From positions 102,030 to 166,029 of the forward strand of contig JAPLKG010000002.1 of NCBI GenBank assembly GCA_026388185.1: a stretch of 64,000 bases of DNA. Direction: 5' to 3'. This DNA comes from Candidatus Eisenbacteria bacterium. GTDB lineage: Bacteria; Eisenbacteria; RBG-16-71-46; JAFGJU01. Position 1 is the first letter of the stretch, and every line of letters starts with the position of its first letter. Below the pieces are notes generated by a model, which saw only the letters and a list, made by a program, of their open reading frames with translations, made no database searches and was not told the origin of the DNA. Positions 1 to 64,000 of this stretch are shown piece after piece. The position numbers and the translations under genes were made by a program.

Positions 1-484
1 TCTCCAGCACGCGACTACTTATGAACCTGAAACCGGATTGACTGTCCTCGATGCTTTGTCCGGCAAGTTTCGAGACGATCCAGGAGGTAACCTTGTTTAC
101 AATCACGCGCACGAAGGGCATGCCGCCCAAGTCCTTCATCCTCGAGCCGATCACGATATCTGCGCCTTCACTTCCTGCTCTCTCTATGAGCGCGGGAATC
201 AAAGAAGGATCGTGCTGGCCATCACCGTCTATCGTGACCACACCGGAGTAGTTGTGTGACAGCGCCCACTTGAAGCCCGTTCTCAGTGCCATGCCCTTTC
301 CCATGTTGCGCGGGTGTCTGAGAACGGTGTAGCCCCGCTTCTCGGCCTCGTCCGGATAGCCGTCGGGGGAACCGTCGTCAACCACGACGACGTTCTCCTT
401 GCCGACCGCCCTGGCGGTTTTCGCCAACACCTCCAGCAGCTCTGCTCCGGTGAGATAGGCGGGAACGATCACGACAACCTTCAT
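1..484 (-). CDS. Family 2 glycosyltransferase, polyprenyl-phosphate-sugar synthase type (3' part missing)
   Basis: The first 161 residues of a GT-A fold glycosyltransferase are visible, and the gene runs off the left edge. Residues 3-10 (VVVIVPAY) form the first strand, DDGS lies at 36-39 and binds the nucleotide sugar, and the DGDGQHDP motif at 86-93 supplies the metal-binding aspartates. A DSQSGFRF stretch near residue 148 is typical of DPM1/GtrB-like enzymes, which move a sugar from a nucleotide donor to a polyprenyl phosphate. The ATG directly abuts the TAG of the upstream acyltransferase gene, so the two are probably translated together. The donor and acceptor cannot be told, and any C-terminal membrane domain lies outside the window. 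Confidence 0.88.
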   Translation of the reverse strand, partial: MKVVVIVPAYLTGAELLEVLAKTARAVGKENVVVVDDGSPDGYPDEAEKRGYTVLRHPRNMGKGMALRTGFKWALSHNYSGVVTIDGDGQHDPSLIPALIERAGSEGADIVIGSRMKDLGGMPFVRVIVNKVTSWIVSKLAGQSIEDSQSGFRFISSRVLE

Positions 485-1387
485 CTATTCAGCTTCTCGC
501 CATATGGGTTCGAAAGTGAACCACTGGTCCGGGTAGAGTCGCACGTACTTTTCCATTACCCCAATGCAACGACGCATCATGTCCTCGAAGGCCCCCTCAC
601 CGGCGCCGGGCCTGATGGGTTCTTCAACACAGAATTTGAAACGACTCCCTCTTTCCCTCACCACAAACCCGGGGACGATCGGCGCCCCCGTGCGAAGGGA
701 CAGCACCACGTGGCCGTACGGCACCAGAGCGGGGGAGCCGAAGAAGTCGGTCTCCATTCCAGGTCCCAGGATATTTCTGTCACCCAGAATGGCGATGCAC
801 TCGCCCCGTCGCAGAGAGCCGACGAGTTCGTTCGTAGCGCGCGCCCTCGAAACCACTCCGATTCCCTTCTTGGTCCGTCTTCGCACAAAAAACCGGTCGA
901 TGCGCTCGTTAGTGTGCGGCATGGCGACGACCGAAAGAGGAAAACCGCTCAGCGAGAGAATTGCGCCCCCCAACTCCCAGTTACCCACGTGCGCTCCAAA
1001 AAAGATCACGCCCCTTCCCTTCCGAAACTCCTCCCTCACAACTCGAACCATGTCCATATTCACGTTCGACGTGATCGACTCCGAGGAGATCCTGGGGAAA
1101 CGCAGAAAATCTACAATGCACTGCCCGAAGTTCCTGAACGTTTTCTTCGCGATCTTGGTGAGCTCCTTGTCGCTCACCGAATCGCCAAACACGCGCCGCA
1201 GGTTGAAGATCACCGCCCTCCTGGACTTTGCGTTGAGAGCAAAGTTCAGGTCAGCGAGCGTCAGAGCGATGGAATAACTTACGCGAACGGGTACTACTCG
1301 CGCGAGCGCCCCGCCCATCTCGTAGAGGACGTATCCCAGGATGTTCAGCAAGCTACCGAATATGAGTCGACTCCACTTCTTCCCCAA
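485..1387 (-). CDS. Lipid A biosynthesis (lysophospholipid) acyltransferase, LpxL/HtrB family
   Basis: The protein has 300 residues, the usual length for HtrB/LpxL. A hydrophobic N-terminal anchor (about 8-30) is followed by the acyltransferase block, with HVGNWE at 133-138 as the catalytic H-x4-E/D motif and later GDRN and G-F-F segments. The family transfers an acyl chain from acyl-ACP onto a lipid A precursor at the inner membrane. I chose the TTG at 1387 because GAGGAG lies nine bases upstream. It is followed without a gap by a glycosyltransferase, which suggests an envelope-lipid operon. Whether it adds the first or second secondary acyl chain, or acts on another lipid, cannot be told. 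Confidence 0.88.
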   Translation of the reverse strand: MGKKWSRLIFGSLLNILGYVLYEMGGALARVVPVRVSYSIALTLADLNFALNAKSRRAVIFNLRRVFGDSVSDKELTKIAKKTFRNFGQCIVDFLRFPRISSESITSNVNMDMVRVVREEFRKGRGVIFFGAHVGNWELGGAILSLSGFPLSVVAMPHTNERIDRFFVRRRTKKGIGVVSRARATNELVGSLRRGECIAILGDRNILGPGMETDFFGSPALVPYGHVVLSLRTGAPIVPGFVVRERGSRFKFCVEEPIRPGAGEGAFEDMMRRCIGVMEKYVRLYPDQWFTFEPIWREAE

Positions 1388-1414
1388 TATTTCCCGCTCC
1401 TCTAAAACAGAAAA

Positions 1415-1491
1415 TGGTCGGGGCGACTGGATTTGAACCAGCGACCACTAGCCCCCCATGCTAGTGCGCTACCTGGCTGCGCCACGCCCCG
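1415..1491 (-). tRNA. tRNA-Pro, anticodon GGG
   Basis: Read on the minus strand, the 5' end CGGGGCG pairs with CGCCCCG at the 3' end. The anticodon stem CTAGC/GCTAG encloses the loop ATGGGGG, giving anticodon GGG, and the T arm GCTGG-TTCAAAT-CCAGT is intact. The terminal CCA is encoded. The gene follows a MerR regulator gene, an order also known next to ihfA in many proteobacteria. Confidence 0.95.
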
Positions 1492-1525
1492 ACCACAGCG
1501 TAAATCCACGAACGTGCTGCATGAT

Positions 1526-1555
1526 ACTATATTTTCATCTCGCTCGCAAGGTCAT
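1526..1555 (-). promoter_or_regulatory. Probable promoter of tRNA-Pro
   Basis: On the minus strand an ATGACC box is followed after 18 bases by TATAGT. The expected start lies about 27 bases before the tRNA 5' end. The -35 box is only a moderate match to the sigma-70 consensus. Confidence 0.45.
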
Positions 1556-1599
1556 TGCCCGCGCCACGCCCGACGCAACAGCCCTCGCGGTGGCATTCT

Positions 1600-1962
1600 T
1601 TAACCTTTCTCGCGGACCGTCGAAAGGATGCCCTCCAGTTCCTTCCTCACTTCCCTCAGAAACTGAGTTGCTCCCTCCTTCTCGGCCGCGCTCTTCGACG
1701 GACCCGAAGATGTGCTTCTGTCTTCGAGTAGTTTCTTGCGAGCGCCGGAGATCGTAAACCCTTGTTCGTACAGCATCTTCTTGATGCTCATGACAAGGGC
1801 TATGTCCTTTGTCCGATACATCCTGTTGCCGGCGCGATTCTTCTTGGGCTTGAGCATCTTGAATTGCGTCTCCCAATATCGCAATACGTGAGCCTCGACG
1901 CCCGCAATCGCGCTGACCTCGCTGATGGAGTGGTACGTCCGGCCTTTCTCCTCGTCTACCAA
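1600..1962 (-). CDS. MerR family transcriptional regulator
   Basis: This is a small DNA-binding protein of about 120 residues. A MerR winged helix-turn-helix fills its first two thirds ([20 protein letters not shown] and the following YRTKDIALV wing), and a short variable tail follows. It lacks the cysteines of metal-sensing MerR proteins and has no large ligand-binding domain. It resembles the HTH proteins found between ihfA and tRNA-Pro in proteobacteria, whose targets are not established. I prefer the TTG at 1962 because GGGAGG lies about eight bases upstream. A GTG at 1971 would leave no space for that site. It starts 17 bases after the gpsA stop and is probably the last protein gene of that operon. 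Confidence 0.85.
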
Positions 1963-1978
1963 ATGGAGCACCTCCCTT

Positions 1979-2980
1979 CTACCAAGTCTCGGATCTCAAC
2001 TCTCTACTCATGAGCTCATCCATCGCAGAGTGAGCATCTTTGCCCTCGAACAATACGGCGTAGACCTGCTCGGTGATGGGCATCTCAACCTCGTGACGCC
2101 TCGCAAGGTGAAGCGCGCTGCGCGTGGTTCTCACGCCCTCGGCCACCATGACCATCTCGGAAAGCACCCCCTCCAGTCTCCGCCCTTTGCCCACTTGCTC
2201 TCCCACGTGCCGGTTCCGGCTGTGGCGACTCAGGCAAGTGACGACCAAATCGCCCACGCCCGCCAACCCGAAGAAAGTCTCGCGCCTCGCGCCCAGAGCG
2301 ACGCCGAGCCTCGTCATCTCCGCTAGGCCTCTCGTTATCAAGGCCGCCTTCGTGTTGTCCCCATAGCCTATGCCGTCACAGATACCCGCGGCTATCGCTA
2401 TCACATTTTTGATAGACACTCCCAACTCGACCCCGGTAACGTCCTCGCTGGAGTAAACCCTGAAGTGATTCGTGGAAAAGAGCTGTTGAACCTGTTTGGC
2501 AAGAGCAACGTTGGACGAGGCCGCCACGACCGCCGTCGGGCACATTCGGCTGACTTCCTCGGCGTGGCTCGGTCCCGCGAGAACCACTATCTTCTCCGCC
2601 ACGCCAGACGGGAGTTCGTCCGCCAGGACCTCCGACATACGCATCAAGGAGTCGTCCTCCAGACCCTTCGTGCCACTCACGACGACTGCGCACGAAACCT
2701 CGAGCTTAGCGAGATTCTTTGCAACACTTCTCAGCGTGTGAGAGGGAACCGCGAACACCACAATCTCACGTCCCTCGACCGCATCAGAGATGTCTGAAGT
2801 GAATTGGACGGTCGGCGGTATCGACACTCCGGGAAGAAACCTCTCGTTCTCTCCGCTCTTGATGACGCGCTCACACTGTTCGTTGTCGTACTCCCAGACC
2901 TTTACATCCGCGCCCTTGGATCCGAGCACAATCGAGAGCGCCGTACCCCACCCGCCTCCTCCTAGAATCACGAATCTCAT
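1979..2980 (-). CDS. gpsA: NAD(P)-dependent glycerol-3-phosphate dehydrogenase
   Basis: The enzyme reduces dihydroxyacetone phosphate to sn-glycerol 3-phosphate, the backbone for phospholipids. The 333-residue length is normal. The N-terminal Rossmann motif GGGGWGTA (residues 7-14), the central GPSHAEEV and IKNV segments with the catalytic lysine, and the substrate-binding SRNR stretch near residue 255 are all present. The gene follows plsY by seven bases, so the enzyme making glycerol 3-phosphate is encoded with the acyltransferase that uses it. The ATG at 2980 leads directly into the first beta strand. Confidence 0.97.
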   Translation of the reverse strand: MRFVILGGGGWGTALSIVLGSKGADVKVWEYDNEQCERVIKSGENERFLPGVSIPPTVQFTSDISDAVEGREIVVFAVPSHTLRSVAKNLAKLEVSCAVVVSGTKGLEDDSLMRMSEVLADELPSGVAEKIVVLAGPSHAEEVSRMCPTAVVAASSNVALAKQVQQLFSTNHFRVYSSEDVTGVELGVSIKNVIAIAAGICDGIGYGDNTKAALITRGLAEMTRLGVALGARRETFFGLAGVGDLVVTCLSRHSRNRHVGEQVGKGRRLEGVLSEMVMVAEGVRTTRSALHLARRHEVEMPITEQVYAVLFEGKDAHSAMDELMSRELRSETW

Positions 2981-2987
2981 AACCTTC

Positions 2988-3617
2988 TCAACCTCCGCGC
3001 AGGCTCAGTTTCCTCTCCGTTCGTTGAAGAATGCGCCTTATGTTACTCCTGTGAGCCACAAGCACGAGGACAGCCACTGCCAACGAAACTCCGAACATGC
3101 TTTCCCACCCATTCACTCTCCCGGCGCTGGTGAAATAAACGGCGACGGGCAGTACCACCGCGCCCGCTATCGAACCCAGGGAGACGTACCTCCAGCGTGC
3201 GACCACCAGCACCCACACCGCCAAGGAAACACCGAGGGCCGCGGGAGCAATCGACAGGAACATGCCGGCGGCCGCGGCTACCCCCTTGCCTCCCCTGAAT
3301 GACGCGAAGACGGTCCAGATGTGACCGCAGACCGCCGAAACTCCTCCCAACAACATGAGATCCACTTCACCAAGCCCGATCCCTTGCCGCCACAACAGAG
3401 ATCCGGCGAGGGCACTCATGGCGCCCTTGGAGACATCCAAGAGCAAGACTCCCACTCCCGGCGCCGCGCCCAGGGTTCTAAACGTGTTCGCCGCCCCGAG
3501 ATTTCCGCTCCCGTGATCCCTGGGGTCGACGCCCTTGGAGAGCTTGCCTACAATGAGGCTGAAAGGAATAGAACCCAGAAGATAGCCAAACAGGACTGTC
3601 AGGACGATGCGATCCAA
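2988..3617 (-). CDS. plsY: Glycerol-3-phosphate acyltransferase (acyl-phosphate dependent)
   Basis: PlsY transfers an acyl group from acyl phosphate to glycerol 3-phosphate in the inner membrane, the first step of phospholipid synthesis in bacteria using PlsX/PlsY. The 209-residue protein has about five membrane helices. It carries the conserved loops GSIPFSLIVGK, DHGSGNLGAANTFR and FRGGKGVAAAAG, the last containing the phosphate-binding glycines. The start is a TTG at 3617 behind a GAGAGG site, almost touching the der stop codon. With gpsA it forms a two-step phospholipid-entry module. Confidence 0.96.
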   Translation of the reverse strand: MDRIVLTVLFGYLLGSIPFSLIVGKLSKGVDPRDHGSGNLGAANTFRTLGAAPGVGVLLLDVSKGAMSALAGSLLWRQGIGLGEVDLMLLGGVSAVCGHIWTVFASFRGGKGVAAAAGMFLSIAPAALGVSLAVWVLVVARWRYVSLGSIAGAVVLPVAVYFTSAGRVNGWESMFGVSLAVAVLVLVAHRSNIRRILQRTERKLSLRGG

Positions 3618-3618
3618 G

Positions 3619-4947
3619 TCAACCTCTCTTGCGAATCACAGTTCTCAATTTCAATCTGATCGGGGTGCCATCGAAACCGAATCTCTGCCTCAGACAACGC
3701 ATCAGATACAGGATGTACGCCTTCCTGAAAGCTCTGGCGTCGTTCGTCATCAGCGTGAAGGTAGGCGGTTCGACCGAAGACTGGAATGCCCTCTTGATCG
3801 ACGGAGTGTGGCCCGACCTGGAGACCGGAGGTTTTTTCTTCTCAACGGCAATCTGCAGGGCGCGAGTCAACTCCTCCTCACCAAGTTCTCTTCGACTTTC
3901 GGACAACACCGAGAGAGCCAGTCTTGGCAATTCCGACACTCTTTGCCCCGTCAGAGCAGACACGAAAACCGCGGGCATATGCTGGAGAAACGGAATCTGC
4001 TCCTTCATGAGCTTCTCAAGCTCTATCGAGGTCCTGGAGTCCTTCTTGACCAGGTCCCACTTATTGAAAACCACTACGGACGCCTTACCCGATCGGTAGG
4101 CAAGCGCTGCGATCCTGATGTCCTGGGCGGTCAGAGGAACGGACGCGTCAAACAGCACAAAAACCACGTTTGCCCTCTCCACGCTTCTAACGGCTCTGAC
4201 CACACAATACACCTCCACCTTGTCGGACACACTCCTTTTTCTCCTCAAGCCTGCCGTATCGATCAACATAAACTCGTGACCGTCACAATGCAGGAGGGAA
4301 TCGACGGAGTCTCTCGTGGTCCCGGGTTGTTCGTCGACCAGCATTCTCTTCTGGTGAAGGAGCCGGTTTACCAGAGAGGACTTCCCCACGTTTGGTTTCC
4401 CTATCACTGCGACTCTGATGGCGTCGCTGGACTCCTCGACCGGAGGAGTCTCGCCGAGAGATTCCTCCACCTTTTCCAGCAGCTCTCCCGTCCCCGTTCC
4501 ATGAAGAGCGGAAACGGGAAGCGGTTGGCCCATTCCCAGACGGTAAAACTCGTGAACCAGCATCTCCCTGTCAAGGTTGTCAACTTTGTTCACGACGACG
4601 ATGGAGTGCTTGTTTTTCTCTCGAAGGAGTTTTGCTATCTCGACGTCGAGGGGCGTGATACCGCTCTCGCCGTCAACGACGAGAAGCACCAGGCTGGAGG
4701 TGTCGATTGCCAGCCATGCCTGCTCTTTCACCAGCGCCTCCATGCCGACCGCGGCCGTCGGCACGTAGCCTCCGGTGTCGACGAGAGAGAATGATCGTCT
4801 GCCCCATCTGACTACTGCGAGATTCCTGTCGCGGGTTACACCGGGGTCCCCGTGAACGACGGCCGCTTTCCTTCCCAACAGTCTATTGAAAAGCGTAGAC
4901 TTCCCTACGTTTGGCCGTCCCACTATCGCTACGACTGGGTTTGGCAT
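3619..4947 (-). CDS. der: Ribosome assembly GTPase Der (EngA)
   Basis: Der is an essential GTPase needed for late maturation of the 50S subunit. The 442-residue protein has the family's two tandem G domains, GRPNVGKST at residues 10-18 and GKPNVGKSS near 183-191, each followed by D-T-G/A-G and NK-D motifs, and a C-terminal KH-like domain. The ATG at 4947 is fixed by the MPNPVVAIVGRP start. It lies 65 bases inside the 3' end of the DUF512 gene, an unusually long overlap for two well-conserved proteins. The plsY TTG follows at once. Confidence 0.97.
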   Translation of the reverse strand: MPNPVVAIVGRPNVGKSTLFNRLLGRKAAVVHGDPGVTRDRNLAVVRWGRRSFSLVDTGGYVPTAAVGMEALVKEQAWLAIDTSSLVLLVVDGESGITPLDVEIAKLLREKNKHSIVVVNKVDNLDREMLVHEFYRLGMGQPLPVSALHGTGTGELLEKVEESLGETPPVEESSDAIRVAVIGKPNVGKSSLVNRLLHQKRMLVDEQPGTTRDSVDSLLHCDGHEFMLIDTAGLRRKRSVSDKVEVYCVVRAVRSVERANVVFVLFDASVPLTAQDIRIAALAYRSGKASVVVFNKWDLVKKDSRTSIELEKLMKEQIPFLQHMPAVFVSALTGQRVSELPRLALSVLSESRRELGEEELTRALQIAVEKKKPPVSRSGHTPSIKRAFQSSVEPPTFTLMTNDARAFRKAYILYLMRCLRQRFGFDGTPIRLKLRTVIRKRG

Positions 4948-6178
4948 CAGCTATTCCTTCCAAGATGAGCTTGTGACCCGACAGTTCCTCCAGTCGGTCC
5001 GGGCGAAATCCATCCAGAAACAGCCCCTCTTCGTTGAGGCAGCTCCCGCTGATTGCGGCGACCTCCTCGGGCTCGAGACTTCGCATCGCCCTGAGAATGT
5101 CTCGGCCCGTCAGAAGGCCGGACACGGTGATCGATCTCCCGAAAAAGCGATTTTCTATTCCGACGGTCCTCGTTTCGCCGTCGCCGAGCACGCTCGTGCA
5201 GACCGGTTCCGCGAGCTTTCCAGTGAGTATGGCGACCGGCCTGCCGCGCGCTTTGACCCGAAGTCGTCGCTTCAGAGAACTCGAGTTTTCGAGAAGAAGC
5301 CGCACCAGTCCCACGCCATTTTCGAGCTGAGGAAAACCCTCGTATTCCCTGACTCCGGGAACCGTGGCGTCACTCAGAAGGTAGAATTCGTCCGCCGCAA
5401 AAACAAACCTGGTCCCCATCTCGGCGACGAAACCCCTCTGCCATCCGGTGATTCTCTCCAGAAGCTCGTCGCTGCATCTGCGATCCATTGCTTTGAGAGA
5501 AGGTAGCCTCTTCCTGAATCGTGAGAGCCCCACCGGCACTACGGCCACCGTTCTCAGGCCTGGAGAAAGCTCCTTCAGCTCTGTGACAGTTCTCTCGATT
5601 TCTGTCCCGTCGTTTATGCCGGGGCACAACACGACCTGCGCGTGAACCTGAATTCCTCCCTCCGTCAGGGCTCTGAGTTTCGGAAGAACGTCGGCTCCTC
5701 TCGCGCCACCCAGCAGTCTTGCCCTCACCGAGGGATTCGTGGCATGCACGGAAACATAGAGAGGGCTCAGCCTCTGCGTTATGATCCGCCTGATCGCAGA
5801 GGGTCCCAGGTTCGTCATGGTCACGAAGCTCCCGTGCAGGAACGACAGGCGATAGTCTTCGTCCTTAACGTAGAGCGTTTCTCTCAAGCCCGGTGGAAGC
5901 TGGTCCACGAAACAAAACAAGCATTTGTTCGAGCAGGTGATAGGCTTGAGAGGCTCAAACCTGAGGCCGAAAACGCCGCTTCCGTCTCTCCTGAGCCTTA
6001 CACGAAACTCCCCGGCCCCTCTTCTTGCGGTCGCACGGACGTCATCACGCTGGCTGTGGAAGACAAAATCAATTATGTCCCTCACCGGGTTGGACCCAAG
6101 GCCGACTATGACGTCTCCTCTCTTGAGACCCGACCCTTCAGCCTGGCTGCCTTCCTTTACTGCTTCGATCCTTAACAT
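4883..6178 (-). CDS. Radical SAM protein with PDZ and DUF512 domains
   Basis: A PDZ-like segment (about 1-75) is followed by the radical SAM cluster motif C82-x3-C86-x2-C89 (TCSNKCLFCFVDQ) and a C-terminal DUF512 region. The 431-residue length and layout match a widespread family often encoded next to der. Its substrate is unknown. The three cysteines should hold a 4Fe-4S cluster that cleaves S-adenosylmethionine. The final 21 residues or so are encoded inside the start of der, and their basic, polar composition suggests a disordered tail. The gene follows tRNA-Gly and may share its promoter. Confidence 0.85.
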   Translation of the reverse strand: MLRIEAVKEGSQAEGSGLKRGDVIVGLGSNPVRDIIDFVFHSQRDDVRATARRGAGEFRVRLRRDGSGVFGLRFEPLKPITCSNKCLFCFVDQLPPGLRETLYVKDEDYRLSFLHGSFVTMTNLGPSAIRRIITQRLSPLYVSVHATNPSVRARLLGGARGADVLPKLRALTEGGIQVHAQVVLCPGINDGTEIERTVTELKELSPGLRTVAVVPVGLSRFRKRLPSLKAMDRRCSDELLERITGWQRGFVAEMGTRFVFAADEFYLLSDATVPGVREYEGFPQLENGVGLVRLLLENSSSLKRRLRVKARGRPVAILTGKLAEPVCTSVLGDGETRTVGIENRFFGRSITVSGLLTGRDILRAMRSLEPEEVAAISGSCLNEEGLFLDGFRPDRLEELSGHKLILEGIADAKPSRSDSGTAKRREVYAFQ

Positions 6179-6209
6179 TGTACTTTAGGCTCGCCTCGCC
6201 AGAGACGAA

Positions 6210-6284
6210 TGGAGCGGGCAACGGGATTTGAACCCGCGACTCTCAGCTTGGGAAGCTGATACTCTACCACTGAGTTATGCCCGC
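6210..6284 (-). tRNA. tRNA-Gly, anticodon CCC
   Basis: On the minus strand GCGGGCA at the 5' end pairs with TGCCCGC. The anticodon stem TCAGC/GCTGA encloses TTCCCAA, giving anticodon CCC. The T arm GCGGG-TTCAAAT-CCCGT is intact. The discriminator base is T and CCA is encoded. Confidence 0.95.
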
Positions 6285-6317
6285 TCTCTCGGTTTGTCGT
6301 GTCCCGTAACCAAAGAT

Positions 6318-6346
6318 ACCCTAAAGAATTGCAGCCGCCATGTCAA
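6318..6346 (-). promoter_or_regulatory. Probable promoter of tRNA-Gly
   Basis: TTGACA and TAGGGT are separated by exactly 17 bases on the minus strand, a strong sigma-70-type match. The -35 box overlaps the stop codon of miaA, so the tRNA promoter is embedded in the end of the preceding gene. The start point would be roughly 30 bases before the tRNA. Confidence 0.6.
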
Positions 6347-7305
6347 GTAATATTCGATGTGTCGTCTCTCTTGAGGATTTCTAGGACCCTCTCGGCGGTC
6401 CGATCCGCATCCTCTTCATCGGGGACGTCCAGCCAAGCCGTGATCGAGGCTCCGTTCAGCCAAGTCATCTGCCTTTTTGCAAACCGCCGCGTCTGCACCT
6501 TGACCTTCTCCGTGGCCGCAGAGTAGCTGACTTCGCCCCGGAGATGTTGAACCATTTCACGATACCCGACCGTTCTGAAGGAAGGCCAAGCCTCAGAGAA
6601 TCCTTTCTGCACGAGACGCCTCAATTCTTCGACCAGACCCGCCTCGAGCATCCTTTCGACCCTCTCGTTGATCAGCCCGTAGAGGACTTCCCTCCGGCGT
6701 CTCAGACCGACGAGACGAAGAGCAAACTTGCCGGGTCTGGTCGAGGTTCTCTGGAGCTCCGAGATGGATTCGCCCGTGAGCTCAAAAACCTCGATCGCAC
6801 GAATGACCCTCTCGGTGTCCCGCGGATGAATGCGCCTGGCGGAAACGGGATCAGTTCTTGCCAACCTCTCGTGCAGGGCCTCTCGACCCTGCCGTTCAAC
6901 GAATTGCCGGAGTTCCGCGCGAAGTGATTCGTCCCTTTCGGGCCCTTCGAAGAGCCCTCTCTCGAGAGCCCGCAGGTAGAGACCCGACCCGCCTACGACG
7001 ATCGGAACCCTGCCTTCCTTCGCGACGGTTTCCATCGCGGCCGTCGCGTCGACCTTGTACCTGCCACAGCTATACGCTTCCCAAGGTTCTACCACGTCCA
7101 CCAGATGGTGAGGCGCGCGGGATCTCTCTTCCGGAGTCGGTTTGGCCGTGCCTATGTCAAGCTCTCTGTAGATCTGGCGGGAATCTGCAGAAACTATTTC
7201 CCATCCCTGTGATTCCGCGATTCTCACGGCGACCGCAGTCTTGCCGACGGCCGTGGGTCCTACTATTCCCGGGACGAGTAGCTTCTGGCTGGCGTCTCTG
7301 ACCAC
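6343..7305 (-). CDS. miaA: tRNA dimethylallyltransferase
   Basis: MiaA adds a dimethylallyl group to N6 of A37 in tRNAs reading UNN codons. The product (i6A) is the substrate of MiaB, also encoded in this window. The 320-residue protein has the P-loop GPTAVGKT at 16-23, the DSRQIYRELDIGTAKP signature that binds tRNA and substrate, and the insertion domain with HPRDTERVIRAIE. The start is a GTG at 7305 behind AGAGGG. The gene lies eight bases after mutL, an order seen in many bacteria. Confidence 0.96.
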   Translation of the reverse strand: MVRDASQKLLVPGIVGPTAVGKTAVAVRIAESQGWEIVSADSRQIYRELDIGTAKPTPEERSRAPHHLVDVVEPWEAYSCGRYKVDATAAMETVAKEGRVPIVVGGSGLYLRALERGLFEGPERDESLRAELRQFVERQGREALHERLARTDPVSARRIHPRDTERVIRAIEVFELTGESISELQRTSTRPGKFALRLVGLRRRREVLYGLINERVERMLEAGLVEELRRLVQKGFSEAWPSFRTVGYREMVQHLRGEVSYSAATEKVKVQTRRFAKRQMTWLNGASITAWLDVPDEEDADRTAERVLEILKRDDTSNIT

Positions 7306-7313
7306 TTGGCCCT

Positions 7314-9047
7314 CTAGCTTCTACCAAGTCTTCGCTCGAGCTCTTCGAAGGAGATTCTGATGAACGTGGGGCGTCCGTGCGGATCACCTTGGGGCATGCT
7401 TGTGCCAAAGAGCCTGTCGACGAGGTGATTCATTTCTTGCAGCGTCAGCGCGTCTCCGGCCTTCACAGCCGCATGGCAGGCAAACGATCGAGCCAGTCTC
7501 TCTTCGAGGCTCTGGTCCTCCCCGGCTTCCTTCATCGTGCCGTCTATGATGTCGTGCAGCAGTTGACCCTCACGCCAGCAGCGTAAACCGGCGGGTATGC
7601 CCCTCACCACGATTCTACTCTTACCGGACGCCTTTATGTCAAACCCGAGTTTTCTGAGATAGACCTCCGTGTCAAGGAGCACCTCAAACTCCTCGGGAGT
7701 GAGGTCGATCAAGAGCGGGAAGAGAAGCTGTTGCGTGGAACATGAACCCTTGGATAGGACTCTCCGCGCCTCTTCGTAGAGAATGCGCTCGTGAGCTGCG
7801 TGTTGATCGATGATGACGAGGCCGCCCTTGATCTGCGCCAGGACAAAAGCCTTGTGGAGCTGCCACAGGGGCACGACCACCGTCTCCCCCTGAAGCTCTG
7901 CCTCAGGGCTCGGCAACTGAAACGGAGTCTCGACTGACAGAGAAAGCTGTCCACTCGTCGGCTCGTATCCCAAAGGCGATTCAGTCACTACAGAACTATT
8001 CTCAAGTACCACTTCAAGCTTTGAGAAACCTGGAAGGTTCACGCCGGAAAGCACGGTTCTTGAGGCCTGGCGAAGCGCGTCCTTCACCGTATCGCGCACA
8101 AAACCTCTGACCAAGCTCTCGTCCATGAACCGAACCTCTCGCTTCGTAGGATGTATGTTGACGTCCACCCTGTCCGGTGCAAGGCTCAAGAGGATTATGC
8201 AGAGAGGATACCTCTCCCGTGGCAGGAGCTCTGCGTAAGCCTCTCTCAAGGCAAAGATGAGCGTCGGGCTCGCAATCCAGCGCCTATTCACGAAGAAGAG
8301 CTGGTGCTCGCTGCTCGTTCTGGACAGCTCTGCGCTACCAAGATAACCCTGTATTCCCATTCCTTCTCTCTCCGAATCGATGGGAATGAGCTGCTCCGCG
8401 GTCTGAAGGCCGTAGAGTGACACCACGCGGTCGAACAGGCGAATGCTGGGGGAAAGATTCAGAAGCTCTCGTTCGTTCTGTTTGAGAATGAAGTGGATGT
8501 TCTCAAACGCGAGCGCGTCGGAGCTCACCACTCTGATAACGTGTCTGAACTCCGTGCTCTTCGACTTCATAAATCTCCGCCTCACGGGAGTGTTGAAGAA
8601 GAGGTCTTTCACGGTAACCGTCGTGCCGGGCGCCCTCCCGGTTTCGGACACCTCCTCGATTTCTCCGGCCGTGCAGCGGATCAACGTACCCGACAGGCTC
8701 TCGTTGGAACGAGTCGAGAGAAGAAGTCTCGAGACCTGAGCAATGCTGGGCAGAGCCTCGCCCCTGAAGCCAAGCGTGCTTATGGCAAGAAGGTCCTCCT
8801 CGTCCAGAAGCTTGCTCGTGGAATGCCTCTCGAGGCAGAGGAGAGCGTCCTCCTTGCTCATGCCGCAGCCGTCGTCCGACACGGAGATCTCCACGTAGAG
8901 CGGGTCACCCACGCGAACGGTTATCCGGGTCGCTCCGGCATCAATCGAGTTGTCGATCAGCTCTTTGGCAACACTCGACGGGCGTTCTATGATTTCGCCT
9001 GCGGCGATTCTCCTCACGAGTTCTTCAGACAGCCTTGTTATCTTCAT
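7314..9047 (-). CDS. mutL: DNA mismatch repair protein MutL (endonuclease-type)
   Basis: MutL couples MutS mismatch recognition to strand removal. The N-terminal GHKL ATPase has KELIDNSIDAGA, DDGCGM and GFRGEAL. The 577-residue protein also has the C-terminal metal-dependent nicking motif DQHAAHERILYE (D-Q-H-A-x2-E-x4-E) and the later ACHAAVKAGD and HGRPT elements. This indicates a MutL that nicks DNA itself, as expected in organisms without MutH. The ATG at 9047 sits behind GGAGG, with a strong promoter just upstream. MutS is encoded 10 kb away in the same direction. Confidence 0.96.
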   Translation of the reverse strand: MKITRLSEELVRRIAAGEIIERPSSVAKELIDNSIDAGATRITVRVGDPLYVEISVSDDGCGMSKEDALLCLERHSTSKLLDEEDLLAISTLGFRGEALPSIAQVSRLLLSTRSNESLSGTLIRCTAGEIEEVSETGRAPGTTVTVKDLFFNTPVRRRFMKSKSTEFRHVIRVVSSDALAFENIHFILKQNERELLNLSPSIRLFDRVVSLYGLQTAEQLIPIDSEREGMGIQGYLGSAELSRTSSEHQLFFVNRRWIASPTLIFALREAYAELLPRERYPLCIILLSLAPDRVDVNIHPTKREVRFMDESLVRGFVRDTVKDALRQASRTVLSGVNLPGFSKLEVVLENSSVVTESPLGYEPTSGQLSLSVETPFQLPSPEAELQGETVVVPLWQLHKAFVLAQIKGGLVIIDQHAAHERILYEEARRVLSKGSCSTQQLLFPLLIDLTPEEFEVLLDTEVYLRKLGFDIKASGKSRIVVRGIPAGLRCWREGQLLHDIIDGTMKEAGEDQSLEERLARSFACHAAVKAGDALTLQEMNHLVDRLFGTSMPQGDPHGRPTFIRISFEELERRLGRS

Positions 9048-9066
9048 CCGAGCCTCCGTCGGCTAG

Positions 9067-9097
9067 ACTATATCAGAAAGTCTTGAACCAGTGTCAA
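9067..9097 (-). promoter_or_regulatory. Probable promoter of mutL-miaA
   Basis: A perfect TTGACA is followed on the minus strand by overlapping -10 candidates, GATATA at 17 bases and TATAGT at 19 bases. The start point would leave a very short leader carrying the GGAGG of mutL. Confidence 0.6.
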
Positions 9098-9235
9098 CCA
9101 GGATGTGGTGAAGCGCGGATATGGGAGGAATCTTCCACGGCTCCCGAGCACTCCGGAGCCCCCGGAAGGGACTCACGAGGCGGGTTTCTTCTCACGAAGA
9201 GCGAGGGCTCGCGTCACTCGCCAGAGCGTCTCAAA

Positions 9236-9976
9236 CTACTTCACTATCGGTGACGCATTCTGGTCGAAGGGGTTCATTCTCATGGCAAGAGAAAACAAGA
9301 ACGGAAAGTTACCTTTCAGATATTTCATGTAGTCCAGCCACTCGCTGGCCAACTGCCCGTAGACTCTCTTTATGTCGCCGGCGAGATGCTGATAGTCGCG
9401 GTCTGGAAGAACCGTCGCGTCCTCCCTGGCTGCAAGTTCCTCGGTAAGATGGAAAACTGCACGGAGAAGAACCGTAAATGTTTCGTGCTCGAGAAGCGTC
9501 GGATTCTCGACGAGCCGCAGCAGGAAATCCCGTTTCCCCACGAGAAAGCTACGAAGACCTATCAAGTCCACCTTCCTCACTTCCACGCCATAGTCATAAA
9601 CCTTGAGGCGCTTGCTCATCCCCGAGAACTCGCGTTCAGACCAATTATCCGTCACGATGAGCTCTTTTCGAATCGCCTCCAGCTTTGGATCGAAGTCTGA
9701 GAGATAGGCCAACAGTTTCGTTCCAACTTCGCTGAAGAACGCTCCTATCACCATGTTCAGCTTTTCCAACCTCGCACGCTTTTCTCGTTCGTTCAGCAGA
9801 CTGTGTATTATCAAAGTAACCAGCAGAACCTCGATGAAGACGAAAGCAATGTCGCCGACCAGATACATGAAGAGATGACGCGCGTCTCGGAAGATGGCAT
9901 AGTCGATAGAGTAGAAAATCGCCGACAGTATGACCAGTGTCACACCCAGCAAGACCTGCCAGCCCGGTCGCCTCAT
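9236..9976 (-). CDS. Unidentified membrane protein with two N-terminal helices
   Basis: I do not recognise the family. The 246-residue protein has two membrane segments, at about 7-25 and 34-62. A charged linker (NEREKRARLEKLN) follows, and then a helical, soluble domain of about 170 residues. The soluble part is rich in leucine and aromatic residues and has no recognisable catalytic motif. The start at 9976 is supported by AGGAGG eight bases upstream. A longer reading frame exists but lacks such a site. It could be a sensor or scaffold. It stands alone, with the mutL promoter after it. Confidence 0.6.
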   Translation of the reverse strand: MRRPGWQVLLGVTLVILSAIFYSIDYAIFRDARHLFMYLVGDIAFVFIEVLLVTLIIHSLLNEREKRARLEKLNMVIGAFFSEVGTKLLAYLSDFDPKLEAIRKELIVTDNWSEREFSGMSKRLKVYDYGVEVRKVDLIGLRSFLVGKRDFLLRLVENPTLLEHETFTVLLRAVFHLTEELAAREDATVLPDRDYQHLAGDIKRVYGQLASEWLDYMKYLKGNFPFLFSLAMRMNPFDQNASPIVK

Positions 9977-10115
9977 CCGTCGTCCCTCCTTACTCAAAAG
10001 AAAAGGGAGCCTGTGAGCTTGCGTTCCGCGAGACCACAAGGATCTCGCCGACCTACCGCTACCGGCCCCCCGCCAAGCACATGATCATAAAAGAAGCAAC
10101 ACTCCCGAGCGCCTG

Positions 10116-10451
10116 CTAGAAGCGCCGCCCACCTCCACCTCCGCCTCGCCTCTGGCCACCGCCGCCGCCGCCACCAGCGCCACCGGGTCCCCTGCGGCCG
10201 CCGCCCTCAGTGCGAGGTCTGGCTTCATTGACGTTGAGCGTTCGTCCTTTCAAGTCCTTGCCGTTCATGCCGGCGATCGCGGACTGAGCCTCCGTCTTTG
10301 TGGGCATGTCCACGAATCCGAATCCTCTTGATTCGCCGCTGAACCTGTCCTTTATGATGGTCGCCGACGCGACCTGACCGAACGCCTCAAACGCCTGCCG
10401 CAAGTCCTCTTCGGTGACTTCACGCGACAGATTGCCCACATAGATGTTCAT
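10116..10451 (-). CDS. Small RRM RNA-binding protein with glycine/arginine tail
   Basis: A single RRM domain fills residues 1-80, with RNP2 (IYVGNL, 3-8) and RNP1 (RGFGFVDM, 42-49). The remaining 30 residues are almost entirely glycine and arginine. This is the layout of the short bacterial RRM proteins best known from cyanobacteria (Rbp), some of which are cold-induced and bind single-stranded RNA. The start at 10451 lies behind an AGGAGG site. The long non-coding stretch upstream contains a promoter-like site and potential hairpins, so leader-mediated control is possible. Confidence 0.9.
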   Translation of the reverse strand: MNIYVGNLSREVTEEDLRQAFEAFGQVASATIIKDRFSGESRGFGFVDMPTKTEAQSAIAGMNGKDLKGRTLNVNEARPRTEGGGRRGPGGAGGGGGGGQRRGGGGGGRRF

Positions 10452-10679
10452 CTTGGCCTCCTCTAAAGTTGGGGGTTGACGGCAACGTTTCGCGCAGCGC
10501 AAGAAACCTGGTTACAATCTAACACGACATCTGTCCATCTTGAGTGAGAAACTCATCACGGCAGGATCGAGAAGTTCTGTGGATGCTGACTTCGCGGAGA
10601 TGACTCTGACGGAAGCAAGACTCTCTAGAATCTCTCGTATCCAAAGCGACACAGTGGGGAAAATCCAACATCGACGTGA

Positions 10680-10748
10680 CGCAAGGCGTCCCGGCTGCGG
10701 GGTTTCTCGAAACAACCCTGAATTCCCTCTCCGCAACCTGTGGCAGCC
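10680..10748 (-). ncRNA. Candidate structured RNA or leader element
   Basis: On the minus strand GGCTGC (10748-10743) can pair with GCAGCC (10698-10693). These enclose a hairpin at 10718-10699, built from GGG/CCC and GTTT/AAAC with a CGAG loop. A second hairpin, GACGC-CTT-GCGTC, follows directly. A promoter-like site lies about 40 bases upstream. The structure was found by eye and matches no RNA family I know. Confidence 0.25.
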
Positions 10749-10785
10749 TATCCCTCCTCCAACGTACAGTCCTGCAACGGAACCC

Positions 10786-10814
10786 ATTTTATAGGTGTCA
10801 GGAAAGCGGGTCAA
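10786..10814 (-). promoter_or_regulatory. Promoter-like site upstream of the RRM gene region
   Basis: TTGACC and TAAAAT are separated by 17 bases on the minus strand. The predicted start lies about 330 bases before the RRM start codon, so the transcript would have a long leader or encode a separate small RNA. Confidence 0.5.
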
Positions 10815-10903
10815 GACAATTGTTGCCAAAAAATGATATTTCAACCTGTGCCGTCGAGGAGGAGTGATCGCAACGGAGGTGAGACTCGCAAGCGCGGACC
10901 AGA

Positions 10904-13180
10904 CTACGATAGCGAGACGCTGATCAACTGATGTGCCTTCTTGAGGTCCGATACGTCTTTGGGCCAGTAGAGTTGCAGGCCCTTCAGACTGAGTTCGGGA
11001 GCAGGCGAGACGTACCTCACTGCCCCGATGCGCGCGAGAAGAACTTCGATTCTCTCGAGGATGACGTTTCCGTCCCTCGGAGTCTGAGGGGAAACCACGA
11101 CAAAGGTGGCCTCGCCTGTTCTACCGATCGTGTCCACCTCTCGAACGCTCTTTCGCAAACCCCCACAGAATTCTTCGAGAAACGCGGAGCGCCACTCGTC
11201 TCCCAGTCTCTGGAAGGCCGCGGTCAATCCTTCCACCTCGGCGACGGTGATACAGAAGCCGATTCCATATCTCTCGTACCTCTTGGCTTCATCGTCAATC
11301 TTCTTCAACACTGCCTGGGCGCCAAGAAGCCCCGTCTCCGAGTCTCCTTCGGTGAATTGCTCCGCCTGCATGGAGATCAGCACTCTCTGGAGGCCGTGCG
11401 CCGCGTATCCACAGAACGACTTGAAGAGATTGCCTTCTCCCTCGCCGAAGGCTTCCTTCTTTCCCTCTTTCATTCTGAGAAGAATAGAGACGCCGAGGAA
11501 CTTGCCTCCGGCCCTGAGAGGTCCCACCAAGAAGGAGCTGATGCCCAACCTTTCGACTTCCAGGCAAAGCGTTTCGTCGGCATCTTCGGAAGAAATGAAG
11601 CTCATTTCTTTCAGGGACTCGGCCGCGAGAAGCTGTCTCGCTCTACCCAGTCCGTCTTCCTCTTCCACGCCTTCCGTGCCGCGCAGACCGTCGACAAACC
11701 AGGTGCGTCCGTCTTCGCACGCGATAAGGCTGACGTCCGCCTTGAAAAGGCGCACTCCCTCCGACGCAACGATACGCACGACTTCCTCTATCTTATGAGT
11801 GGTCATCAAGGAAGAAGCAACCTGGTTGAGTTCCGCCAGCACCGAGGCCTGTTCTCTGAGTCCGAGGAGCGAAATCTCCCGACCCAGTTCCTTCGCCATG
11901 TACCGCCCCACCCTCTCAAAGGCGCTCAGGAAAGCCTCGAGCTCGACTTCGCTCACCTTGATGGAGTCAAAAACAAGAAGCCCCTGCTTGTGCTGAGCTC
12001 CCAGAGGGACGCACAGAATCCCAAGGTCTTCGCCTCCCAGAATCGGCGAGACGATGCTCCCCGGAAGAAGCACTCGCGACTTGCCGGACGATGCGGCCCG
12101 GCCGAGGAATCCTTTGCCATCTACTACGACGCGCGGAAGCAAGGGCTCCGCGTCTTTGGTCGAGGAGGCAAAAAGGATCGATCTTCCACTTCGTTCCTTG
12201 TCGGGAAGGTAGATGTAACAGTCGGCTTCGAGTTCCCGCCCCAGTGAGTCGGCGAGAAGGCGTACTTTCTCATCAAGCGGGACTTCCTTCATCAATTCTT
12301 CTTCTGCCGCTTCCCTCAGAGTGAGCTCCAGTGCTTTGTTGGCAATCGTGCTGTATTCGACGGCCTTGTGAATGACTTCGGTCACTCTCTCGGCCAATTT
12401 TTCCAGAAGATGAAGATCTCTGCCCTGGAAGACGGAAGGATCTTTGGAACTGCCCACGTTGAGAACGCCGATCGCGCGACCCTTGGCCATCAAAGGCACG
12501 CACATGGCTGCCTTGACGTCACTTCTTTCCTTCCCGCCTCGCTGCTGGTCGATCTCCGCCTCTCCCGAGATCAAGAGAGGGCGCCCCTCCAGAGCCACCT
12601 TCCCCGCGATCCCTTCACCAAGTCTCTGCCTGGTCGTGCGAACCGTGTCCCCACTCAGCCCCTGAGCCATGGCGATACGCAGTTCTCGCCCCTTCTCGTC
12701 CAGAAGCATGATGGAGCCGGAGTCGGCCCCCGTACATCTGATCGCCAGATCAAGAATCCACCTGAGGAGCTTCTGCCTGTCAAGAGCGAGACTCAATGTG
12801 TCGGCCAGCGTGCCGAGGGCCAGGGATTCCTCTGCCCCCAGCTCGAGCGCGCCGGGCTCGGGCGTCTTATCTTCGGGGACGCGCCCCGTGGCCTCATCGG
12901 GCCTCATCGTCCCGACCCCGCCTCCCAGTATTTGGTTGACCATGCGCTTCGCCTCTTCGCTTCCGCACAAGACCACGTCCACGTCCAGAGACGTCAGCGA
13001 GGCAATATTGGTCGTCGCCGGAAGTCGCATGATCTCCGCAATCCTCAGCGCGGCGGCGGAGGCGTCTTCGTCAGCTATGGATACCACTTCCCAGCGATCG
13101 TCCTTGACCATTGCCGGGATTAGATCGAGGTCGCTCTCTTTGAGACCGACGATTGCCAGATTTCTCTTTATTGTGTCCAT
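10904..13180 (-). CDS. Multi-GAF signalling protein with degenerate GGDEF-like C-terminus
   Basis: The 758-residue cytoplasmic protein begins with a short Rossmann-like segment (NLAIVG, then VDVVLCGS). Three GAF-type domains follow at roughly 125-275, 300-435 and 455-600. The last 145 residues look like a diguanylate cyclase fold: ETGLLGAQAVLKKIDDE resembles the start of a GGDEF domain. At the active-site position, however, the sequence is RTGEATFVVV rather than GGDEF, so cyclase activity is unlikely. It may bind a ligand through its GAF domains and act as a sensor or a GTP/c-di-GMP receptor. No kinase or output partner is encoded beside it. Confidence 0.75.
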   Translation of the reverse strand: MDTIKRNLAIVGLKESDLDLIPAMVKDDRWEVVSIADEDASAAALRIAEIMRLPATTNIASLTSLDVDVVLCGSEEAKRMVNQILGGGVGTMRPDEATGRVPEDKTPEPGALELGAEESLALGTLADTLSLALDRQKLLRWILDLAIRCTGADSGSIMLLDEKGRELRIAMAQGLSGDTVRTTRQRLGEGIAGKVALEGRPLLISGEAEIDQQRGGKERSDVKAAMCVPLMAKGRAIGVLNVGSSKDPSVFQGRDLHLLEKLAERVTEVIHKAVEYSTIANKALELTLREAAEEELMKEVPLDEKVRLLADSLGRELEADCYIYLPDKERSGRSILFASSTKDAEPLLPRVVVDGKGFLGRAASSGKSRVLLPGSIVSPILGGEDLGILCVPLGAQHKQGLLVFDSIKVSEVELEAFLSAFERVGRYMAKELGREISLLGLREQASVLAELNQVASSLMTTHKIEEVVRIVASEGVRLFKADVSLIACEDGRTWFVDGLRGTEGVEEEDGLGRARQLLAAESLKEMSFISSEDADETLCLEVERLGISSFLVGPLRAGGKFLGVSILLRMKEGKKEAFGEGEGNLFKSFCGYAAHGLQRVLISMQAEQFTEGDSETGLLGAQAVLKKIDDEAKRYERYGIGFCITVAEVEGLTAAFQRLGDEWRSAFLEEFCGGLRKSVREVDTIGRTGEATFVVVSPQTPRDGNVILERIEVLLARIGAVRYVSPAPELSLKGLQLYWPKDVSDLKKAHQLISVSLS

Positions 13181-13246
13181 TAAGGAGTGCCTTCCTCACA
13201 TGTTTTGAGACAAGGGCTTGCAGATGCAACAAACATACCAAGAACC

Positions 13247-13267
13247 GCGGAGGCTTCGACCCTCCGC
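13247..13267 (-). terminator. Possible terminator after the propeller gene
   Basis: On the minus strand GCGGAGG and CCTCCGC pair across a seven-base loop. They are followed by a moderately T-rich stretch (CGGTTCTTGGTATGTTTGTT). The site lies between the stop at 13402 and the next gene start at 13180. The T tract is interrupted, so support is weak. Confidence 0.3.
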
Positions 13268-13401
13268 CAACGCCCGTTGCTCCCGCAACCGTCGTGCCTC
13301 ACGACAGTTCCAGCCCCACCCGGGCTTCCTCGTCCGGCTCACTCTTTGTTCTTCTCGAAAACGAATTGCAGACCGCAATGCTTCTTGCTTTTTGCGAGGG
13401 C

Positions 13402-15564
13402 CTACATCAGTTTAAGCCTGCCTGTCCCGATGTTTTGGGCCCTGTCCCGGGCTCGGACAACGATCGTGTGCTCTCCAGGTGCAAGCGCCGGTCCGTGCGC
13501 GACCTCGCCGAGCACAAAGGAAAACTCTTCGCGCGGAGAGTCAAGTAGCCCGTCCGAGGACTGGACATTCCGCCACTCGCCTCCGTCCAGAGAATAGTCG
13601 AGCCCCACTATCGGACTCATGTTGTCTGAGACCCTGCCGCCTATTCTGACGCCGGCCTCTTCTCTCGCATACTTGAGGCCGGAAACAGTCGGAGGGGTGT
13701 TGTCTATCTCGAAAGGCAGACTCACGCCCTCGGCAGTCAGCGCCTCCGAAGTCGTGTTGTCTGGTAAGTCACTCGCCACTACCTTGAGCAGGTAGGTCCC
13801 GTCGGCAAAGGATCCGCTATTCCACGTGAAAATCGGCTCCTTGAAATCCTTTTCCAAAAGTCTCCAATTTGCCTCGTCGATTCCGCGACAGAAGATCGAG
13901 AAGATGAGCCTGTCACCATTGGCATCAGAAGCCTGCCAGACTGCGGTACGAAAAACCCTCGCCCAGGTCGCGTCCTCTGGGGCGCGTTCTTCCTCATCCG
14001 AGGTCAGAGAGTATTCCACCTTGATCCCGCCCGGAAGCGTCTGGGAAATCCTCTCCGGTATCTTGTCCATGCCGCCCCTCGAAAAAGCCACGCCCTGGGG
14101 TAACACCTGAACGGAGGTCACCGTAGGTGCGACATTCTTCTCGAGGTAGGATAGAGTCACCTTTCTGAACGAGGGCGAAGGTCTTCCGCTCGACGAACGC
14201 AGTGCGGCCTTCCATTGCAGAAATCTTCCCGGAAACGACTTCCCAACTTCTCCAGACGATGACAGCTCTTCACCCCATTCACTCCAAGTCTTGTCCGGCT
14301 TCTCACAATTGCCCGATCTGACGGAAAACGCGAGAGAGGTCCCGGGCGGAACTTGCCCCTCCCAAGTGAGACCCCCGCATCGTGAGACGCCGACGGCATC
14401 AAAAACATTGGACACAAGCGTGCCCTCTCTGCAAAAGGACGGTCCGGCAGAATAGACTCTGGCTCTGTTGCCCGTCGAGAAGACGAGGGCACGACCCACT
14501 CCAACAATGTCCAGAATCTGCGAATCGGCGACCTTCTCGAGAAGCTCCACCTTTCCGTTCACCAGGCCGTAAATGGTCCCCTCATCGCCGGTCCCCACGA
14601 TCAGACTGTCCTTTCCGGCAAGATAAAGCGAATAGACGCTCGAACGCGAAGTCGTCCAGAGCTTGAGTGCAGTCCCGTCCTGCCATATCTTGTAGATGGC
14701 TGACATCAACTTCGTTTGCTCCTGGACCTCGGAGCCGGTGTCGTCCGACCCCGAATCTGTCTGCTGCGCGACGCCTTTCCTGCTCTGAGACACCGCGACA
14801 GCGTACACCACTCCGTCTCCGTCCACCACAAGGTCTCGCACTTCCTTCTCGTCGCAATCGTAGAGAACCTGTCCCTTGCCCTGGTAGGAGACGGATATCA
14901 CAAGGCCGCTTCCCTCCGTTCCCAGGATCAACTTTCCATCGACATACTTGGCACACATGACGTGCCTCTCGCCCGTCTCGTAGAAGAGCTCTCCTGAGCC
15001 GTCGGGCGTTATCCTGTAGACCCTGCCGTGATCGCCGGTCCCGGCGTACAGATTTCCTTTCTCATCGATGGCCAGACACCAGACGTAGCTTTCTCCGGTC
15101 TTGAAGAAGACGGAGCTCTCTCCGTTTGGGCTTATCTTGTAGACCAGACCTCCCGGCGAAGTACCTGCGTACACGGCGCCGTTCTTGTCAACCGCAAGAC
15201 TCAGGACTTCGAGCTCAGGGCTGTCCAGAACGAGAGACGTCTCGCCGCGTGCGTCAAATTTGTACACGTTGCCGCCGTCGCCGCTCCCTGCGTACAAGTT
15301 TCCCCTCGCATCCCTCGCGACGCACCAGAAGTAGCTTTCGTCGCCGCTAATGAGGCTGTCCAACTCGAGGGCGAGCGACACGACGTCGGATTGTCTGATG
15401 GACACGCATTCGGGAGTGCCGCTCAGAAATTCCGACGCCTTCTCGGTGGTCCAGAAGGACGTCTCTCTTGCCGCGATGGTGCCGGGCAGGCCCGCCACAA
15501 CAGCGACCAGGATCAGAGATATTGACAGCGCTAGTTCCCAAGAACGAAGCTCTTTTGGCCTCAC
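13402..15564 (-). CDS. Secreted beta-propeller protein with C-terminal Ig/FN3-like region
   Basis: A signal peptide (about 1-32) leads into a region, roughly 75-400, with at least four repeats of the type LYAGTGDHGRVYRI and VYAGTSPGGLVYKI. These are blades of an NHL- or YncE-like beta propeller. The central part (about 420-560) is unassigned. The last 150 residues, including DNMSPIVGLDYSLDGGEW, resemble an Ig-like fold. The start is a GTG at 15564 behind GGGAGG, three bases after the S55 peptidase gene. The two are therefore probably co-expressed, and the propeller may work with or be a substrate of the peptidase. No enzymatic motif was seen. Confidence 0.7.
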   Translation of the reverse strand: MRPKELRSWELALSISLILVAVVAGLPGTIAARETSFWTTEKASEFLSGTPECVSIRQSDVVSLALELDSLISGDESYFWCVARDARGNLYAGSGDGGNVYKFDARGETSLVLDSPELEVLSLAVDKNGAVYAGTSPGGLVYKISPNGESSVFFKTGESYVWCLAIDEKGNLYAGTGDHGRVYRITPDGSGELFYETGERHVMCAKYVDGKLILGTEGSGLVISVSYQGKGQVLYDCDEKEVRDLVVDGDGVVYAVAVSQSRKGVAQQTDSGSDDTGSEVQEQTKLMSAIYKIWQDGTALKLWTTSRSSVYSLYLAGKDSLIVGTGDEGTIYGLVNGKVELLEKVADSQILDIVGVGRALVFSTGNRARVYSAGPSFCREGTLVSNVFDAVGVSRCGGLTWEGQVPPGTSLAFSVRSGNCEKPDKTWSEWGEELSSSGEVGKSFPGRFLQWKAALRSSSGRPSPSFRKVTLSYLEKNVAPTVTSVQVLPQGVAFSRGGMDKIPERISQTLPGGIKVEYSLTSDEEERAPEDATWARVFRTAVWQASDANGDRLIFSIFCRGIDEANWRLLEKDFKEPIFTWNSGSFADGTYLLKVVASDLPDNTTSEALTAEGVSLPFEIDNTPPTVSGLKYAREEAGVRIGGRVSDNMSPIVGLDYSLDGGEWRNVQSSDGLLDSPREEFSFVLGEVAHGPALAPGEHTIVVRARDRAQNIGTGRLKLM

Positions 15565-15566
15565 GT

Positions 15567-17354
15567 CTACCTCCCGGCCTTTTGATGCTTAATCTTCAAG
15601 CTCACCGATCGGCGCCCCTCCAGCGCGTAGTCGGTGTCCGACGCGACTGCGCCGAGTATTCCCAGCGGCGTCTCGGTGAGTGCACCTGAACGAGTCGAGC
15701 TATCCAGCACGCTGGAGAAAGAGGAAGGCGGCGATGGGAACGGCTTGCCTTCAATCCCTGCCTCCTCACTCCGCGCAGAAAGCACGCACTCGAGTCGATC
15801 CCCTCTCCCGGAACTCTCGATCTGTGACATCAACTGCTCCAGATTCGCCGGAGGAAGTCTCCTGTTCGTCGACTGCTCTTCCCACACCCTCATTTCTGGA
15901 GCGGAACACACCAGGATTCGAGCGCGCTCCGCCTCGCACGTCAAGGGAACGACCAGACTGAACCGCCTCAAGAACACTTCCCCCCTGAACGGTTTTAGCT
16001 TGACGGTGACGCGTATCGAATCGCCGGGCATTACTTCCTCGGGGCGAACGGACACCTCTTCAATCGAAGCCACCCTCTGCTCTCGCCGGACGAGCAGCGT
16101 GCAATCTATGCGACGGACGTCGGCCTCTTCGAACTGGTTGTTAAGGAGAGTTTCTACCGGCGCAGAAACCATTTTCGAGATTGCCGAGGCAGGATCGGTA
16201 GTGAAAAGGACGTTCTCGTATTCCACCTCGTGTGTCGCCCCGTGCTTGTCGACGAACTCAATCTCGCCGGCTGCCTTTATGGTCATGTCTCCGACGGCGC
16301 CGCACAACGTGAGCGCCGCGCTGGTCGCGCTCCATCCCACAAGCATTCCGGTGAGGAGCTTGTTTTTCACTACGTCGAAGTGAAACGTCCTTTCGCCCCC
16401 CGTCCCGGTCTTCACAACGACGCCCACCGGTACTAGAGAAGGAACGGATCCAATCTCGCCTAAGACCCCCGAGAGACTCTCACCGGTTATCTTTCCCACC
16501 ATCCGCAACGGAGACGCAAGTTTCACCGAGCCCGCAAGGCTCGGGAGCACCGTGTGCACGTACGCGGTACTCATGGGGATCCCGGCGAGATTTCCGAGCA
16601 TGAGCCCGTGGCCGAAACCAAGTACTCTTGCCCCTTCCGTGTACGTCACGGTCCCTATGGCCGCCACGACACCGTCTCCCCTCACGAACTGCGCCGCCAT
16701 CGCGGCCCCCGGGACGAGCGTATCGCCTTCGACCGATCCTCCGGCGCCGCCGGTTTGTGCCACCACCATGTTGAGGCCGCTCGCCTCCTGTTCTATCACG
16801 CGCAGAACCGCTGGATGAAAGCCCGAAACCAGGAGCGGCGTCTCAATCGCCTTCATCGTCCCCGCAGGGATTTCCCAGTCGCCCGAACTCAAGTCATTCC
16901 GGCTCCTCGGCTGGGCCGAGCCTGAGCCGATTCCCGCGGTCTCAAGCCCCAGCATCTCCTTTATCGGCGTGACCCCGACGATAGGCTCTTTTGAGAAAGC
17001 CCAGGTGTACGCCATGGCCCCGATCAATTTGCCTTCGACGTAAACAGGCGTTCCACTCATGCCGGCTGCGATTCCTGCGTTATCCACTTGTGGCCCCGAC
17101 GCTCTCGCAAGTATGAGGTCTCCCCCAGGTCTCCAATTGCGGAGCACCCCGAGTATTTCAACGTCAAATTCCTCAATTCTCGAGCCCAAGAACACGCTCT
17201 TTGCCTTCCCCTTCATCCCGGGACGTATTTCATCCAGATTCATGAAGGACGCATCGACAGCCGCGGTCGGCCCCGGCGCACACACCACGAAGCAGCCAAA
17301 GAGAAAGACTTGAACGACCAGTCTTGTGACCCAGAGCCCTTTTCTCATTCTCAC
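15567..17354 (-). CDS. Secreted S55 (SpoIVB-like) peptidase domain protein
   Basis: The protein has 595 residues and a signal peptide (about 1-32). It carries the S55 hallmark GMSGTPVYVEGKLIGAMAY around serine 100 and a GFGHGLMLGN segment near residue 247. In Bacillus SpoIVB the equivalent serine sits in GMSGSP and cleaves SpoIVFA during sporulation. Nothing else here suggests spore formation, so this is a Gram-negative relative of unknown target. The C-terminal 200 residues are unassigned. The start is a GTG at 17354, with an ATG two codons in as an alternative. It heads a two-gene unit with the propeller protein. Confidence 0.75.
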   Translation of the reverse strand: MRMRKGLWVTRLVVQVFLFGCFVVCAPGPTAAVDASFMNLDEIRPGMKGKAKSVFLGSRIEEFDVEILGVLRNWRPGGDLILARASGPQVDNAGIAAGMSGTPVYVEGKLIGAMAYTWAFSKEPIVGVTPIKEMLGLETAGIGSGSAQPRSRNDLSSGDWEIPAGTMKAIETPLLVSGFHPAVLRVIEQEASGLNMVVAQTGGAGGSVEGDTLVPGAAMAAQFVRGDGVVAAIGTVTYTEGARVLGFGHGLMLGNLAGIPMSTAYVHTVLPSLAGSVKLASPLRMVGKITGESLSGVLGEIGSVPSLVPVGVVVKTGTGGERTFHFDVVKNKLLTGMLVGWSATSAALTLCGAVGDMTIKAAGEIEFVDKHGATHEVEYENVLFTTDPASAISKMVSAPVETLLNNQFEEADVRRIDCTLLVRREQRVASIEEVSVRPEEVMPGDSIRVTVKLKPFRGEVFLRRFSLVVPLTCEAERARILVCSAPEMRVWEEQSTNRRLPPANLEQLMSQIESSGRGDRLECVLSARSEEAGIEGKPFPSPPSSFSSVLDSSTRSGALTETPLGILGAVASDTDYALEGRRSVSLKIKHQKAGR

Positions 17355-17456
17355 CGTCCTGTCACAGTACGGCCTTCACCACGCACGCAGCGGTTGTGCT
17401 TCGCAGTTGAAAGCCCTCCGTCACCGTTTCTCATTCACGGGCGAGTTCGTCCCGAG

Positions 17457-18587
17457 TCATTTCCGCTCAAGAGTGTCGACGTTGACGACCTCGTACCTTC
17501 GCGTACCCATTCCCAACTCCTCGGCGTACTCTATTTGTCTCTCGCCCTCTATCTCCAGTCTCAGGCCCTTGAACTTGTCCGCGCCGGGACCCACGTCGGG
17601 CCCGAGCCCCGAACCCGGCAGGGCCGGCTGGGCGTTGACCATGTCGAGCGACGCCTGCTCCACCGCGACCGGATCGATCGAGCCAAGAATCCCGACGTTC
17701 GGGACAATCGCGTTGTCGCTCCAGCCGAGGCAATCGCAATCGGGCGTCACATCGAGCACAAAATTGAAGAACGCGGCTCTTCCCTTCTTGTTCTCGAGCA
17801 CGCCGTAGGCGGTCTCAACGATTTTCTCGCAAAGGTTCCGAGGTGATTCGTTCCACAGTATTCTGAGAGCTCGCTCCGGACACACGGAAATGCACTCGCC
17901 GCAGCCCGAGCACTTCGAGTAGTCGAACGTCGCCTTTTGCGCCACAATCCTTATTGCGCTCGACGGACAGTCTTCAACGCACCTGGCGCATCCCGTGCAC
18001 GAGCCCTTGTCCCTGAATTCCGGTTTCACAACGGCGTGCATCTTCTGTTTCGCGCTTCTCGAGCCGAGACCCATCCCGATGTTCTTAAAAGTACCCCCGA
18101 ATCCCGTACCAAGGTGTCCCTTGAAGTGAGAAATGCAGAATAGGGCGTGCGCGTGGTGTGCGTTTGCGCCGTACCGGACTTTCTTGAAATGCTTCAGCCC
18201 CACCTCGACTTCGACGTAATCCCGCGACGCTATTCCGTCTGCTATCACGATGGGAGCCCCGATGGTGGCGTGACTGAACCCGTGCCGGACCGCCAGATTG
18301 AGATGGTCTATGCCGTTACTCCGCTCACCCAGGTAGAGTGTGCAGGAGTCGGTCAGAAAAGGCTTTCCCCCCCCTTCCTTGATCCAGTCCACCGCCTTCC
18401 GCACAAAGATGGGATGAACGAACGTGGTGCATCCTTCCTCGCCGAAAGTCAACTTTACGGCGACAAGATCTCCTCTTTCAAAGATGTTCAACGACATGGC
18501 CTCGAGCATGCCACCGAACCTTGCCACAAGACCTCTGTTCGTTTTCGACCTGACCGGGGCGAAATAGACCTTAGCGACTTCCGGCAA
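17457..18587 (-). CDS. DUF362 domain protein with two 4Fe-4S clusters
   Basis: The first 190 residues form a DUF362 domain, and the middle carries a bacterial ferredoxin unit. Its motifs CTGCARCVEDCP and CSGCGECISVCP would bind two 4Fe-4S clusters. Proteins of this type are common in anaerobes and are presumed redox proteins, but their partner and substrate are not established. The 376-residue length is normal. The start is a TTG at 18587 behind GGTGGAG, overlapping the end of the TIM-barrel gene by 17 bases, which suggests translational coupling. No signal peptide is visible. Confidence 0.82.
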   Translation of the reverse strand: MPEVAKVYFAPVRSKTNRGLVARFGGMLEAMSLNIFERGDLVAVKLTFGEEGCTTFVHPIFVRKAVDWIKEGGGKPFLTDSCTLYLGERSNGIDHLNLAVRHGFSHATIGAPIVIADGIASRDYVEVEVGLKHFKKVRYGANAHHAHALFCISHFKGHLGTGFGGTFKNIGMGLGSRSAKQKMHAVVKPEFRDKGSCTGCARCVEDCPSSAIRIVAQKATFDYSKCSGCGECISVCPERALRILWNESPRNLCEKIVETAYGVLENKKGRAAFFNFVLDVTPDCDCLGWSDNAIVPNVGILGSIDPVAVEQASLDMVNAQPALPGSGLGPDVGPGADKFKGLRLEIEGERQIEYAEELGMGTRRYEVVNVDTLERK

Positions 18588-19377
18588 GCTTCTCCACCTC
18601 CTCGAAAAGTTTCTTCAGGAATCTAATCCCTCTCTTCGCCGCCTCGATGTTGAGACTCTCGTCCATGAGAATCCCTTGATACTGCACCTCAACGAGTCTC
18701 GTCACGACTTCTCTCCAGTGAATGTTGCCTTTCCCTATCTCCAGGTGGTCGTCCCTGACTCCACGGTTGTCGTGTACGTGAACGTGAGCCACGAGGTCGC
18801 GGCCGAAGTGCTCCAGCATCTTCTCCGGCAAGACCGTGGTCGTGTTGGCGTGGCCGACGTCGAACGTTACTCCGGCTCCTTCCAAGCCCTCCACCAGATG
18901 CATGACGCCCGACGCAAGACTCCTATCCAAGAAGGGAAAACCCGAAGGCATGTTCTCGACACATACCCTGATGCCCCTTGGCCTCGCGAAAATGTGGATC
19001 TCCTCAAGAGATTCCTTCTCGAGCGCTCTGATCTTCTCACGCTCCTCGATGGAGCCCCGCGTACCGGGGCTCGGATGGACGACTATGATCGAGGCCTCGA
19101 TCACGGAACCCACCTCGATCGCCTCGAGTATGCGTCCCACGCTCTGCTTTCTCAGTGAATAGTCCAGCGCGCCAATGTCCGTCGACGTGAATGGAGAATG
19201 CACCGTGTATTCCACGCCGAGGGCCTTCCTGACGGACTGAAGAAACCGCGTGTTTATGTCGAGCGGCGTTGCGTAGGGGCTGTCGCAGACTATCTCGACC
19301 GCCTCGAAACTGTCCTTGGCCCCATCGAAAAACTCCTCGACCCTGCCTTTCATGAGCGTTGAAGCGCCGAATTTCAT
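18571..19377 (-). CDS. Sugar phosphate isomerase/epimerase-like TIM-barrel protein
   Basis: This 268-residue protein belongs to the xylose isomerase-like (AP endonuclease family 2) TIM barrels. Conserved segments on the barrel strands include VVHPSPG, VCVENMP, FDVGHANT and HVHVHDNRG, which carry metal-binding histidine, glutamate and aspartate residues. The substrate cannot be read from sequence. The ATG at 19377 (MKFGAST) begins the first strand and has GGAGG upstream. It lies 25 bases after mutS and overlaps the DUF362 gene. Confidence 0.82.
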   Translation of the reverse strand: MKFGASTLMKGRVEEFFDGAKDSFEAVEIVCDSPYATPLDINTRFLQSVRKALGVEYTVHSPFTSTDIGALDYSLRKQSVGRILEAIEVGSVIEASIIVVHPSPGTRGSIEEREKIRALEKESLEEIHIFARPRGIRVCVENMPSGFPFLDRSLASGVMHLVEGLEGAGVTFDVGHANTTTVLPEKMLEHFGRDLVAHVHVHDNRGVRDDHLEIGKGNIHWREVVTRLVEVQYQGILMDESLNIEAAKRGIRFLKKLFEEVEKLAGSR

Positions 19378-19402
19378 CCTCGCAATCCTCCGAGTCGCCC
19401 TT

Positions 19403-22006
19403 CTATTCCTTGTCGGCCACGTGAGCCGTTCTTGCATACTTCCGCTTCAGTTCGTCGAGCACGCGCAGCGCTTCCAGGGGTGTCATGCATTCCGTGTCCA
19501 TCCCGGCAAGCTCCTTCACCATAGACCTCGCGCTTTCGGCGAAGAGGTCAAGCTGATCACCGGGTATTACTGCCTCCGCCCTACCCAGCGGGCTCGGCCC
19601 GCCATTTTCGAGGGACGCGAGTATTTCCTTCGCCCTTTGCACGACAGGCTCAGGCAAGCCGGCCAGCCTCGCGACCTGGATTCCATAGCTCCTGTCCGAC
19701 GCCCCCTCGACGACCTTCCTCACGAAAACTATCCTGTCGCCCCATTCCTTGACAAGCACGTTGATGTTCCTGACTCGTTCCATCTGCGATGCAAGTGCGG
19801 TCAGCTCACGGTAGTGCGTCGCGAACAAGGTTCTGGGCCCCAGCCTCTGAAGATACTCGAGCACGGCCCACGCGATGCTCATCCCGTCAAACGTGCTGGT
19901 GCCCCTGCCTATTTCATCAAGCACGACGAGGCTTCTTGCGGTACAGTTATTGAGAATGCTCGCGGTCTCGCTCATCTCTGCGAAGAACGTCGAGCGCCCC
20001 CTGGCAATGTCGTCCGACGCACCCAACCTGCAGAACACCCTGTCCACTACTCCGATCTCGGCAAGATTCGCCGGAACAAAACCGCCCATCTGAGCGAGCA
20101 CGACCGCGAGTGCTATTTGTCTCGTGTACGTGGACTTCCCTGCCATGTTCGGACCCGTGACGATCAAGACCTGTGCATTTTCGCCGTCCATGTCCACGTC
20201 GTTCGGCACGAACCCCTCGTCTTCGAGCATCGCCTCGACAACCGGGTGTCTCGAGTCGCGCAACAATATTCTTGTGTCCTCACGCATCTGGGGCCTCACG
20301 TATCCTCTATCGAGGGCGACGCGAGACAACGACAGGAGCAAGTCTGCCTCCGCAACTGCTGCCGCCGCCTCGAGAAGAGCGGCGGAGGCTTGGGACACCC
20401 TCTCCTGAAGCTCTCCCAGCAACCCGAGCTCGATCTCGAGTTCCCGCTCCTCCGCACCAAGGACGAGGCTTTCCCTCTCCTTGAGTTCTGCGGTTATGAA
20501 ACGCTCCGCATTCACGAGGGTTTGCCTTCTCACGTAATCAGACGGAACACGCGAGAGATTGGCTTTCGTCACCTCTATGTAGTAACCGAACACTTTGTTG
20601 TATCCGACCTTGAGCGTGTTTATCCCCGTTCTCTTCCTCTCTCTTTCCTGAAGCGACCTTATCCATTGCTTCGCCTCGAAAGAGGAATCCCTTACGCCGT
20701 CAAGCTCTTCGCAAAAACCCGGCCGGATGAACCCGGGAACTCGTGCCATCAGCGGCGCGTCTTCCACGAGCGCCCTCTCTATGACCGAGGCAAGCTCGTC
20801 GGTCTCGCCTATTCTGCCGCCGAGCGCCTTGAGAAGAGAGCTGCCGGCGCGCGTCAGGATTTCCCGGATCCCCGGTAGCCTTCTCATGCACTTGCCGAGC
20901 GACACCACGTCCCGCGGACCGCCCTTCCGATTCACGATCCTGCTCAAGAGCCGTTCGACGTCCAGAAGTCCTGCGAGCGCCTCAACGAGCGTTTCTCTGG
21001 TCCGCGCGTCGGACGCCAGCTCACTGACAGACTCGTGCCGCTCCGATATGACCTCCACGCGCGCGAGCGGCCTCAAGATAGTCATTCGAAGAAATCTCGA
21101 GCCCATCGCCGTCTCGGTTCTCCTTATGGTTCCAAGCAAGGAGCCATCTTCGTTGCCCGTCCGAATCGACTGGACGAGCTCAAGATTGCGGATCGTTGTG
21201 TCGTCCATCATAAGAAAATCGCGCTGCCTGTATCTCGTCAACTTGAAAATCTGCTTGAGTCGCGTTCCCTTGAGCTCCTTCAGGTACGCCAGCAATGCTC
21301 CTGCCGCCACGGCGCCGGCGTCGTCCCCGTCGAAGCCAAACGATCCCAGCGAGGAGGTCCCGAAGTGCGCCTCGAGCTGGGAACAGGCGGCGTGCGCACT
21401 GAACTGCCAGCCTTCTCTCTCCGTGATCCTCGCCGCAGAGTGCCCCTTCAGTCTTTCCGACAGAAGGCGCGCGAGATCTGAACCCTCTGGCACGACGATC
21501 TCGGCCGGAGAGAGCCTCTCGATTTCCTCGATGGCCTCACCAAGTTTCATTTCACTAGCTTCAAACTCACCCGTTGAAACGTCTGCGACCGCAAAACCGC
21601 ACGGCTCCCCTGCGGCCACGGCCACGACGTGATTGTTCTTCCCTGCTTCGAGCAGCGAGTCCGAAAGCACGGTCCCGGGAGTGACGACTTCGACCACTTG
21701 CCTGGCGACAAGCTTCTTACTCTTGTCCGGCTCTTCGATCTGATCACATATTGCCACACTGTGGCCGTTCTGTATCAGTTTGGATATGTACCGCTCGGCG
21801 CTGTGCCACGGAATCCCGGCGAGAGGAATCTTCCCCTCTTCGTCTCTGTCTCGAGACGTGAGAGCGAGCCCCAGCACTTTCGAGGCGGTAATCGCATCGT
21901 CGTAGAAGGTCTCGTAGAAATCTCCCATCCTGAAGAGGAGAATGCAGTCGCGATGTTTCTCCTTGATCCGGCTGTACTGACGCATCATCGGAGTTTGCTT
22001 CTTCAC
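19403..22006 (-). CDS. mutS: DNA mismatch repair protein MutS
   Basis: MutS recognises mismatches and small loops and recruits MutL. The N-terminal mismatch-binding F-x-E lies in RMGDFYETF. The C-terminal ATPase has the Walker A GPNMAGKST, the LVVLDEIGRGTSTFDG block and a helix-turn-helix end. The GTG at 22006 (VKKQTPMMRQY) gives 867 residues and matches the usual start, just before TPM-x2-QY. A TTG at 22093 would add 29 residues not typical of the family. Neither start has a strong ribosome site. Confidence 0.96.
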   Translation of the reverse strand: MKKQTPMMRQYSRIKEKHRDCILLFRMGDFYETFYDDAITASKVLGLALTSRDRDEEGKIPLAGIPWHSAERYISKLIQNGHSVAICDQIEEPDKSKKLVARQVVEVVTPGTVLSDSLLEAGKNNHVVAVAAGEPCGFAVADVSTGEFEASEMKLGEAIEEIERLSPAEIVVPEGSDLARLLSERLKGHSAARITEREGWQFSAHAACSQLEAHFGTSSLGSFGFDGDDAGAVAAGALLAYLKELKGTRLKQIFKLTRYRQRDFLMMDDTTIRNLELVQSIRTGNEDGSLLGTIRRTETAMGSRFLRMTILRPLARVEVISERHESVSELASDARTRETLVEALAGLLDVERLLSRIVNRKGGPRDVVSLGKCMRRLPGIREILTRAGSSLLKALGGRIGETDELASVIERALVEDAPLMARVPGFIRPGFCEELDGVRDSSFEAKQWIRSLQERERKRTGINTLKVGYNKVFGYYIEVTKANLSRVPSDYVRRQTLVNAERFITAELKERESLVLGAEERELEIELGLLGELQERVSQASAALLEAAAAVAEADLLLSLSRVALDRGYVRPQMREDTRILLRDSRHPVVEAMLEDEGFVPNDVDMDGENAQVLIVTGPNMAGKSTYTRQIALAVVLAQMGGFVPANLAEIGVVDRVFCRLGASDDIARGRSTFFAEMSETASILNNCTARSLVVLDEIGRGTSTFDGMSIAWAVLEYLQRLGPRTLFATHYRELTALASQMERVRNINVLVKEWGDRIVFVRKVVEGASDRSYGIQVARLAGLPEPVVQRAKEILASLENGGPSPLGRAEAVIPGDQLDLFAESARSMVKELAGMDTECMTPLEALRVLDELKRKYARTAHVADKE

Positions 22007-22113
22007 CGAGCACCGCCAATCTGTTTTCGAGACGCTTCGGCATTCTCTCGAGAAGCCAAATCGTGGGAAAGAGCGCAGTCTCTTGCGGGGCAACTTGGCT
22101 GCGCAAGCCTAAG

Positions 22114-23121
22114 TCACTTTGCAACTATGCTGTAGGAGAGACCGAGGCGAGCCCGAAGCTCTTTGCCCTTGCGCTCGGCGGCCTCCCTCGTAGGAAAATC
22201 TCCCAAGCCTACTACGTAGAGAACTCTTCCGCCGCGCTCCTCTTGCACTATTACGACCTCAGTCACACCTTCGTCTCTCAGCAGGGACGCCAGCCCGTTT
22301 GCGTTGGTTTCCTGACTGAAAGCACCCAGCTGTAGCGTGTAATTGCCGGCCTGCGTCGAGACGGCCTTTGCCTTTCCTGCGTCCCTTGTCCTCTCACGGA
22401 CAAGCGTGGCCTCGGAGGTCGCAGGAAACTCTCGTCGAAGCCTCGCGTAAAGGGCGAGCGCCTCGTTCTGCCGCCCGAGCTTGTCGAGGCAGACTCCCGC
22501 GCCATAGAGCGCACAGGGGAGCCAGTCGCTCCGGCCGAACTTCGTCACAATTCGTGTGTACTCCGAAAGGGCCAGAGAGTAGTTTCCCTCGGCCCTGAGA
22601 CAATCACCTACCCCGAGTGTCGCCGGTACCACGAGGCCTGTTCCTGCGTCGTCCGCCTTCACGGCTTCGAAGTGTGGTATCGCCTTTGCGGGATCGCCGG
22701 CTCCCTCCAGTGAGAGGCCCAGCCAATAGACCGCCGTCACGCGTTCTCTCTTGGATGGTTTGAGATCTCTCGCCTTCTCAAAGTGCTTCACGGCTCCCAA
22801 GTAACTGCCAAGCGCGTAGTAGTGAAGACCGAGTTCCGTCTCGGCGCGCCAACGAAGCGGGTGGCCGGGAAACTCCGACACAAAACGCTCGAGCAGGCCC
22901 AATGCGCGTTTTCCGTTCTCTTCGCACAGGCCCTGGATCAACAGAGCCTCGCCCCTGGCCTTCTGATCCTGCGAACTCGCCAGGACACTCGTCGCGATCT
23001 CCCTGGCCCGGTCTCTCTCACCCTTGCCCAGTAGCTCCCAGGCCTTCGCGAGTTCCTGAGCGCCTGCCAGGGACTGAAGCGCGACCAGCAGTCCTATCGA
23101 AAGCAAGATCACTTTCTTCAC
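22114..23121 (-). CDS. Secreted TPR protein with C-terminal SPOR domain
   Basis: A signal peptide (VILLSIGLLVALQSLAGA) is followed by tetratricopeptide-like helical repeats over about 200 residues. The C-terminal SPOR domain, about 75 residues, starts near NYTLQLGAFSQ. SPOR domains bind peptidoglycan lacking stem peptides and often localise proteins to the division site. The GTG at 23121 is chosen because the signal peptide follows directly and GTAGGGG lies upstream. It lies 12 bases after lapB. Its place next to lapA/lapB suggests an envelope role, but a specific partner is not shown. Confidence 0.8.
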   Translation of the reverse strand: MKKVILLSIGLLVALQSLAGAQELAKAWELLGKGERDRAREIATSVLASSQDQKARGEALLIQGLCEENGKRALGLLERFVSEFPGHPLRWRAETELGLHYYALGSYLGAVKHFEKARDLKPSKRERVTAVYWLGLSLEGAGDPAKAIPHFEAVKADDAGTGLVVPATLGVGDCLRAEGNYSLALSEYTRIVTKFGRSDWLPCALYGAGVCLDKLGRQNEALALYARLRREFPATSEATLVRERTRDAGKAKAVSTQAGNYTLQLGAFSQETNANGLASLLRDEGVTEVVIVQEERGGRVLYVVGLGDFPTREAAERKGKELRARLGLSYSIVAK

Positions 23122-23132
23122 CGAAGGCACCC

Positions 23133-24287
23133 CTACGACAAGAAGCTCTCCCAGGTCTGGCATTTCGGACAGCGCCAGAGTACGTCCGGAGAACGGTATC
23201 CGCAAGCCGAACACACATAATCCTCGGTTCTCGCACCGATGACTTCCAAGAATCTCTTCAACTCGTCCATGGCCTCGTCCGTCTCACCCATCTGGTAGAG
23301 AAATGCTATCAGCCTCTGCCTGGCGAGAGCAGAAACCGGGTCGTACGCCAGAACCTCTCGCAACACGCGGACCGCCTCTTTGAGATCTCCCTTCTTCTGG
23401 TGAAGACCCGCCAGCTCGATGAGCGTTCTCACGTTCTTCGGGCTTTCTCTGAGGATGGCTTCGTACACCGCGACGATGTCGCTGAGGTTTCCTCGTTCAA
23501 AATAGGCCCTCTCGAGTCTGCCGAAAACAACGTACGCTATCTTGGGGAACCGGGACGCTATGAGCTCCCAGAGACTGATCGCTCTTCTCAAGTTCCCTTC
23601 CTCGAGATAGATGTCACCCAGATAGAGAAGAGCCGGCACGCATTCGCTGTCCAATCTCAGGGCATCCTTGAAGTATCTCTTGGCCTCTTTGGGCTTGCCC
23701 CGCCTGAGAAAATCGTGCCCGATGTAACTCTTGTACAACCCCAGGAACGGCCGTCCTTTCCTCCCCTCGAGCTTCTCCAGCTTTTCCAGCTCCTCCTGCA
23801 TCTCGTAGGCCTTGTCCCACTCCCTCTGTATCTCGTAGACCCGCGTCATCAGCCTCAACGGGAAGGGGCTCTGCTTGTTCATCGCCCTGATTTTCTGCGC
23901 ACAAACAATCGCTTCCTGGTACTTGCCGCAGGCAAGATTGTCCTCCGCAAGGCTCCTGTAGAGAGCCTCGAGCAGTGTTCGGTCCGAAATCGTCCTGACG
24001 GTCAAACCACGATGTATTCGCAGCGCCTTTTCGATCTCTCCCCGCTTGCGCAAGAGGTCGCCAAGTCTTATGTACGCGTCGATGTTCTGGGTGTCCTCGC
24101 GAATGGCTTCTCTCAGGTTACGCATTGCGCCTTCGTCGTCGCCTTCCAGAAGGCAATTCAAAGCCCGCGCGTACGTGGAGTGGTTCGAGGAGGAAGGTGT
24201 GGGCTTCACTCTCCTGACCCTCCAGATGAGGTAGGCCGCAATGGCCACTGCGAGCACGACTATTACGATTGGCACTTCTAACCACAT
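23133..24287 (-). CDS. lapB: Lipopolysaccharide assembly protein B (YciM)
   Basis: LapB is an inner-membrane TPR protein that in Escherichia coli adjusts LPS synthesis by promoting FtsH-dependent LpxC degradation. The 384-residue protein has the same layout: an N-terminal membrane helix (about 4-22), repeated TPR units through about residue 340, and a rubredoxin-like C-terminus with CSACG and CPKCQTW metal-binding pairs. The lapA gene precedes it, as in E. coli. That control of LpxC operates here is inferred from the family. Confidence 0.9.
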   Translation of the reverse strand: MWLEVPIVIVVLAVAIAAYLIWRVRRVKPTPSSSNHSTYARALNCLLEGDDEGAMRNLREAIREDTQNIDAYIRLGDLLRKRGEIEKALRIHRGLTVRTISDRTLLEALYRSLAEDNLACGKYQEAIVCAQKIRAMNKQSPFPLRLMTRVYEIQREWDKAYEMQEELEKLEKLEGRKGRPFLGLYKSYIGHDFLRRGKPKEAKRYFKDALRLDSECVPALLYLGDIYLEEGNLRRAISLWELIASRFPKIAYVVFGRLERAYFERGNLSDIVAVYEAILRESPKNVRTLIELAGLHQKKGDLKEAVRVLREVLAYDPVSALARQRLIAFLYQMGETDEAMDELKRFLEVIGARTEDYVCSACGYRSPDVLWRCPKCQTWESFLS

Positions 24288-24320
24288 TTGGGAGGACTCC
24301 TTGAGTTCTAGACTAGATCG

Positions 24321-24653
24321 TCACTCCGACTTGACTGTGACTTCGTCCAAGGGAAGATTCCTGAGTGCGTTCAGTTCCTCGAGTAGCCTCTTGTTCTCCT
24401 TGCGCAATCTTGATGCGTCACGACGCACCTTGATGTCGTGCCCCAGCGATATGAAGAACCACACGAGCATTCCTATCACAAACGCTCCGAACAAAGCAAA
24501 TATGAGATGGACGTTATACGTGTACGCTTCCTGAGGGAAAAAGAACACGATGTCCACGCTCTTACCCTGATTGAGCAGAGCGAAACCCAGAACCACGACG
24601 AAAACCACGAGCAGAAGAAACATCCTGACAAACCACAAGAGAATCACCTCCAA
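24321..24653 (-). CDS. lapA: LapA (YciS)-like inner-membrane protein
   Basis: The 110-residue protein has two membrane helices (about 6-28 and 46-70) and a charged coiled-coil tail (RRDASRLRKENKRLLEELNAL). This is the typical LapA form, and it sits directly before lapB. LapA is associated with LapB in LPS assembly in E. coli. The start is uncertain: TTG at 24653 or GTG at 24647, both just after the miaB stop. Confidence 0.82.
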   Translation of the reverse strand: MEVILLWFVRMFLLLVVFVVVLGFALLNQGKSVDIVFFFPQEAYTYNVHLIFALFGAFVIGMLVWFFISLGHDIKVRRDASRLRKENKRLLEELNALRNLPLDEVTVKSE

Positions 24654-24658
24654 CCAGG

Positions 24659-25960
24659 TTACTGATCCAAGAGAGACCCACGAAGCGAAATCCCCTTCGA
24701 AGAGTCGATCCGAGCCTTCATGTATCTGCCGACCATCTCCCGGGGTCCGTTCACATGCACCGTCCGGTTACATCTTGTTCTGCCCAGAAGGAATCTCTCC
24801 TCTCCCTTGCTCTTTTCAGACTCCACCAGCACTTCCATCACTCTACCGATCAGAGAGGCACTTTTCCCCCGGGACACACGCTGCCCGATGGAAATTAGCT
24901 CCGAGAGCCTCCGCTCCTTTTCCTCGCGCGGCACATCATCGTTCATGGAGGCAGCTTCCGTACCCGCCCTCGGAGAAAACTTAAACATGAACGCCGAATC
25001 GAACCCCACTTCCTCGACCAACGCGCAGGTTTCCTCGAAATCACCGACCGCCTCCCCCGGAAAACCCACTATTATGTCCGTCGTGATGCTGGCGTCGGGG
25101 ACAGCGCGCCTGACGGCCTTCACTATCTCCCGGTATCGCGTTGCCGTGTACCCTCTGCGCATCCTCTCCAGGATGCGGCTCGATCCTGACTGCAGGGGAA
25201 GATGCAGGTGCTCGCAAAGGTTCTGCTCGCGCGCCATCGTCTCGATCACAGAGTCGGACATGTCCTTCGGGTGCGAAGTGGTGAACCTGACTCTCGAGTC
25301 GCGGGCCGCCCCGGACGTCATCGCAAGAAGCTCTGCGAAATCCACCCTTCCGTGGGTGTATGCATTTACGTTCTGACCAATCAGGGTGACGTCCTTCGCG
25401 CCTCCGTCCACCAGAGACCTCACCTCTTTCAGCACCTCCTCGTGTGGCCTGCTCACGGCAGGTCCCCTGACGGCGGGAACGATACAAAAGCTGCACGCGT
25501 TGTTGCAGCCTTTCATGATGCTGACAAAGGCCCTGAGTCCTCGAGCCGGCCCGTCGCTCGAAGCTTCGAATCGAAATCCAGAATCTCTCGTCGTGTCCAG
25601 CGTCTTCGAGCCGGTCGCCAGCGACTTCTCGAAGGCCGGTAGCAGCGCCGAGTAGGCGTCTGGGCCGATGACGATGTCCACCCCGCGCCTTCTCAGAATC
25701 TCAGGCCCAAGCCGTTGAGCCATGCAACCGCAAACCGCGAGGACGGCCTTCGTCCTCTGTCTCACGCGGCCCAGCTCACCGATTCTCGCCAGGGCTCTTT
25801 CTTCCGCATGTTGCCTCACGCTGCACGTGTTGACAAGAATGAAGTCGGCGTCTCCCGGGTTCGAAGTTTCCGAGAAACAGTGTTCTCTGAGAATATCTTC
25901 CAGCTTCCCGGAATCGTACACGTTCATCTGGCAGCCGTAGGTCTCCATGTAGTACTTCAC
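24659..25960 (-). CDS. miaB: tRNA-i6A37 methylthiotransferase
   Basis: MiaB adds a methylthio group to C2 of i6A37 in tRNA. The N-terminal UPF0004 domain has the three conserved cysteines (YGCQMN, NTCSVR, CGCMAQR) for the auxiliary cluster. The radical SAM domain has CNNACSFCIVP, and the C-terminus is a TRAM-like domain. The 433-residue length is standard. Its substrate-making enzyme MiaA is encoded in the same window. It follows mtaB by 16 bases. Confidence 0.95.
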   Translation of the reverse strand: MKYYMETYGCQMNVYDSGKLEDILREHCFSETSNPGDADFILVNTCSVRQHAEERALARIGELGRVRQRTKAVLAVCGCMAQRLGPEILRRRGVDIVIGPDAYSALLPAFEKSLATGSKTLDTTRDSGFRFEASSDGPARGLRAFVSIMKGCNNACSFCIVPAVRGPAVSRPHEEVLKEVRSLVDGGAKDVTLIGQNVNAYTHGRVDFAELLAMTSGAARDSRVRFTTSHPKDMSDSVIETMAREQNLCEHLHLPLQSGSSRILERMRRGYTATRYREIVKAVRRAVPDASITTDIIVGFPGEAVGDFEETCALVEEVGFDSAFMFKFSPRAGTEAASMNDDVPREEKERRLSELISIGQRVSRGKSASLIGRVMEVLVESEKSKGEERFLLGRTRCNRTVHVNGPREMVGRYMKARIDSSKGISLRGSLLDQ

Positions 25961-25976
25961 CCCGACTCGCTCCTCC

Positions 25977-27272
25977 TCAGCATGCCTGAGCCAGCAGACT
26001 ACTGTCAGTCCTCGCGGTGATTCTCACCCGTATCGCGTCTCTGGGCTTCTTACCCTGCGCCCTCACGAGCACCCTCAGATAGTTCCCGGTGGTTCCCTTG
26101 AAGAGTCCGGGCTCGACTTCTTCCTCAAGGATCGCCTCCGCAAGAACCCCCATCTGAGACTCAACGAAAACGGACCTCTTTCTCGCGCCCAACTCTCTCA
26201 AGACGCGAGCCCTCGCCCTCTTGACCGAATGAGTCGGCTCCAGCCCCATCTGCCAGGCCTGCGTTCCAGGCCTTCTGGAAAACGGAAACACGTGCAAATA
26301 GCTCAGCGGCAGTCTCTCCACAAGTTCACACGTTTTCTCGAACGCGCTCTCGCTCTCGCCGGGGAACCCCACTATCACGTCGCTCCCGAGACAGGCATCC
26401 GGAAGGCTGGAGTGAATCGCCTGGATTTTCCCGGCGTACTCGTCCGGTGAATACGGTCTGCGCATCGCCCGAAGGATCCCGGCGTCTCCGCTCTGCATGG
26501 GCACGTGAAAATGCCGGCATATCCTTTCCTCCCCAGCCACGTACTCAACGAGCGAAGCAGTAATCTCTCCCGGCTCAATCGAACTGAGACGAAACCTCAA
26601 TTCCTTCGCCCTCGTCAGGAGAATTCTCAAGAGGCCTTCGAGTGACTGACCGTTTCCCAGGTCGTCCCCGTAGCTGCCCACACTGGCACCGGTAAGCACC
26701 ACTTCCGCGAAACCCGAGGCCTCCAGACTCTCCACCTGCTTCTGGATCAACTCGACCGGCTCGCTCCTGCTCCGGCCCCTGACCGAAGGAACCACGCAAT
26801 AGCTGCAACATCCGTCGCACCCGTCTTGAATCTTCACGAGCGCCCTGGAACGGCGCTGAAACCCGGGCCCTGAGATCGTCCGCTCCGGTGCTCCGCCCGC
26901 AGAACCTACCTCTGTCCCGGCCTCGCCGGTGGCCTGCAACGACTCCACAAGCCCGGAGAGCGAGGCCTTCTCGGCATTGCCGGCCACAAGCCCCACACCA
27001 CCGATGCGCGCAACCTCGTGTGGAGCACGCTGGGCGTAGCACCCGGTGACCAAGATCAAGGCTCGCGGATTGGCGCGACTTATTTTCCTGACGAGCTGCC
27101 TTGCCTCGTAATCACTTCTCGCAGTGACACTGCATGTATTGACGACGCAGACGTCCGCCGCGAGCATCTCGGAGGTGAGCTCGTGTCCCTTCGAAGCAAA
27201 ACTCTCCGAAATGACCTGCGAGTCATACTGGTTGAGTTTGCAACCAAAAGTGCCAACGAAAACCCGTCTCAT
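25977..27272 (-). CDS. mtaB: tRNA-t6A37 methylthiotransferase
   Basis: The protein (431 residues from the ATG at 27272) is a second methylthiotransferase. Its N-terminus MRRVFVGTFGCKLNQYDS is characteristic of MtaB, which converts t6A37 to ms2t6A37. The cluster cysteines (FGCKLN, NTCSVT, GCYAQR) and the radical SAM motif CDGCCSYCVVP are present, with a TRAM-like end. The longer frame extends to 27512 but its first 80 residues are arginine-rich, unlike the family and overlap rpsA, so I do not include them. Confidence 0.92.
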   Translation of the reverse strand: MRRVFVGTFGCKLNQYDSQVISESFASKGHELTSEMLAADVCVVNTCSVTARSDYEARQLVRKISRANPRALILVTGCYAQRAPHEVARIGGVGLVAGNAEKASLSGLVESLQATGEAGTEVGSAGGAPERTISGPGFQRRSRALVKIQDGCDGCCSYCVVPSVRGRSRSEPVELIQKQVESLEASGFAEVVLTGASVGSYGDDLGNGQSLEGLLRILLTRAKELRFRLSSIEPGEITASLVEYVAGEERICRHFHVPMQSGDAGILRAMRRPYSPDEYAGKIQAIHSSLPDACLGSDVIVGFPGESESAFEKTCELVERLPLSYLHVFPFSRRPGTQAWQMGLEPTHSVKRARARVLRELGARKRSVFVESQMGVLAEAILEEEVEPGLFKGTTGNYLRVLVRAQGKKPRDAIRVRITARTDSSLLAQAC

Positions 27273-27327
27273 AGAGCTTGTCAGAAACCTCCGGCTCGAA
27301 AACCACCCCTCCTGGCGTACCCCCGGA

Positions 27328-29352
27328 TCACTCTGATGTGCCCGCCTCCGGTGCTTGGGGCGAGTCCTCACCCTCAGGCGTTTCCGCTCCCGACTCACCG
27401 CCCGGCCCGGGTTGCGTCGCTTCGTCCGGACTCGCCTCGGCCGCCACGTTGCCCTGATCGCCAGACTCTTCAGGTCGCCCAGGTTCCTCCGCGCCGGCCG
27501 TCGGGGCTCCATCGGATGTCGCCGGCTCGGAAGCCGACGCCTCCTCAGAGACGACGTTCCTCGACATGTACTTGTTCCTGAAGTCTTCCTGAGCCTCCGG
27601 AGACAGCTCCGACAGGTAGGCTCTCAAGCTCAGGACGATCCGGCGAGCTTCCGGATCAACCCTTATGACCTTCAGATCGAGCTCGTCTCCCGCCTGGAAG
27701 ATGTCCATCGGCTTCCTGACTTCTTCAAAGCCCATCTGGGAGAACGGCACGAATCCCTCGATGTCGTCCCCCAGATCCACGATGAGCCCTCTGTCGAGGA
27801 GCCGAACGACGCTGCCGTGCACGGTCAAGTTCAGAGGAAACTTCTCGACGAGGTCCTGCCACGGGTCTTCCGACACCTGTTTCAAGCCAAGTGAAATGCG
27901 ACGGTTGTCCTTGTCAATGTTCAGAACGATGACCTCGATTTTGTCGCCTTTCTTCAGAACCTCGCTCGCGTGAGAGATCCTTCTCGTCCACGACATATCA
28001 GATATGTGAACGAGGCCATCGATGCCTTCTTCGATCTCAACAAAGGCTCCGAAGTTGGTCAGATTCCGCACCTTTCCCCAGAGCCTCGTACCGATGGGGT
28101 ACTTCTCGTCCAGAGAAAGCCACGGATCCGGTTCCACTTGCTTCAAGCCCAGGGATATCTTCTCGTTTTCCTTGTCCACCTTCAGTACGACGGCCTCTAT
28201 CGTATCCCCGATGGCAAGCACCCTCGATGGGTGACGGATGTGTCTCGTCCACGACATTTCCGAAACGTGGATGAGACCCTCGACGCCCTTCTCCAACTCT
28301 ATGAATGCGCCGTAATCCGTGATGCTCACAACTTTGCCTCTCACCTTCGAGCCCACCCCGTACTTCTCTTCGACGTTTTCCCACGGATAGGCAGTGAGTT
28401 GCTTGAGCCCCAGGGAAATTCGTTCCCGCTCTGGCTCGAAGCTGAGCACCTTCACCTTGATCTTGTCTCCTATCGCGAGGACTTCCGAGGGATGGCTCAC
28501 TCTTCCCCACGACATGTCGGTCACGTGAAGCAGACCGTCGATCCCGCCCAGATCCACGAACGCACCGAAGTCGGTGATGTTCTTCACCACTCCTTCCCGG
28601 ACCTGATCCTTCGCAAGTTCCTTCAGTATGGTCGACTTCTGCCGCGCTCTCTCCTCTTCAAGAACCACTCTGCGGGAGACGACGATGTTTCTGCGCCGCT
28701 TGTTCAGCTTGATAATCTTGAAGCGCAGCGTCTGACTGAGGAGTTGGTCTATGTTTTGAACTTGGCGTAGCGCCACCTGAGAACCGGGCAAAAATGCTTC
28801 CACTCCAAAGAGGTCAACGACAAGACCTCCCTTGATCTTCCGCAGTAGCCTGCCCTCGACAATCGCTCCACTGTCAGATGCGTCCTTGACGCGATCCCAG
28901 ACCCTTGCAAAGTCGGCCTTCTGCTTGGACAGAACGACGAGCCCGTCCTGATCCTCCATTTTCTCGAGGTAGACCTCCACCTCCATGCCCGCCTTCAAGC
29001 TGTCCCGATCCGGAAACTCGGAGAGCGGTATGGTCCCTTCCGACTTAAAGCCGACGTCCACGAGCACGTCTTCTCCCTCGATTCTCACCACAATGCCCCT
29101 CACGATTTCCCCCTCCGTTATGTCCTTCAGGGAATCCTCGTAAAGCGCAAGCATCTCCGGGGAGAGCTGCGGCGTGTCGTCGTCATCAAGTTCGGTGTTT
29201 CGCAGACTTCCCCTCGAACGATCACGCCGTCGGTCAGACCCGACCGTCCCTGCGCCGCCCTCCGGAGATCCTCTTTCTTCACCAACCTCCCTTCCAGTTT
29301 TCTGCTTCTCCTCCTCGACCGGGAGGCCTTCATCAACCCTGTTTTCCGCCAT
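27328..29352 (-). CDS. rpsA: 30S ribosomal protein S1 with acidic tails
   Basis: S1 binds mRNA on the small subunit. Six S1/OB repeats can be followed from about residue 95 to 585. The third to fifth are the most regular, each with a GAFV/I-(D/E) strand and an H-(V/I)-(S/T)-(E/D)-MSW segment. The protein is longer than usual (674 residues) because of a charged N-terminal region of about 75 residues and a C-terminal tail of about 90 residues rich in Glu, Ala, Pro and Gly. The order cmk-plsC-ispH-rpsA is common in bacteria. Confidence 0.95.
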   Translation of the reverse strand: MAENRVDEGLPVEEEKQKTGREVGEERGSPEGGAGTVGSDRRRDRSRGSLRNTELDDDDTPQLSPEMLALYEDSLKDITEGEIVRGIVVRIEGEDVLVDVGFKSEGTIPLSEFPDRDSLKAGMEVEVYLEKMEDQDGLVVLSKQKADFARVWDRVKDASDSGAIVEGRLLRKIKGGLVVDLFGVEAFLPGSQVALRQVQNIDQLLSQTLRFKIIKLNKRRRNIVVSRRVVLEEERARQKSTILKELAKDQVREGVVKNITDFGAFVDLGGIDGLLHVTDMSWGRVSHPSEVLAIGDKIKVKVLSFEPERERISLGLKQLTAYPWENVEEKYGVGSKVRGKVVSITDYGAFIELEKGVEGLIHVSEMSWTRHIRHPSRVLAIGDTIEAVVLKVDKENEKISLGLKQVEPDPWLSLDEKYPIGTRLWGKVRNLTNFGAFVEIEEGIDGLVHISDMSWTRRISHASEVLKKGDKIEVIVLNIDKDNRRISLGLKQVSEDPWQDLVEKFPLNLTVHGSVVRLLDRGLIVDLGDDIEGFVPFSQMGFEEVRKPMDIFQAGDELDLKVIRVDPEARRIVLSLRAYLSELSPEAQEDFRNKYMSRNVVSEEASASEPATSDGAPTAGAEEPGRPEESGDQGNVAAEASPDEATQPGPGGESGAETPEGEDSPQAPEAGTSE

Positions 29353-29371
29353 TACACTGATTCTCCCTTCT

Positions 29372-30370
29372 TCAGTAATTCTTCTCGGGCAATTGTGCCC
29401 TCACTGGAACTCTTTTCCCGTGAGCTCCAATCGAAGCTATCCGATCGGCCACCTCTCGGATGAGCCAATCGGGCGTTGAGGCGCCGCCGGTCACGCCAAC
29501 GTGAACGGCTCCCCTGAACCACGAGCGTTTAAGTTCTCCCGCGGTCTCGACCCAGAGAGTACGCCTCACCCTTTTGCGACAGATGTCATAGAGTCTGGCG
29601 GTGTTCGCGCTTTTCCTTCCCCCTACAACCACCATCACGTCCACTTTTCCCGCCAGTTTGAGCGCTTCTGCTTGACGCCGAGAAGTTGTCTCGCACGTCG
29701 TGTTGTGAACACGGAGCTCCTGGGTCTTTCCCACGAGTATGCTCACAATGTTAGATAGAGTATCAAACGACTGTGTAGTCTGAGCAACCACCCCCAATTT
29801 TTTGGCTTTCTTCAGGCGCAAGGCCTCTGCTTCCGTGCCGACGACTGACACCTTTCGCAACCCTCCCGCTATTGCCTCCACCTCGGGATGGCCGCGATCT
29901 CCCACGACAACGATCCAGTAGCCGGCGCCGGAAAGAAAAGAAGCAAGCTCCTGCGCCTTCTTTACAAAAGGACACGTCGCGTCTACTACTCGAAGTTTTT
30001 TCTTACTTGCCTCCTCGATGATGCCAGGAGAAACCCCGTGGCAACGAATGACTACCGTACCTCTCTCAATCTCAGAGATCGCGTTGGCAACCCTGAGTCC
30101 CCTATTCTCAAGCTCACCCACGACCTGCGGGTTGTGTATCAGCTCTCCCAGAGTGTAGAAAGGTCCTTTCGACTCTTCAAGCGCTCTTTCCGCAAGTCTG
30201 ATCGCCCTCTTCACTCCGAAGCAAAACCCCGAGCCGGGTGCTACCGTAACTCTTATCGCGGGTTTGTGTTTCTCCGCCGCAGGCCGGCGCGCCTTTCTCG
30301 GCTGGCGCGTCGAGGACTCCCGCTTTCGAGTCTCACGCCTCGCTGTCGACTCTTGCCTTGAGCTCCGCAA
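29372..30370 (-). CDS. ispH: 4-hydroxy-3-methylbut-2-enyl diphosphate reductase
   Basis: IspH makes IPP and DMAPP in the last step of the non-mevalonate isoprenoid pathway. The three cluster cysteines lie in GFCFGV, DATCPFV and NTTCETT. The substrate-binding RCHGV, GHPEV and TTQ segments are present. The only in-frame start is TTG at 30370, which adds a basic N-terminal tail of about 40 residues not seen in most IspH proteins and overlaps plsC by 38 bases. DMAPP from this pathway also feeds MiaA. Confidence 0.94.
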   Translation of the reverse strand: MRSSRQESTARRETRKRESSTRQPRKARRPAAEKHKPAIRVTVAPGSGFCFGVKRAIRLAERALEESKGPFYTLGELIHNPQVVGELENRGLRVANAISEIERGTVVIRCHGVSPGIIEEASKKKLRVVDATCPFVKKAQELASFLSGAGYWIVVVGDRGHPEVEAIAGGLRKVSVVGTEAEALRLKKAKKLGVVAQTTQSFDTLSNIVSILVGKTQELRVHNTTCETTSRRQAEALKLAGKVDVMVVVGGRKSANTARLYDICRKRVRRTLWVETAGELKRSWFRGAVHVGVTGGASTPDWLIREVADRIASIGAHGKRVPVRAQLPEKNY

Positions 30371-30956
30371 TTCTCCTCATTACCTCCTGGCCGACCGTCT
30401 TGTACAGCTCTTTGTTCCCGCCACCCTGTTCATCCGCGGGTGGAAAGTAGGGCTCTCCGAAAGCAATGTCTATGTGCGCCAGTCTAAGCATGGCTCTCTT
30501 GATGCCGTCCGAGCCCCTTATGTATGCGGGCACAACCGGCGCCCCAGCCTTCACTGACAGCATGCCGACGCCGGGCAGAGCCGGCCTGAGGGTCCCGTCT
30601 CTCACCCTTCCTCCTTCCGGAAACATGACGAGGCCTTTCCCGTGAGAGATGGCTTCCAGAGCAGACTTGATCCCCCTTGGGTCCACAACCCCCCTCCGTA
30701 TGGGAATCGCGTTCACGCTTCCGATAAGCCACCCAAACGCCCTGTTCCTGAAGAGCTCTTCCTTCGCGAGGAAATGCACCTCCCTCGGAATTGCATCTCC
30801 CACCAGAGGCGGATCCCAGAACGAAATGTGATTGCATGCAACGATGAAGCCACCCTCCCTTGGAATGGACTCCCTTCCCCGCACTCGCCTGACGAAAAGA
30901 AGAGTGAACAATACGTTCACCACCTCCCACGCGGCCTTGTATCCCCTTCTCATCAA
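30333..30956 (-). CDS. plsC: 1-acyl-sn-glycerol-3-phosphate acyltransferase
   Basis: PlsC adds the second acyl chain to make phosphatidic acid at the inner membrane. The 207-residue protein has the catalytic NHISFWD (H-x4-D), the FPEGGR phosphate-binding motif and a late VPAYIRG segment. The ATG at 30956 is three bases after cmk. With plsY and gpsA elsewhere in the window, the phosphatidic acid route is nearly complete. Confidence 0.93.
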   Translation of the reverse strand: MMRRGYKAAWEVVNVLFTLLFVRRVRGRESIPREGGFIVACNHISFWDPPLVGDAIPREVHFLAKEELFRNRAFGWLIGSVNAIPIRRGVVDPRGIKSALEAISHGKGLVMFPEGGRVRDGTLRPALPGVGMLSVKAGAPVVPAYIRGSDGIKRAMLRLAHIDIAFGEPYFPPADEQGGGNKELYKTVGQEVMRRIAELKARVDSEA

Positions 30957-30959
30957 CGC

Positions 30960-31655
30960 TCACTCGGTCCTGGTTGCGAGGACCTTCCTCACTTCTCTCA
31001 AGACTTCCTCCACTTGCTCATCAACGTTGAGCCGGGTTGTATCTATCTTGATCGCGTCTGCCGCCATCTCCAGAGGTGAGTGGGCGCGCGTCATGTCCCT
31101 GTGGTCTCGCGCCGTGAGATCTCTGAGCACCTTTTCCCGAGACTTGCCTTCCTCTGCGGCGTTCTCCTCCAGCCACCTTCGCTTGGCCCTCTCTTCCGAG
31201 GAGGCATCCAAATAGATCTTGAGATCAGCGTCCGGCAGAACCACGGTGCAGATGTCCCTTCCTTCCATAACCACTCCACCCTCGGCAGCGAGTCTCCTCT
31301 GCCTCTCTACCAACCAGCGCCTCACCCGAGGTAGCGCTGCAATCTCGGAGGACTTGAGGCTCACGTCGCCCTCCCTTATCTCCCTCGTCACGTCGGCACC
31401 GTCCAGCAGGACGCGGAATGACCCGGCCCTGGACACGCAGTCTACCGAACTCCCGGCGAGCAAGGCATCCAGCTCACGTGCGTCGCCCAGATTTACGGCC
31501 TCCCTTTTCGCCTTCAGGGCAAGCGCGCGGTACATCGCGCCGGTGTCGATATGGATGTACCCCAACCTCTCCGCCACGACCCTGGCCGTGGTGCTCTTTC
31601 CGGAGGCAGAGGGCCCATCTATGGCAATGATCAACCTTCTCTTCGATGCGGTCAT
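30960..31655 (-). CDS. cmk: Cytidylate kinase
   Basis: Cmk phosphorylates CMP and dCMP. The P-loop GPSASGKST lies at about residues 13-21 of the ATG form, and the HIDTGAMYRA and GRDI-TVV-P motifs for nucleotide binding are present. The length of about 231 residues is usual. I choose the ATG at 31655 over the GTG at 31667 because GGAG lies just before it. The next genes, plsC and ispH, follow with almost no spacing. Confidence 0.94.
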   Translation of the reverse strand: MTASKRRLIIAIDGPSASGKSTTARVVAERLGYIHIDTGAMYRALALKAKREAVNLGDARELDALLAGSSVDCVSRAGSFRVLLDGADVTREIREGDVSLKSSEIAALPRVRRWLVERQRRLAAEGGVVMEGRDICTVVLPDADLKIYLDASSEERAKRRWLEENAAEEGKSREKVLRDLTARDHRDMTRAHSPLEMAADAIKIDTTRLNVDEQVEEVLREVRKVLATRTE

Positions 31656-31920
31656 GATTCTCCGCACCTGCCCGTTGCCACAAGATTCAACTCTGCAATT
31701 CGTGGAGATAATCCGATGATGTACGAGGGGCCCACGATCCGTGAGGGCTCAACGCTAATCAAGATGCGAGGGAAGGGAGCGGTCCTTTTCAATCTCCTGA
31801 GAGGGAAGAAAGCCAACGGGAAACTCGCACGAATTCACGCGCAGATCCACACGAAAGCCTCGGGAATCCAGGAAAGGCCTTATGCATAGGCTTGAGGAAT
31901 CATGGCAGACGCAAAAACGC
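31656..31920. other. Non-coding gap between cmk and hisC
   Basis: About 265 bases hold no gene I can support. A near-palindrome, GGCCTTATGCATAGGCT, lies at 31876-31892. No good -35/-10 pair for cmk was found. Confidence 0.4.
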
Positions 31921-33078
31921 TTACGGTTTCTCAACACGGGCCACACGAACCCGTCGTGGTTCCTTCTTGCGCTTTTTCCCTCTCAACACCTCCTTCAGGC
32001 CCTCTACGAGCCTCTCGTTTTCTCTTTGTGTTCCCACGGTTATCCTGACGAAACTTGCCGGGAGCCCGAGCCCCACAGCTCTAAGGATGAGCGCCTTGCG
32101 CTCAAGTTCTGCGCACGCCTCTCTTGCGTCGGTCTTGAGGTCAACGGCCATAAAGTTGGCGTAAGATTCAACTGCCTCGAGCCCCATGTCCGTCAGTTTC
32201 TCGCGCAAGAACTGCATTCCTTCAGAAGTCACCTTAAGACTGCGCGATATCTGCTTGTCATCAGCGAGGCTAGCCAGTGCGGCCACCTGCCCGATACACG
32301 TGGCCGTGAAAGGTATGGAGACAGAGTTCAACAGAAAGATCATCTCTTCCGAGGCAACTCCGTAGCCCACACGCAACCCGGCCAGTGCGTACACCTTGGA
32401 GAACGTCCTGAGCACGATGACCAGCTTGCCCTCTCTCAGATATTCCATGGCGTCGGGGTACTCGCTGTGCTCCACGTATTCGTGATAAGCCTCGTCGAAG
32501 ACAACGACGACACTTTCGGGTATCTTGCTCAAGAACTGCTCGACCTCGGACTTCGTGACGATGGTCCCAGTTGGATTATTGGGATTACAGACAAAAACAA
32601 CCTTGGTTTTCGGCGACACGGCCTTGGCCATCGCCGAAAGATCGTGCTTGTGGTCCCTGAGGGGCACCGACACGGCCCTGGCGCCCATGAGCTCTATGCA
32701 GATCGGATACATGAGGAAGGAAGGCTCTGCAATTACGGCCTCGTCGCCCGGCCCGAGGAATAGGTGACAGACGAGCTCAATGAGCTGAGTCGTACCGTTC
32801 CCCACGATAAACTGTTCCATGGGAAAACCGAAATGCTCTCCCAACTTCTCCCTCAGAAAATAGGAACTGCTGTCCGGGTATCTGTTCAGGAGATGATTAC
32901 TCTCTCTGATCGCCTTGAGCGCCAGAGGGGAGGGTCCGAGCGGGTTTTCGTTGGACGCGAACTTGAGGGCGTTCTTGACGCCCAGTTGTCTCTCGAGAAT
33001 CTCCACGGGCTTACCAGGGACATAGGGCCGCAGCCTATAGACGTTCTCCCTCACAAGAGACTTTAAGGCGACGCTCAA
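31921..33078 (-). CDS. hisC: Histidinol-phosphate aminotransferase
   Basis: This is a class I/II PLP aminotransferase of about 385 residues. Features include ASNENPLGPSP near the N-terminus, NPNNPTG, the FDEAYHEY aspartate and the TFSKVYALAGLRVGYG block that contains the PLP lysine. It fits HisC, which makes histidinol phosphate. No other his gene is in the window, and relatives can act on aromatic amino acids. The TTG at 33078 is chosen because AAAGGAG lies eight bases upstream. A C-terminal tail rich in Lys and Arg is unusual. Confidence 0.85.
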   Translation of the reverse strand: MSVALKSLVRENVYRLRPYVPGKPVEILERQLGVKNALKFASNENPLGPSPLALKAIRESNHLLNRYPDSSSYFLREKLGEHFGFPMEQFIVGNGTTQLIELVCHLFLGPGDEAVIAEPSFLMYPICIELMGARAVSVPLRDHKHDLSAMAKAVSPKTKVVFVCNPNNPTGTIVTKSEVEQFLSKIPESVVVVFDEAYHEYVEHSEYPDAMEYLREGKLVIVLRTFSKVYALAGLRVGYGVASEEMIFLLNSVSIPFTATCIGQVAALASLADDKQISRSLKVTSEGMQFLREKLTDMGLEAVESYANFMAVDLKTDAREACAELERKALILRAVGLGLPASFVRITVGTQRENERLVEGLKEVLRGKKRKKEPRRVRVARVEKP

Positions 33079-33141
33079 ACGTGGCTCCTTTCGAGGCAGG
33101 GCAGCGAATGCCCAAACCTCATACCGCAAACAAACATGATG

Positions 33142-33170
33142 ACTTTACTACATTGACGGTGCGCGGGCAA
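33142..33170 (-). promoter_or_regulatory. Probable promoter of hisC
   Basis: On the minus strand TTGCCC and TAAAGT are 17 bases apart, and the transcript would start about 60 bases before the TTG. The -35 box overlaps one arm of the hairpin at 33166-33189. Confidence 0.4.
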
Positions 33171-33189
33171 GGGGATTTTTCCTCTTGCC
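33166..33189. repeat. Inverted repeat between an M16 gene and hisC
   Basis: GGCAAG and CTTGCC, plus an inner GG/CC pair, can form a hairpin. No T tract follows on the minus strand, so it is not a classical terminator. It overlaps the hisC -35 box. Confidence 0.35.
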
Positions 33190-33256
33190 GGTCTCCGTCG
33201 AGGCATGTGCGTGGCCCTTGCCCCGATCGCTCAGGACCAATCCGGTTCTTCCGCCC

Positions 33257-34696
33257 TCAGTTCTTCTCGAGCGCCATCTCGTTCACTGTCCCGAAATCGC
33301 CGAGCGGCCGGTCAAACAGCTTCGCGTTCCCCACAACAAGAAGCGTGAGCTTGTCCGGATGCAGATATCTCTGCGCCGCGCCCCTTATGTCGGCCACCGT
33401 GAGCTTGGCGTACGCCTCCATGTCCTTCTGGGGCGTGTCGAGAGGCCTTCCCTCGAAACGAAGCTGAACGAGCCTGCGGACGACCTGCGATTTCGACTCG
33501 TAGTCGAAAACATAGCTATTCACGTAAGAATCGACCGCCTTCTTGACCTCGTCGGCAGTCGGACCGACGTCACGCATCCGCTTGATCTGGTCCATCATGA
33601 TTGTGATGGCACGACCGCAGGCGTCGGCTTTGGTCTGAGCCGAGGCGGTGAACAGCCCATTCACCCACGGATCCGAGGAGTACCGAGAAGCCGCGTGATA
33701 GGCCAGTCCCTCGTCGCTGCGCACCTTTTCCATGATCCACGACGTGAAGCTCCCTCCGCCGAGAATGAAGTTCATGACGTCCACGGCGCAGCGCTCGGGA
33801 TCGTTGGAGTTGATTCCCTGATGCCCCATCGAGATGTAGGCCTGGTTTATGTCCATGTACGTGTAGGTACAACTCGGCGCAGGGGCGACGGGAAGGTCGG
33901 GCACTTTCGGGATCGAGACGTCGGCGGGCCGCCAGTTTGCGAAGACCTTCTCGAGTCCGGCAACTATCTCGTCCTTCGTCACGTCACCGCTTATTCCGAT
34001 GATTGCGTTGTTCGGATGGAAGTAAGTCTTGTAGAAGTTCGTGAGATCATCTCTGGTTATTGCATTGACGCTTTCCGTCGTCGTTTCCCAAGCGTACGGA
34101 TGGTCCCTGTAGACGAGTTGCGCGAACTCCCGCCGCGACACGGAATTCGGCTCGTCGTTCCGGCGTCGAATCTCCTCGATCATGGTTTTGCGTCTCATCT
34201 CGACTTTGTCGTCCGGAAACGCCGGGTTCGTCACGAGATCGCCGAAGATCTCCATGACGCGCGGCAAGTCCTTCTTCAGACAGTTGAACGAGAACGTCGT
34301 GTTGAGACCGCCTCCGGACACTTCAATGTTCGCCGCCAGATACTCCATCTCGTCGTTGAGCTTGTCGCCAGGCCAGGTGGTCGTCCCGCCGTTTCGAATC
34401 ACCCACTGGGCCATGTCGTTGAGTCCGTATTTCGCCTCGTCGGCGAAATACGTCTTCACCAACAGCACGACGTCCACGACGGGGATCTCATGATCCTCCA
34501 CCAAGAAACCCGTGAGGCCGTTGGAAAGGGACACGTCGATCACCCGCGGTGTCGTCACCTTGAGGGGCGAAAAGCCGAGCTTACTCGGATGGGGCCGAGT
34601 CGCCGCATAGGCCGCCGGCGTGAGCGCAAGCGCCGCGAGAAAGACGGCAGACGCCGCCAGGACGGTCAGCATCATAATGAAGGTTTTCTTCCGCAT
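33257..34696 (-). CDS. M16 family protein lacking the zinc motif (pair 1, non-catalytic partner)
   Basis: The protein (about 479 residues) has a signal peptide and two M16 halves. Where active M16 peptidases have HxxEH, this one has NDMAQW in an otherwise matching context (YGLNDMAQWVIRNGGT), so it cannot bind zinc in the usual way. The C-terminal half keeps the R-S-EGLAYHA and YSSDP elements typical of the family. It is encoded 58 bases after an HxxEH-containing M16 gene, as in heterodimeric processing peptidases. The ATG at 34696 follows AGGAGAAAGG. An upstream ATG at 34711 is possible. Confidence 0.88.
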   Translation of the reverse strand: MRKKTFIMMLTVLAASAVFLAALALTPAAYAATRPHPSKLGFSPLKVTTPRVIDVSLSNGLTGFLVEDHEIPVVDVVLLVKTYFADEAKYGLNDMAQWVIRNGGTTTWPGDKLNDEMEYLAANIEVSGGGLNTTFSFNCLKKDLPRVMEIFGDLVTNPAFPDDKVEMRRKTMIEEIRRRNDEPNSVSRREFAQLVYRDHPYAWETTTESVNAITRDDLTNFYKTYFHPNNAIIGISGDVTKDEIVAGLEKVFANWRPADVSIPKVPDLPVAPAPSCTYTYMDINQAYISMGHQGINSNDPERCAVDVMNFILGGGSFTSWIMEKVRSDEGLAYHAASRYSSDPWVNGLFTASAQTKADACGRAITIMMDQIKRMRDVGPTADEVKKAVDSYVNSYVFDYESKSQVVRRLVQLRFEGRPLDTPQKDMEAYAKLTVADIRGAAQRYLHPDKLTLLVVGNAKLFDRPLGDFGTVNEMALEKN

Positions 34697-34754
34697 TGCC
34701 TTTCTCCTCATTGTTTCACTGCTTCCAGTCTCACTCCTCTGTTGCGCCGCCCCT

Positions 34755-36641
34755 TCACTTCTTGCCCTGGGCCGCCTTCATGCGCTCCCAGAGTTCCTTT
34801 CCGAACGCCTTGCGTTCCTCGTCGGATTTCAAGCCCTGGAATCTCTTGAAGATCTCGGCCTGCTCTTCCTGTGGCAAAGTCTGGACGTATTGCATTATCG
34901 CCTGCCTGTCTACCTCTTCCTCCTTGCCCTCCTCCTTCGGCGCCTCGATCTGTACGCGGTAGGCAACAGTGCGGTTTTTCGTCGTCAGATACTTGTTCGC
35001 CACAAGCTGAACGTCCTCTGCTGTGACTTTCTTTATGCGCTCGATATTTCTGAACATCACGTGGTAGTCGCCGTAGAAAAGCTGTCCGAAGCCGACCTGG
35101 AAGGCAGTGCCGATGTTCGAGCCGAGCGACCGAATCATGGTCGCGTCGAGTTGATTTTTCACTCGCTGAAGCTCGCGTTCGGTGACGGATTCCCTCTTGA
35201 ACTTCTCGACCTCGTCGAGAATCGCCTTCTCCACCTCCTCCAGCGTATACGGGTTGCGCGGCTCCGCTTCGATCACGATCAAGTTCTCGTAGCGGTCACC
35301 GGGACCCTCATACACGCTCGGCGGCTTTGCAGTAAGCTGCTTTTCTTCAAAAACAGACTTGTAGAGTCTCGACGTGCGTCCGCCTGCAAGGACGCTCTCG
35401 AGCACACTGAGCGCTGCCACGTCCGGGTCGGGGTAGGCGGGCTTGTGAAAGCCTATCATCAGCTTCGGATTGGCACTGTGTTCGACCACCACGCGGCGCT
35501 CACCTCTTTGTTCCGGCTCGCGCGTCTCGATGCCGGCAGGCTCAGGTTGAGACGGTATGGGGCCGAAGTAACGTTCGGCAAACTTTCTCACCTGATCGAC
35601 CGTCACGTCGCCCACGACAACTGCCAGGGCGTTGTTGGGCGCGTAGAAAATTCGGTGGTAGTTTTCCAGCTCCCTTCGGTCGATCGTCTGGAGATCGCTC
35701 ATCCATCCCACAACCGGCCACTTGTACGGACTCGCCGTGAACGCCACGGAATAGAAAGCCTCTCCAAGAACTTCCTCAGGATCATTCTCGCCGAGACGGC
35801 GCTCTTCCATGATGACGTCGCGCTCGGACCAGAATTCCCTGAACACGGCCGATTCCATTCGATCGGATTCGAGGTCCATGAACAGCTCGACCTTGTTGGC
35901 CGGAACGTACGCGAAATAAACGGTCGCATCGTTGGACGTGAAGGCGTTGAGGAACCGTGAACCATTATTCATGTACGTTCCCCAAAGCTCGTCCTTCACC
36001 ATGTACCGGCGCTGGTCGTCGAGTAGTTTCGCGATCTCTCCCCAAGCGAGCTCGTATTCCAGGTACTTGTTGAGATAATTAACGCCCCCGTCCTCTATGA
36101 GATATTGAACGGTCGTCAGAGAGTCGGGCAGCTTTGCCATCGCGCGGATTTTCCGGGCAAGGAGGTTGTTCGTCTCAAACTTGCTGGAGCCGATCCTCTC
36201 CTTCTCCTCTTTCGTGAATGATTCGAGTACCTGCTTCGAGAAGTCGTGGAAGCGGTTGAACCGCCACTCCCCCATCTCTTTTCGTAGCGCTATCGTCTTG
36301 TCGCCAAGCTCGTCGGTCTTCGCAATGTACGGAATTTCCTTCCTGTAATCCTTGGTTCCCATCATCTCAGTGCCCTTAAACATCATGTGCTCCAGCAGAT
36401 GGGAAATGCCGGTAACGTTCGTCCACTCGTTTGCCGCGCCGACGTTGAAGGTGACTACGCAGAGCGCCACCGGCGCCTCGTGGCGTTCGACAACGAGGAA
36501 CTCCATGCCGTTCTTGAGCGTGAACACCTTGATCTTCTCTTCGAGGGTCTGGGCGCGCACCTGAACCTGCGCGATGGCCGAGAGCAAGAACACCGCCAGA
36601 ACGATTGCGAGGAGAGATGACGTCCTCTTTAGCCTGGGCAT
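34755..36641 (-). CDS. M16 zinc metallopeptidase with long insertion (pair 1, catalytic)
   Basis: A signal peptide is followed by the zinc motif HLLEH at about residue 84. The next zinc glutamate (IMEERR) lies about 200 residues beyond it, where about 80 is normal. The difference is a charged insertion of some 120 residues. The remaining C-terminal half with R-T-S-R-LYKS is conserved. At 628 residues the protein is longer than typical two-domain bacterial M16 enzymes. It is exported and should degrade peptides in the periplasm. The ATG at 36641 has GGAGG just upstream. Confidence 0.92.
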   Translation of the reverse strand: MPRLKRTSSLLAIVLAVFLLSAIAQVQVRAQTLEEKIKVFTLKNGMEFLVVERHEAPVALCVVTFNVGAANEWTNVTGISHLLEHMMFKGTEMMGTKDYRKEIPYIAKTDELGDKTIALRKEMGEWRFNRFHDFSKQVLESFTKEEKERIGSSKFETNNLLARKIRAMAKLPDSLTTVQYLIEDGGVNYLNKYLEYELAWGEIAKLLDDQRRYMVKDELWGTYMNNGSRFLNAFTSNDATVYFAYVPANKVELFMDLESDRMESAVFREFWSERDVIMEERRLGENDPEEVLGEAFYSVAFTASPYKWPVVGWMSDLQTIDRRELENYHRIFYAPNNALAVVVGDVTVDQVRKFAERYFGPIPSQPEPAGIETREPEQRGERRVVVEHSANPKLMIGFHKPAYPDPDVAALSVLESVLAGGRTSRLYKSVFEEKQLTAKPPSVYEGPGDRYENLIVIEAEPRNPYTLEEVEKAILDEVEKFKRESVTERELQRVKNQLDATMIRSLGSNIGTAFQVGFGQLFYGDYHVMFRNIERIKKVTAEDVQLVANKYLTTKNRTVAYRVQIEAPKEEGKEEEVDRQAIMQYVQTLPQEEQAEIFKRFQGLKSDEERKAFGKELWERMKAAQGKK

Positions 36642-36832
36642 ACCGCCTCCTTCCGGCTGGAAATCCCGGTTGAATGTCAGCGAGCGAATCTATCCATCAT
36701 ACACCGATTCGAGAAGAACCTCATCTGCAAACGGCGACCCCGCCCGTCTGTCTCGCCGCGTGGAGCGCTGCGCTCTTCTCGCCCAATCGATCCTGTCCGG
36801 CGCAAGCCACCGGCTACTTCCGGGGTCACTTG

Positions 36833-37591
36833 CTATCGTGAACTCCTTCCCGCTCCCTCGGGCTTCTCCCTCGCACACGCCTTGAGGGCCTCCAATTCCG
36901 AGCCCGTCAGTTCTCTCCAGGAACCTCCCGGCATGCTCCCCAATTCGAGAGGGCCAAGCGCCGTTCGCCGAAGAGAAAGAACCGTCAAACCCACGGCCCT
37001 GCACATGCGTCTTACCTGCCTCTTCTTGCCCTCACAAATCGTCAGTCGTATCAGATGCCCTCTCTCTTGCCCCCCAACGTAACGCACCTTTGCAGGAGAC
37101 GATCTCAATCCCTCGCCGAAGTCAACGCCCTCCCCAAGGACCGTGAGAGCTCTCTCTGCCGGCCGCTCCCTCACAAGCACTTCGTAGACTTTTTCCACGC
37201 CAAAGCTCGGATGCGTGAGCCTGAATGCAAGGTCTCCGTCGTTCGTGAGGAGCAACAACCCCTCGGTATCGAGGTCCAGCCTGCCTACCGGAAAGAGTCT
37301 CCCGAGCGAATCAGGAACCAATTCTGTGACGGCTTTCCGTCTTCGCGTGTCTTTCGCAGTGACAATCACGCCCGCCGGCTTGTTAAGCATCACATATATG
37401 GGCTCCGGTTTCTCGGCCACGGCACGCCCGTCCACCTCGATCACGTCCTCCCCCGGCGTCACATTCGTCCCGGGCGACAGCACGCCTGTCCCATTGACAC
37501 ACACGCGGCCCGCTCTGATGATGTCGTCGCACGCCCGGCGGCTCGCAACTCCCCTGGAAGCCAAGAACCTGTTGAGCCGGCATCCTTCCAT
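36833..37591 (-). CDS. rluB: Ribosomal large subunit pseudouridine synthase, RluB type
   Basis: An S4 RNA-binding domain (about 1-60, LNRFLASRGVASRRACD) precedes the catalytic domain. GRLDLDTEGLLLLTNDG contains the catalytic aspartate. RluB-type enzymes modify U2605 of 23S rRNA; the close relatives RluE and RluF cannot be fully excluded. The ATG at 37591 follows CAGGAAAG. A longer upstream frame overlaps murJ and is arginine-rich noise. The product has 252 residues, a usual length. Confidence 0.9.
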   Translation of the reverse strand: MEGCRLNRFLASRGVASRRACDDIIRAGRVCVNGTGVLSPGTNVTPGEDVIEVDGRAVAEKPEPIYVMLNKPAGVIVTAKDTRRRKAVTELVPDSLGRLFPVGRLDLDTEGLLLLTNDGDLAFRLTHPSFGVEKVYEVLVRERPAERALTVLGEGVDFGEGLRSSPAKVRYVGGQERGHLIRLTICEGKKRQVRRMCRAVGLTVLSLRRTALGPLELGSMPGGSWRELTGSELEALKACAREKPEGAGRSSR

Positions 37592-37659
37592 CTTTCCTGC
37601 GTCTCTCCCGTGACTACAGCCTGACGCGGGTCGCTTCAGTGTCCTCAGGCGGCCCGTTC

Positions 37660-39249
37660 CTACTTTCTTTCTCCGTCTCCCGGCCCCCGGCGCAATCCGG
37701 CGAACTCGACGGCCTTCTTGATCGAGCCACTCGCCTCGGGCACGCGGAGCGCCGTTGCCATTCCGAAATAGACAACGCCGTACAATCCCAGTGACACCAG
37801 CCCGACCACGATCGGGTGGCCGTGACTCATGAGCAGTTTGCCCGCCCAACCGGCGGCAGCTCCCACCCCCGCCGAGACCCACAGTTTCGCGATGAACGAC
37901 CGTGCGAGGCCCGTCTTGCCGATCCGTCCGTCGAGCGTATTCTGAAGCAGCGCCAACTCCAGCCATCCGCAGAGGCCGGCCGATGCGGTGAGTCCCACCA
38001 CCCCCCAACGAGGATTCACACCCAGGAGGGGCGGCAACGCCATCGAAAACGCGTAGCCGGAGACTGCGGTCAGAAGAACGCGTATGACTGCATAGCGCAG
38101 GGGAGTGCGCGTGTCCTTCAAGGCGTAATACACCGAAGCGTAGAGCCTTCCCAGGGTCGTCGCTAGCAAGCCCACGGCGGAGCCCGCCAGAATCGCCCAC
38201 ACGTACACAGAATCACTCCGGCCGAATTGACCTGTCTGGTAGATCGCACCTGCTATTACGTCACCCAGGCTGAGGAACGCCATGGCAGACGGGATCACAA
38301 GAAATGCGATCTGACGCAGACCGGCATTGAGCCGATTCCGCAAGTACGCATTCACCTCGTCTGCTTCGCCCAGGAAACTCGAGAGAGCGGGCAGCTCGGA
38401 CGCCGACACGGACATACCAAAGAGGCTCACCGGCAAGGTGTACAGAGTCTGGGCGTAGACCAGACCCGCGAGAGCACCGGTCGGCAAAAGACTCGCCAAC
38501 AGCGAATCCACGTAGGCACTGATTTGCACCACCCCGCGGCCGATAAACACCGGGATGAAATTCCGGATCACGCTTCGAACGCTTTCCATTTTCAGCCCCA
38601 GCCCCACCCGGAACCTTCCCATCAGCCGAGCAACCTGCGGCAGTTGCACCCCGACCTGCAACGCACTACCGACCACCGATCCCCACGCCAGCGCCCTGGT
38701 CAGTGGAAATTGCTCCAGGTGCCGTCCGAACCCGACGAGAGACGCGATCATCACTAGATTCCACGCCACGGGCGCGGTGTAGGAGATGAAGAACTTCCGG
38801 TGGCTGTTGAGGATCCCGAGACACCATGCGGACAACGCAAGAAGGCCGGAGCCGGGAAACAGGATTCGCACCAAAGAGATGGTTAATTCCCGTTTGGCTC
38901 CCTTGAATCCCGGCGCGATGGCGTCGATCAGAAACGGCGTGGCCAGCACGCCGATCAGAACCAGACACGAAATCGTCAGTGACAACAGGCAGAACACTGC
39001 CGAGGCCACTCGATCCGCTTCCTCACGTTCCTCGCGGGCCAGAAGATTGGAGTAGGCCGGAATGAACGACGCCGAGAGGACTCCTTCACCGAACAGGTTT
39101 TGGAGGAAATTCGGTATGCGAAAGGCCGCCCTGAACGCGTCGGCGGCGTCAGAGCTTCCGAAGTAGTGAGCAAAAACGCGGTCCCTCACCAGCCCGGCGA
39201 TGCGGCTGAGCAAAATGCCCGTCGCCACGAGCGCCGCGTGGCGACTCAT
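37660..39249 (-). CDS. murJ: Lipid II flippase MurJ (MviN)
   Basis: MurJ moves lipid II across the inner membrane for peptidoglycan synthesis. The protein has about 14 membrane segments, the N-terminal LLSRIAGLVRDRVFAHYFG signature and the FGEGVLSASFIPAYS loop (res ~55-75). I prefer the ATG at 39249 (MSRHAALVA), which starts close to the first helix. A TTG at 39306 would add 19 polar residues. Length is about 529 residues. Confidence 0.93.
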   Translation of the reverse strand: MSRHAALVATGILLSRIAGLVRDRVFAHYFGSSDAADAFRAAFRIPNFLQNLFGEGVLSASFIPAYSNLLAREEREEADRVASAVFCLLSLTISCLVLIGVLATPFLIDAIAPGFKGAKRELTISLVRILFPGSGLLALSAWCLGILNSHRKFFISYTAPVAWNLVMIASLVGFGRHLEQFPLTRALAWGSVVGSALQVGVQLPQVARLMGRFRVGLGLKMESVRSVIRNFIPVFIGRGVVQISAYVDSLLASLLPTGALAGLVYAQTLYTLPVSLFGMSVSASELPALSSFLGEADEVNAYLRNRLNAGLRQIAFLVIPSAMAFLSLGDVIAGAIYQTGQFGRSDSVYVWAILAGSAVGLLATTLGRLYASVYYALKDTRTPLRYAVIRVLLTAVSGYAFSMALPPLLGVNPRWGVVGLTASAGLCGWLELALLQNTLDGRIGKTGLARSFIAKLWVSAGVGAAAGWAGKLLMSHGHPIVVGLVSLGLYGVVYFGMATALRVPEASGSIKKAVEFAGLRRGPGDGERK

Positions 39250-39421
39250 GGCCGCCGGTCGCTCCGACTCCACTCCCGTTGGCTCTCTCTTAGTCTCCCG
39301 TCCCAAGACAAGACTCCGATGACAGTCGCTTTGAGTAACGCGCAGCAGAAGCAGCTACCCCTCGGTCTTGAGGTCAAGCCTTCCCGGCGAAGTGTTCTCC
39401 CCAGGGAAGCAGGCGAGAAAT

Positions 39422-40000
39422 CTATTGAGGCTCCGTGCCTGCATTTTCCTCGGCGCCGGCGGATTCCTTTTCGTCAAGGATCTCCTTGAGCTCGGAGAGT
39501 TTCGGAAGTTCATCAAGCTCGTTGAGGCCGAAGTGGAGGAGAAACTGTCTCGTCGTTCCGTAAAGTAACGGCCTTCCCGCTCCGGGCGCCCGCCCCTTTA
39601 TCGTCACCAGCCCCCGTTCGAGGAGAGTGTGCAGCGTCCCGGTCGAGTCCACCCCCCTTATCTCTTCTATCACGGCTTTAGTCACCGGTTGCTTGTACGC
39701 GATTATGGCCGCGGTCTCGAGGGCCGCCCGGGAAAGACGCGTCGAGCGCCTGCTTCTCTTGAGCTTCTCGAGCCAGGGAGAGTATTCTTCCCTCGTGCAC
39801 ACTTGGAATCCCCCGGCGACCTGCATTATCTTGACGGCGTTCGGCTTCGTGTCGTAGTCACGAGAAAGCTCTTCCACGGCCTTGAGGATGCTGTCCTTCG
39901 GAACAGACTCAAGAAGCTCTTGCATCTCCTTCACCGCCAGAGGTGAATCGCTAGCAAAAAGCAATGCCTCGATAACCAGTCTCAATTTCTCCTGTTCCAC
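39422..40000 (-). CDS. scpB: Segregation and condensation protein B
   Basis: ScpB is the kite subunit of the SMC-ScpAB condensin. Two winged-helix domains are visible, with IEALLFASDSPL at the start and TAAIIAYKQPVTKAVIEEIRG in the second half. It has 192 residues. The GTG at 40000 lies 12 bases after scpA. The C-terminal tail is acidic. Confidence 0.93.
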   Translation of the reverse strand: MEQEKLRLVIEALLFASDSPLAVKEMQELLESVPKDSILKAVEELSRDYDTKPNAVKIMQVAGGFQVCTREEYSPWLEKLKRSRRSTRLSRAALETAAIIAYKQPVTKAVIEEIRGVDSTGTLHTLLERGLVTIKGRAPGAGRPLLYGTTRQFLLHFGLNELDELPKLSELKEILDEKESAGAEENAGTEPQ

Positions 40001-40012
40001 TTTTTCTCCCCT

Positions 40013-40831
40013 CTAGTGGGGTTCTCCTTCTTCCAACGGTTCTTCTTCTGCCGGCGATTCGCCTTCCTCCAGCGATCTCGTCTCCCCTGCCGGCTCTCCC
40101 TCTCCCCGCGCCTCTCCTCCCTCCAATGAATAGATCCAGATGTCACCGAATAGGAGTCGTTGCACCGCGCCGGCGCGACCGGTGCGCACGAGTTCGAGGA
40201 TGCTTATGAAAGTCCCTATTATCTCGAGGCGCGTCTCACATTGCTCCAGCAATTCAGAGAAGCGCACCCTGCCCTTTGCCTTCAGTAGTTGCGAGATCTC
40301 GGCAATTTTCCGGACCACGTCCAGCTTTTCCGTTTCGACTTCATGCACGGGCGCTTCGCTGACCCGTGCGAGCGCCTGTCTCAGGGCGCCCATCAGGTCA
40401 AAGAGCGTGGACTCCTCCAGGAGGACCTCGCCATTCTCGGAGGCTATCTCGGAGAATCCTCTCTCAAAGACGTGTCGCCTCTGATCCTCTCGTTCCCTCA
40501 GAGTTTGCGCCGCCTCCTTGAATCTCTTGTATTCAAGCAGTCTCCTCACCAATTCCTCGCGAGGGTCTCCCTGTGCTTCTTCCTCCTCGACGGGACTCGC
40601 AGGAAGAAGCATCCTCGCCTTGATGCGCATGAGAGTGGCGGCCATCACAAGAAACTCACCCGCAACGTCGAGATCGAGCATCTCCATCAGCTCTATGTAC
40701 GAGAGGTACTGAAGCGTGATGTGCGCAATCGGGATGTCGTATATGTCGATCTCTTCGATCTTGATGAGATGAAGCAGAAGGTCGAGCGGACCCTCGAATT
40801 TCTCAAGCTTTATGTGATACGGTGTCGACAT
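40013..40831 (-). CDS. scpA: Segregation and condensation protein A
   Basis: ScpA is the kleisin that bridges SMC heads. The N-terminal helix domain with KLEKFEGPLDLLLHLIKIEE is diagnostic, and FLVMAATLMRIKARMLLP follows. The 272-residue protein ends in an acidic Glu/Gly-rich tail of about 35 residues that is longer than usual. The ATG directly follows the trpS stop, so trpS-scpA-scpB look like one operon. Confidence 0.93.
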   Translation of the reverse strand: MSTPYHIKLEKFEGPLDLLLHLIKIEEIDIYDIPIAHITLQYLSYIELMEMLDLDVAGEFLVMAATLMRIKARMLLPASPVEEEEAQGDPREELVRRLLEYKRFKEAAQTLREREDQRRHVFERGFSEIASENGEVLLEESTLFDLMGALRQALARVSEAPVHEVETEKLDVVRKIAEISQLLKAKGRVRFSELLEQCETRLEIIGTFISILELVRTGRAGAVQRLLFGDIWIYSLEGGEARGEGEPAGETRSLEEGESPAEEEPLEEGEPH

Positions 40832-41818
40832 CTAGTCCCACAACTTCATGGCCGTGCGCACGTCGTGCATGGTCTCCCTGGCGATGGCCCGCGCCCTGTC
40901 GCTTCCCGCCTCCATTATGTCCTCGATCAAATGACGCTCGGACATGAGACGCGCCCGCCTCTCCCGCAAGGGAGCAAGCACGTCGGCCAGTTTGCGGGCG
41001 ACGTTCTCCTTGCAGGCCACGCAGCCGAGGCTCCCCGAGCGGCAGTCTTTCTCGATCTCGTCCTTCCGGGCGGCGTTGAAACTCTTCTGATAGGTGAAGA
41101 TCGCGCAAACGTCCGGATGTCCCTCATCGCCGCGCCTGATCTTCTTGGGGTCGGTCACGGCCGTTCGCACCTTCTTCATGATCGCTTCGGGATCATCCGC
41201 GAGGTCGATCGTGTTGCCGACCGACTTGCTCATTCTTTTTCCGTCGAGACCCGGAAGTCTGGCAAAGAACGTGAGCTTTGGCTGCGGCTCCGGAAAGACG
41301 TCCCCGTAGAGAGAATTGAAGCGCCTCGCAATCTCCCGGGTCAGCTCCACGTGCGCCACCTGGTCCTCGCCTACCGGCACGAGGTCGGCCTTGTACATCA
41401 AGATGTCCGAGGCCTGAAGCACTGGATAGCCGAGCAACCCGTACGACACGTTTGAACCGAGGTGAAGATCCCTGATGACCTCTTTGATCGTGGGGTTTCT
41501 CTCGAGACGCGCTTTTGTGACCAGCATGGAAAAAAGCAGGTGAAGCTCCGCGTGCTCCTTCACCTTTGACTGCACAAAAATCACGGCTTTCTCCGGGTCT
41601 ATTCCGGCGCTGATCCAATCGGCCACCATCTCCATCGTGTCTTCCTTGATTCTATCCGTCTTCTCGTACGCCGTCGTGAGAGCATGCCAATCGGCCACCA
41701 TGTGAAAACTCTGATACTCGTTCTGGAGTTTGACCCAGTTCTCGAGCGCGCCTACGTAATGCCCCAGATGGAGTCTTCCGGTGGGACGCATCCCACTCAG
41801 GATTTTCCCTTTCGCCAT
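40832..41818 (-). CDS. trpS: Tryptophanyl-tRNA synthetase
   Basis: This class I synthetase has GRLHLGHYVG in place of HIGH (residues about 14-23) and KRMSKSVGN as the KMSKS loop. The 328-residue length is standard. It precedes scpA with no gap. Confidence 0.96.
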   Translation of the reverse strand: MAKGKILSGMRPTGRLHLGHYVGALENWVKLQNEYQSFHMVADWHALTTAYEKTDRIKEDTMEMVADWISAGIDPEKAVIFVQSKVKEHAELHLLFSMLVTKARLERNPTIKEVIRDLHLGSNVSYGLLGYPVLQASDILMYKADLVPVGEDQVAHVELTREIARRFNSLYGDVFPEPQPKLTFFARLPGLDGKRMSKSVGNTIDLADDPEAIMKKVRTAVTDPKKIRRGDEGHPDVCAIFTYQKSFNAARKDEIEKDCRSGSLGCVACKENVARKLADVLAPLRERRARLMSERHLIEDIMEAGSDRARAIARETMHDVRTAMKLWD

Positions 41819-41907
41819 CCGTTTCTACACCTCTCTACACGTTGCTTGCGCTCCAGCTGCCCGTCACTTCGGAGCGCGCACACCGTGATTGTTCCTCGCC
41901 GTACGCC

Positions 41908-42582
41908 TCACATTGTCCACATTGTCAAGTATGGACCTGCCACAAGCATAAAGAATCTCTCCAACAACGTCACTGGAACAGACAGAAGTATCGTCCTCAA
42001 GGGAGCGAACATGAGCACGCCGATGAGTATCCACATCCCGTAGCCGGAGATCCTTCTGTAATAGAACGCCGCGTTGGGCGGCAGAAGAGCCGCGAGAACG
42101 TGCGAACCGTCCAGCGGAGGAATGGGAATGAGGTTGAACACCGCAAGAAGGCAGTTTATATGCATGCCGTAGAGCATCATCCACTTGAGCGCCAACAACG
42201 GCTCGGCTCCCCGATCCCATGCCGGGAGGAACCTGGAGGCCAGAGCAAACACAAACGCAAGCGCGAGGTTGGAGAAAGGTCCCGCCAGTGAAACCTCAAG
42301 CTCACTTCTGTTTCCCTTCCTGAAGTTGTACGGATTGACGGGAACGGGCTTGGCCCAACCTATGAGCACCGTAGGCTGAAAACCCTGGGCCAGGAGGAAG
42401 AAGAACGGAACGATGATGCTCCCGAAAAGATCGATGTGCGGGAGTGGATTGAGCGTGATCCTCCCCGCGTCCTTCGCGGTCCTGTCACCGTTGACCAGCG
42501 CGGCGACACCGTGGGCACTCTCGTGCACGACGATTGAAAAGAGAAAGACAGGAAGGCTCAAGATCACGAAGGCTGGCGACAC
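41908..42582 (-). CDS. Site-2 protease family (M50) membrane metalloprotease
   Basis: A polytopic 224-residue protein carries HESAHG near residue 21, the zinc-binding HExxH, and NLIPIPPLDGSH in the C-terminal half, the third zinc ligand region. This short form, without PDZ or CBS domains, is widespread and its substrates are unknown. The start is a GTG at 42582 twelve bases after the PP-loop gene. Confidence 0.9.
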   Translation of the reverse strand: MSPAFVILSLPVFLFSIVVHESAHGVAALVNGDRTAKDAGRITLNPLPHIDLFGSIIVPFFFLLAQGFQPTVLIGWAKPVPVNPYNFRKGNRSELEVSLAGPFSNLALAFVFALASRFLPAWDRGAEPLLALKWMMLYGMHINCLLAVFNLIPIPPLDGSHVLAALLPPNAAFYYRRISGYGMWILIGVLMFAPLRTILLSVPVTLLERFFMLVAGPYLTMWTM

Positions 42583-42594
42583 GCTGCTATTCTC

Positions 42595-43617
42595 CTAGCA
42601 TATCCTATAATGCTCAAGCATGTTGGCTGCAATGGCGGAGACTCTAAAGATACCGGTGTCGCCGTCCAGAACTCTTCGCCAGCTCACCGGCACTTCGTTC
42701 TCCTTTCTGACGTCGCTGTGGGCCACGCAAATCATGGCCGAGAGTTCGATCGAGCCGTTGCTTCCGTTTCGCAAGAGGGCCACCGGTCCCGGCAGTGGAA
42801 ACGTCGAGAGTATGACGTCCCCGTCCCCCGCGAGGGATTCGAGTCTTCCGTTTTCTTCCTGGTCCCTGCCCACGATGAGTTTTGCAGAGTCATCGAGCCT
42901 GAAGTGCCTGCCGATTCTTAGAAGCTCCACGTTCTCCATGGTGAACTCACGGCGTTCTACAAGGTCTCTGACCTTTCTCGCATAAACCGGATCCGTGAGC
43001 AGGCAGCCCCCGGCGGGGCACGGATACTCCGTGACGCTCATCGCCTCAGCGAGTCTCATCTGCGGCTTCCTGGACCTCCCGCTGATCGCGAGCAGCTTTG
43101 ATCTGTCGACCACGCCTTCTTCCTCTGCAAGAATAGGAGGAAAGAGCTGCGCGCTCAAGGGTCTGAGCAGTCGGCCCACCAAGCCGGACTCCTTCTCTAT
43201 TACGCGCATGGAATCTCGACGCTGGGACATCGGCCGCTCTCCGAGGACTTCGCCGGTAAAAACGAAAGAAGCACCCTCCTCTTCCATGACTTTCCTCGCC
43301 TTCGAGAAAATCAGGATGCGACAGTCCACGCAAGGGTTCATGTTCTTGCCGTAACCGTGCCTGGGATTCCTGACGACGGCCAGGTATTCCTCGCCAAGGT
43401 ATTCGACTCTCAGCTCAACGTCGAGCTTCTCGGAGGCCTTCACCGCCTCGCTGCGACAGCCCCTCTTCGAGCATCGACAGAAGGGCGTCACGAAGTTCAG
43501 TGCAATGACTTCTATGCCCTGCTGCACTATTAGACTGACGGCCAGCGTACTGTCCAGTCCCCCGGAAAGAAGGGCGATCGCCTTTCTACTCGTGAGTCTC
43601 TCGTGATCCGCCGCCAC
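42595..43617 (-). CDS. PP-loop ATP pyrophosphatase, tRNA thiolation-like
   Basis: The N-terminal SGGLDS at 18-23 is a PP-loop that adenylates a substrate. It is followed by cysteine-rich CRCSKRGC, CVDC and CPAGGC. This resembles the C-terminal part of ThiI and MnmA-related tRNA sulfurtransferases, and the family often carries extra cysteines for sulfur or cluster binding. It is not a standard ThiI or MnmA, since the N-terminal THUMP or C-terminal thiouridylase domains are absent. The GTG start overlaps the preceding stop by one base (TAGTG). The role in tRNA modification is inferred. Confidence 0.65.
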   Translation of the reverse strand: MAADHERLTSRKAIALLSGGLDSTLAVSLIVQQGIEVIALNFVTPFCRCSKRGCRSEAVKASEKLDVELRVEYLGEEYLAVVRNPRHGYGKNMNPCVDCRILIFSKARKVMEEEGASFVFTGEVLGERPMSQRRDSMRVIEKESGLVGRLLRPLSAQLFPPILAEEEGVVDRSKLLAISGRSRKPQMRLAEAMSVTEYPCPAGGCLLTDPVYARKVRDLVERREFTMENVELLRIGRHFRLDDSAKLIVGRDQEENGRLESLAGDGDVILSTFPLPGPVALLRNGSNGSIELSAMICVAHSDVRKENEVPVSWRRVLDGDTGIFRVSAIAANMLEHYRIC

Positions 43618-44993
43618 TATTTCTGCTCCATTCCCTCTGTCGCTCCGCCTTCAGCGGGGCCGGCTTCCGGAAGAATGCTTCCGAGGGCGTAAGAATCAAA
43701 ATTCGTCTTGGCCGCCTTCAACACCTCGTCTTTCGTGACTTTCCCTATACCGTCTAGATAACGGTCGGCGAAGTCGTATCCCACCCCGATGCACTCGTTC
43801 GTAGCGAGGTTGCCGGCCTGGCTTGCGTTCGACTCCATGTTTATGATGTACATCCCTCTCAGGTACTTCTTCGTACTGACAAGCTCGTCGTCCGTTATCC
43901 CATCAGCGCGCACCTTGCCCACTTCTTCCAGAACGCCGTCTCTGGCAACTTCGAACTTGTCGGGTTTCGTTCCGATGTACGCTCCGACGAACGCGTCTCG
44001 CGAATAGCCTGCGTAGAAGGAGCCCACCTGATACCCGAGCCCCTTCTTGTCCCTGAGCTCCGTGAAGAGCCTCGAATGCATCGAGCCGCCAAGCGCGGAG
44101 TCGAGAACCTGCGTGGCCAGATAATTGCTCTGTGAAGGACCGGGTGCCGGATATGCAATGACTATCCACGCCGACGAGCTTTCCTTGCGCGCCAGTTTCG
44201 TTCTGGATTCAGTAAGCGTGACCGCTGGCAATTCGACCGTTAGCCTCTTGCCCGCGCTCTTCAGTGTCTTTAGCCTCTTCCCGACCTCCTTTACGAATCT
44301 CTTCGAATCGAGATTCCCCACGGCCGCTATGACCATGTTCTCGGGTCTGTAGAAGCGCTCGTAGGCCTCCAGGACTTGCTCCCTTCCCAGCGTTTCCACG
44401 GTCTCCTCGTAGCCTTCTCCAGGCTTGTGGAACGGATGGGACCCGTAGAGAACCTCCTGCGCCAGGTCCACGGTGCTCGCGAGCAACTGGTCTTTTCTTT
44501 CCCTTATCCTGCGTATCTGGAGATTCTTCTCCTTGTTCACCTCTTCGGCGGGGAACGTCGGATTCAAGATCACGTCGAAGAACACGTCCAGGATTTTCTC
44601 CAGGCCTTCGGTCGTGCACGTCAGCTGTATGTATCCCACTTCCTTCGTGTTTCCCGCATTTATTCTCCCGCCCACGGACTCTATCTCGTTCGCTATCTGC
44701 TCCGCCGTCCTCGTCTTCGTGCCCTTGAGCAAGGATTGCTGAAGAAGCCTGGAAATTCCGGCCTCCTTGTCGCTTTCGAACTTTGCTCCCATCCCCAGAC
44801 CCAACTGCACCGCAACGACGTCGTTGGCCTTCGACTCCTTGACAAGAATCGTGACTCCGTTCGCCAGCACCGTCTTAGTGACGCCGGCGGTGAGCTTTGT
44901 CCCGCCCGCGGCCTCGACGCCCGCGGTGACGAAAAGACTCGCGGAACATAAAAGGGCAATCACAAGACCTAACAACGCCGACTTCCCGAGCAT
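43617..44993 (-). CDS. M16 family protein lacking the zinc motif (pair 2, non-catalytic partner)
   Basis: The 458-residue exported protein has a signal peptide (LLGLVIALLCSASLFVTAG) and M16 halves. At the zinc site it reads SRLLQQ instead of HxxEH (within GISRLLQQSLLKGT). The C-terminal partner region (GGSMHSRLFTELRDKKGLGY) is well conserved. It follows an HFFEH-containing M16 gene. The ATG at 44993 has GGAGG seven bases upstream. It ends one base into the PP-loop gene. Confidence 0.88.
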   Translation of the reverse strand: MLGKSALLGLVIALLCSASLFVTAGVEAAGGTKLTAGVTKTVLANGVTILVKESKANDVVAVQLGLGMGAKFESDKEAGISRLLQQSLLKGTKTRTAEQIANEIESVGGRINAGNTKEVGYIQLTCTTEGLEKILDVFFDVILNPTFPAEEVNKEKNLQIRRIRERKDQLLASTVDLAQEVLYGSHPFHKPGEGYEETVETLGREQVLEAYERFYRPENMVIAAVGNLDSKRFVKEVGKRLKTLKSAGKRLTVELPAVTLTESRTKLARKESSSAWIVIAYPAPGPSQSNYLATQVLDSALGGSMHSRLFTELRDKKGLGYQVGSFYAGYSRDAFVGAYIGTKPDKFEVARDGVLEEVGKVRADGITDDELVSTKKYLRGMYIINMESNASQAGNLATNECIGVGYDFADRYLDGIGKVTKDEVLKAAKTNFDSYALGSILPEAGPAEGGATEGMEQK

Positions 44994-45030
44994 GCTCATT
45001 CCTCCGTTTCTCACTCCGCTTCCTCCGCTC

Positions 45031-46467
45031 TTACTTCGACTCCTCCACGCCTTCTTCCGGGAGAATCATGGCAAGGGCGTGATGTTTGTCTGAAGTGTAT
45101 TTCCTGACTATCTCCTGAACGTCAGAGGCTCTGACCGAATCCACCCTCTCTCGATAGTGCAGAAAGTCATCGAGCAGACCTTTTGTGTGCCCTTCGCCCA
45201 ACATCGAAGCTCGGCCGTCGGTGGTTTCCGTTGAGAAGGCGAAGGACGTCTTGAGGAGAGCCTTGGCCTTCTCAACTTCCTCGGGAGAAGGGCCCGCCGT
45301 TGCCAGGGCCTTCAACTCCTCCAGAAGAGCCGCCTTCAGGCTATCTTCTTTGCCCGGCTCAAAGGTTGCGTCAAAACCGAAGACGCCCGCGTTCGTGAGG
45401 GGCCAAGACCACGCTGAGACGGAAGTGGCGAGTCGCTTATTCTCGACGAGTGACTGGTAGAGCCGCGAACTCTTGCCCTCGCTCAATATCGCCGCGGTCA
45501 CTTCGAGCGGAAAGTACTCGCGGGGATTCTTGAGACCCTGCGTGACGAATCCAAGCATCATGTAGCCCTGCTTCACGTCCTTCCGCTCTATGCCCACTTT
45601 GTCGGTCGTGAGCTCCTGTACCTCGAAATCGGGGAAAGGACCCTCTCCCTGCTTCATGGGCTCGAAGTATTCGCCGATGGCCTTCGCGATCTCGGCGGTC
45701 TTCACGTCCCCCGCCACGACCACGACGATGTTTCCGGTCGTGTATTTCTCCGCCAGATAGTCGAGGAACGCCCGAGAGTCAATCGCGTTCAAAGTCTCGA
45801 ACGTCCCGAGCACCGGTCTTTCGTACGGAGTGCCGGTTCCGAATTGCTTCTGAAACACGACGAACACGAGACTTGCAGGCGAATCCTCCTTGCGCCTTAT
45901 CTCGGCCTTCACCACTTCCCTCTCGCGCGCCAGCTCGTCCGCATCGAAAACGGAATTGATCAGGGCGTCCGACAGGACATCGACGCCGACCAGGTAATTC
46001 TCGCTCGGCACGGTCACGTAGTAGTGAGTATATTCTATGGAAGTCCCGGCATTGTTGAGGCCGCCGAGTCCTTTCACGATCTTGTCCATCTCCCCGGCCG
46101 GGTGCTTCGGAGTTCCTTTGAAGAACATGTGCTCAAAGAAGTGTGAGATACCACCGACGCCTTCTTTCTCACATGCAGACCCGGTGTGACACCAGGCGTC
46201 TACGGTCACTATCGGACAAGCGTGCGACTCCTTGATGAGAGCAACGAGACCGTTCGAGTAGGTCACCTTGGTGACCGGCACGAGCGCTCCCGCGGCACCC
46301 TTGCCGAGTGTCTCGACGGTGTACGAGACGGCGGCCGGGCAATCGCGGTAAGAGAGCGCCGGCACGCAAGCAGCAAAGACCCAGAGGAACAGGAACACGC
46401 GCACAACGCGCACGGCGACGACGAACAAATCATCACATGGTTGCAATTGCTTGCTTCCCAGAGACAT
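45031..46467 (-). CDS. M16 zinc metallopeptidase (pair 2, catalytic)
   Basis: This enzyme has HFFEH and the third ligand glutamate (VVKAEI) about 80 residues later, so it should be active. A hydrophobic N-terminal segment (about 15-40) suggests export. The ATG at 46467 has GAGGAGGA upstream. The next gene, 37 bases on, is its zinc-less partner. At 478 residues it is close to the classical two-domain form. Confidence 0.92.
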   Translation of the reverse strand: MSLGSKQLQPCDDLFVVAVRVVRVFLFLWVFAACVPALSYRDCPAAVSYTVETLGKGAAGALVPVTKVTYSNGLVALIKESHACPIVTVDAWCHTGSACEKEGVGGISHFFEHMFFKGTPKHPAGEMDKIVKGLGGLNNAGTSIEYTHYYVTVPSENYLVGVDVLSDALINSVFDADELAREREVVKAEIRRKEDSPASLVFVVFQKQFGTGTPYERPVLGTFETLNAIDSRAFLDYLAEKYTTGNIVVVVAGDVKTAEIAKAIGEYFEPMKQGEGPFPDFEVQELTTDKVGIERKDVKQGYMMLGFVTQGLKNPREYFPLEVTAAILSEGKSSRLYQSLVENKRLATSVSAWSWPLTNAGVFGFDATFEPGKEDSLKAALLEELKALATAGPSPEEVEKAKALLKTSFAFSTETTDGRASMLGEGHTKGLLDDFLHYRERVDSVRASDVQEIVRKYTSDKHHALAMILPEEGVEESK

Positions 46468-46759
46468 CAGATGTCCTCCTCATTCTAAGTTCCGTCGAGA
46501 ACAACGATTCCATTTGCGTCGCAACGTACAAGGCTTCAATACGCCAAGAGTCTAGGCAGCCAGATACGCTATGTCAATCGTTATCTCACACTTGCGAGAG
46601 ATGGGAAGAGTGAACCTCGTGAGTGGCGCGCTCACGCGACCTGTCCTCGGGCATCGCTTCCGGAGCTCTCCGGACTAAAGAGGAGCGTGAAAGTTGCCGA
46701 ACACTAAAGAGGATAGGCATTGAGGAGAAAACAATCCTAGGGACAAGGAGGTGGCTCCC

Positions 46760-47350
46760 ATGAAACACGCACGCTCTGCCGTGCCACCCTTCCTCACGTG
46801 TATCCTTTCGCTACTACTGATGCTGCTTCTTTCTCCGAACGTCGGGTTGCCGGCGCCGGAAAGGACGCGCGGGACCCAGGCAACCGCCGTCGCCAATCTC
46901 GATACCGCAAACCCCAGCGATTCGAGCGAGACGCGAAACGTGAGCCCGAGATGGTACGAAAGCGTCTTGAAGCAGCAGCAGATCATTGCGGAGCAAGTCG
47001 ACGATCTGAGAGACAAGCTCAATCAGAATCTCATGACCACGCAGGAGTTTCTGGACGGCGTGAGTTCTCTCTTCGAGAGAACCGACAGGCTGTACTCGCA
47101 ATGGAAGAAGCTGGGTTACCCCGTGGACGCCAGGACGATCTCTCAGCCGGTCAGCGAGGCCGCGCTTATCGCCAGAAAGGACATGGCGGTCGGCAAGTCG
47201 CTAAACTACCTGAGGCTCTCTCTCGTAAACTTCTTCCTGGGCTACGCCGACTCCAACGGCAGTCAGATCGCCGATGCCGAGGGGCAGGTCGCCCTCTCGA
47301 AGGCGTGGAGAACCCGCTCGCTCCTGTTCATCAAAGCGCTGGATTCGTAG
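46760..47350 (+). CDS. Unidentified secreted helical protein
   Basis: I do not recognise this 196-residue protein. It has a signal peptide (PPFLTCILSLLLMLLLSPN) and then largely helical sequence, with a coiled-coil-like stretch (VLKQQQIIAEQVDDLRDKL). It begins at the ATG at 46760 with AAGGAGG eight bases before. It is a lone plus-strand gene, divergent from the M16 pair and convergent with the phosphate transporter. Confidence 0.6.
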   Translation: MKHARSAVPPFLTCILSLLLMLLLSPNVGLPAPERTRGTQATAVANLDTANPSDSSETRNVSPRWYESVLKQQQIIAEQVDDLRDKLNQNLMTTQEFLDGVSSLFERTDRLYSQWKKLGYPVDARTISQPVSEAALIARKDMAVGKSLNYLRLSLVNFFLGYADSNGSQIADAEGQVALSKAWRTRSLLFIKALDS

Positions 47351-47391
47351 GAACAACGAGGACCGCAAAGCTGCGTCCCGCCTTCTCGACG

Positions 47392-48375
47392 TCATCGGCC
47401 GGCAAGGGTGTAGGCCAAAGCGGCTATGGCCGCAGAGCACGGAATCGTTAAAAGCCAGGCCCAGACGATTCGCCCGGCCACTCCCCATCGCACCGCGCTC
47501 AACCGCTTCAGCGAACCCACTCCCATGATGGCGCCGGTAATCGTGTGTGTGGTGCTCACCGGTATCCCAAACATCGAAGCCGTGAACAACATGATGGCCG
47601 CGCCCGACTCGGCGCAGAATCCATCCACGGGTCTGAGTTTGGCCACCTTCTGTCCCATCGTCTTGACTATGCGCCATCCGCCAAACATGGTCCCCAGCGC
47701 AATGGCGGCATGGCACGCAATCACGTTCCAGAACGGGATGTGAAACTTGTCGCCGAGCAGTCCCGCGCTGAAGAGAAGACTTGCGATGATGCCCATCGTC
47801 TTCTGCGCGTCGTTGCCGCCGTGTCCCAGGCTGTAGAGCGCCGCCGACACCAGTTGTCCCTTTCGGAAAATGTGGTCTACCTTCCGCGGGCTGCTTCGCC
47901 GAAATATCCAGTAGACGGCAGTGCCCAGCCCGAGCCCGAAAACCAATCCCGCAATCGGGGAGACGAATATGAATATCACGGTCTTCAAGATGCCGCGCAG
48001 TACGAGCGCACCGGGCCCAGCCTTCACCAACGCGGCGCCCATCATTCCGCCGATGAGCGCGTGCGAGGAACTCGTGGGCAGGCCGAAATACCACGTGATG
48101 AGATTCCAACCGCAGGCGCCCACGAGCGCGCCGAATATGATGCGCTGGTCCACGATGGATATGTCGATGATTCCCTTGCCCATCGTGTTGGCGACGTGCA
48201 GCCCGAGGAAGAGGAAGGCGACAAAATTGAAAAAGGCGGCCCAGACGACCGCGTAGCGCGGCGAGAGCACACGCGTCGAAACGACGGTGGCGATGGAATT
48301 GGCGGAATCGTGAAAGCCGTTCAGAAAATCGAAGGTAAGCGCGAGCCCTATCAGCAAGACAATGCTTAACGTCAT
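47392..48375 (-). CDS. PiT family inorganic phosphate transporter
   Basis: The protein (327 residues) has about ten membrane helices and the two PiT signature repeats, FDFLNGFHDSANSIATVVSTR near the N-terminus and GHGGNDAQKTMG near the middle. It is a proton- or sodium-coupled phosphate carrier. The upstream DUF47 gene is its usual partner, four bases away. Confidence 0.95.
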   Translation of the reverse strand: MTLSIVLLIGLALTFDFLNGFHDSANSIATVVSTRVLSPRYAVVWAAFFNFVAFLFLGLHVANTMGKGIIDISIVDQRIIFGALVGACGWNLITWYFGLPTSSSHALIGGMMGAALVKAGPGALVLRGILKTVIFIFVSPIAGLVFGLGLGTAVYWIFRRSSPRKVDHIFRKGQLVSAALYSLGHGGNDAQKTMGIIASLLFSAGLLGDKFHIPFWNVIACHAAIALGTMFGGWRIVKTMGQKVAKLRPVDGFCAESGAAIMLFTASMFGIPVSTTHTITGAIMGVGSLKRLSAVRWGVAGRIVWAWLLTIPCSAAIAALAYTLAGR

Positions 48376-48378
48376 AGG

Positions 48379-49005
48379 TCAGGCTTGTTTCACGAGTATG
48401 GACTGCACCACGTGGACAACGTCCTCGCAGATATCGAGGACCGTTTCTGAATCCTCGTAGATTTCTTTCCACTTGATCACGAAGATGGGGTCCTTTTCAG
48501 TCTCGAAGAGCTCTTCGAGCACGGTATCCCTCATCGCGTCGCCGACGTTTTCAAGCCTGTTGACCTCGACGCAGGCTTCCGAGACGGACTTGTGGTGTTT
48601 GAGATTACGCAATCCCTTGACCGCGCAGGACACGGAGCGGACCGAGTCGCATATCACCTCGGCAAACTCCACGAGATGCTTGTTGACGCCCGCGAGCTTG
48701 TAAACCGCGAGGCGATTCACAATCGTGTAGATCATGTCGATGACGTCGTCCAACTCCTTCGCCAAGGCGTGAATGTCCTCTCGGTCGAACGGCGTGATAA
48801 AGGTCTTGTTCAACTGCTCAAGAATGGCGTGCGTGACCTCGTCCGCCTGACGCTCAATCTCATGCATGCTCTGGACCGCCTCTTGATTCGCCGTTCCAGT
48901 CGAAGTGATCTCTTTGAGGAGGGCGCCGGCAGCCACGGCATAATCCGCTTGCTTGTCGAAGAGGTCAAAGAAATTGGAAGATTTAGGCAAGAATGCTAGA
49001 ACCAT
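48379..49005 (-). CDS. DUF47 PhoU-like phosphate transport accessory protein
   Basis: The 208-residue, all-helical protein belongs to the DUF47 group, related to PhoU. Acidic ExxxD-type repeats such as DREDIHALAKELDDVIDMIY are typical, and can bind metal. It is usually encoded with PiT transporters and is thought to regulate them. The ATG at 49005 follows GAGGTG. A GTG at 49014 is an alternative start. Confidence 0.88.
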   Translation of the reverse strand: MVLAFLPKSSNFFDLFDKQADYAVAAGALLKEITSTGTANQEAVQSMHEIERQADEVTHAILEQLNKTFITPFDREDIHALAKELDDVIDMIYTIVNRLAVYKLAGVNKHLVEFAEVICDSVRSVSCAVKGLRNLKHHKSVSEACVEVNRLENVGDAMRDTVLEELFETEKDPIFVIKWKEIYEDSETVLDICEDVVHVVQSILVKQA

Positions 49006-49188
49006 ATGGGTCACCTCTTACCCTTGTTCGTCCCTTCCGTTGCGGGCTTCCCGCGTCCCGGGACGAAACAGCCGAAAGCAGACACGAATCAACTGTTGCC
49101 AGCGAACGCTCGGCCAGAACGTAACATCATAGAAGCGCGAAAGGCAAATGGCAAGAGAATACGACGGGCATCTTTTGAGGCTGCGATT

Positions 49189-49264
49189 TGGTGGAGCTGA
49201 CGGGGATCGAACCCGTGACCCCTTGACTGCCAGTCAAGTACTCTCCCAACTGAGCTACAGCCCC
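49189..49264 (-). tRNA. tRNA-Ala, anticodon GGC
   Basis: On the minus strand GGGGCTG pairs with CAGCTCC (one G-T). The stem CTTGA/TCAAG encloses CTGGCAG, giving anticodon GGC. The T arm ACGGG-TTCGATC-CCCGT is intact and CCA is encoded. Confidence 0.95.
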
Positions 49265-49299
49265 ACCCGAGGATGGTCGTGCATGATTGTCTGCTGCAT

Positions 49300-49328
49300 A
49301 TTCTAGTGTGAAAGCTCGTGCGCGTCAA
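49300..49328 (-). promoter_or_regulatory. Probable promoter of tRNA-Ala
   Basis: TTGACG and TAGAAT lie 17 bases apart on the minus strand. The predicted start is about 30 bases before the tRNA 5' end. Confidence 0.6.
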
Positions 49329-49382
49329 CGCTTAAAGAGAGAGCGCAAGCTCCGGAAAGCAGCGTGGGCAGCAAAGAAACTC

Positions 49383-49412
49383 TTGACGGCGCCCGGTCGA
49401 AGTGGATATTGT
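49383..49412 (+). promoter_or_regulatory. Probable promoter of the plus-strand M16 pair
   Basis: TTGACG and TATTGT are separated by 18 bases on the plus strand. The start would leave a leader of about 130 bases before the ATG at 49550. Confidence 0.45.
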
Positions 49413-49549
49413 TATTGAGTTTTGGTCGGGTGCGGGGGCCGACAAGGCTTCTCGACCGACCACATGACGAGGCGAAGCCCGTGCTGCTCTTGCCCTCCGA
49501 GACACTCGGGGGGTCATTGCAGTTGCCCTTTCCCAAAAGGAGGAGTCTC

Positions 49550-51064
49550 ATGGTTTGCTCGAAGCGAAAGCTCTATTCCCTTCTCACCGTTCTTGTCGTG
49601 GTTGCCCTGACAGCCCTGGCCACCTCCCTCACGGCAGCGACGTACAAGGACTTAGAGAAGAACGTCGTGGAGAAGGTCCTGCCGAACGGCATAAAGGTCA
49701 TCATATTGCCCAGATCCGTGGCTCCGGTGATCTCCATGGTGACGTACGCCGACGTCGGTTCCGTCAACGAGATCACGGGAATTACCGGGATGGCCCACAT
49801 TTTTGAGCACATAGCATTCAAGGGCACCGAGAAAATAGGCACAAAAGACTACGCAAAGGAAAATGAAGCCCTGAAGAAGGTGGACGCTGCCTTTCTCGCC
49901 GTCAAAGCCGAGAGAGACAAGAGTCGTTTTGGCTCGACCGAAAAACTGAAGGAACTCGAGGAAGCTTTCAACAAGGCCCAGGAAGAGGCGGAACAGTATG
50001 TAATACCCAACCAGGTCGGTGAGATAGTGGAGAAATCCGGCGGGGTTGGCCTGAATGCTTTCACGTCGCTCGATCAGACGGTCTACCACTACTCCCTCCC
50101 TTCCAACAAGCTCGAGCTCTGGGCAGCACTTGAGGCCGACAGGTTCTCCCATCCAGTGCTGAGAGAATTCTACAAGGAGACGTCCGTCATCAGAGAAGAG
50201 AGAAGGATGGCGTTCGAGAGTTCGCCGTCAGGCAAGATATTCGAGGAGCTCTTTGCAGCAGCGTACAAGGCGCATCCGTATCACGTGCTCGTCATAGGCC
50301 ACATGTCCGACCTCGAGTCGATCACCCGGCCCGAAGCCATGGATTGGTTCAGCAGGTACTACTGCGGCAGCAACCTGACCATGTGCGTCGTGGGCGACAT
50401 AGACCCCGCGACCGCGATGCCCATTCTCGAAAAGTATCTCTCGCAGATCCCCGCCGGGACCAAACCAACTCCCGTCGAGACCGTTGAGCCGCCTCAGAGA
50501 GGAATCAAGAGGGTCGCCATTGAAGACAAGGCCCAACCTCTGTTGGCCATCGCCTACCACAAGCCGGAGAGAGCGAACCCGGACAACGCGGCGTTCGAGG
50601 TCATCACCACCATTCTGGGACAGGGCAGAACTTCCAGACTTTACAAGAGGTTGGTGAAAGAGGAGAAGCTCGCTCTTGTCACGGCCTGCGAGACGATGGG
50701 AGACAAGTATCCGGGCCTGCTCATAGTGTTCGCTCTTCCCAACAAGGACAAGACAACCGCAGAGAATGAAACGGCGATCATGGAGGAGATCGATCGCCTC
50801 AGGAAAGAGCCCGTGCCCGCAGACGAGCTCAAGTCAGTCAAAGCCAGGAAGAGATCGGAATTCGTAAACTCCATGGACAGCAACATGGGTCTTGCCATGA
50901 ATCTCACAGAGTTCGACAACCTGAACGGTTCCTGGCGAGAGATGTTCAAGAGGCTCGATCTGATAGACAAGGTGACCGCCGAGGACGTACAGCGAGTGGC
51001 AAGAGAATACTTGTCGCTCAAGAATGCCACCGTCGCCCAAATAGTGAAGCCGGAGAGCGAATAG
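49550..51064 (+). CDS. M16 zinc metallopeptidase with insertion (pair 3, catalytic)
   Basis: This 504-residue exported protein has HIFEH in a typical context (GMAHIFEHIAFKGT), and the third ligand glutamate in IREERR about 135 residues on. That is some 55 residues more than usual. The extra segment is a predicted coiled coil (KLKELEEAFNKAQEEAEQY). A signal peptide lies at about 12-30. The ATG at 49550 follows AAAAGGAGGAG; the reading frame is open further upstream but lacks a site there. Its HxxEH-lacking partner follows 70 bases later. Confidence 0.92.
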   Translation: MVCSKRKLYSLLTVLVVVALTALATSLTAATYKDLEKNVVEKVLPNGIKVIILPRSVAPVISMVTYADVGSVNEITGITGMAHIFEHIAFKGTEKIGTKDYAKENEALKKVDAAFLAVKAERDKSRFGSTEKLKELEEAFNKAQEEAEQYVIPNQVGEIVEKSGGVGLNAFTSLDQTVYHYSLPSNKLELWAALEADRFSHPVLREFYKETSVIREERRMAFESSPSGKIFEELFAAAYKAHPYHVLVIGHMSDLESITRPEAMDWFSRYYCGSNLTMCVVGDIDPATAMPILEKYLSQIPAGTKPTPVETVEPPQRGIKRVAIEDKAQPLLAIAYHKPERANPDNAAFEVITTILGQGRTSRLYKRLVKEEKLALVTACETMGDKYPGLLIVFALPNKDKTTAENETAIMEEIDRLRKEPVPADELKSVKARKRSEFVNSMDSNMGLAMNLTEFDNLNGSWREMFKRLDLIDKVTAEDVQRVAREYLSLKNATVAQIVKPESE

Positions 51065-51134
51065 ATCGCTCCCACTGCGAACCGGGATACTTCGCTCGTC
51101 GTTCGTTGATGTCGTTTGTCGAAAGGAGTTGGCT

Positions 51135-53276
51135 ATGTCACAGAGAATGAAGGTGCTGAGCGTGGCGGGCGCCGTCCTGCTTGTCGCTTTCCTGTCAAAT
51201 CTCGTGGCGGCCGCAGAGCCCGCCGATTTGACCCAACTGCAGTACCCGAGATTGCACGAAATAAAGATACCGAAGGTCGAGAGACTGACGCTGAAGAACG
51301 GGATGACGCTCATGCTCGTGGAAAATCACGAGCTTCCAATCGTCCACCTGAATGCTCTTGTGAAAGCGGGGACCGTCTACGAGTCCCAGGGACGCGCCGG
51401 ACTCTCCGAGCTTTTCAGCGAGGTTTGGAGGACGGGGGGCACGACTTTCAAGACCGGCGATGAGCTCGACGAGATGCTCGAATCCGTTGGGGCATCGGTC
51501 GAGGGCTTAGTCGACAAAACGTCTGCAAAACTGGAGGCAAACTGCCTGGTTGAGAACACTGACGCCGTGCTCAACATCTTTGCCGAGATTCTGATGCATC
51601 CCGCTTTCAGGCAGGACAAGATCGACCTTGCCAAGACGCACATGAACAGCGGCATTGCCAGGCGCAACGACGAGCCGATGAGCATATTGATCCGTGAGTA
51701 CTTCAAGCTTCTCTACGGGGCCACGTCCCCTTACGCAAGACAATACGAGTACGCGGACGTAGAAAAGCTCTCGAGGAACGACCTCGTCGAATTCCACTCG
51801 CATTACTTCCATCCCAACGCGGTTATTCTCGGCGTCTGGGGTGACTTCAAGGCATCGGACATGAAGAAGAAAATAGAGAGGGCCTTTGCGACCTGGAATT
51901 CGGCCAAGATCGACTATCCCTCTGTTCAAAAGGTGGATCTCACCTGCAAGCCCTCGGTCAACTACATCCAGAAGACGGACATAGAGCAGAGCTTCGTCCT
52001 GCTCGGCCACATGTGCATGAGACTGGACGACCCGGACTATCCCGCCTTCTACATCATGTGCGAGATCCTCGGAAGCGGATGGTCGTCCAGGATATTTACC
52101 AAGGTGAGAACGGAAAAGGGGCTGGCGTACGCCGCCGGCGGTGGTCTCATGGCGGACTATGACCACCCCGGACCGTTCTATGCATTCGCATCCACGAAAT
52201 TCGCCTCGACTCACGAGGCCCTTGCCACAATGATGGACGAAGTAAAGAAAATCACCGAGTCCGAGGTCACCGACCGGGAACTCCAGACCGCCAAGGACGC
52301 CTATCTCAACTCCTTCGCGTTTCAGTTCGACTCTGTTGGAAAGATCGTGGGACGCCTCATGACGTACGAATACTATGGCTATCCGCAGGATTTCCTCCAG
52401 AAGACCAGGGCCGCCATCGAGAAGCTCACGAAGCAAGATGTCTTGAGAGTCGCCAAGGCGCGCCTCTATCCGGACAAGCTGACCATCCTGGCCGTGGGCG
52501 ACGCCTCGAGGTTCGACAAACCTCTTTCTTCGTTCGGCGCGGTCAGCACAATTGACATAACGATCCCACAGCTGAAGGAAGAGCTTCCGAAGCCCACCGA
52601 AGCCTCCGCCAACAGGGCTCAGGAGATAATGACAAAGGCACTGGCCGCGACCGGAGGGGCCGAGAGAGTTCTCTCAGTAGAGTCCATTCGTACCGTCTTC
52701 AAGGCCACGATGTCCACCCCCGGCGGTGACATCGGCATGGACATGGATCTCACAATGGTCTATCCGGACAGGTTGCGCCTGGACATGCAAACCCCGATGG
52801 GAGCCATCGTTCAGGTCCTCGACAAGGACAAGGGATGGATGAGGACGCCTCAAGGCATGGTAGAGCTTCAGGGCAGCCAAGTCGCCGAGCTCAAGAAGCA
52901 GATTCAGTTTGAGACCATCACTTTGTTCAAGGCCTTCGTGGGCGGGCACCTCGACGTTCAGTACGTTGGAGAGAGCGATCTCGACGGCCGCAAGGTCCTC
53001 GATATCCTCATCACTCTTGGAGAGGGAGCGACGCAGCACCTCTACGTGGATGCCAATGACTACACCATTGTCGGCAGCATGAAGAGAGGAAACACGATGG
53101 AAGGACCCGCGGAATTGACCGAGACCTACTCCGATTTCAGGGACGTCGATGGGTTGAAGGTGAACTTCGCCTCCGTCCAAAAGGCTGGAACAAAACCGGT
53201 GTCCTCCACCGTCGTGTCGGAAGTGAAAGTGAACCCGAAAGTGGACTTCGCAATCTTTGCCAAGCCGCAGAAATAG
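51135..53276 (+). CDS. M16-like protein without zinc motif, fused to a C-terminal LolA-like domain (pair 3 partner)
   Basis: The first 460 residues are M16-like with a signal peptide. At the zinc site the sequence is LSELFSE (within GLSELFSEVWRTGG), so catalysis is unlikely. The C-terminal 210 residues start near residue 495 (ALAATGGAERVL). They contain repeated beta-strand patterns (DMDLTMVYPDRLRLDM) like those of LolA/LolB-type periplasmic lipoprotein carriers. This fusion is not present in the other two non-catalytic partners. The ATG at 51135 has AAGGAG six bases upstream. Confidence 0.82.
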   Translation: MSQRMKVLSVAGAVLLVAFLSNLVAAAEPADLTQLQYPRLHEIKIPKVERLTLKNGMTLMLVENHELPIVHLNALVKAGTVYESQGRAGLSELFSEVWRTGGTTFKTGDELDEMLESVGASVEGLVDKTSAKLEANCLVENTDAVLNIFAEILMHPAFRQDKIDLAKTHMNSGIARRNDEPMSILIREYFKLLYGATSPYARQYEYADVEKLSRNDLVEFHSHYFHPNAVILGVWGDFKASDMKKKIERAFATWNSAKIDYPSVQKVDLTCKPSVNYIQKTDIEQSFVLLGHMCMRLDDPDYPAFYIMCEILGSGWSSRIFTKVRTEKGLAYAAGGGLMADYDHPGPFYAFASTKFASTHEALATMMDEVKKITESEVTDRELQTAKDAYLNSFAFQFDSVGKIVGRLMTYEYYGYPQDFLQKTRAAIEKLTKQDVLRVAKARLYPDKLTILAVGDASRFDKPLSSFGAVSTIDITIPQLKEELPKPTEASANRAQEIMTKALAATGGAERVLSVESIRTVFKATMSTPGGDIGMDMDLTMVYPDRLRLDMQTPMGAIVQVLDKDKGWMRTPQGMVELQGSQVAELKKQIQFETITLFKAFVGGHLDVQYVGESDLDGRKVLDILITLGEGATQHLYVDANDYTIVGSMKRGNTMEGPAELTETYSDFRDVDGLKVNFASVQKAGTKPVSSTVVSEVKVNPKVDFAIFAKPQK

Positions 53277-53313
53277 GCTTGTGAGGTCTGCCACCTGAAG
53301 AGAAGTGTCCGGT

Positions 53314-53348
53314 GAGGCGCCGGCGAGTGGTCCGGCGCCTCTCTTCTT
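53314..53348 (+). terminator. Rho-independent terminator after the third M16 pair
   Basis: A perfect ten-base-pair GC-rich stem, GAGGCGCCGG and CCGGCGCCTC, encloses an eight-base loop and is followed by TCTTCTT. It lies 37 bases after the M16 stop and before the next start codon, so it should insulate the membrane protein gene. Confidence 0.75.
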
Positions 53349-53400
53349 GGCTGGAACAGCGAGCCCACTCCCCTCCTGTCAGTTCTTAGAGAGGCTCACG

Positions 53401-54987
53401 ATGACCAAGACGAAGAGCCATTCCGCAAAGAGACGCGATCAGGAGAGAGGACGTCGTTTCTCCAAGAGACATCCCAGGACGGCGGAGCTCTTGAGGGACG
53501 CGCTCTGCTTCGGCACGATTGCCGCGGCGACGCTACTCGTCTACCACAGGGCGACGCACTATTTCTTCGCACAGGATGACTTCACGAGCCTCTGGATTGC
53601 CGGAGAGGCGCCGAAGACCTTCTGGAGAATTCTCTCAAGCTTCGTCTACTTCCGCGCCGCAGGCTCGCTATTCGGCCTCAATCCAGTCGCCTTTCACGTG
53701 GCCTCTCTCTTGCTGCACATGGCAAACGGTGCTCTCGTCTTTCTTCTCGCCAGAGCGTTCTCCGCCGGCAGAATGGCCTCGCTGGTGGCGGCAATACTGT
53801 TCGTCGTGCACCCGGCGCTCTATTTTCCGATCTATGCAATCTCGTCGATAGGAGAGATTCTCAGTTGCCTCTTTGTCTTGTCGGCATCGCTCTACCTGCT
53901 GAGGGCCAGGAAACCCGAGGCCCCGGCCGCGATTCCCATTGTTTGCATTCTTTTTGCCGCCTCGCTACTTTCAAAGGAAACGACCATCGCCTTTCCTGTG
54001 CTTGCCATCTTCATTTTTGCCGCGAGGGGGGTAAGAATCAGGAGGGCGCTCCCTGTTCTCCTGGCCCTGGCACTGGTGGCCGTGGTCTACGGAGCCCTAT
54101 TCTACTTCGCCGACGTCTTCGGGATAAAGCAAGTCGTCTCCAACGCCTTCGGGACGAAGGAAGCCCCTTCGCCGGGAGGGGCAGCGTATGCAACATCCCT
54201 GGGACCTGAGTTGCTCACCTGCCTTCAGACGTACTTCAAGTGGACCTTCAACGTTTTTGAGGGGTGGCGCCACTTTCAATTCAACGTTCTCGACAAACGC
54301 GCGCTTGTTTGGCTACTTCTCGGCGTCGTCTTGTTCCTGCTCCTGCTTGGTCGGCGCGGCGCACACAGAGTGAAAAGTGCGTACGGCGTATCCTGGTTCC
54401 TTCTCATGCTGCTTCCCGTGATCCCCCTCACGAACCACCCCTATCACTACTACCTTTACGTCCCTCTCGCCGGTCTGTGTCCGGCAGTCGGGGTAGTGCT
54501 TGCCCGGTGGCTCAGGAAGAGTTCAGGCGAGACTCTTGCCTCGGTGTGCATAATTGTGTTTTTCGTCGTGAATTCCGCGCTCTTGATGTCAAAGACCGAA
54601 AGCGCCACCGTCTCGAACAGCGACAGGAGAAAGGATTCCGTCTTCGACCGGGCAATTGTGGCAGGGAATCTCATCGGCGACCTGCGAGACGTCGAACTCT
54701 CCCGGGGAACGAAGCTCGTTCTGATAAGTCCCCTCAGGGAGATAACGAAGGGAAGAATGGCGGAGAATCGCTGGCTTGTCATGGGAGGTTCCTACTGGGA
54801 CACGAACTTGCGTTCTGCCGTGGCCGAGGGACTTGGTGTGAGGCTATTCTTTCCCCAGGTGGACACCGTGGCCTTCGCAGAGGAGCTGACCCCCGAGTAC
54901 AACGGGTTTCTCGCCTTTGGCTACTTGTGGAACGGTCACTTGAGGCCTCTCTCGCCCCAAGAGACATCCCCTCGGCCAGGCCCTTAG
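53401..54987 (+). CDS. Multi-pass glycosyltransferase, GT39/TMTC-like
   Basis: The 528-residue protein has a basic N-terminus and about ten membrane helices. An acidic pair lies in the first external loop (FFAQDDF, near residue 56). A segment SLLSKETTIAFP, similar to TMTC and O-mannosyltransferase families, lies near residue 200. Such enzymes use a polyprenyl-phosphate sugar. The substrate is unknown. A soluble C-terminal part of about 130 residues follows the last helix. It begins at an ATG at 53401 just after a strong terminator. Confidence 0.6.
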   Translation: MTKTKSHSAKRRDQERGRRFSKRHPRTAELLRDALCFGTIAAATLLVYHRATHYFFAQDDFTSLWIAGEAPKTFWRILSSFVYFRAAGSLFGLNPVAFHVASLLLHMANGALVFLLARAFSAGRMASLVAAILFVVHPALYFPIYAISSIGEILSCLFVLSASLYLLRARKPEAPAAIPIVCILFAASLLSKETTIAFPVLAIFIFAARGVRIRRALPVLLALALVAVVYGALFYFADVFGIKQVVSNAFGTKEAPSPGGAAYATSLGPELLTCLQTYFKWTFNVFEGWRHFQFNVLDKRALVWLLLGVVLFLLLLGRRGAHRVKSAYGVSWFLLMLLPVIPLTNHPYHYYLYVPLAGLCPAVGVVLARWLRKSSGETLASVCIIVFFVVNSALLMSKTESATVSNSDRRKDSVFDRAIVAGNLIGDLRDVELSRGTKLVLISPLREITKGRMAENRWLVMGGSYWDTNLRSAVAEGLGVRLFFPQVDTVAFAEELTPEYNGFLAFGYLWNGHLRPLSPQETSPRPGP

Positions 54988-55026
54988 AGAGAGGACACCC
55001 GGTCGAGAGCTATCCTCTCTTGTCTT
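54988..55026. terminator. Possible terminator between convergent genes
   Basis: AGAGAGGA (54988-54995) and TCCTCTCT (55013-55020) pair across a 17-base loop, followed on the plus strand by TGTCTT. It lies between a plus-strand and a minus-strand stop codon. The loop is long, so support is modest. Confidence 0.35.
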
Positions 55027-55037
55027 GACGGAAGCCT

Positions 55038-56963
55038 CTAGGCCGTCTTGCCGCGCTCCCTCATCGCTATCCAAAAAAGAGCAGCCATCGAGCCCGCGAA
55101 CAGAATCAGTGAGAGCAGATTACTATCGATGAGCGTCCTCGGGAGCTTCAATTTGAGGAATATCAGGAGAGCCACAATCACGCCCGTTATGGACTCGCCC
55201 GCGATCAACCCGGAGCTGAAGAGAACGCCGTTGTGAAGTGCCCGCTTCTGCTCGCCCTCTCCCCTCTTTCTCAGCAGCCTAAACACAACGAGATTCAGAA
55301 GGCCGCCGAAGAGGATCGGTACGGAAAGGCTGAAGGGAAGGTAGATGCCCACCGCCACCGGCATCACGTATGTTCTGAAGGGCGAGTTCGCCTTCTTGAG
55401 GAAGGCGTCAACGATCACCAGGAGGAGGCCGATGCCCGCGCCTATCGAGACCATCGTCCACGGGAGTGATTGGCCGCTGAACATGGTCTTCGTGATGCTG
55501 GCGAAGAGAGTCGCCTGAGGCGCGCGCAACGCAGGCACACCCTCTCTCACGGCGACGCCGATTCCGTGAGCCGAGTGAAGGACCGTCAGAATCGGAGCGA
55601 TTATGAACGCGGGCAAGATGACACCTATGATTTCACCCACCTGCTGCTTCCACGGCGTGGCGCCCACCAAGTAGCCTGTCTTCAGATCCTGGGAGATGTC
55701 GCCGGCAGTGCACGTAGCGCAGCACACGACTCCGGCCACGCCCAACGCCCCCACAATACCGCCCGCCCCACGCATTCCCAAAAGGAGAAGCATTCCGGTT
55801 GCAAAGAGAACCGTGCATATCGCCATTCCGGAAACAGGATTGTTCGAGCTTCCGACCAGACCGACGATGTAGCTCGAAACGGCCACGAAGAAGAAGCCTG
55901 CAACAACCATGGCTATGCCCGCTACAACGGCGATACTCCCGCTGCCGGTCAACTGACCGTACAGAAAGAAGGTGGGGACAATGGCAGCGAGAGCTATGCT
56001 GACAAGTAGTTTGCTCTTCATGTCCTGTTCCGTGCGGAGGAGGAGCTCAGATGAACCCGAACCCGAGTAGCCCAGGACGGTGTGTCGGAGTCCGCTCATT
56101 ATCCCATGCCTTACTTCGATGATCGATGTGATTCCACCCACAACCATGGCGCCAACGCCCATGTATCTTATCTGGCTCTCCCACAGACTATTCAGACCCT
56201 CGAGGAGATCTCCACCGCCTGTGCCTTGGTGAGCCACGAGAATTGGAATGCCTGCTACCCACGCAATGGCGCCGCCCAAGAAAACCAGCGCAGAGACATT
56301 CGGCCCGATTATGAAACCCACGCCTAGAAGGGCGACCGACATGTCGCAACCGGCGTAGAACGCTGTCTGACCCACACTCCAGGCGGCCTGCACGGTTCCC
56401 TTTATGACGGAATACGCCGAGACCAGGAACTTGAAGACGACGCTCAGACCTATCGCAGAGAAAACGTACAAGACCCCTGAGCCCTTCGTCTCTCCCACTT
56501 CCAGCACCTCGGCGCAGGCGACACCCTCGGGATAAGGAAGCCCGCTCCGCTCGACTATGAGAGGCCTTCGTAGCGGTATCATGAAGACCACGCCGAGAAC
56601 GCCTCCGAACATCGCAATCAGCGTCACCGGCCAGAACTTGAAATTCGTCCACACACCCGCTATCACGAGGGCCGGAATGGTGAAGATCGCCCCCGCAGCC
56701 AGCGACTCCCCTGCCGAAGCGATGGTCTGCACCATGTTGTTTTCGAGAATCGTTCCCCTCTTCATTATTCCCTTGAGTATTCCCATGGAGATCACCGCAG
56801 CCGGGATACTCGCAGAAACAGTCATTCCAGCGTAGAGACCCAGATACACGTTTGCCGCCGTCATGATGAGGCCCAGTGCCAGGCCCAGCACCACGGCCTG
56901 AACTGTGAACTCGGGGATTCTCCTCTCTGCCGAAACGAAGGGACGAAACTGCTCCGTACTCAT
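55038..56963 (-). CDS. OPT family oligopeptide/metal-chelate transporter
   Basis: The 641-residue protein has about 14-16 membrane helices and the pattern of the bacterial OPT/YSL group, with NVYLGLYAGMTVSASIPAAV in the first helix pair and SGSGSS and GPNVSA loops further on. The family carries oligopeptides or metal chelates with protons. A specific substrate cannot be told. The ATG at 56963 has AAGGAG upstream. Its own promoter is at 56999-57028. Confidence 0.9.
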   Translation of the reverse strand: MSTEQFRPFVSAERRIPEFTVQAVVLGLALGLIMTAANVYLGLYAGMTVSASIPAAVISMGILKGIMKRGTILENNMVQTIASAGESLAAGAIFTIPALVIAGVWTNFKFWPVTLIAMFGGVLGVVFMIPLRRPLIVERSGLPYPEGVACAEVLEVGETKGSGVLYVFSAIGLSVVFKFLVSAYSVIKGTVQAAWSVGQTAFYAGCDMSVALLGVGFIIGPNVSALVFLGGAIAWVAGIPILVAHQGTGGGDLLEGLNSLWESQIRYMGVGAMVVGGITSIIEVRHGIMSGLRHTVLGYSGSGSSELLLRTEQDMKSKLLVSIALAAIVPTFFLYGQLTGSGSIAVVAGIAMVVAGFFFVAVSSYIVGLVGSSNNPVSGMAICTVLFATGMLLLLGMRGAGGIVGALGVAGVVCCATCTAGDISQDLKTGYLVGATPWKQQVGEIIGVILPAFIIAPILTVLHSAHGIGVAVREGVPALRAPQATLFASITKTMFSGQSLPWTMVSIGAGIGLLLVIVDAFLKKANSPFRTYVMPVAVGIYLPFSLSVPILFGGLLNLVVFRLLRKRGEGEQKRALHNGVLFSSGLIAGESITGVIVALLIFLKLKLPRTLIDSNLLSLILFAGSMAALFWIAMRERGKTA

Positions 56964-56998
56964 TCGGTCTCCTTTTTAGTCGTGCGCGTCGTCCGCGG

Positions 56999-57028
56999 AA
57001 ATTACCATCATGGACCCGTAGTGGTCAA
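56999..57028 (-). promoter_or_regulatory. Probable promoter of the OPT gene
   Basis: On the minus strand TTGACC and TAATTT are 18 bases apart, and the leader to the ATG at 56963 would be about 30 bases with AAGGAG. Confidence 0.5.
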
Positions 57029-57300
57029 GCAATAAACCGGGACACTACTTCACGACCAGTGCTACAATTTGGTTGAGAGGAAACACCACCATGGGAAGAA
57101 GTGACGGACCTGTTTTCCGCCGTCGAGGAGTCGCCGTTACGGAGCGTTAGAACGGTGCGCCTTCACCCCGGAAGGTCGCCGGTGCCCGGCGCATTCTCGT
57201 TTTGATAGCGGTCCAATTGCAACCTGCATCCCTGCGCGAAGTCCCTTTCCCCCATCCTGCTTCGTCCCCATCCCACAGTCTTCTCGCGCACACCGCCCCC

Positions 57301-57410
57301 AAAAAAAGGTTCCCCACCGTAATGCCGTGTGCCTGGTAAAGATAAACTGCATCTTCAGATTCTGGGGGATCAGCCCTCCACCGGGACAAGCACGGGCACA
57401 GCAGGGAACC
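57301..57410 (-). ncRNA. Candidate structured RNA ending in a T tract
   Basis: On the minus strand GGTTCCC (57410-57404) pairs with GGGAACC (57314-57308), followed at once by seven T. Inside, TGTGCC (57400-57395) pairs with GGCACA (57333-57328), and AAGAT (57355-57351) pairs with ATCTT (57343-57339) around a seven-base loop. The nested helices and the T run look like a small RNA or a multi-helix terminator. No promoter was found on its 5' side, and it matches no family I know. Confidence 0.3.
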
Positions 57411-57451
57411 CAATTGCTCTCGTTTTTCTATAGATAGTTAAGAGCAATTGG
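57410..57451. repeat. Inverted repeat, 11-base arms
   Basis: CCAATTGCTCT at 57410-57420 and AGAGCAATTGG at 57441-57451 are perfect inverted copies around a 20-base AT-rich spacer. It adjoins the candidate structured RNA. It could be an operator, a hairpin or a mobile-element remnant. Confidence 0.6.
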
Positions 57452-57606
57452 CATGCCACGACGCGGTGAAGCGTCGAGCGAAACTGGCCCTCCGGTGGCT
57501 TCTTGGCAACGATCCTAATCTCTTGACATTCAGTAGATTGCGGGAGGATCTTTGAGCGTTGCAGGAAAGTAGCCGAGACACAGGACAGGAAGACGGCGAC
57601 CCCTCG

Positions 57607-58506
57607 TCACAAGGAGTCGGAGTGTTGCGAGTTATTCCCCACCCGTGTGGGAGATTCCCCCAAAACCGGCAGCGGCGCGCCGGCCGGTTCCTCTCTCTCG
57701 GTGGAGCGAACGAACCCCGCGATTGAGACCAGAAAAACGACCGCCATAAGAACAACGAAGCTGAGGGGCAGTGAAATCTCCTTTCCACCTTCGATGCCGA
57801 AGAGGTTACCCCCCGCGACGCTGGTCGCGTTCGTTATGGCGTGAGCGATCATTCCGTAGTAGATGCTGTGCCCCCTCGACACGAGAAATCCGAAGAGTCC
57901 CCCTAAGAACAGTATTGGAAAAAACCGCCACGGGTCGTGGAGGAAGGCAAAGAGCAAAGACGTGAGCAATATTCCTCGCCATCGACCGTATCGCTTTTCC
58001 AGCGAACCCTGAAGCAGGCCTCTAAAGAGAAGCTCCTCAGCCACGGCCGCGGCGATCACAACGCCACTTGCCACTATCACAAATTGTGAGAGACTTCGCA
58101 CACGCGTTATCTCGATGAGAAAGTCCTGAATCCAAACGGGCATCGGAAAGAACTTCTCTATTAGACCCGCCACGTTGTACTGAAGAATGATAAAACTGAA
58201 AGAAGCCCCGACGGAGAAAACCAGAGGGAGCGGACGAACGGGCAAGAGTCTAAGAAAGGATCGTGCCGACCCCGTCATCCACCGTGTAAGGACCAGCACA
58301 GGAAGAATGCCTCCCACGACGAACGCCGGCACGAGGGCGTAGGAAACCCCGAGAAGGAAAGAGAAAAGCACCGCGAGAACCTGAAGCAGGACGAAACATT
58401 CAAGAACTATGGCCAGCGCAAAAAGCGGCCGCAGGAGAAGTTCGGTCGTCTCCTCGTCGGGGCGAACAGAGTCCGCCATCGATTCATGCTTCTCGCCGGA
58501 TTCCAT
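57607..58506 (-). CDS. CPBP family intramembrane metalloprotease
   Basis: The 299-residue polytopic protein has the three CPBP (Abi) motifs: EELLFRG with E157, E158 and R162, FAFLHDP about 26 residues later, and HAITNATS near the end. The family includes the Rce1 prenyl protease and bacterial proteins with unknown substrates. The ATG overlaps the end of the small membrane protein gene by 23 bases, so translation is probably coupled. Confidence 0.9.
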   Translation of the reverse strand: MESGEKHESMADSVRPDEETTELLLRPLFALAIVLECFVLLQVLAVLFSFLLGVSYALVPAFVVGGILPVLVLTRWMTGSARSFLRLLPVRPLPLVFSVGASFSFIILQYNVAGLIEKFFPMPVWIQDFLIEITRVRSLSQFVIVASGVVIAAAVAEELLFRGLLQGSLEKRYGRWRGILLTSLLFAFLHDPWRFFPILFLGGLFGFLVSRGHSIYYGMIAHAITNATSVAGGNLFGIEGGKEISLPLSFVVLMAVVFLVSIAGFVRSTEREEPAGAPLPVLGESPTRVGNNSQHSDSL

Positions 58507-58945
58507 CTCTCAAAGTCCTCGTTTTCCCCCGGAGGATCGCTATTGCCGCAACGATCATCGCCCAGGAAATCACAACGGGTACGATGACGGGAGCCACCCA
58601 CGGGACGGGGATGAGGAACAAAACGTCCGCGCTAAGGAGGGACGGCGGCCACGCAATGAGCGCGTACAGCCACACGTAGTAGAAGATGTCCCAGATTCCA
58701 AAGCACCAGAGGAAATAGGCGAGCCGATCCCACCAGCCCTTTCTTGCCGAAAGAAGCGCCACGGAACAGAGCATCACGATTGTCGCAGCTTCCCTCCAAA
58801 TCTCAGTTGCATAGTAGAACCGCGGGAAGGACGTGAGAGAGACCGAGAATCCCTCGGGGTAGAAGAGCGCGCGCAAGTAGACCACCACGGCGGACTCCAC
58901 GAACGCCATCCCCACGGAGAAGAGAGCCAAGAAAAAGAGCCTCAT
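58484..58945 (-). CDS. Small polytopic membrane protein of unknown function
   Basis: The 153-residue protein has four membrane segments and many tryptophan and tyrosine residues (SFPRFYYATEIWREAA, WDRLAYFLWCFGIWDIFYY). I know no family function. Its ATG overlaps the lipoate ligase stop by four bases (ATGA), and its end overlaps the CPBP start, so three genes are coupled. Confidence 0.7.
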   Translation of the reverse strand: MRLFFLALFSVGMAFVESAVVVYLRALFYPEGFSVSLTSFPRFYYATEIWREAATIVMLCSVALLSARKGWWDRLAYFLWCFGIWDIFYYVWLYALIAWPPSLLSADVLFLIPVPWVAPVIVPVVISWAMIVAAIAILRGKTRTLRDGIRREA

Positions 58946-59847
58946 ACTGAGAACCTCACCTGGCCAACAACACCCTTCGCACCCTCTCTGTCCTGTCTCT
59001 TTGCTAGAGAGAGCGCGCCGGCCGATTCCTCTTCGTGGCGTGAGAGTCGTCCCTCTACGAGTGAAAGCCCGAAGCTCGTCTCGACTCCCCTCTTGAGCTC
59101 ACGCCCCACGATCTCAAGGCAGGGCACACTCGGGAGGAGGTCCGACAGACAGACGCTCCTCTCCCTCAACATGGACGCGCTCATACCTGACGCCCTCTCT
59201 CCCACGACCTCTACTATCCGAATGTGAGCGGCACCGGTCATCGTCGAGCCGTGGGAGAAAAAGGCCTCCCTCGTGAACTTGTGCGCACAACCCGCGAGCT
59301 TACGTCCTCCGACCGTCACCTCGTTTTCCGTTCCCGAACTGAAGCAAAGCGACGACCTGGCGACCCCGGAGGACCGGATGCCGTTCGGGGTGGCCCGACC
59401 CTCGACCGGCGAGCCCCGAGAAGATCGGACGCCGTTTGCGCCCCTCGGCTCCGCGGCCGGTGAAAGCGAGGCCTCCACACCGAGCGACCTCAGAGCCTCG
59501 CACAGAGCCGTACCCGTGAGCCTCGCAAACTGCCTGGGCCATTTTAGCGCCGGCAACGCCTCCTTCCTGAGGACAAGACAGTAGGTGACCTCTTCCCAAT
59601 GCAGGACCGCGCCACCGCCCGTAATCCTTTTCACCAAGTCTATGCCGAGCTCTCTGCACCTTACCGGGTCAACGAGATCAATCGACTGAGCGTAGCCCAG
59701 TGAAACGGCAGGAGGCGCCCACCCATACACTCGCAACGCTCCGTCAATCACTCCCCTCTCACATTCCCCCAGCAACACTTCGTCCACGGCCATGTTCGTG
59801 AACCCGTCAATAGCGCCCGACAGTATGTATCTAAGCCGCGGCGTCAT
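58942..59847 (-). CDS. Lipoate-protein ligase / octanoyltransferase family protein with low-complexity insert
   Basis: The protein has the biotin/lipoate ligase fold: RITGGGAVLHWEEVTYC near residue 73 and GGRKLAGCA with the conserved lysine. It could be a lipoate-protein ligase (LplA) or an octanoyltransferase (LipM). An insert of about 45 residues (roughly 125-170), rich in Arg, Ser and Gly, carries two imperfect copies of N-G-(V/I)-R-S-S and separates conserved parts. The ATG at 59847 follows GAGG. It heads a coupled unit with two membrane proteins. Confidence 0.82.
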   Translation of the reverse strand: MTPRLRYILSGAIDGFTNMAVDEVLLGECERGVIDGALRVYGWAPPAVSLGYAQSIDLVDPVRCRELGIDLVKRITGGGAVLHWEEVTYCLVLRKEALPALKWPRQFARLTGTALCEALRSLGVEASLSPAAEPRGANGVRSSRGSPVEGRATPNGIRSSGVARSSLCFSSGTENEVTVGGRKLAGCAHKFTREAFFSHGSTMTGAAHIRIVEVVGERASGMSASMLRERSVCLSDLLPSVPCLEIVGRELKRGVETSFGLSLVEGRLSRHEEESAGALSLAKRQDREGAKGVVGQVRFSV

Positions 59848-59973
59848 CACGGAACCTCACCTCTCGGGTGTGACCGTTACGCGGCGCGACCGGTCCCACA
59901 CCGGCAGGAACCACGAACGAACACTGACACCGAGTGTTTTGAAGCGGAGTCTTGAACGGTGAGCAGAAAGCGA

Positions 59974-60609
59974 TCAGTGCACAAACTGGATGCCGAACGA
60001 GGCCGGCCAGTCCATCAGCAAGAAAAGCAGTCTTCCCACGAGAAGAGAGATTCTGGCCATGACCGTGAAGCCGTAGGAAGCTCCAAACGATACCATGAGA
60101 AACCATATTCCTAATCTGGCAGAGGCACCCAGAACTCCTTTGTGTTCCTTCGAGAAAAAGAAATAGACGAGACTCACCAGCAGCCCCAAAACGATTATGC
60201 AATTACTGAACGTGTCGATCAGTGAGTGCGCGTGCAACGGAAGCATGTTTGCTTGAATCTGCGCCACGAGGTCCCCCTGGGCAAAGCCAATGATCGCGAG
60301 CCCGGAGAACGTGCCCACCATGAGCCCGATGGCCCACCTGCTCAGCCAATTGAAGCGATTCGTAAACCTGGAGAACATCAGCACGCCGAGAATGAAGGGA
60401 ATTATGAGCACGTACTGGCCGGCCGTGAGAGGTCTCCAGAGGTTGGGAAGAAAAACATTTTGATACTCTATGGCAACCACGTATCCGGCCGCTATGCCGA
60501 CGAAAACGTGCTCGGCGAACTTGTAAAAAGGATTGTCCTTGTACAGAAAGGTGAAGACCGCGATAGTGAGCACAGCCGCCATCGTAGTTAGAACAGGGAG
60601 TGGAAGCAA
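59974..60609 (-). CDS. Unidentified polytopic membrane protein (cluster gene 4)
   Basis: The 211-residue protein has about six membrane segments. Between the second and third it reads FAEHVFVGIAAGYVVAIEYQN. The start is TTG at 60609 with GAGGTAGCGG before it, five bases after the end of the next gene upstream. I do not recognise a function. The tight arrangement with the other three genes suggests a shared complex. Confidence 0.7.
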   Translation of the reverse strand: MLPLPVLTTMAAVLTIAVFTFLYKDNPFYKFAEHVFVGIAAGYVVAIEYQNVFLPNLWRPLTAGQYVLIIPFILGVLMFSRFTNRFNWLSRWAIGLMVGTFSGLAIIGFAQGDLVAQIQANMLPLHAHSLIDTFSNCIIVLGLLVSLVYFFFSKEHKGVLGASARLGIWFLMVSFGASYGFTVMARISLLVGRLLFLLMDWPASFGIQFVH

Positions 60610-60613
60610 ACCG

Positions 60614-61435
60614 CTACCTCCTCGTTAGTCTTCCCGTCTTCTTGAGGTAAAGATACATGACGTTGCCGAGCACAATGAATACGATGATGGCAAGGTGCCC
60701 CAGTGATTGAGCATCCATTCCCCTGGTGGCAGTGCCGGGGACACCCACAAGCTTCTCATATTCGGCGGCTCCAGCAAGCCCGCCCAACAGACCCACCAGC
60801 TGACCCGACTGATAGTACGGGTAGTACTCGGGCGCACTCACGGCCGTGCAACCGGCAGCGAGCGTTATATGATATCTCGACTGGACCTGCTGCACCCACT
60901 CTTTCGTGCCCGGATAACCGGCAGAAATGTTCACTATCATGTCGAGGTCGTTCAGGCTGCGCACACCCCTCATCACGGGTAACTGACCCACCGGGGTTCC
61001 GTAGAAATCCGCCGGGAAGGTCGCGGGAATGTCCCTTCCGAGGCTCACCATCACCACTTCGCGACCCTCTTTGTAGCCGAGGTTCACAAAATCAACGCCG
61101 TACTTCTTCCCGAATTTCTGCACGGCCACCTTGTTGAAAGCGTCCTCGAGCAGCGGCGGCCCGCCGGGCCAGAGACACGCACCGACCACCTTGACGTCGT
61201 GGGAAAAGAGGTGATAGAGAATGGCCATTGTCATTGGATGTAGCTCGGGCATCGAGCCGGGGTCGTAGTCGCAGGCAAAATATATCTTGGAGCCCGGAGG
61301 AATCTTATCAATCGCCTCGTAGGCGCCACTCACTTCTTTGCTCACCCTAATAGGCAGCCCCAGCGGCATAAGCAGAGGAAACAAGACTATTAGGAAAATG
61401 ACCAAGAATATGTATCTTCTGTCAAATCTTTCCAT
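60614..61435 (-). CDS. Membrane-anchored protein with large extracytoplasmic domain (cluster gene 3)
   Basis: One membrane helix at about 9-27 and a second near 247-265 frame a domain of about 215 residues. It contains YFACDYDPGSMPELHP, VVGACLWPGGPPLL and GCTAVSAPEYYPYYQSGQ, the last very rich in tyrosine and serine. No catalytic motif known to me is present. The ATG at 61435 follows the stop of cluster gene 2 by 51 bases. Confidence 0.7.
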   Translation of the reverse strand: MERFDRRYIFLVIFLIVLFPLLMPLGLPIRVSKEVSGAYEAIDKIPPGSKIYFACDYDPGSMPELHPMTMAILYHLFSHDVKVVGACLWPGGPPLLEDAFNKVAVQKFGKKYGVDFVNLGYKEGREVVMVSLGRDIPATFPADFYGTPVGQLPVMRGVRSLNDLDMIVNISAGYPGTKEWVQQVQSRYHITLAAGCTAVSAPEYYPYYQSGQLVGLLGGLAGAAEYEKLVGVPGTATRGMDAQSLGHLAIIVFIVLGNVMYLYLKKTGRLTRR

Positions 61436-61486
61436 CTATCGCCGCGATCCTCCGGTTCTACGACTCCTCACAGCAATGCACTCCCG

Positions 61487-62107
61487 CTACTCGCCGCCGA
61501 GATAGTTTCGTTCAATGCCCAGAATTATCTTTAGACCAGTCGATATTGCACCAAGCGCAGCCCCTATCATGATCGCCCGCTTGGCGGCCATTTGCGGCAC
61601 GTTCATGATCCAGTCGGAAACGACCGGGAGCTTGTCCCACATGAGCGTTCCCACGGGTACCCTTCCCAGCATGACGATTATTGCGGCTATCGCGAGCAGT
61701 GCCGCCTCGAAACTCCTCAGGCGGAATGCCCTGAACGCGGCAGACGCTATGAAAAACGCGAGCAACGAGAACATCGTCCCCTGCATGGGGGAATATGCGT
61801 AGAGGTAGAAATCGTTGAACAAGGTCCGTTCGCCCACGCCCCACACCACGCCGACGGTCAGCATGAAGACCAGACCCGCGAGCAAAGGAAACTGATAGAA
61901 CCAATCTCTCGAGCGTCTCGATATCTTCTGCCCGCTGATGCGAGCGATGTTCGCGACTCCGAGCACGTACGCGAACGCGACCACTATGATCGCCCACTGC
62001 TGGAGCGTTTCCCCAATGCTCGACACCAGGGGATGGGGGACGAAAAAGTCTATGACCATGAAGCATCCGAAAATGGCGGTGATTATCAACGGAACTTCGC
62101 GTTTCAA
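61487..62107 (-). CDS. Unidentified polytopic membrane protein (cluster gene 2)
   Basis: The 206-residue protein has about six membrane segments, a basic loop (SGQKISRRSRDWFYQF) and a short C-terminal soluble end. It starts with TTG at 62107 behind AGAGGTAGAAAG. No function is recognised. It follows the FN3/DUF6754 gene by about 120 bases. Confidence 0.7.
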   Translation of the reverse strand: MKREVPLIITAIFGCFMVIDFFVPHPLVSSIGETLQQWAIIVVAFAYVLGVANIARISGQKISRRSRDWFYQFPLLAGLVFMLTVGVVWGVGERTLFNDFYLYAYSPMQGTMFSLLAFFIASAAFRAFRLRSFEAALLAIAAIIVMLGRVPVGTLMWDKLPVVSDWIMNVPQMAAKRAIMIGAALGAISTGLKIILGIERNYLGGE

Positions 62108-62229
62108 CTTTCTACCTCTTCCATCACTCTTTCCGGCGACTGAGTCTCATCGCGCGGTCACAACCCACACGGTCCGGAGACTCGATTCGATCTGTGTGCC
62201 TATAACGTTCCCGATTTCGCGGTCCCCTC

Positions 62230-63417
62230 TCACTGAGCCGTAAACCACCGAGTGAAACTCGTCACGCCGAATGTCTCCAGGAGGGCTCCCGTGACCAACG
62301 CCAGCATGAGGAGAATTTTCATCCAATCCGAACCCTTGAGCGTTCCCACCAGCTTGGGATCTCCGGAAAGATAGGCAGTCGCGGCAAAGAACTCTTCGCC
62401 TATGAGCGTGTAGTCGCACGCGACCACGAAGAACGGAAGCTGATGTATGTTGGCCGTGCCGGCGATCTGGATGGCGCCCGTACTGAAGCCGGTCTCGGCC
62501 AGAATGAGCGATTCCGCAAAGAAAGAACCCAGGAACAGGTTGGCCGCCGGCTTCTCTCTCATCATTATGCCGTCCACGCCGGCCGTGAATGCGAATTGCT
62601 CGTCGGAAAGATAACGGATGTTGTTGGGATTGTAAGCCTCGGGATGTCCGGCGTCCAGATAGCCCTGCTTTACGGTCTCCTCGGCCAGGGGGACGACGAA
62701 CGCTCTGCACACCGGCACGATGAGAGGAGTCCCGTACCTTGCCACGAGCTTTGCCACGTTGCCCAAAATCACCATGCTGTAAATCGTCTGGATGTTGTTG
62801 ACGTCGTCGATTCCCGGCACGTAGAGAACGGGTTTACCCATCTCGGTGGCTCTTCCGACGGCCTCCTCAATTGCATCCAAACCGGCAATCTTTCTCACGA
62901 AAAGCGAGGCTCCCCTGCTTGCCCTTCTAATATAGATAAAGATCAAGATGAAAAACACGACAATCACGATGAGGATGTTGGCTCTGGCTGGATCAAACCA
63001 GTTGGATCTCGCGGACACGGGTCCCGTGAGGGCCGCGGCAGAATAGGCAAGGCCGTCGGTGAGTCTCACCCTGTAGAAATAGTTTCTGTTGTTTTCGACT
63101 CTATGATCCTGGCCCGAATCTGCGTCCACGTACGCCGTCGTTCCGGCGGGCACGCTGCCGACGAGCGAAAAGCCGGTGTCGCGACTTACCGAGCGAAAAA
63201 TCTCGTACGTTATCTTGGTTCTTTGAGCTCCTTGTTGGACGTCGGAGGGCGAGCGCTCCCAGGTGAGCGTGATGCTTCCGCCTCCGTCTCCGCGCGTGTC
63301 GCGAGAGACCAACCCCGATGGAGGTTCGAACCCATCACCCAAAGCACCCGGCGCCAAGCCGAGGCTCGAGAAGAAAAACGTGGCAGTGATAATGAGAAGG
63401 TGTCTAGACTTGTTCAC
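62230..63417 (-). CDS. FN3 and DUF6754 domain membrane protein (cluster gene 1)
   Basis: The 395-residue protein begins with a signal peptide. A fibronectin type III-like domain (about 33-130) is followed by one membrane helix (ANILIVIVVFFILIFIYI) and a conserved DUF6754-like region of about 200 residues. That region contains GKPVLYVPGIDDVNN and FFAESLILAETGFSTGA. A final membrane helix lies near the C-terminus. Recognition of DUF6754 is from memory of such sequences and should be checked. The start is GTG at 63417, 82 bases after the glycosyltransferase stop. Confidence 0.75.
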   Translation of the reverse strand: MNKSRHLLIITATFFFSSLGLAPGALGDGFEPPSGLVSRDTRGDGGGSITLTWERSPSDVQQGAQRTKITYEIFRSVSRDTGFSLVGSVPAGTTAYVDADSGQDHRVENNRNYFYRVRLTDGLAYSAAALTGPVSARSNWFDPARANILIVIVVFFILIFIYIRRASRGASLFVRKIAGLDAIEEAVGRATEMGKPVLYVPGIDDVNNIQTIYSMVILGNVAKLVARYGTPLIVPVCRAFVVPLAEETVKQGYLDAGHPEAYNPNNIRYLSDEQFAFTAGVDGIMMREKPAANLFLGSFFAESLILAETGFSTGAIQIAGTANIHQLPFFVVACDYTLIGEEFFAATAYLSGDPKLVGTLKGSDWMKILLMLALVTGALLETFGVTSFTRWFTAQ

Positions 63418-63499
63418 TATCCTTACCAGACTAACCCCTTAGACGCAACTTGAGCAACCGGAAGGATAGCAGACTCAGGAAGGACGTGTCAATACTCCG

Positions 63500-64000
63500 C
63501 TAATCCGTGTTTTCTCTCTTGGTCTTTCCCCAGTCTCTCTTACCGAGCAGGAAGTCAAACGTCGCCTTGACTCTGAAGAGGAGTGTAAGCTGGCGATAGC
63601 CGAAGTTCTCAAACATGGCAAGCGACATCAGGCGAGCAAAGTCGCCCCACTCCCTGTAGAGACCGAAGCTTGCCTCCTCCAGAAGCACGGCCAGCGTGGA
63701 AAGGAGCGTGCCTGCGGCCACTGCCAGAAGAAGAAACGTTATCAGGTAGGCAGTCGAGAGGATTCCAAGAAAATAAGCGAGAGGAATGAGGAAATATCCG
63801 ATGAGCTCGACCAGAGGCCCGAGCATCTCGAAGAAGAAATAATACGGCATACCCACGACGCCGACGCTTCCGTACCTCGGATTGAAGAGCATCCCCATGT
63901 TGCGGGTGAGAGATTGAATGAGACCCCTGTGCCACCTGTTCCTCTGGCGGGAAAGATTGCCCACGGAAACAGGGACTTCCGTCCAGCATATCGGGTCGGG
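63500..64000 (-). CDS. Processive family 2 glycosyltransferase (5' part missing)
   Basis: Only the C-terminal 166 residues are in the window. They start with the R/QxxRW acceptor motif (RQRNRWHRGL) of cellulose synthase- and NodC-like enzymes. Four membrane helices and a short cytoplasmic tail ending KRDWGKTKRENTD follow. The N-terminal catalytic domain lies beyond the right edge. It is probably a polysaccharide synthase. Its link to the four downstream membrane genes is inferred from strand and spacing only. Confidence 0.85.
   Translation of the reverse strand, partial: PDPICWTEVPVSVGNLSRQRNRWHRGLIQSLTRNMGMLFNPRYGSVGVVGMPYYFFFEMLGPLVELIGYFLIPLAYFLGILSTAYLITFLLLAVAAGTLLSTLAVLLEEASFGLYREWGDFARLMSLAMFENFGYRQLTLLFRVKATFDFLLGKRDWGKTKRENTD

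Follow-up and report, generated by a model that had tools for sequence, protein, structure and literature searches.

Several described families and systems stand close to the locus analysed here. Pfam lists DUF6754 (PF20539) as a single domain of unknown function. Proteins of the MutL/GlmL family (PF13941) are accessories of B12-dependent mutases such as glutamate mutase and ornithine aminomutase. In ECF-type transporters one soluble ATPase unit is common to several paralogous membrane modules, Rnf and Na+-NQR complexes carry barrel-sandwich domains at the N-termini of RnfC and NqrA, and Pga/Ica-type systems synthesize exopolysaccharides. The locus comprises four membrane genes, labelled A (an FN3 + DUF6754 protein) and B, C and D (the next three), together with four partners, P, S, M and E.

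Each of these likenesses is partial. A is a clear member of DUF6754. M is a member of PF13941, yet at ~600 aa it is longer than the ~460 aa of that family, and its scores fall far short of the equivalog cut-offs for GlmL and Or-4. It is also accompanied by a membrane module, and its recurrent neighbours include no B12 mutase. The resemblance to ECF-type transporters is one of analogy, since here there is no ABC ATPase and the membrane parts are all unrelated by sequence. E shares a barrel-sandwich domain with RnfC and NqrA, but Fe-S motifs and Rnf/Nqr membrane subunits are absent, and the likeness to Pga/Ica-type synthesis concerns a neighbouring module inserted locally, outside the conserved system. 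For B, C, D, P, S and E, all linked to A, we found no family entry, nor any description of DUF6754 or the eight-gene set in the literature searched, coverage of which was incomplete, especially for subscription journals. The DUF entry covers part of A, and the other proteins are orphans or MutL relatives that fail the GlmL test.

The A-B-C-D cassette and its proteins

As the original prediction held, four consecutive minus-strand membrane ORFs are present near the end of the window (the whole stretch of 64,000 nucleotides analysed). The features are:

62230..63417, minus strand: gene A, 395 aa; exported FN3 domain, one TM helix, probable cytoplasmic DUF6754 (PF20539) domain, C-terminal TM helix (PF20539 at 384 bits, model pLDDT 91.7, K+R counts)
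63001..63336, minus strand: FN3 domain of A, residues 28-139; fold match of Z 12.9 to 7jgt
62245..63009, minus strand: DUF6754 domain of A, residues 137-391; rich in invariant polar residues
61487..62107, minus strand: gene B, 206 aa, ~6 TM helices, without known family; 3 paralogues in the genome, 69-sequence alignment
60614..61435, minus strand: gene C, 273 aa; TM helix, probable extracytoplasmic Rossmann-like domain, TM helix (model pLDDT 96.1)
59974..60609, minus strand: gene D, 211 aa, polytopic, without known family; 3 paralogues in the genome, 68-sequence alignment
63463..63492, minus strand: promoter-like site 5' of A, past the glycosyltransferase stop codon (consensus scan only)
63500..64000, minus strand: C-terminal part of a GT2 glycosyltransferase, given as context and judged to lie outside the system; the remainder of the gene lies on contig C8
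58942..59850, minus strand: lipoyl-protein ligase (LplA-type; PF21948, 80.6 bits), a frequent but not universal downstream neighbour

The source genome (2.62 Mb) contains three PF20539 matches, each followed on the same strand by homologues of B, C and D, and the order A-B-C-D is the same in all three copies. In the other two copies B, C and D share 38-50% identity with their window counterparts. In a tree built from concatenated cassettes the three copies fall into three separate clades, each of which also holds copies from other lineages, indicating old duplications and inheritance of the cassette as a unit. On a reading of the surrounding ORFs, copy 2 has MttB-like and MetH-activation-like genes nearby.

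The same arrangement was recovered well beyond this genome. Of all loci fetched, 94 hold a total of 121 complete cassettes, in which the median gaps between successive genes are 12, 1 and 3 bases. One scan of named genomes gave 79 loci with DUF6754 genes, titled as Eisenbacteria, Zixibacteria, WOR-3, Latescibacteria, Coatesbacteria, Fermentibacteria, Stahlbacteria, Edwardsbacteria, TA06, Acidobacteria and others; in nearly all of those with enough flanking sequence A-B-C-D were consecutive on one strand, often as two or three cassettes in tandem. Distance matrices of A-D correlate pairwise (r 0.71-0.82), which partly reflects shared ancestry. Homologues of A were not found in plasmids and viral contigs. 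Judged by gene order, with the same arrangement twice more in the genome and 121 times in 94 loci, the A-D cluster is far beyond chance, and its linkage is kept across many phyla rather than scattered, which bears out the co-occurrence that the neighbourhood comparison had been proposed to check.

A matches PF20539 at 384.2 bits (Pfam gathering cut-off 27), with residues 137-391 covering model positions 2-256 of 257. Its structural model (pLDDT 91.7) consists of an FN3 domain, a helix, an alpha/beta domain and a second helix. The N-terminus has the FN3 fold (Z 12.9, rmsd 1.9 over 92 residues against 7jgt), FN3 matches filled the list of a fold search with the model, and the motif PGIDDVNN is present, in agreement with the earlier description of A as an exported FN3 domain joined to DUF6754. 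FN3 is optional in the family, having been lost in a close relative (G013) and apparently also in distant genomes whose A proteins are short (325, 292 and 258 aa). Invariant polar residues of the DUF6754 domain comprise R175, R189, T191, E192, R287, E302, E308, Q317, D335, E341, E342, D364 and K367. Across 84 A proteins, lysine plus arginine counts around the helices are 4.3 and 1.9 on the DUF6754 side versus 1.8 and 0.6 on the other; because its side is the positive one, the DUF6754 domain probably lies in the cytoplasm.

B and D (206 and 211 aa) are polytopic proteins of about 200 residues, and B, C and D all lack a Pfam match, as anticipated. Searches of the three against Pfam and PDB sequences gave just weak, inconsistent matches; TMD0_ABC matched 26 of 69 B proteins (best E 8.7e-05), but with 13.3 bits the window copy falls below the cut-off, which is 27. 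For C, the predicted extracytoplasmic domain between two helices is recovered as an alpha/beta domain of ~212 residues in the model (pLDDT 96.1). The counts of lysine plus arginine in 120 C proteins are 2.4 and 3.7 at the free ends versus 1.0 and 1.4 on the domain side, which places the domain probably outside. Foldseek returned zero matches to the C model at E below 1e-3, and the best VIA-align match was MT0777 (1kjn; Z 10.0, rmsd 3.3, 139 residues), followed by CODH/ACS subunits and dehydrogenases; the domain is thus predicted to be Rossmann-like, without an outstanding fold match. Invariant residues of C are E64, D115, H247 and N258, and D carries a conserved KDNPFYKFAE motif. Polar residues conserved inside membrane helices include H247 and N258 of C, and T173 and R177 of D. 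The models of A and C share a TM helix, alpha/beta domain, TM helix architecture with an identical order of secondary-structure elements. We do not claim that the two are inverted paralogues (hhalign probability 11; profile alignment z 3.4 versus rotated profiles), and comparison of B with D likewise gave no support for paralogy.

Partner genes and co-occurrence of the eight genes

An all-against-all comparison of ORFs flanking the cassettes identified E, M, S and lplA as recurrent neighbours, with P, upstream of S, recognised later. The products of P (~150 residues), S (~120-140 aa), M (~605 aa) and E (~375 aa) are encoded in a conserved order, P-S-M-E-A-B-C-D, which is rearranged in some distant genomes. 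Profiles for all eight genes showed S next to M in 42 loci, M next to E in 53, E next to A in 48, and P next to S in 30 of the 31 loci with P. Rearranged sets in distant bacterial families include ABCD-SME (L112, L115), ME-S-ABCD (L122) and S-ABCD-ME (L126); on these comparisons, linkage of the set is kept even though its order varies. In the source genome P-S-M-E lie outside the window's contig, close to the end of contig C8; the final 141 bases of C8 are exactly the first 141 of the reverse-complemented window end. When the two are joined, the order reads gcvT-gcvH-gcvPA-gcvPB-P-S-M-E, deacetylase, TPR, HEAT, glycosyltransferase, A-B-C-D-lplA.

Within the source phylum (47 genomes) A was detected in 45 genomes, M in 44 and E in 43. 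Outside the phylum we surveyed 338 bacterial genomes, a non-random sample related by descent whose shares give no estimate for all bacteria and for which the Fisher p-value is nominal: A and E were both present in 84, A only in 5, E only in 0 and neither in 249, and A and C were both present in 87, with two exceptions each way. A and C occur without E or M in G104 (a single contig, 96% complete) and G123, and G053 has A, C and E with no MutL match; altogether, M-type MutL was absent from five A-positive genomes outside the phylum (G053, G104, G123, G263 and G301). Full-length E is usually single-copy, whereas A cassettes number 1-7 per genome, and one full-length E accompanies 3-6 cassettes in the source genome (G000), G148 and G181. 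One soluble unit therefore seems to serve several membrane modules.

M, encoded on contig C8 in the source genome, matches PF13941 at 423 bits over the full model and contains an ASKHA-type DCGSTTTK motif. Its family membership raises the possibility that M acts in a GlmL-like manner on a cobalamin or lipoyl enzyme, with A-D delivering or sensing a related metabolite. Consistent with such a one-carbon or B12 complex, P-S-M-E are preceded by gcvT-gcvH-gcvPA-gcvPB both here and in several relatives, LplA lies downstream of D (an lplA cluster was found in 12 loci, mostly directly past D), and the ORFs near copy 2 point the same way. However, M reaches 226.6 bits against the GlmL equivalog (NF040745), for which the cut-off is 475, and distant genomes keep the eight genes with no gcv, LplA or mutase gene found nearby. 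We consider this explanation unlikely.

E showed weak barrel-sandwich, RnfC_N and KOW matches, and in several genomes one ORF of 865-991 aa joins an E-like domain to a second MutL paralogue. The resemblance to RnfC_N (10 of 20 members matched, best E 4.9e-08) and NQRA_N could indicate a redox-driven ion pump or electron-transfer complex akin to Rnf/Nqr, with E as its RnfC/NqrA-like subunit. Barrel-sandwich domains are widespread, however, and two E proteins scored singly against RnfC_N/NQRA_N gave 17.7 and 16.6 bits, under the Pfam cut-off of 25.6. Moreover, at a threshold of at least 85% conservation C334 of A is the sole conserved cysteine in A-D, with zero in B, C and D, and hence these proteins offer no Fe-S motif. 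Such a pump appears very improbable.

Neither P nor S matched a family above cut-off, and a Pfam scan detected no ABC ATPase in the conserved set of P, S, M, E and A-D. PADLOC models of anti-phage defence systems gave no match to A-E or M, and for S just Cmr5 at E 0.0039, located in its charged C-terminal tail.

The glycosyltransferase upstream of A

The glycosyltransferase gene lies 83 bases upstream of A on the same strand and is cut by the contig end at the window edge. Its motif, earlier given as RxxRW, in fact reads QRNRW (QxxRW). This proximity, and the position of the gene in a deacetylase/TPR/HEAT/GT2 module (its polysaccharide-deacetylase protein being 1161 aa long), speak for the proposal that A-D assemble, export or sense the polysaccharide made by the enzyme. 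The deacetylase/TPR/GT2 module resembles Pga/Ica-type exopolysaccharide synthesis. Against a role for it in the system, the genome's other two cassettes have no glycosyltransferase upstream, and the recurrent conserved neighbours of cassettes included no glycosyltransferase family. The locus in G013 is also the same without the four inserted genes, E being followed directly by an A that lacks FN3. By these comparisons the glycosyltransferase is part of a local deacetylase/TPR/HEAT/GT2 insertion between E and A, outside the system, rather than the partner it had been taken for. The insertion accounts for the apparent linkage, which drops out as a functional clue, and because the enzyme belongs to the inserted pga-like exopolysaccharide module the envelope-polymer reading is left unsupported; we regard it as highly unlikely.

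A promoter-like sequence between the glycosyltransferase and A (TTGACA-18-TATCCT; 10/12 matches, with TG before the second hexamer) also argues against that reading, although the consensus scan found 4 such sites versus 2.1 +/- 1.5 in shuffled sequences, which is not proof. Of the original proposal of one membrane complex with conserved gene order, the part that stands is the fixed order in which the homologues occur together in many phyla; the tie to the glycosyltransferase and an envelope polymer is not supported.

A proposed membrane machine and its implications

The gene set, its order, co-occurrence and paralogues, and the likely sidedness of its proteins are well supported by sequence comparison. 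Tentatively, and at somewhat less than even confidence, we favour the reading that A-D are the membrane module of an eight-gene P-S-M-E-A-B-C-D machine, an ATPase-coupled inner-membrane complex probably serving transport. What we infer is that A-D form a physical complex coupled to ATP, that E and M dock on A, and that the machine's output is transport. In this scheme A-D would form one hetero-oligomeric inner-membrane complex, in which the cytoplasmic DUF6754 domain of A would dock the soluble pair M and E. M, a MutL/GlmL-family protein, would be the ASKHA-type ATPase, ATP hydrolysis being assumed from the family, and E a multi-domain barrel-sandwich adaptor that would relay the conformational change of M to A. 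C would offer a Rossmann-like ligand-binding domain outside, and the four-subunit membrane part would most likely move the ligand across the membrane. One M-E pair per genome would thus work with 1-7 paralogous A-D modules, probably for different ligands.

Transport is preferred because the membrane part has four subunits, soluble domains lie on each side of the membrane, a single ATPase-type unit is common to several modules, and polar residues are conserved within the helices. Against it count the rare genomes that carry A-D but lack M or E, and the neighbourhood of the cassettes, where no substrate-linked gene recurred other than LplA and those for glycine cleavage, in related phyla. The layout would also suit a sensor or signalling complex: the outward domains look sensory, a conserved soluble domain faces the inside, and several paralogues feed one M-E pair. 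In such a complex an external cue would be read by FN3 and the C domain, and DUF6754 would control the ATPase M. FN3 is optional, however, and the neighbours of the cassettes included no kinase, cyclase or regulator gene that recurs, which leaves signalling improbable. Taken furthest, the membrane machine would be of a new class, ATP-powered and driven by an ASKHA (MutL-type) ATPase rather than an ABC, P-type or rotary one, with one motor-adaptor pair energising several paralogous four-subunit modules with soluble domains on both sides; this version we regard as doubtful.

The association of these genes is strict across many, mostly uncultured, phyla, and it is near-universal in the source phylum, with up to seven cassettes, suggesting a likely basic role in the cell. 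Naming P, S, M, E and A-D provides a defined eight-gene unit in place of a single DUF, which makes the question of its function testable. To our knowledge, no ASKHA (MutL-type) ATPase fold is known to drive membrane transport; if M does power the membrane module, ASKHA would add an ATPase fold to the drivers of membrane transport.

Contig junction and an inserted exopolysaccharide-type module

The end of the window, which is also the end of its contig (C2), was found to share an exact 141-base overlap with the end of a second contig, C8 (window 63860-64000 = L092:8723-8863), indicating that the two contigs are adjacent in the genome. The glycosyltransferase gene at the window edge is divided across C2 and C8. 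Joining them places an inserted module between E (barrel-sandwich protein) and A (FN3/DUF6754 protein):

L092:1632-8863, polysaccharide deacetylase (1161 aa) with TPR, HEAT-repeat and GT2 glycosyltransferase proteins

This module resembles pga-type exopolysaccharide synthesis, and is absent from the same locus of the close relative G013.

Divergence of A, E and MutL-family loci

A varies in length and domain content. The G013 protein (L091:11240-12184) lacks FN3, while lengths range from only 258-325 aa (L111, L122, L126) to 909-943 aa with a large additional N-terminal part (L107, L109, L110). Divergent E genes adjoin response-regulator-like genes at L124 and L125, with no recognisable A-D within ~9 kb; A matches in these genomes are weak only. 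At L093-L098 (G011, G009, G004, G001, G007), a second MutL paralogue and an E-like domain form a single ORF of 865-991 aa, adjoined at L094 and L098 by a gene resembling the YjbQ/UPF0047 family.

Glycine cleavage and cobalamin-linked neighbours

In several related genomes, gcvT-gcvH-gcvPA-gcvPB lies immediately 5' of P-S-M-E, the conserved partner genes (L088:5224-9758, L118:1612-5952, L100, L091), with lplA (lipoyl-protein ligase) 3' of D in such genomes. Close to cassette copy 2, L005:5456-7712 carries MetH-activation-domain-like and MttB-type methyltransferase-like genes, both cobalamin-linked.
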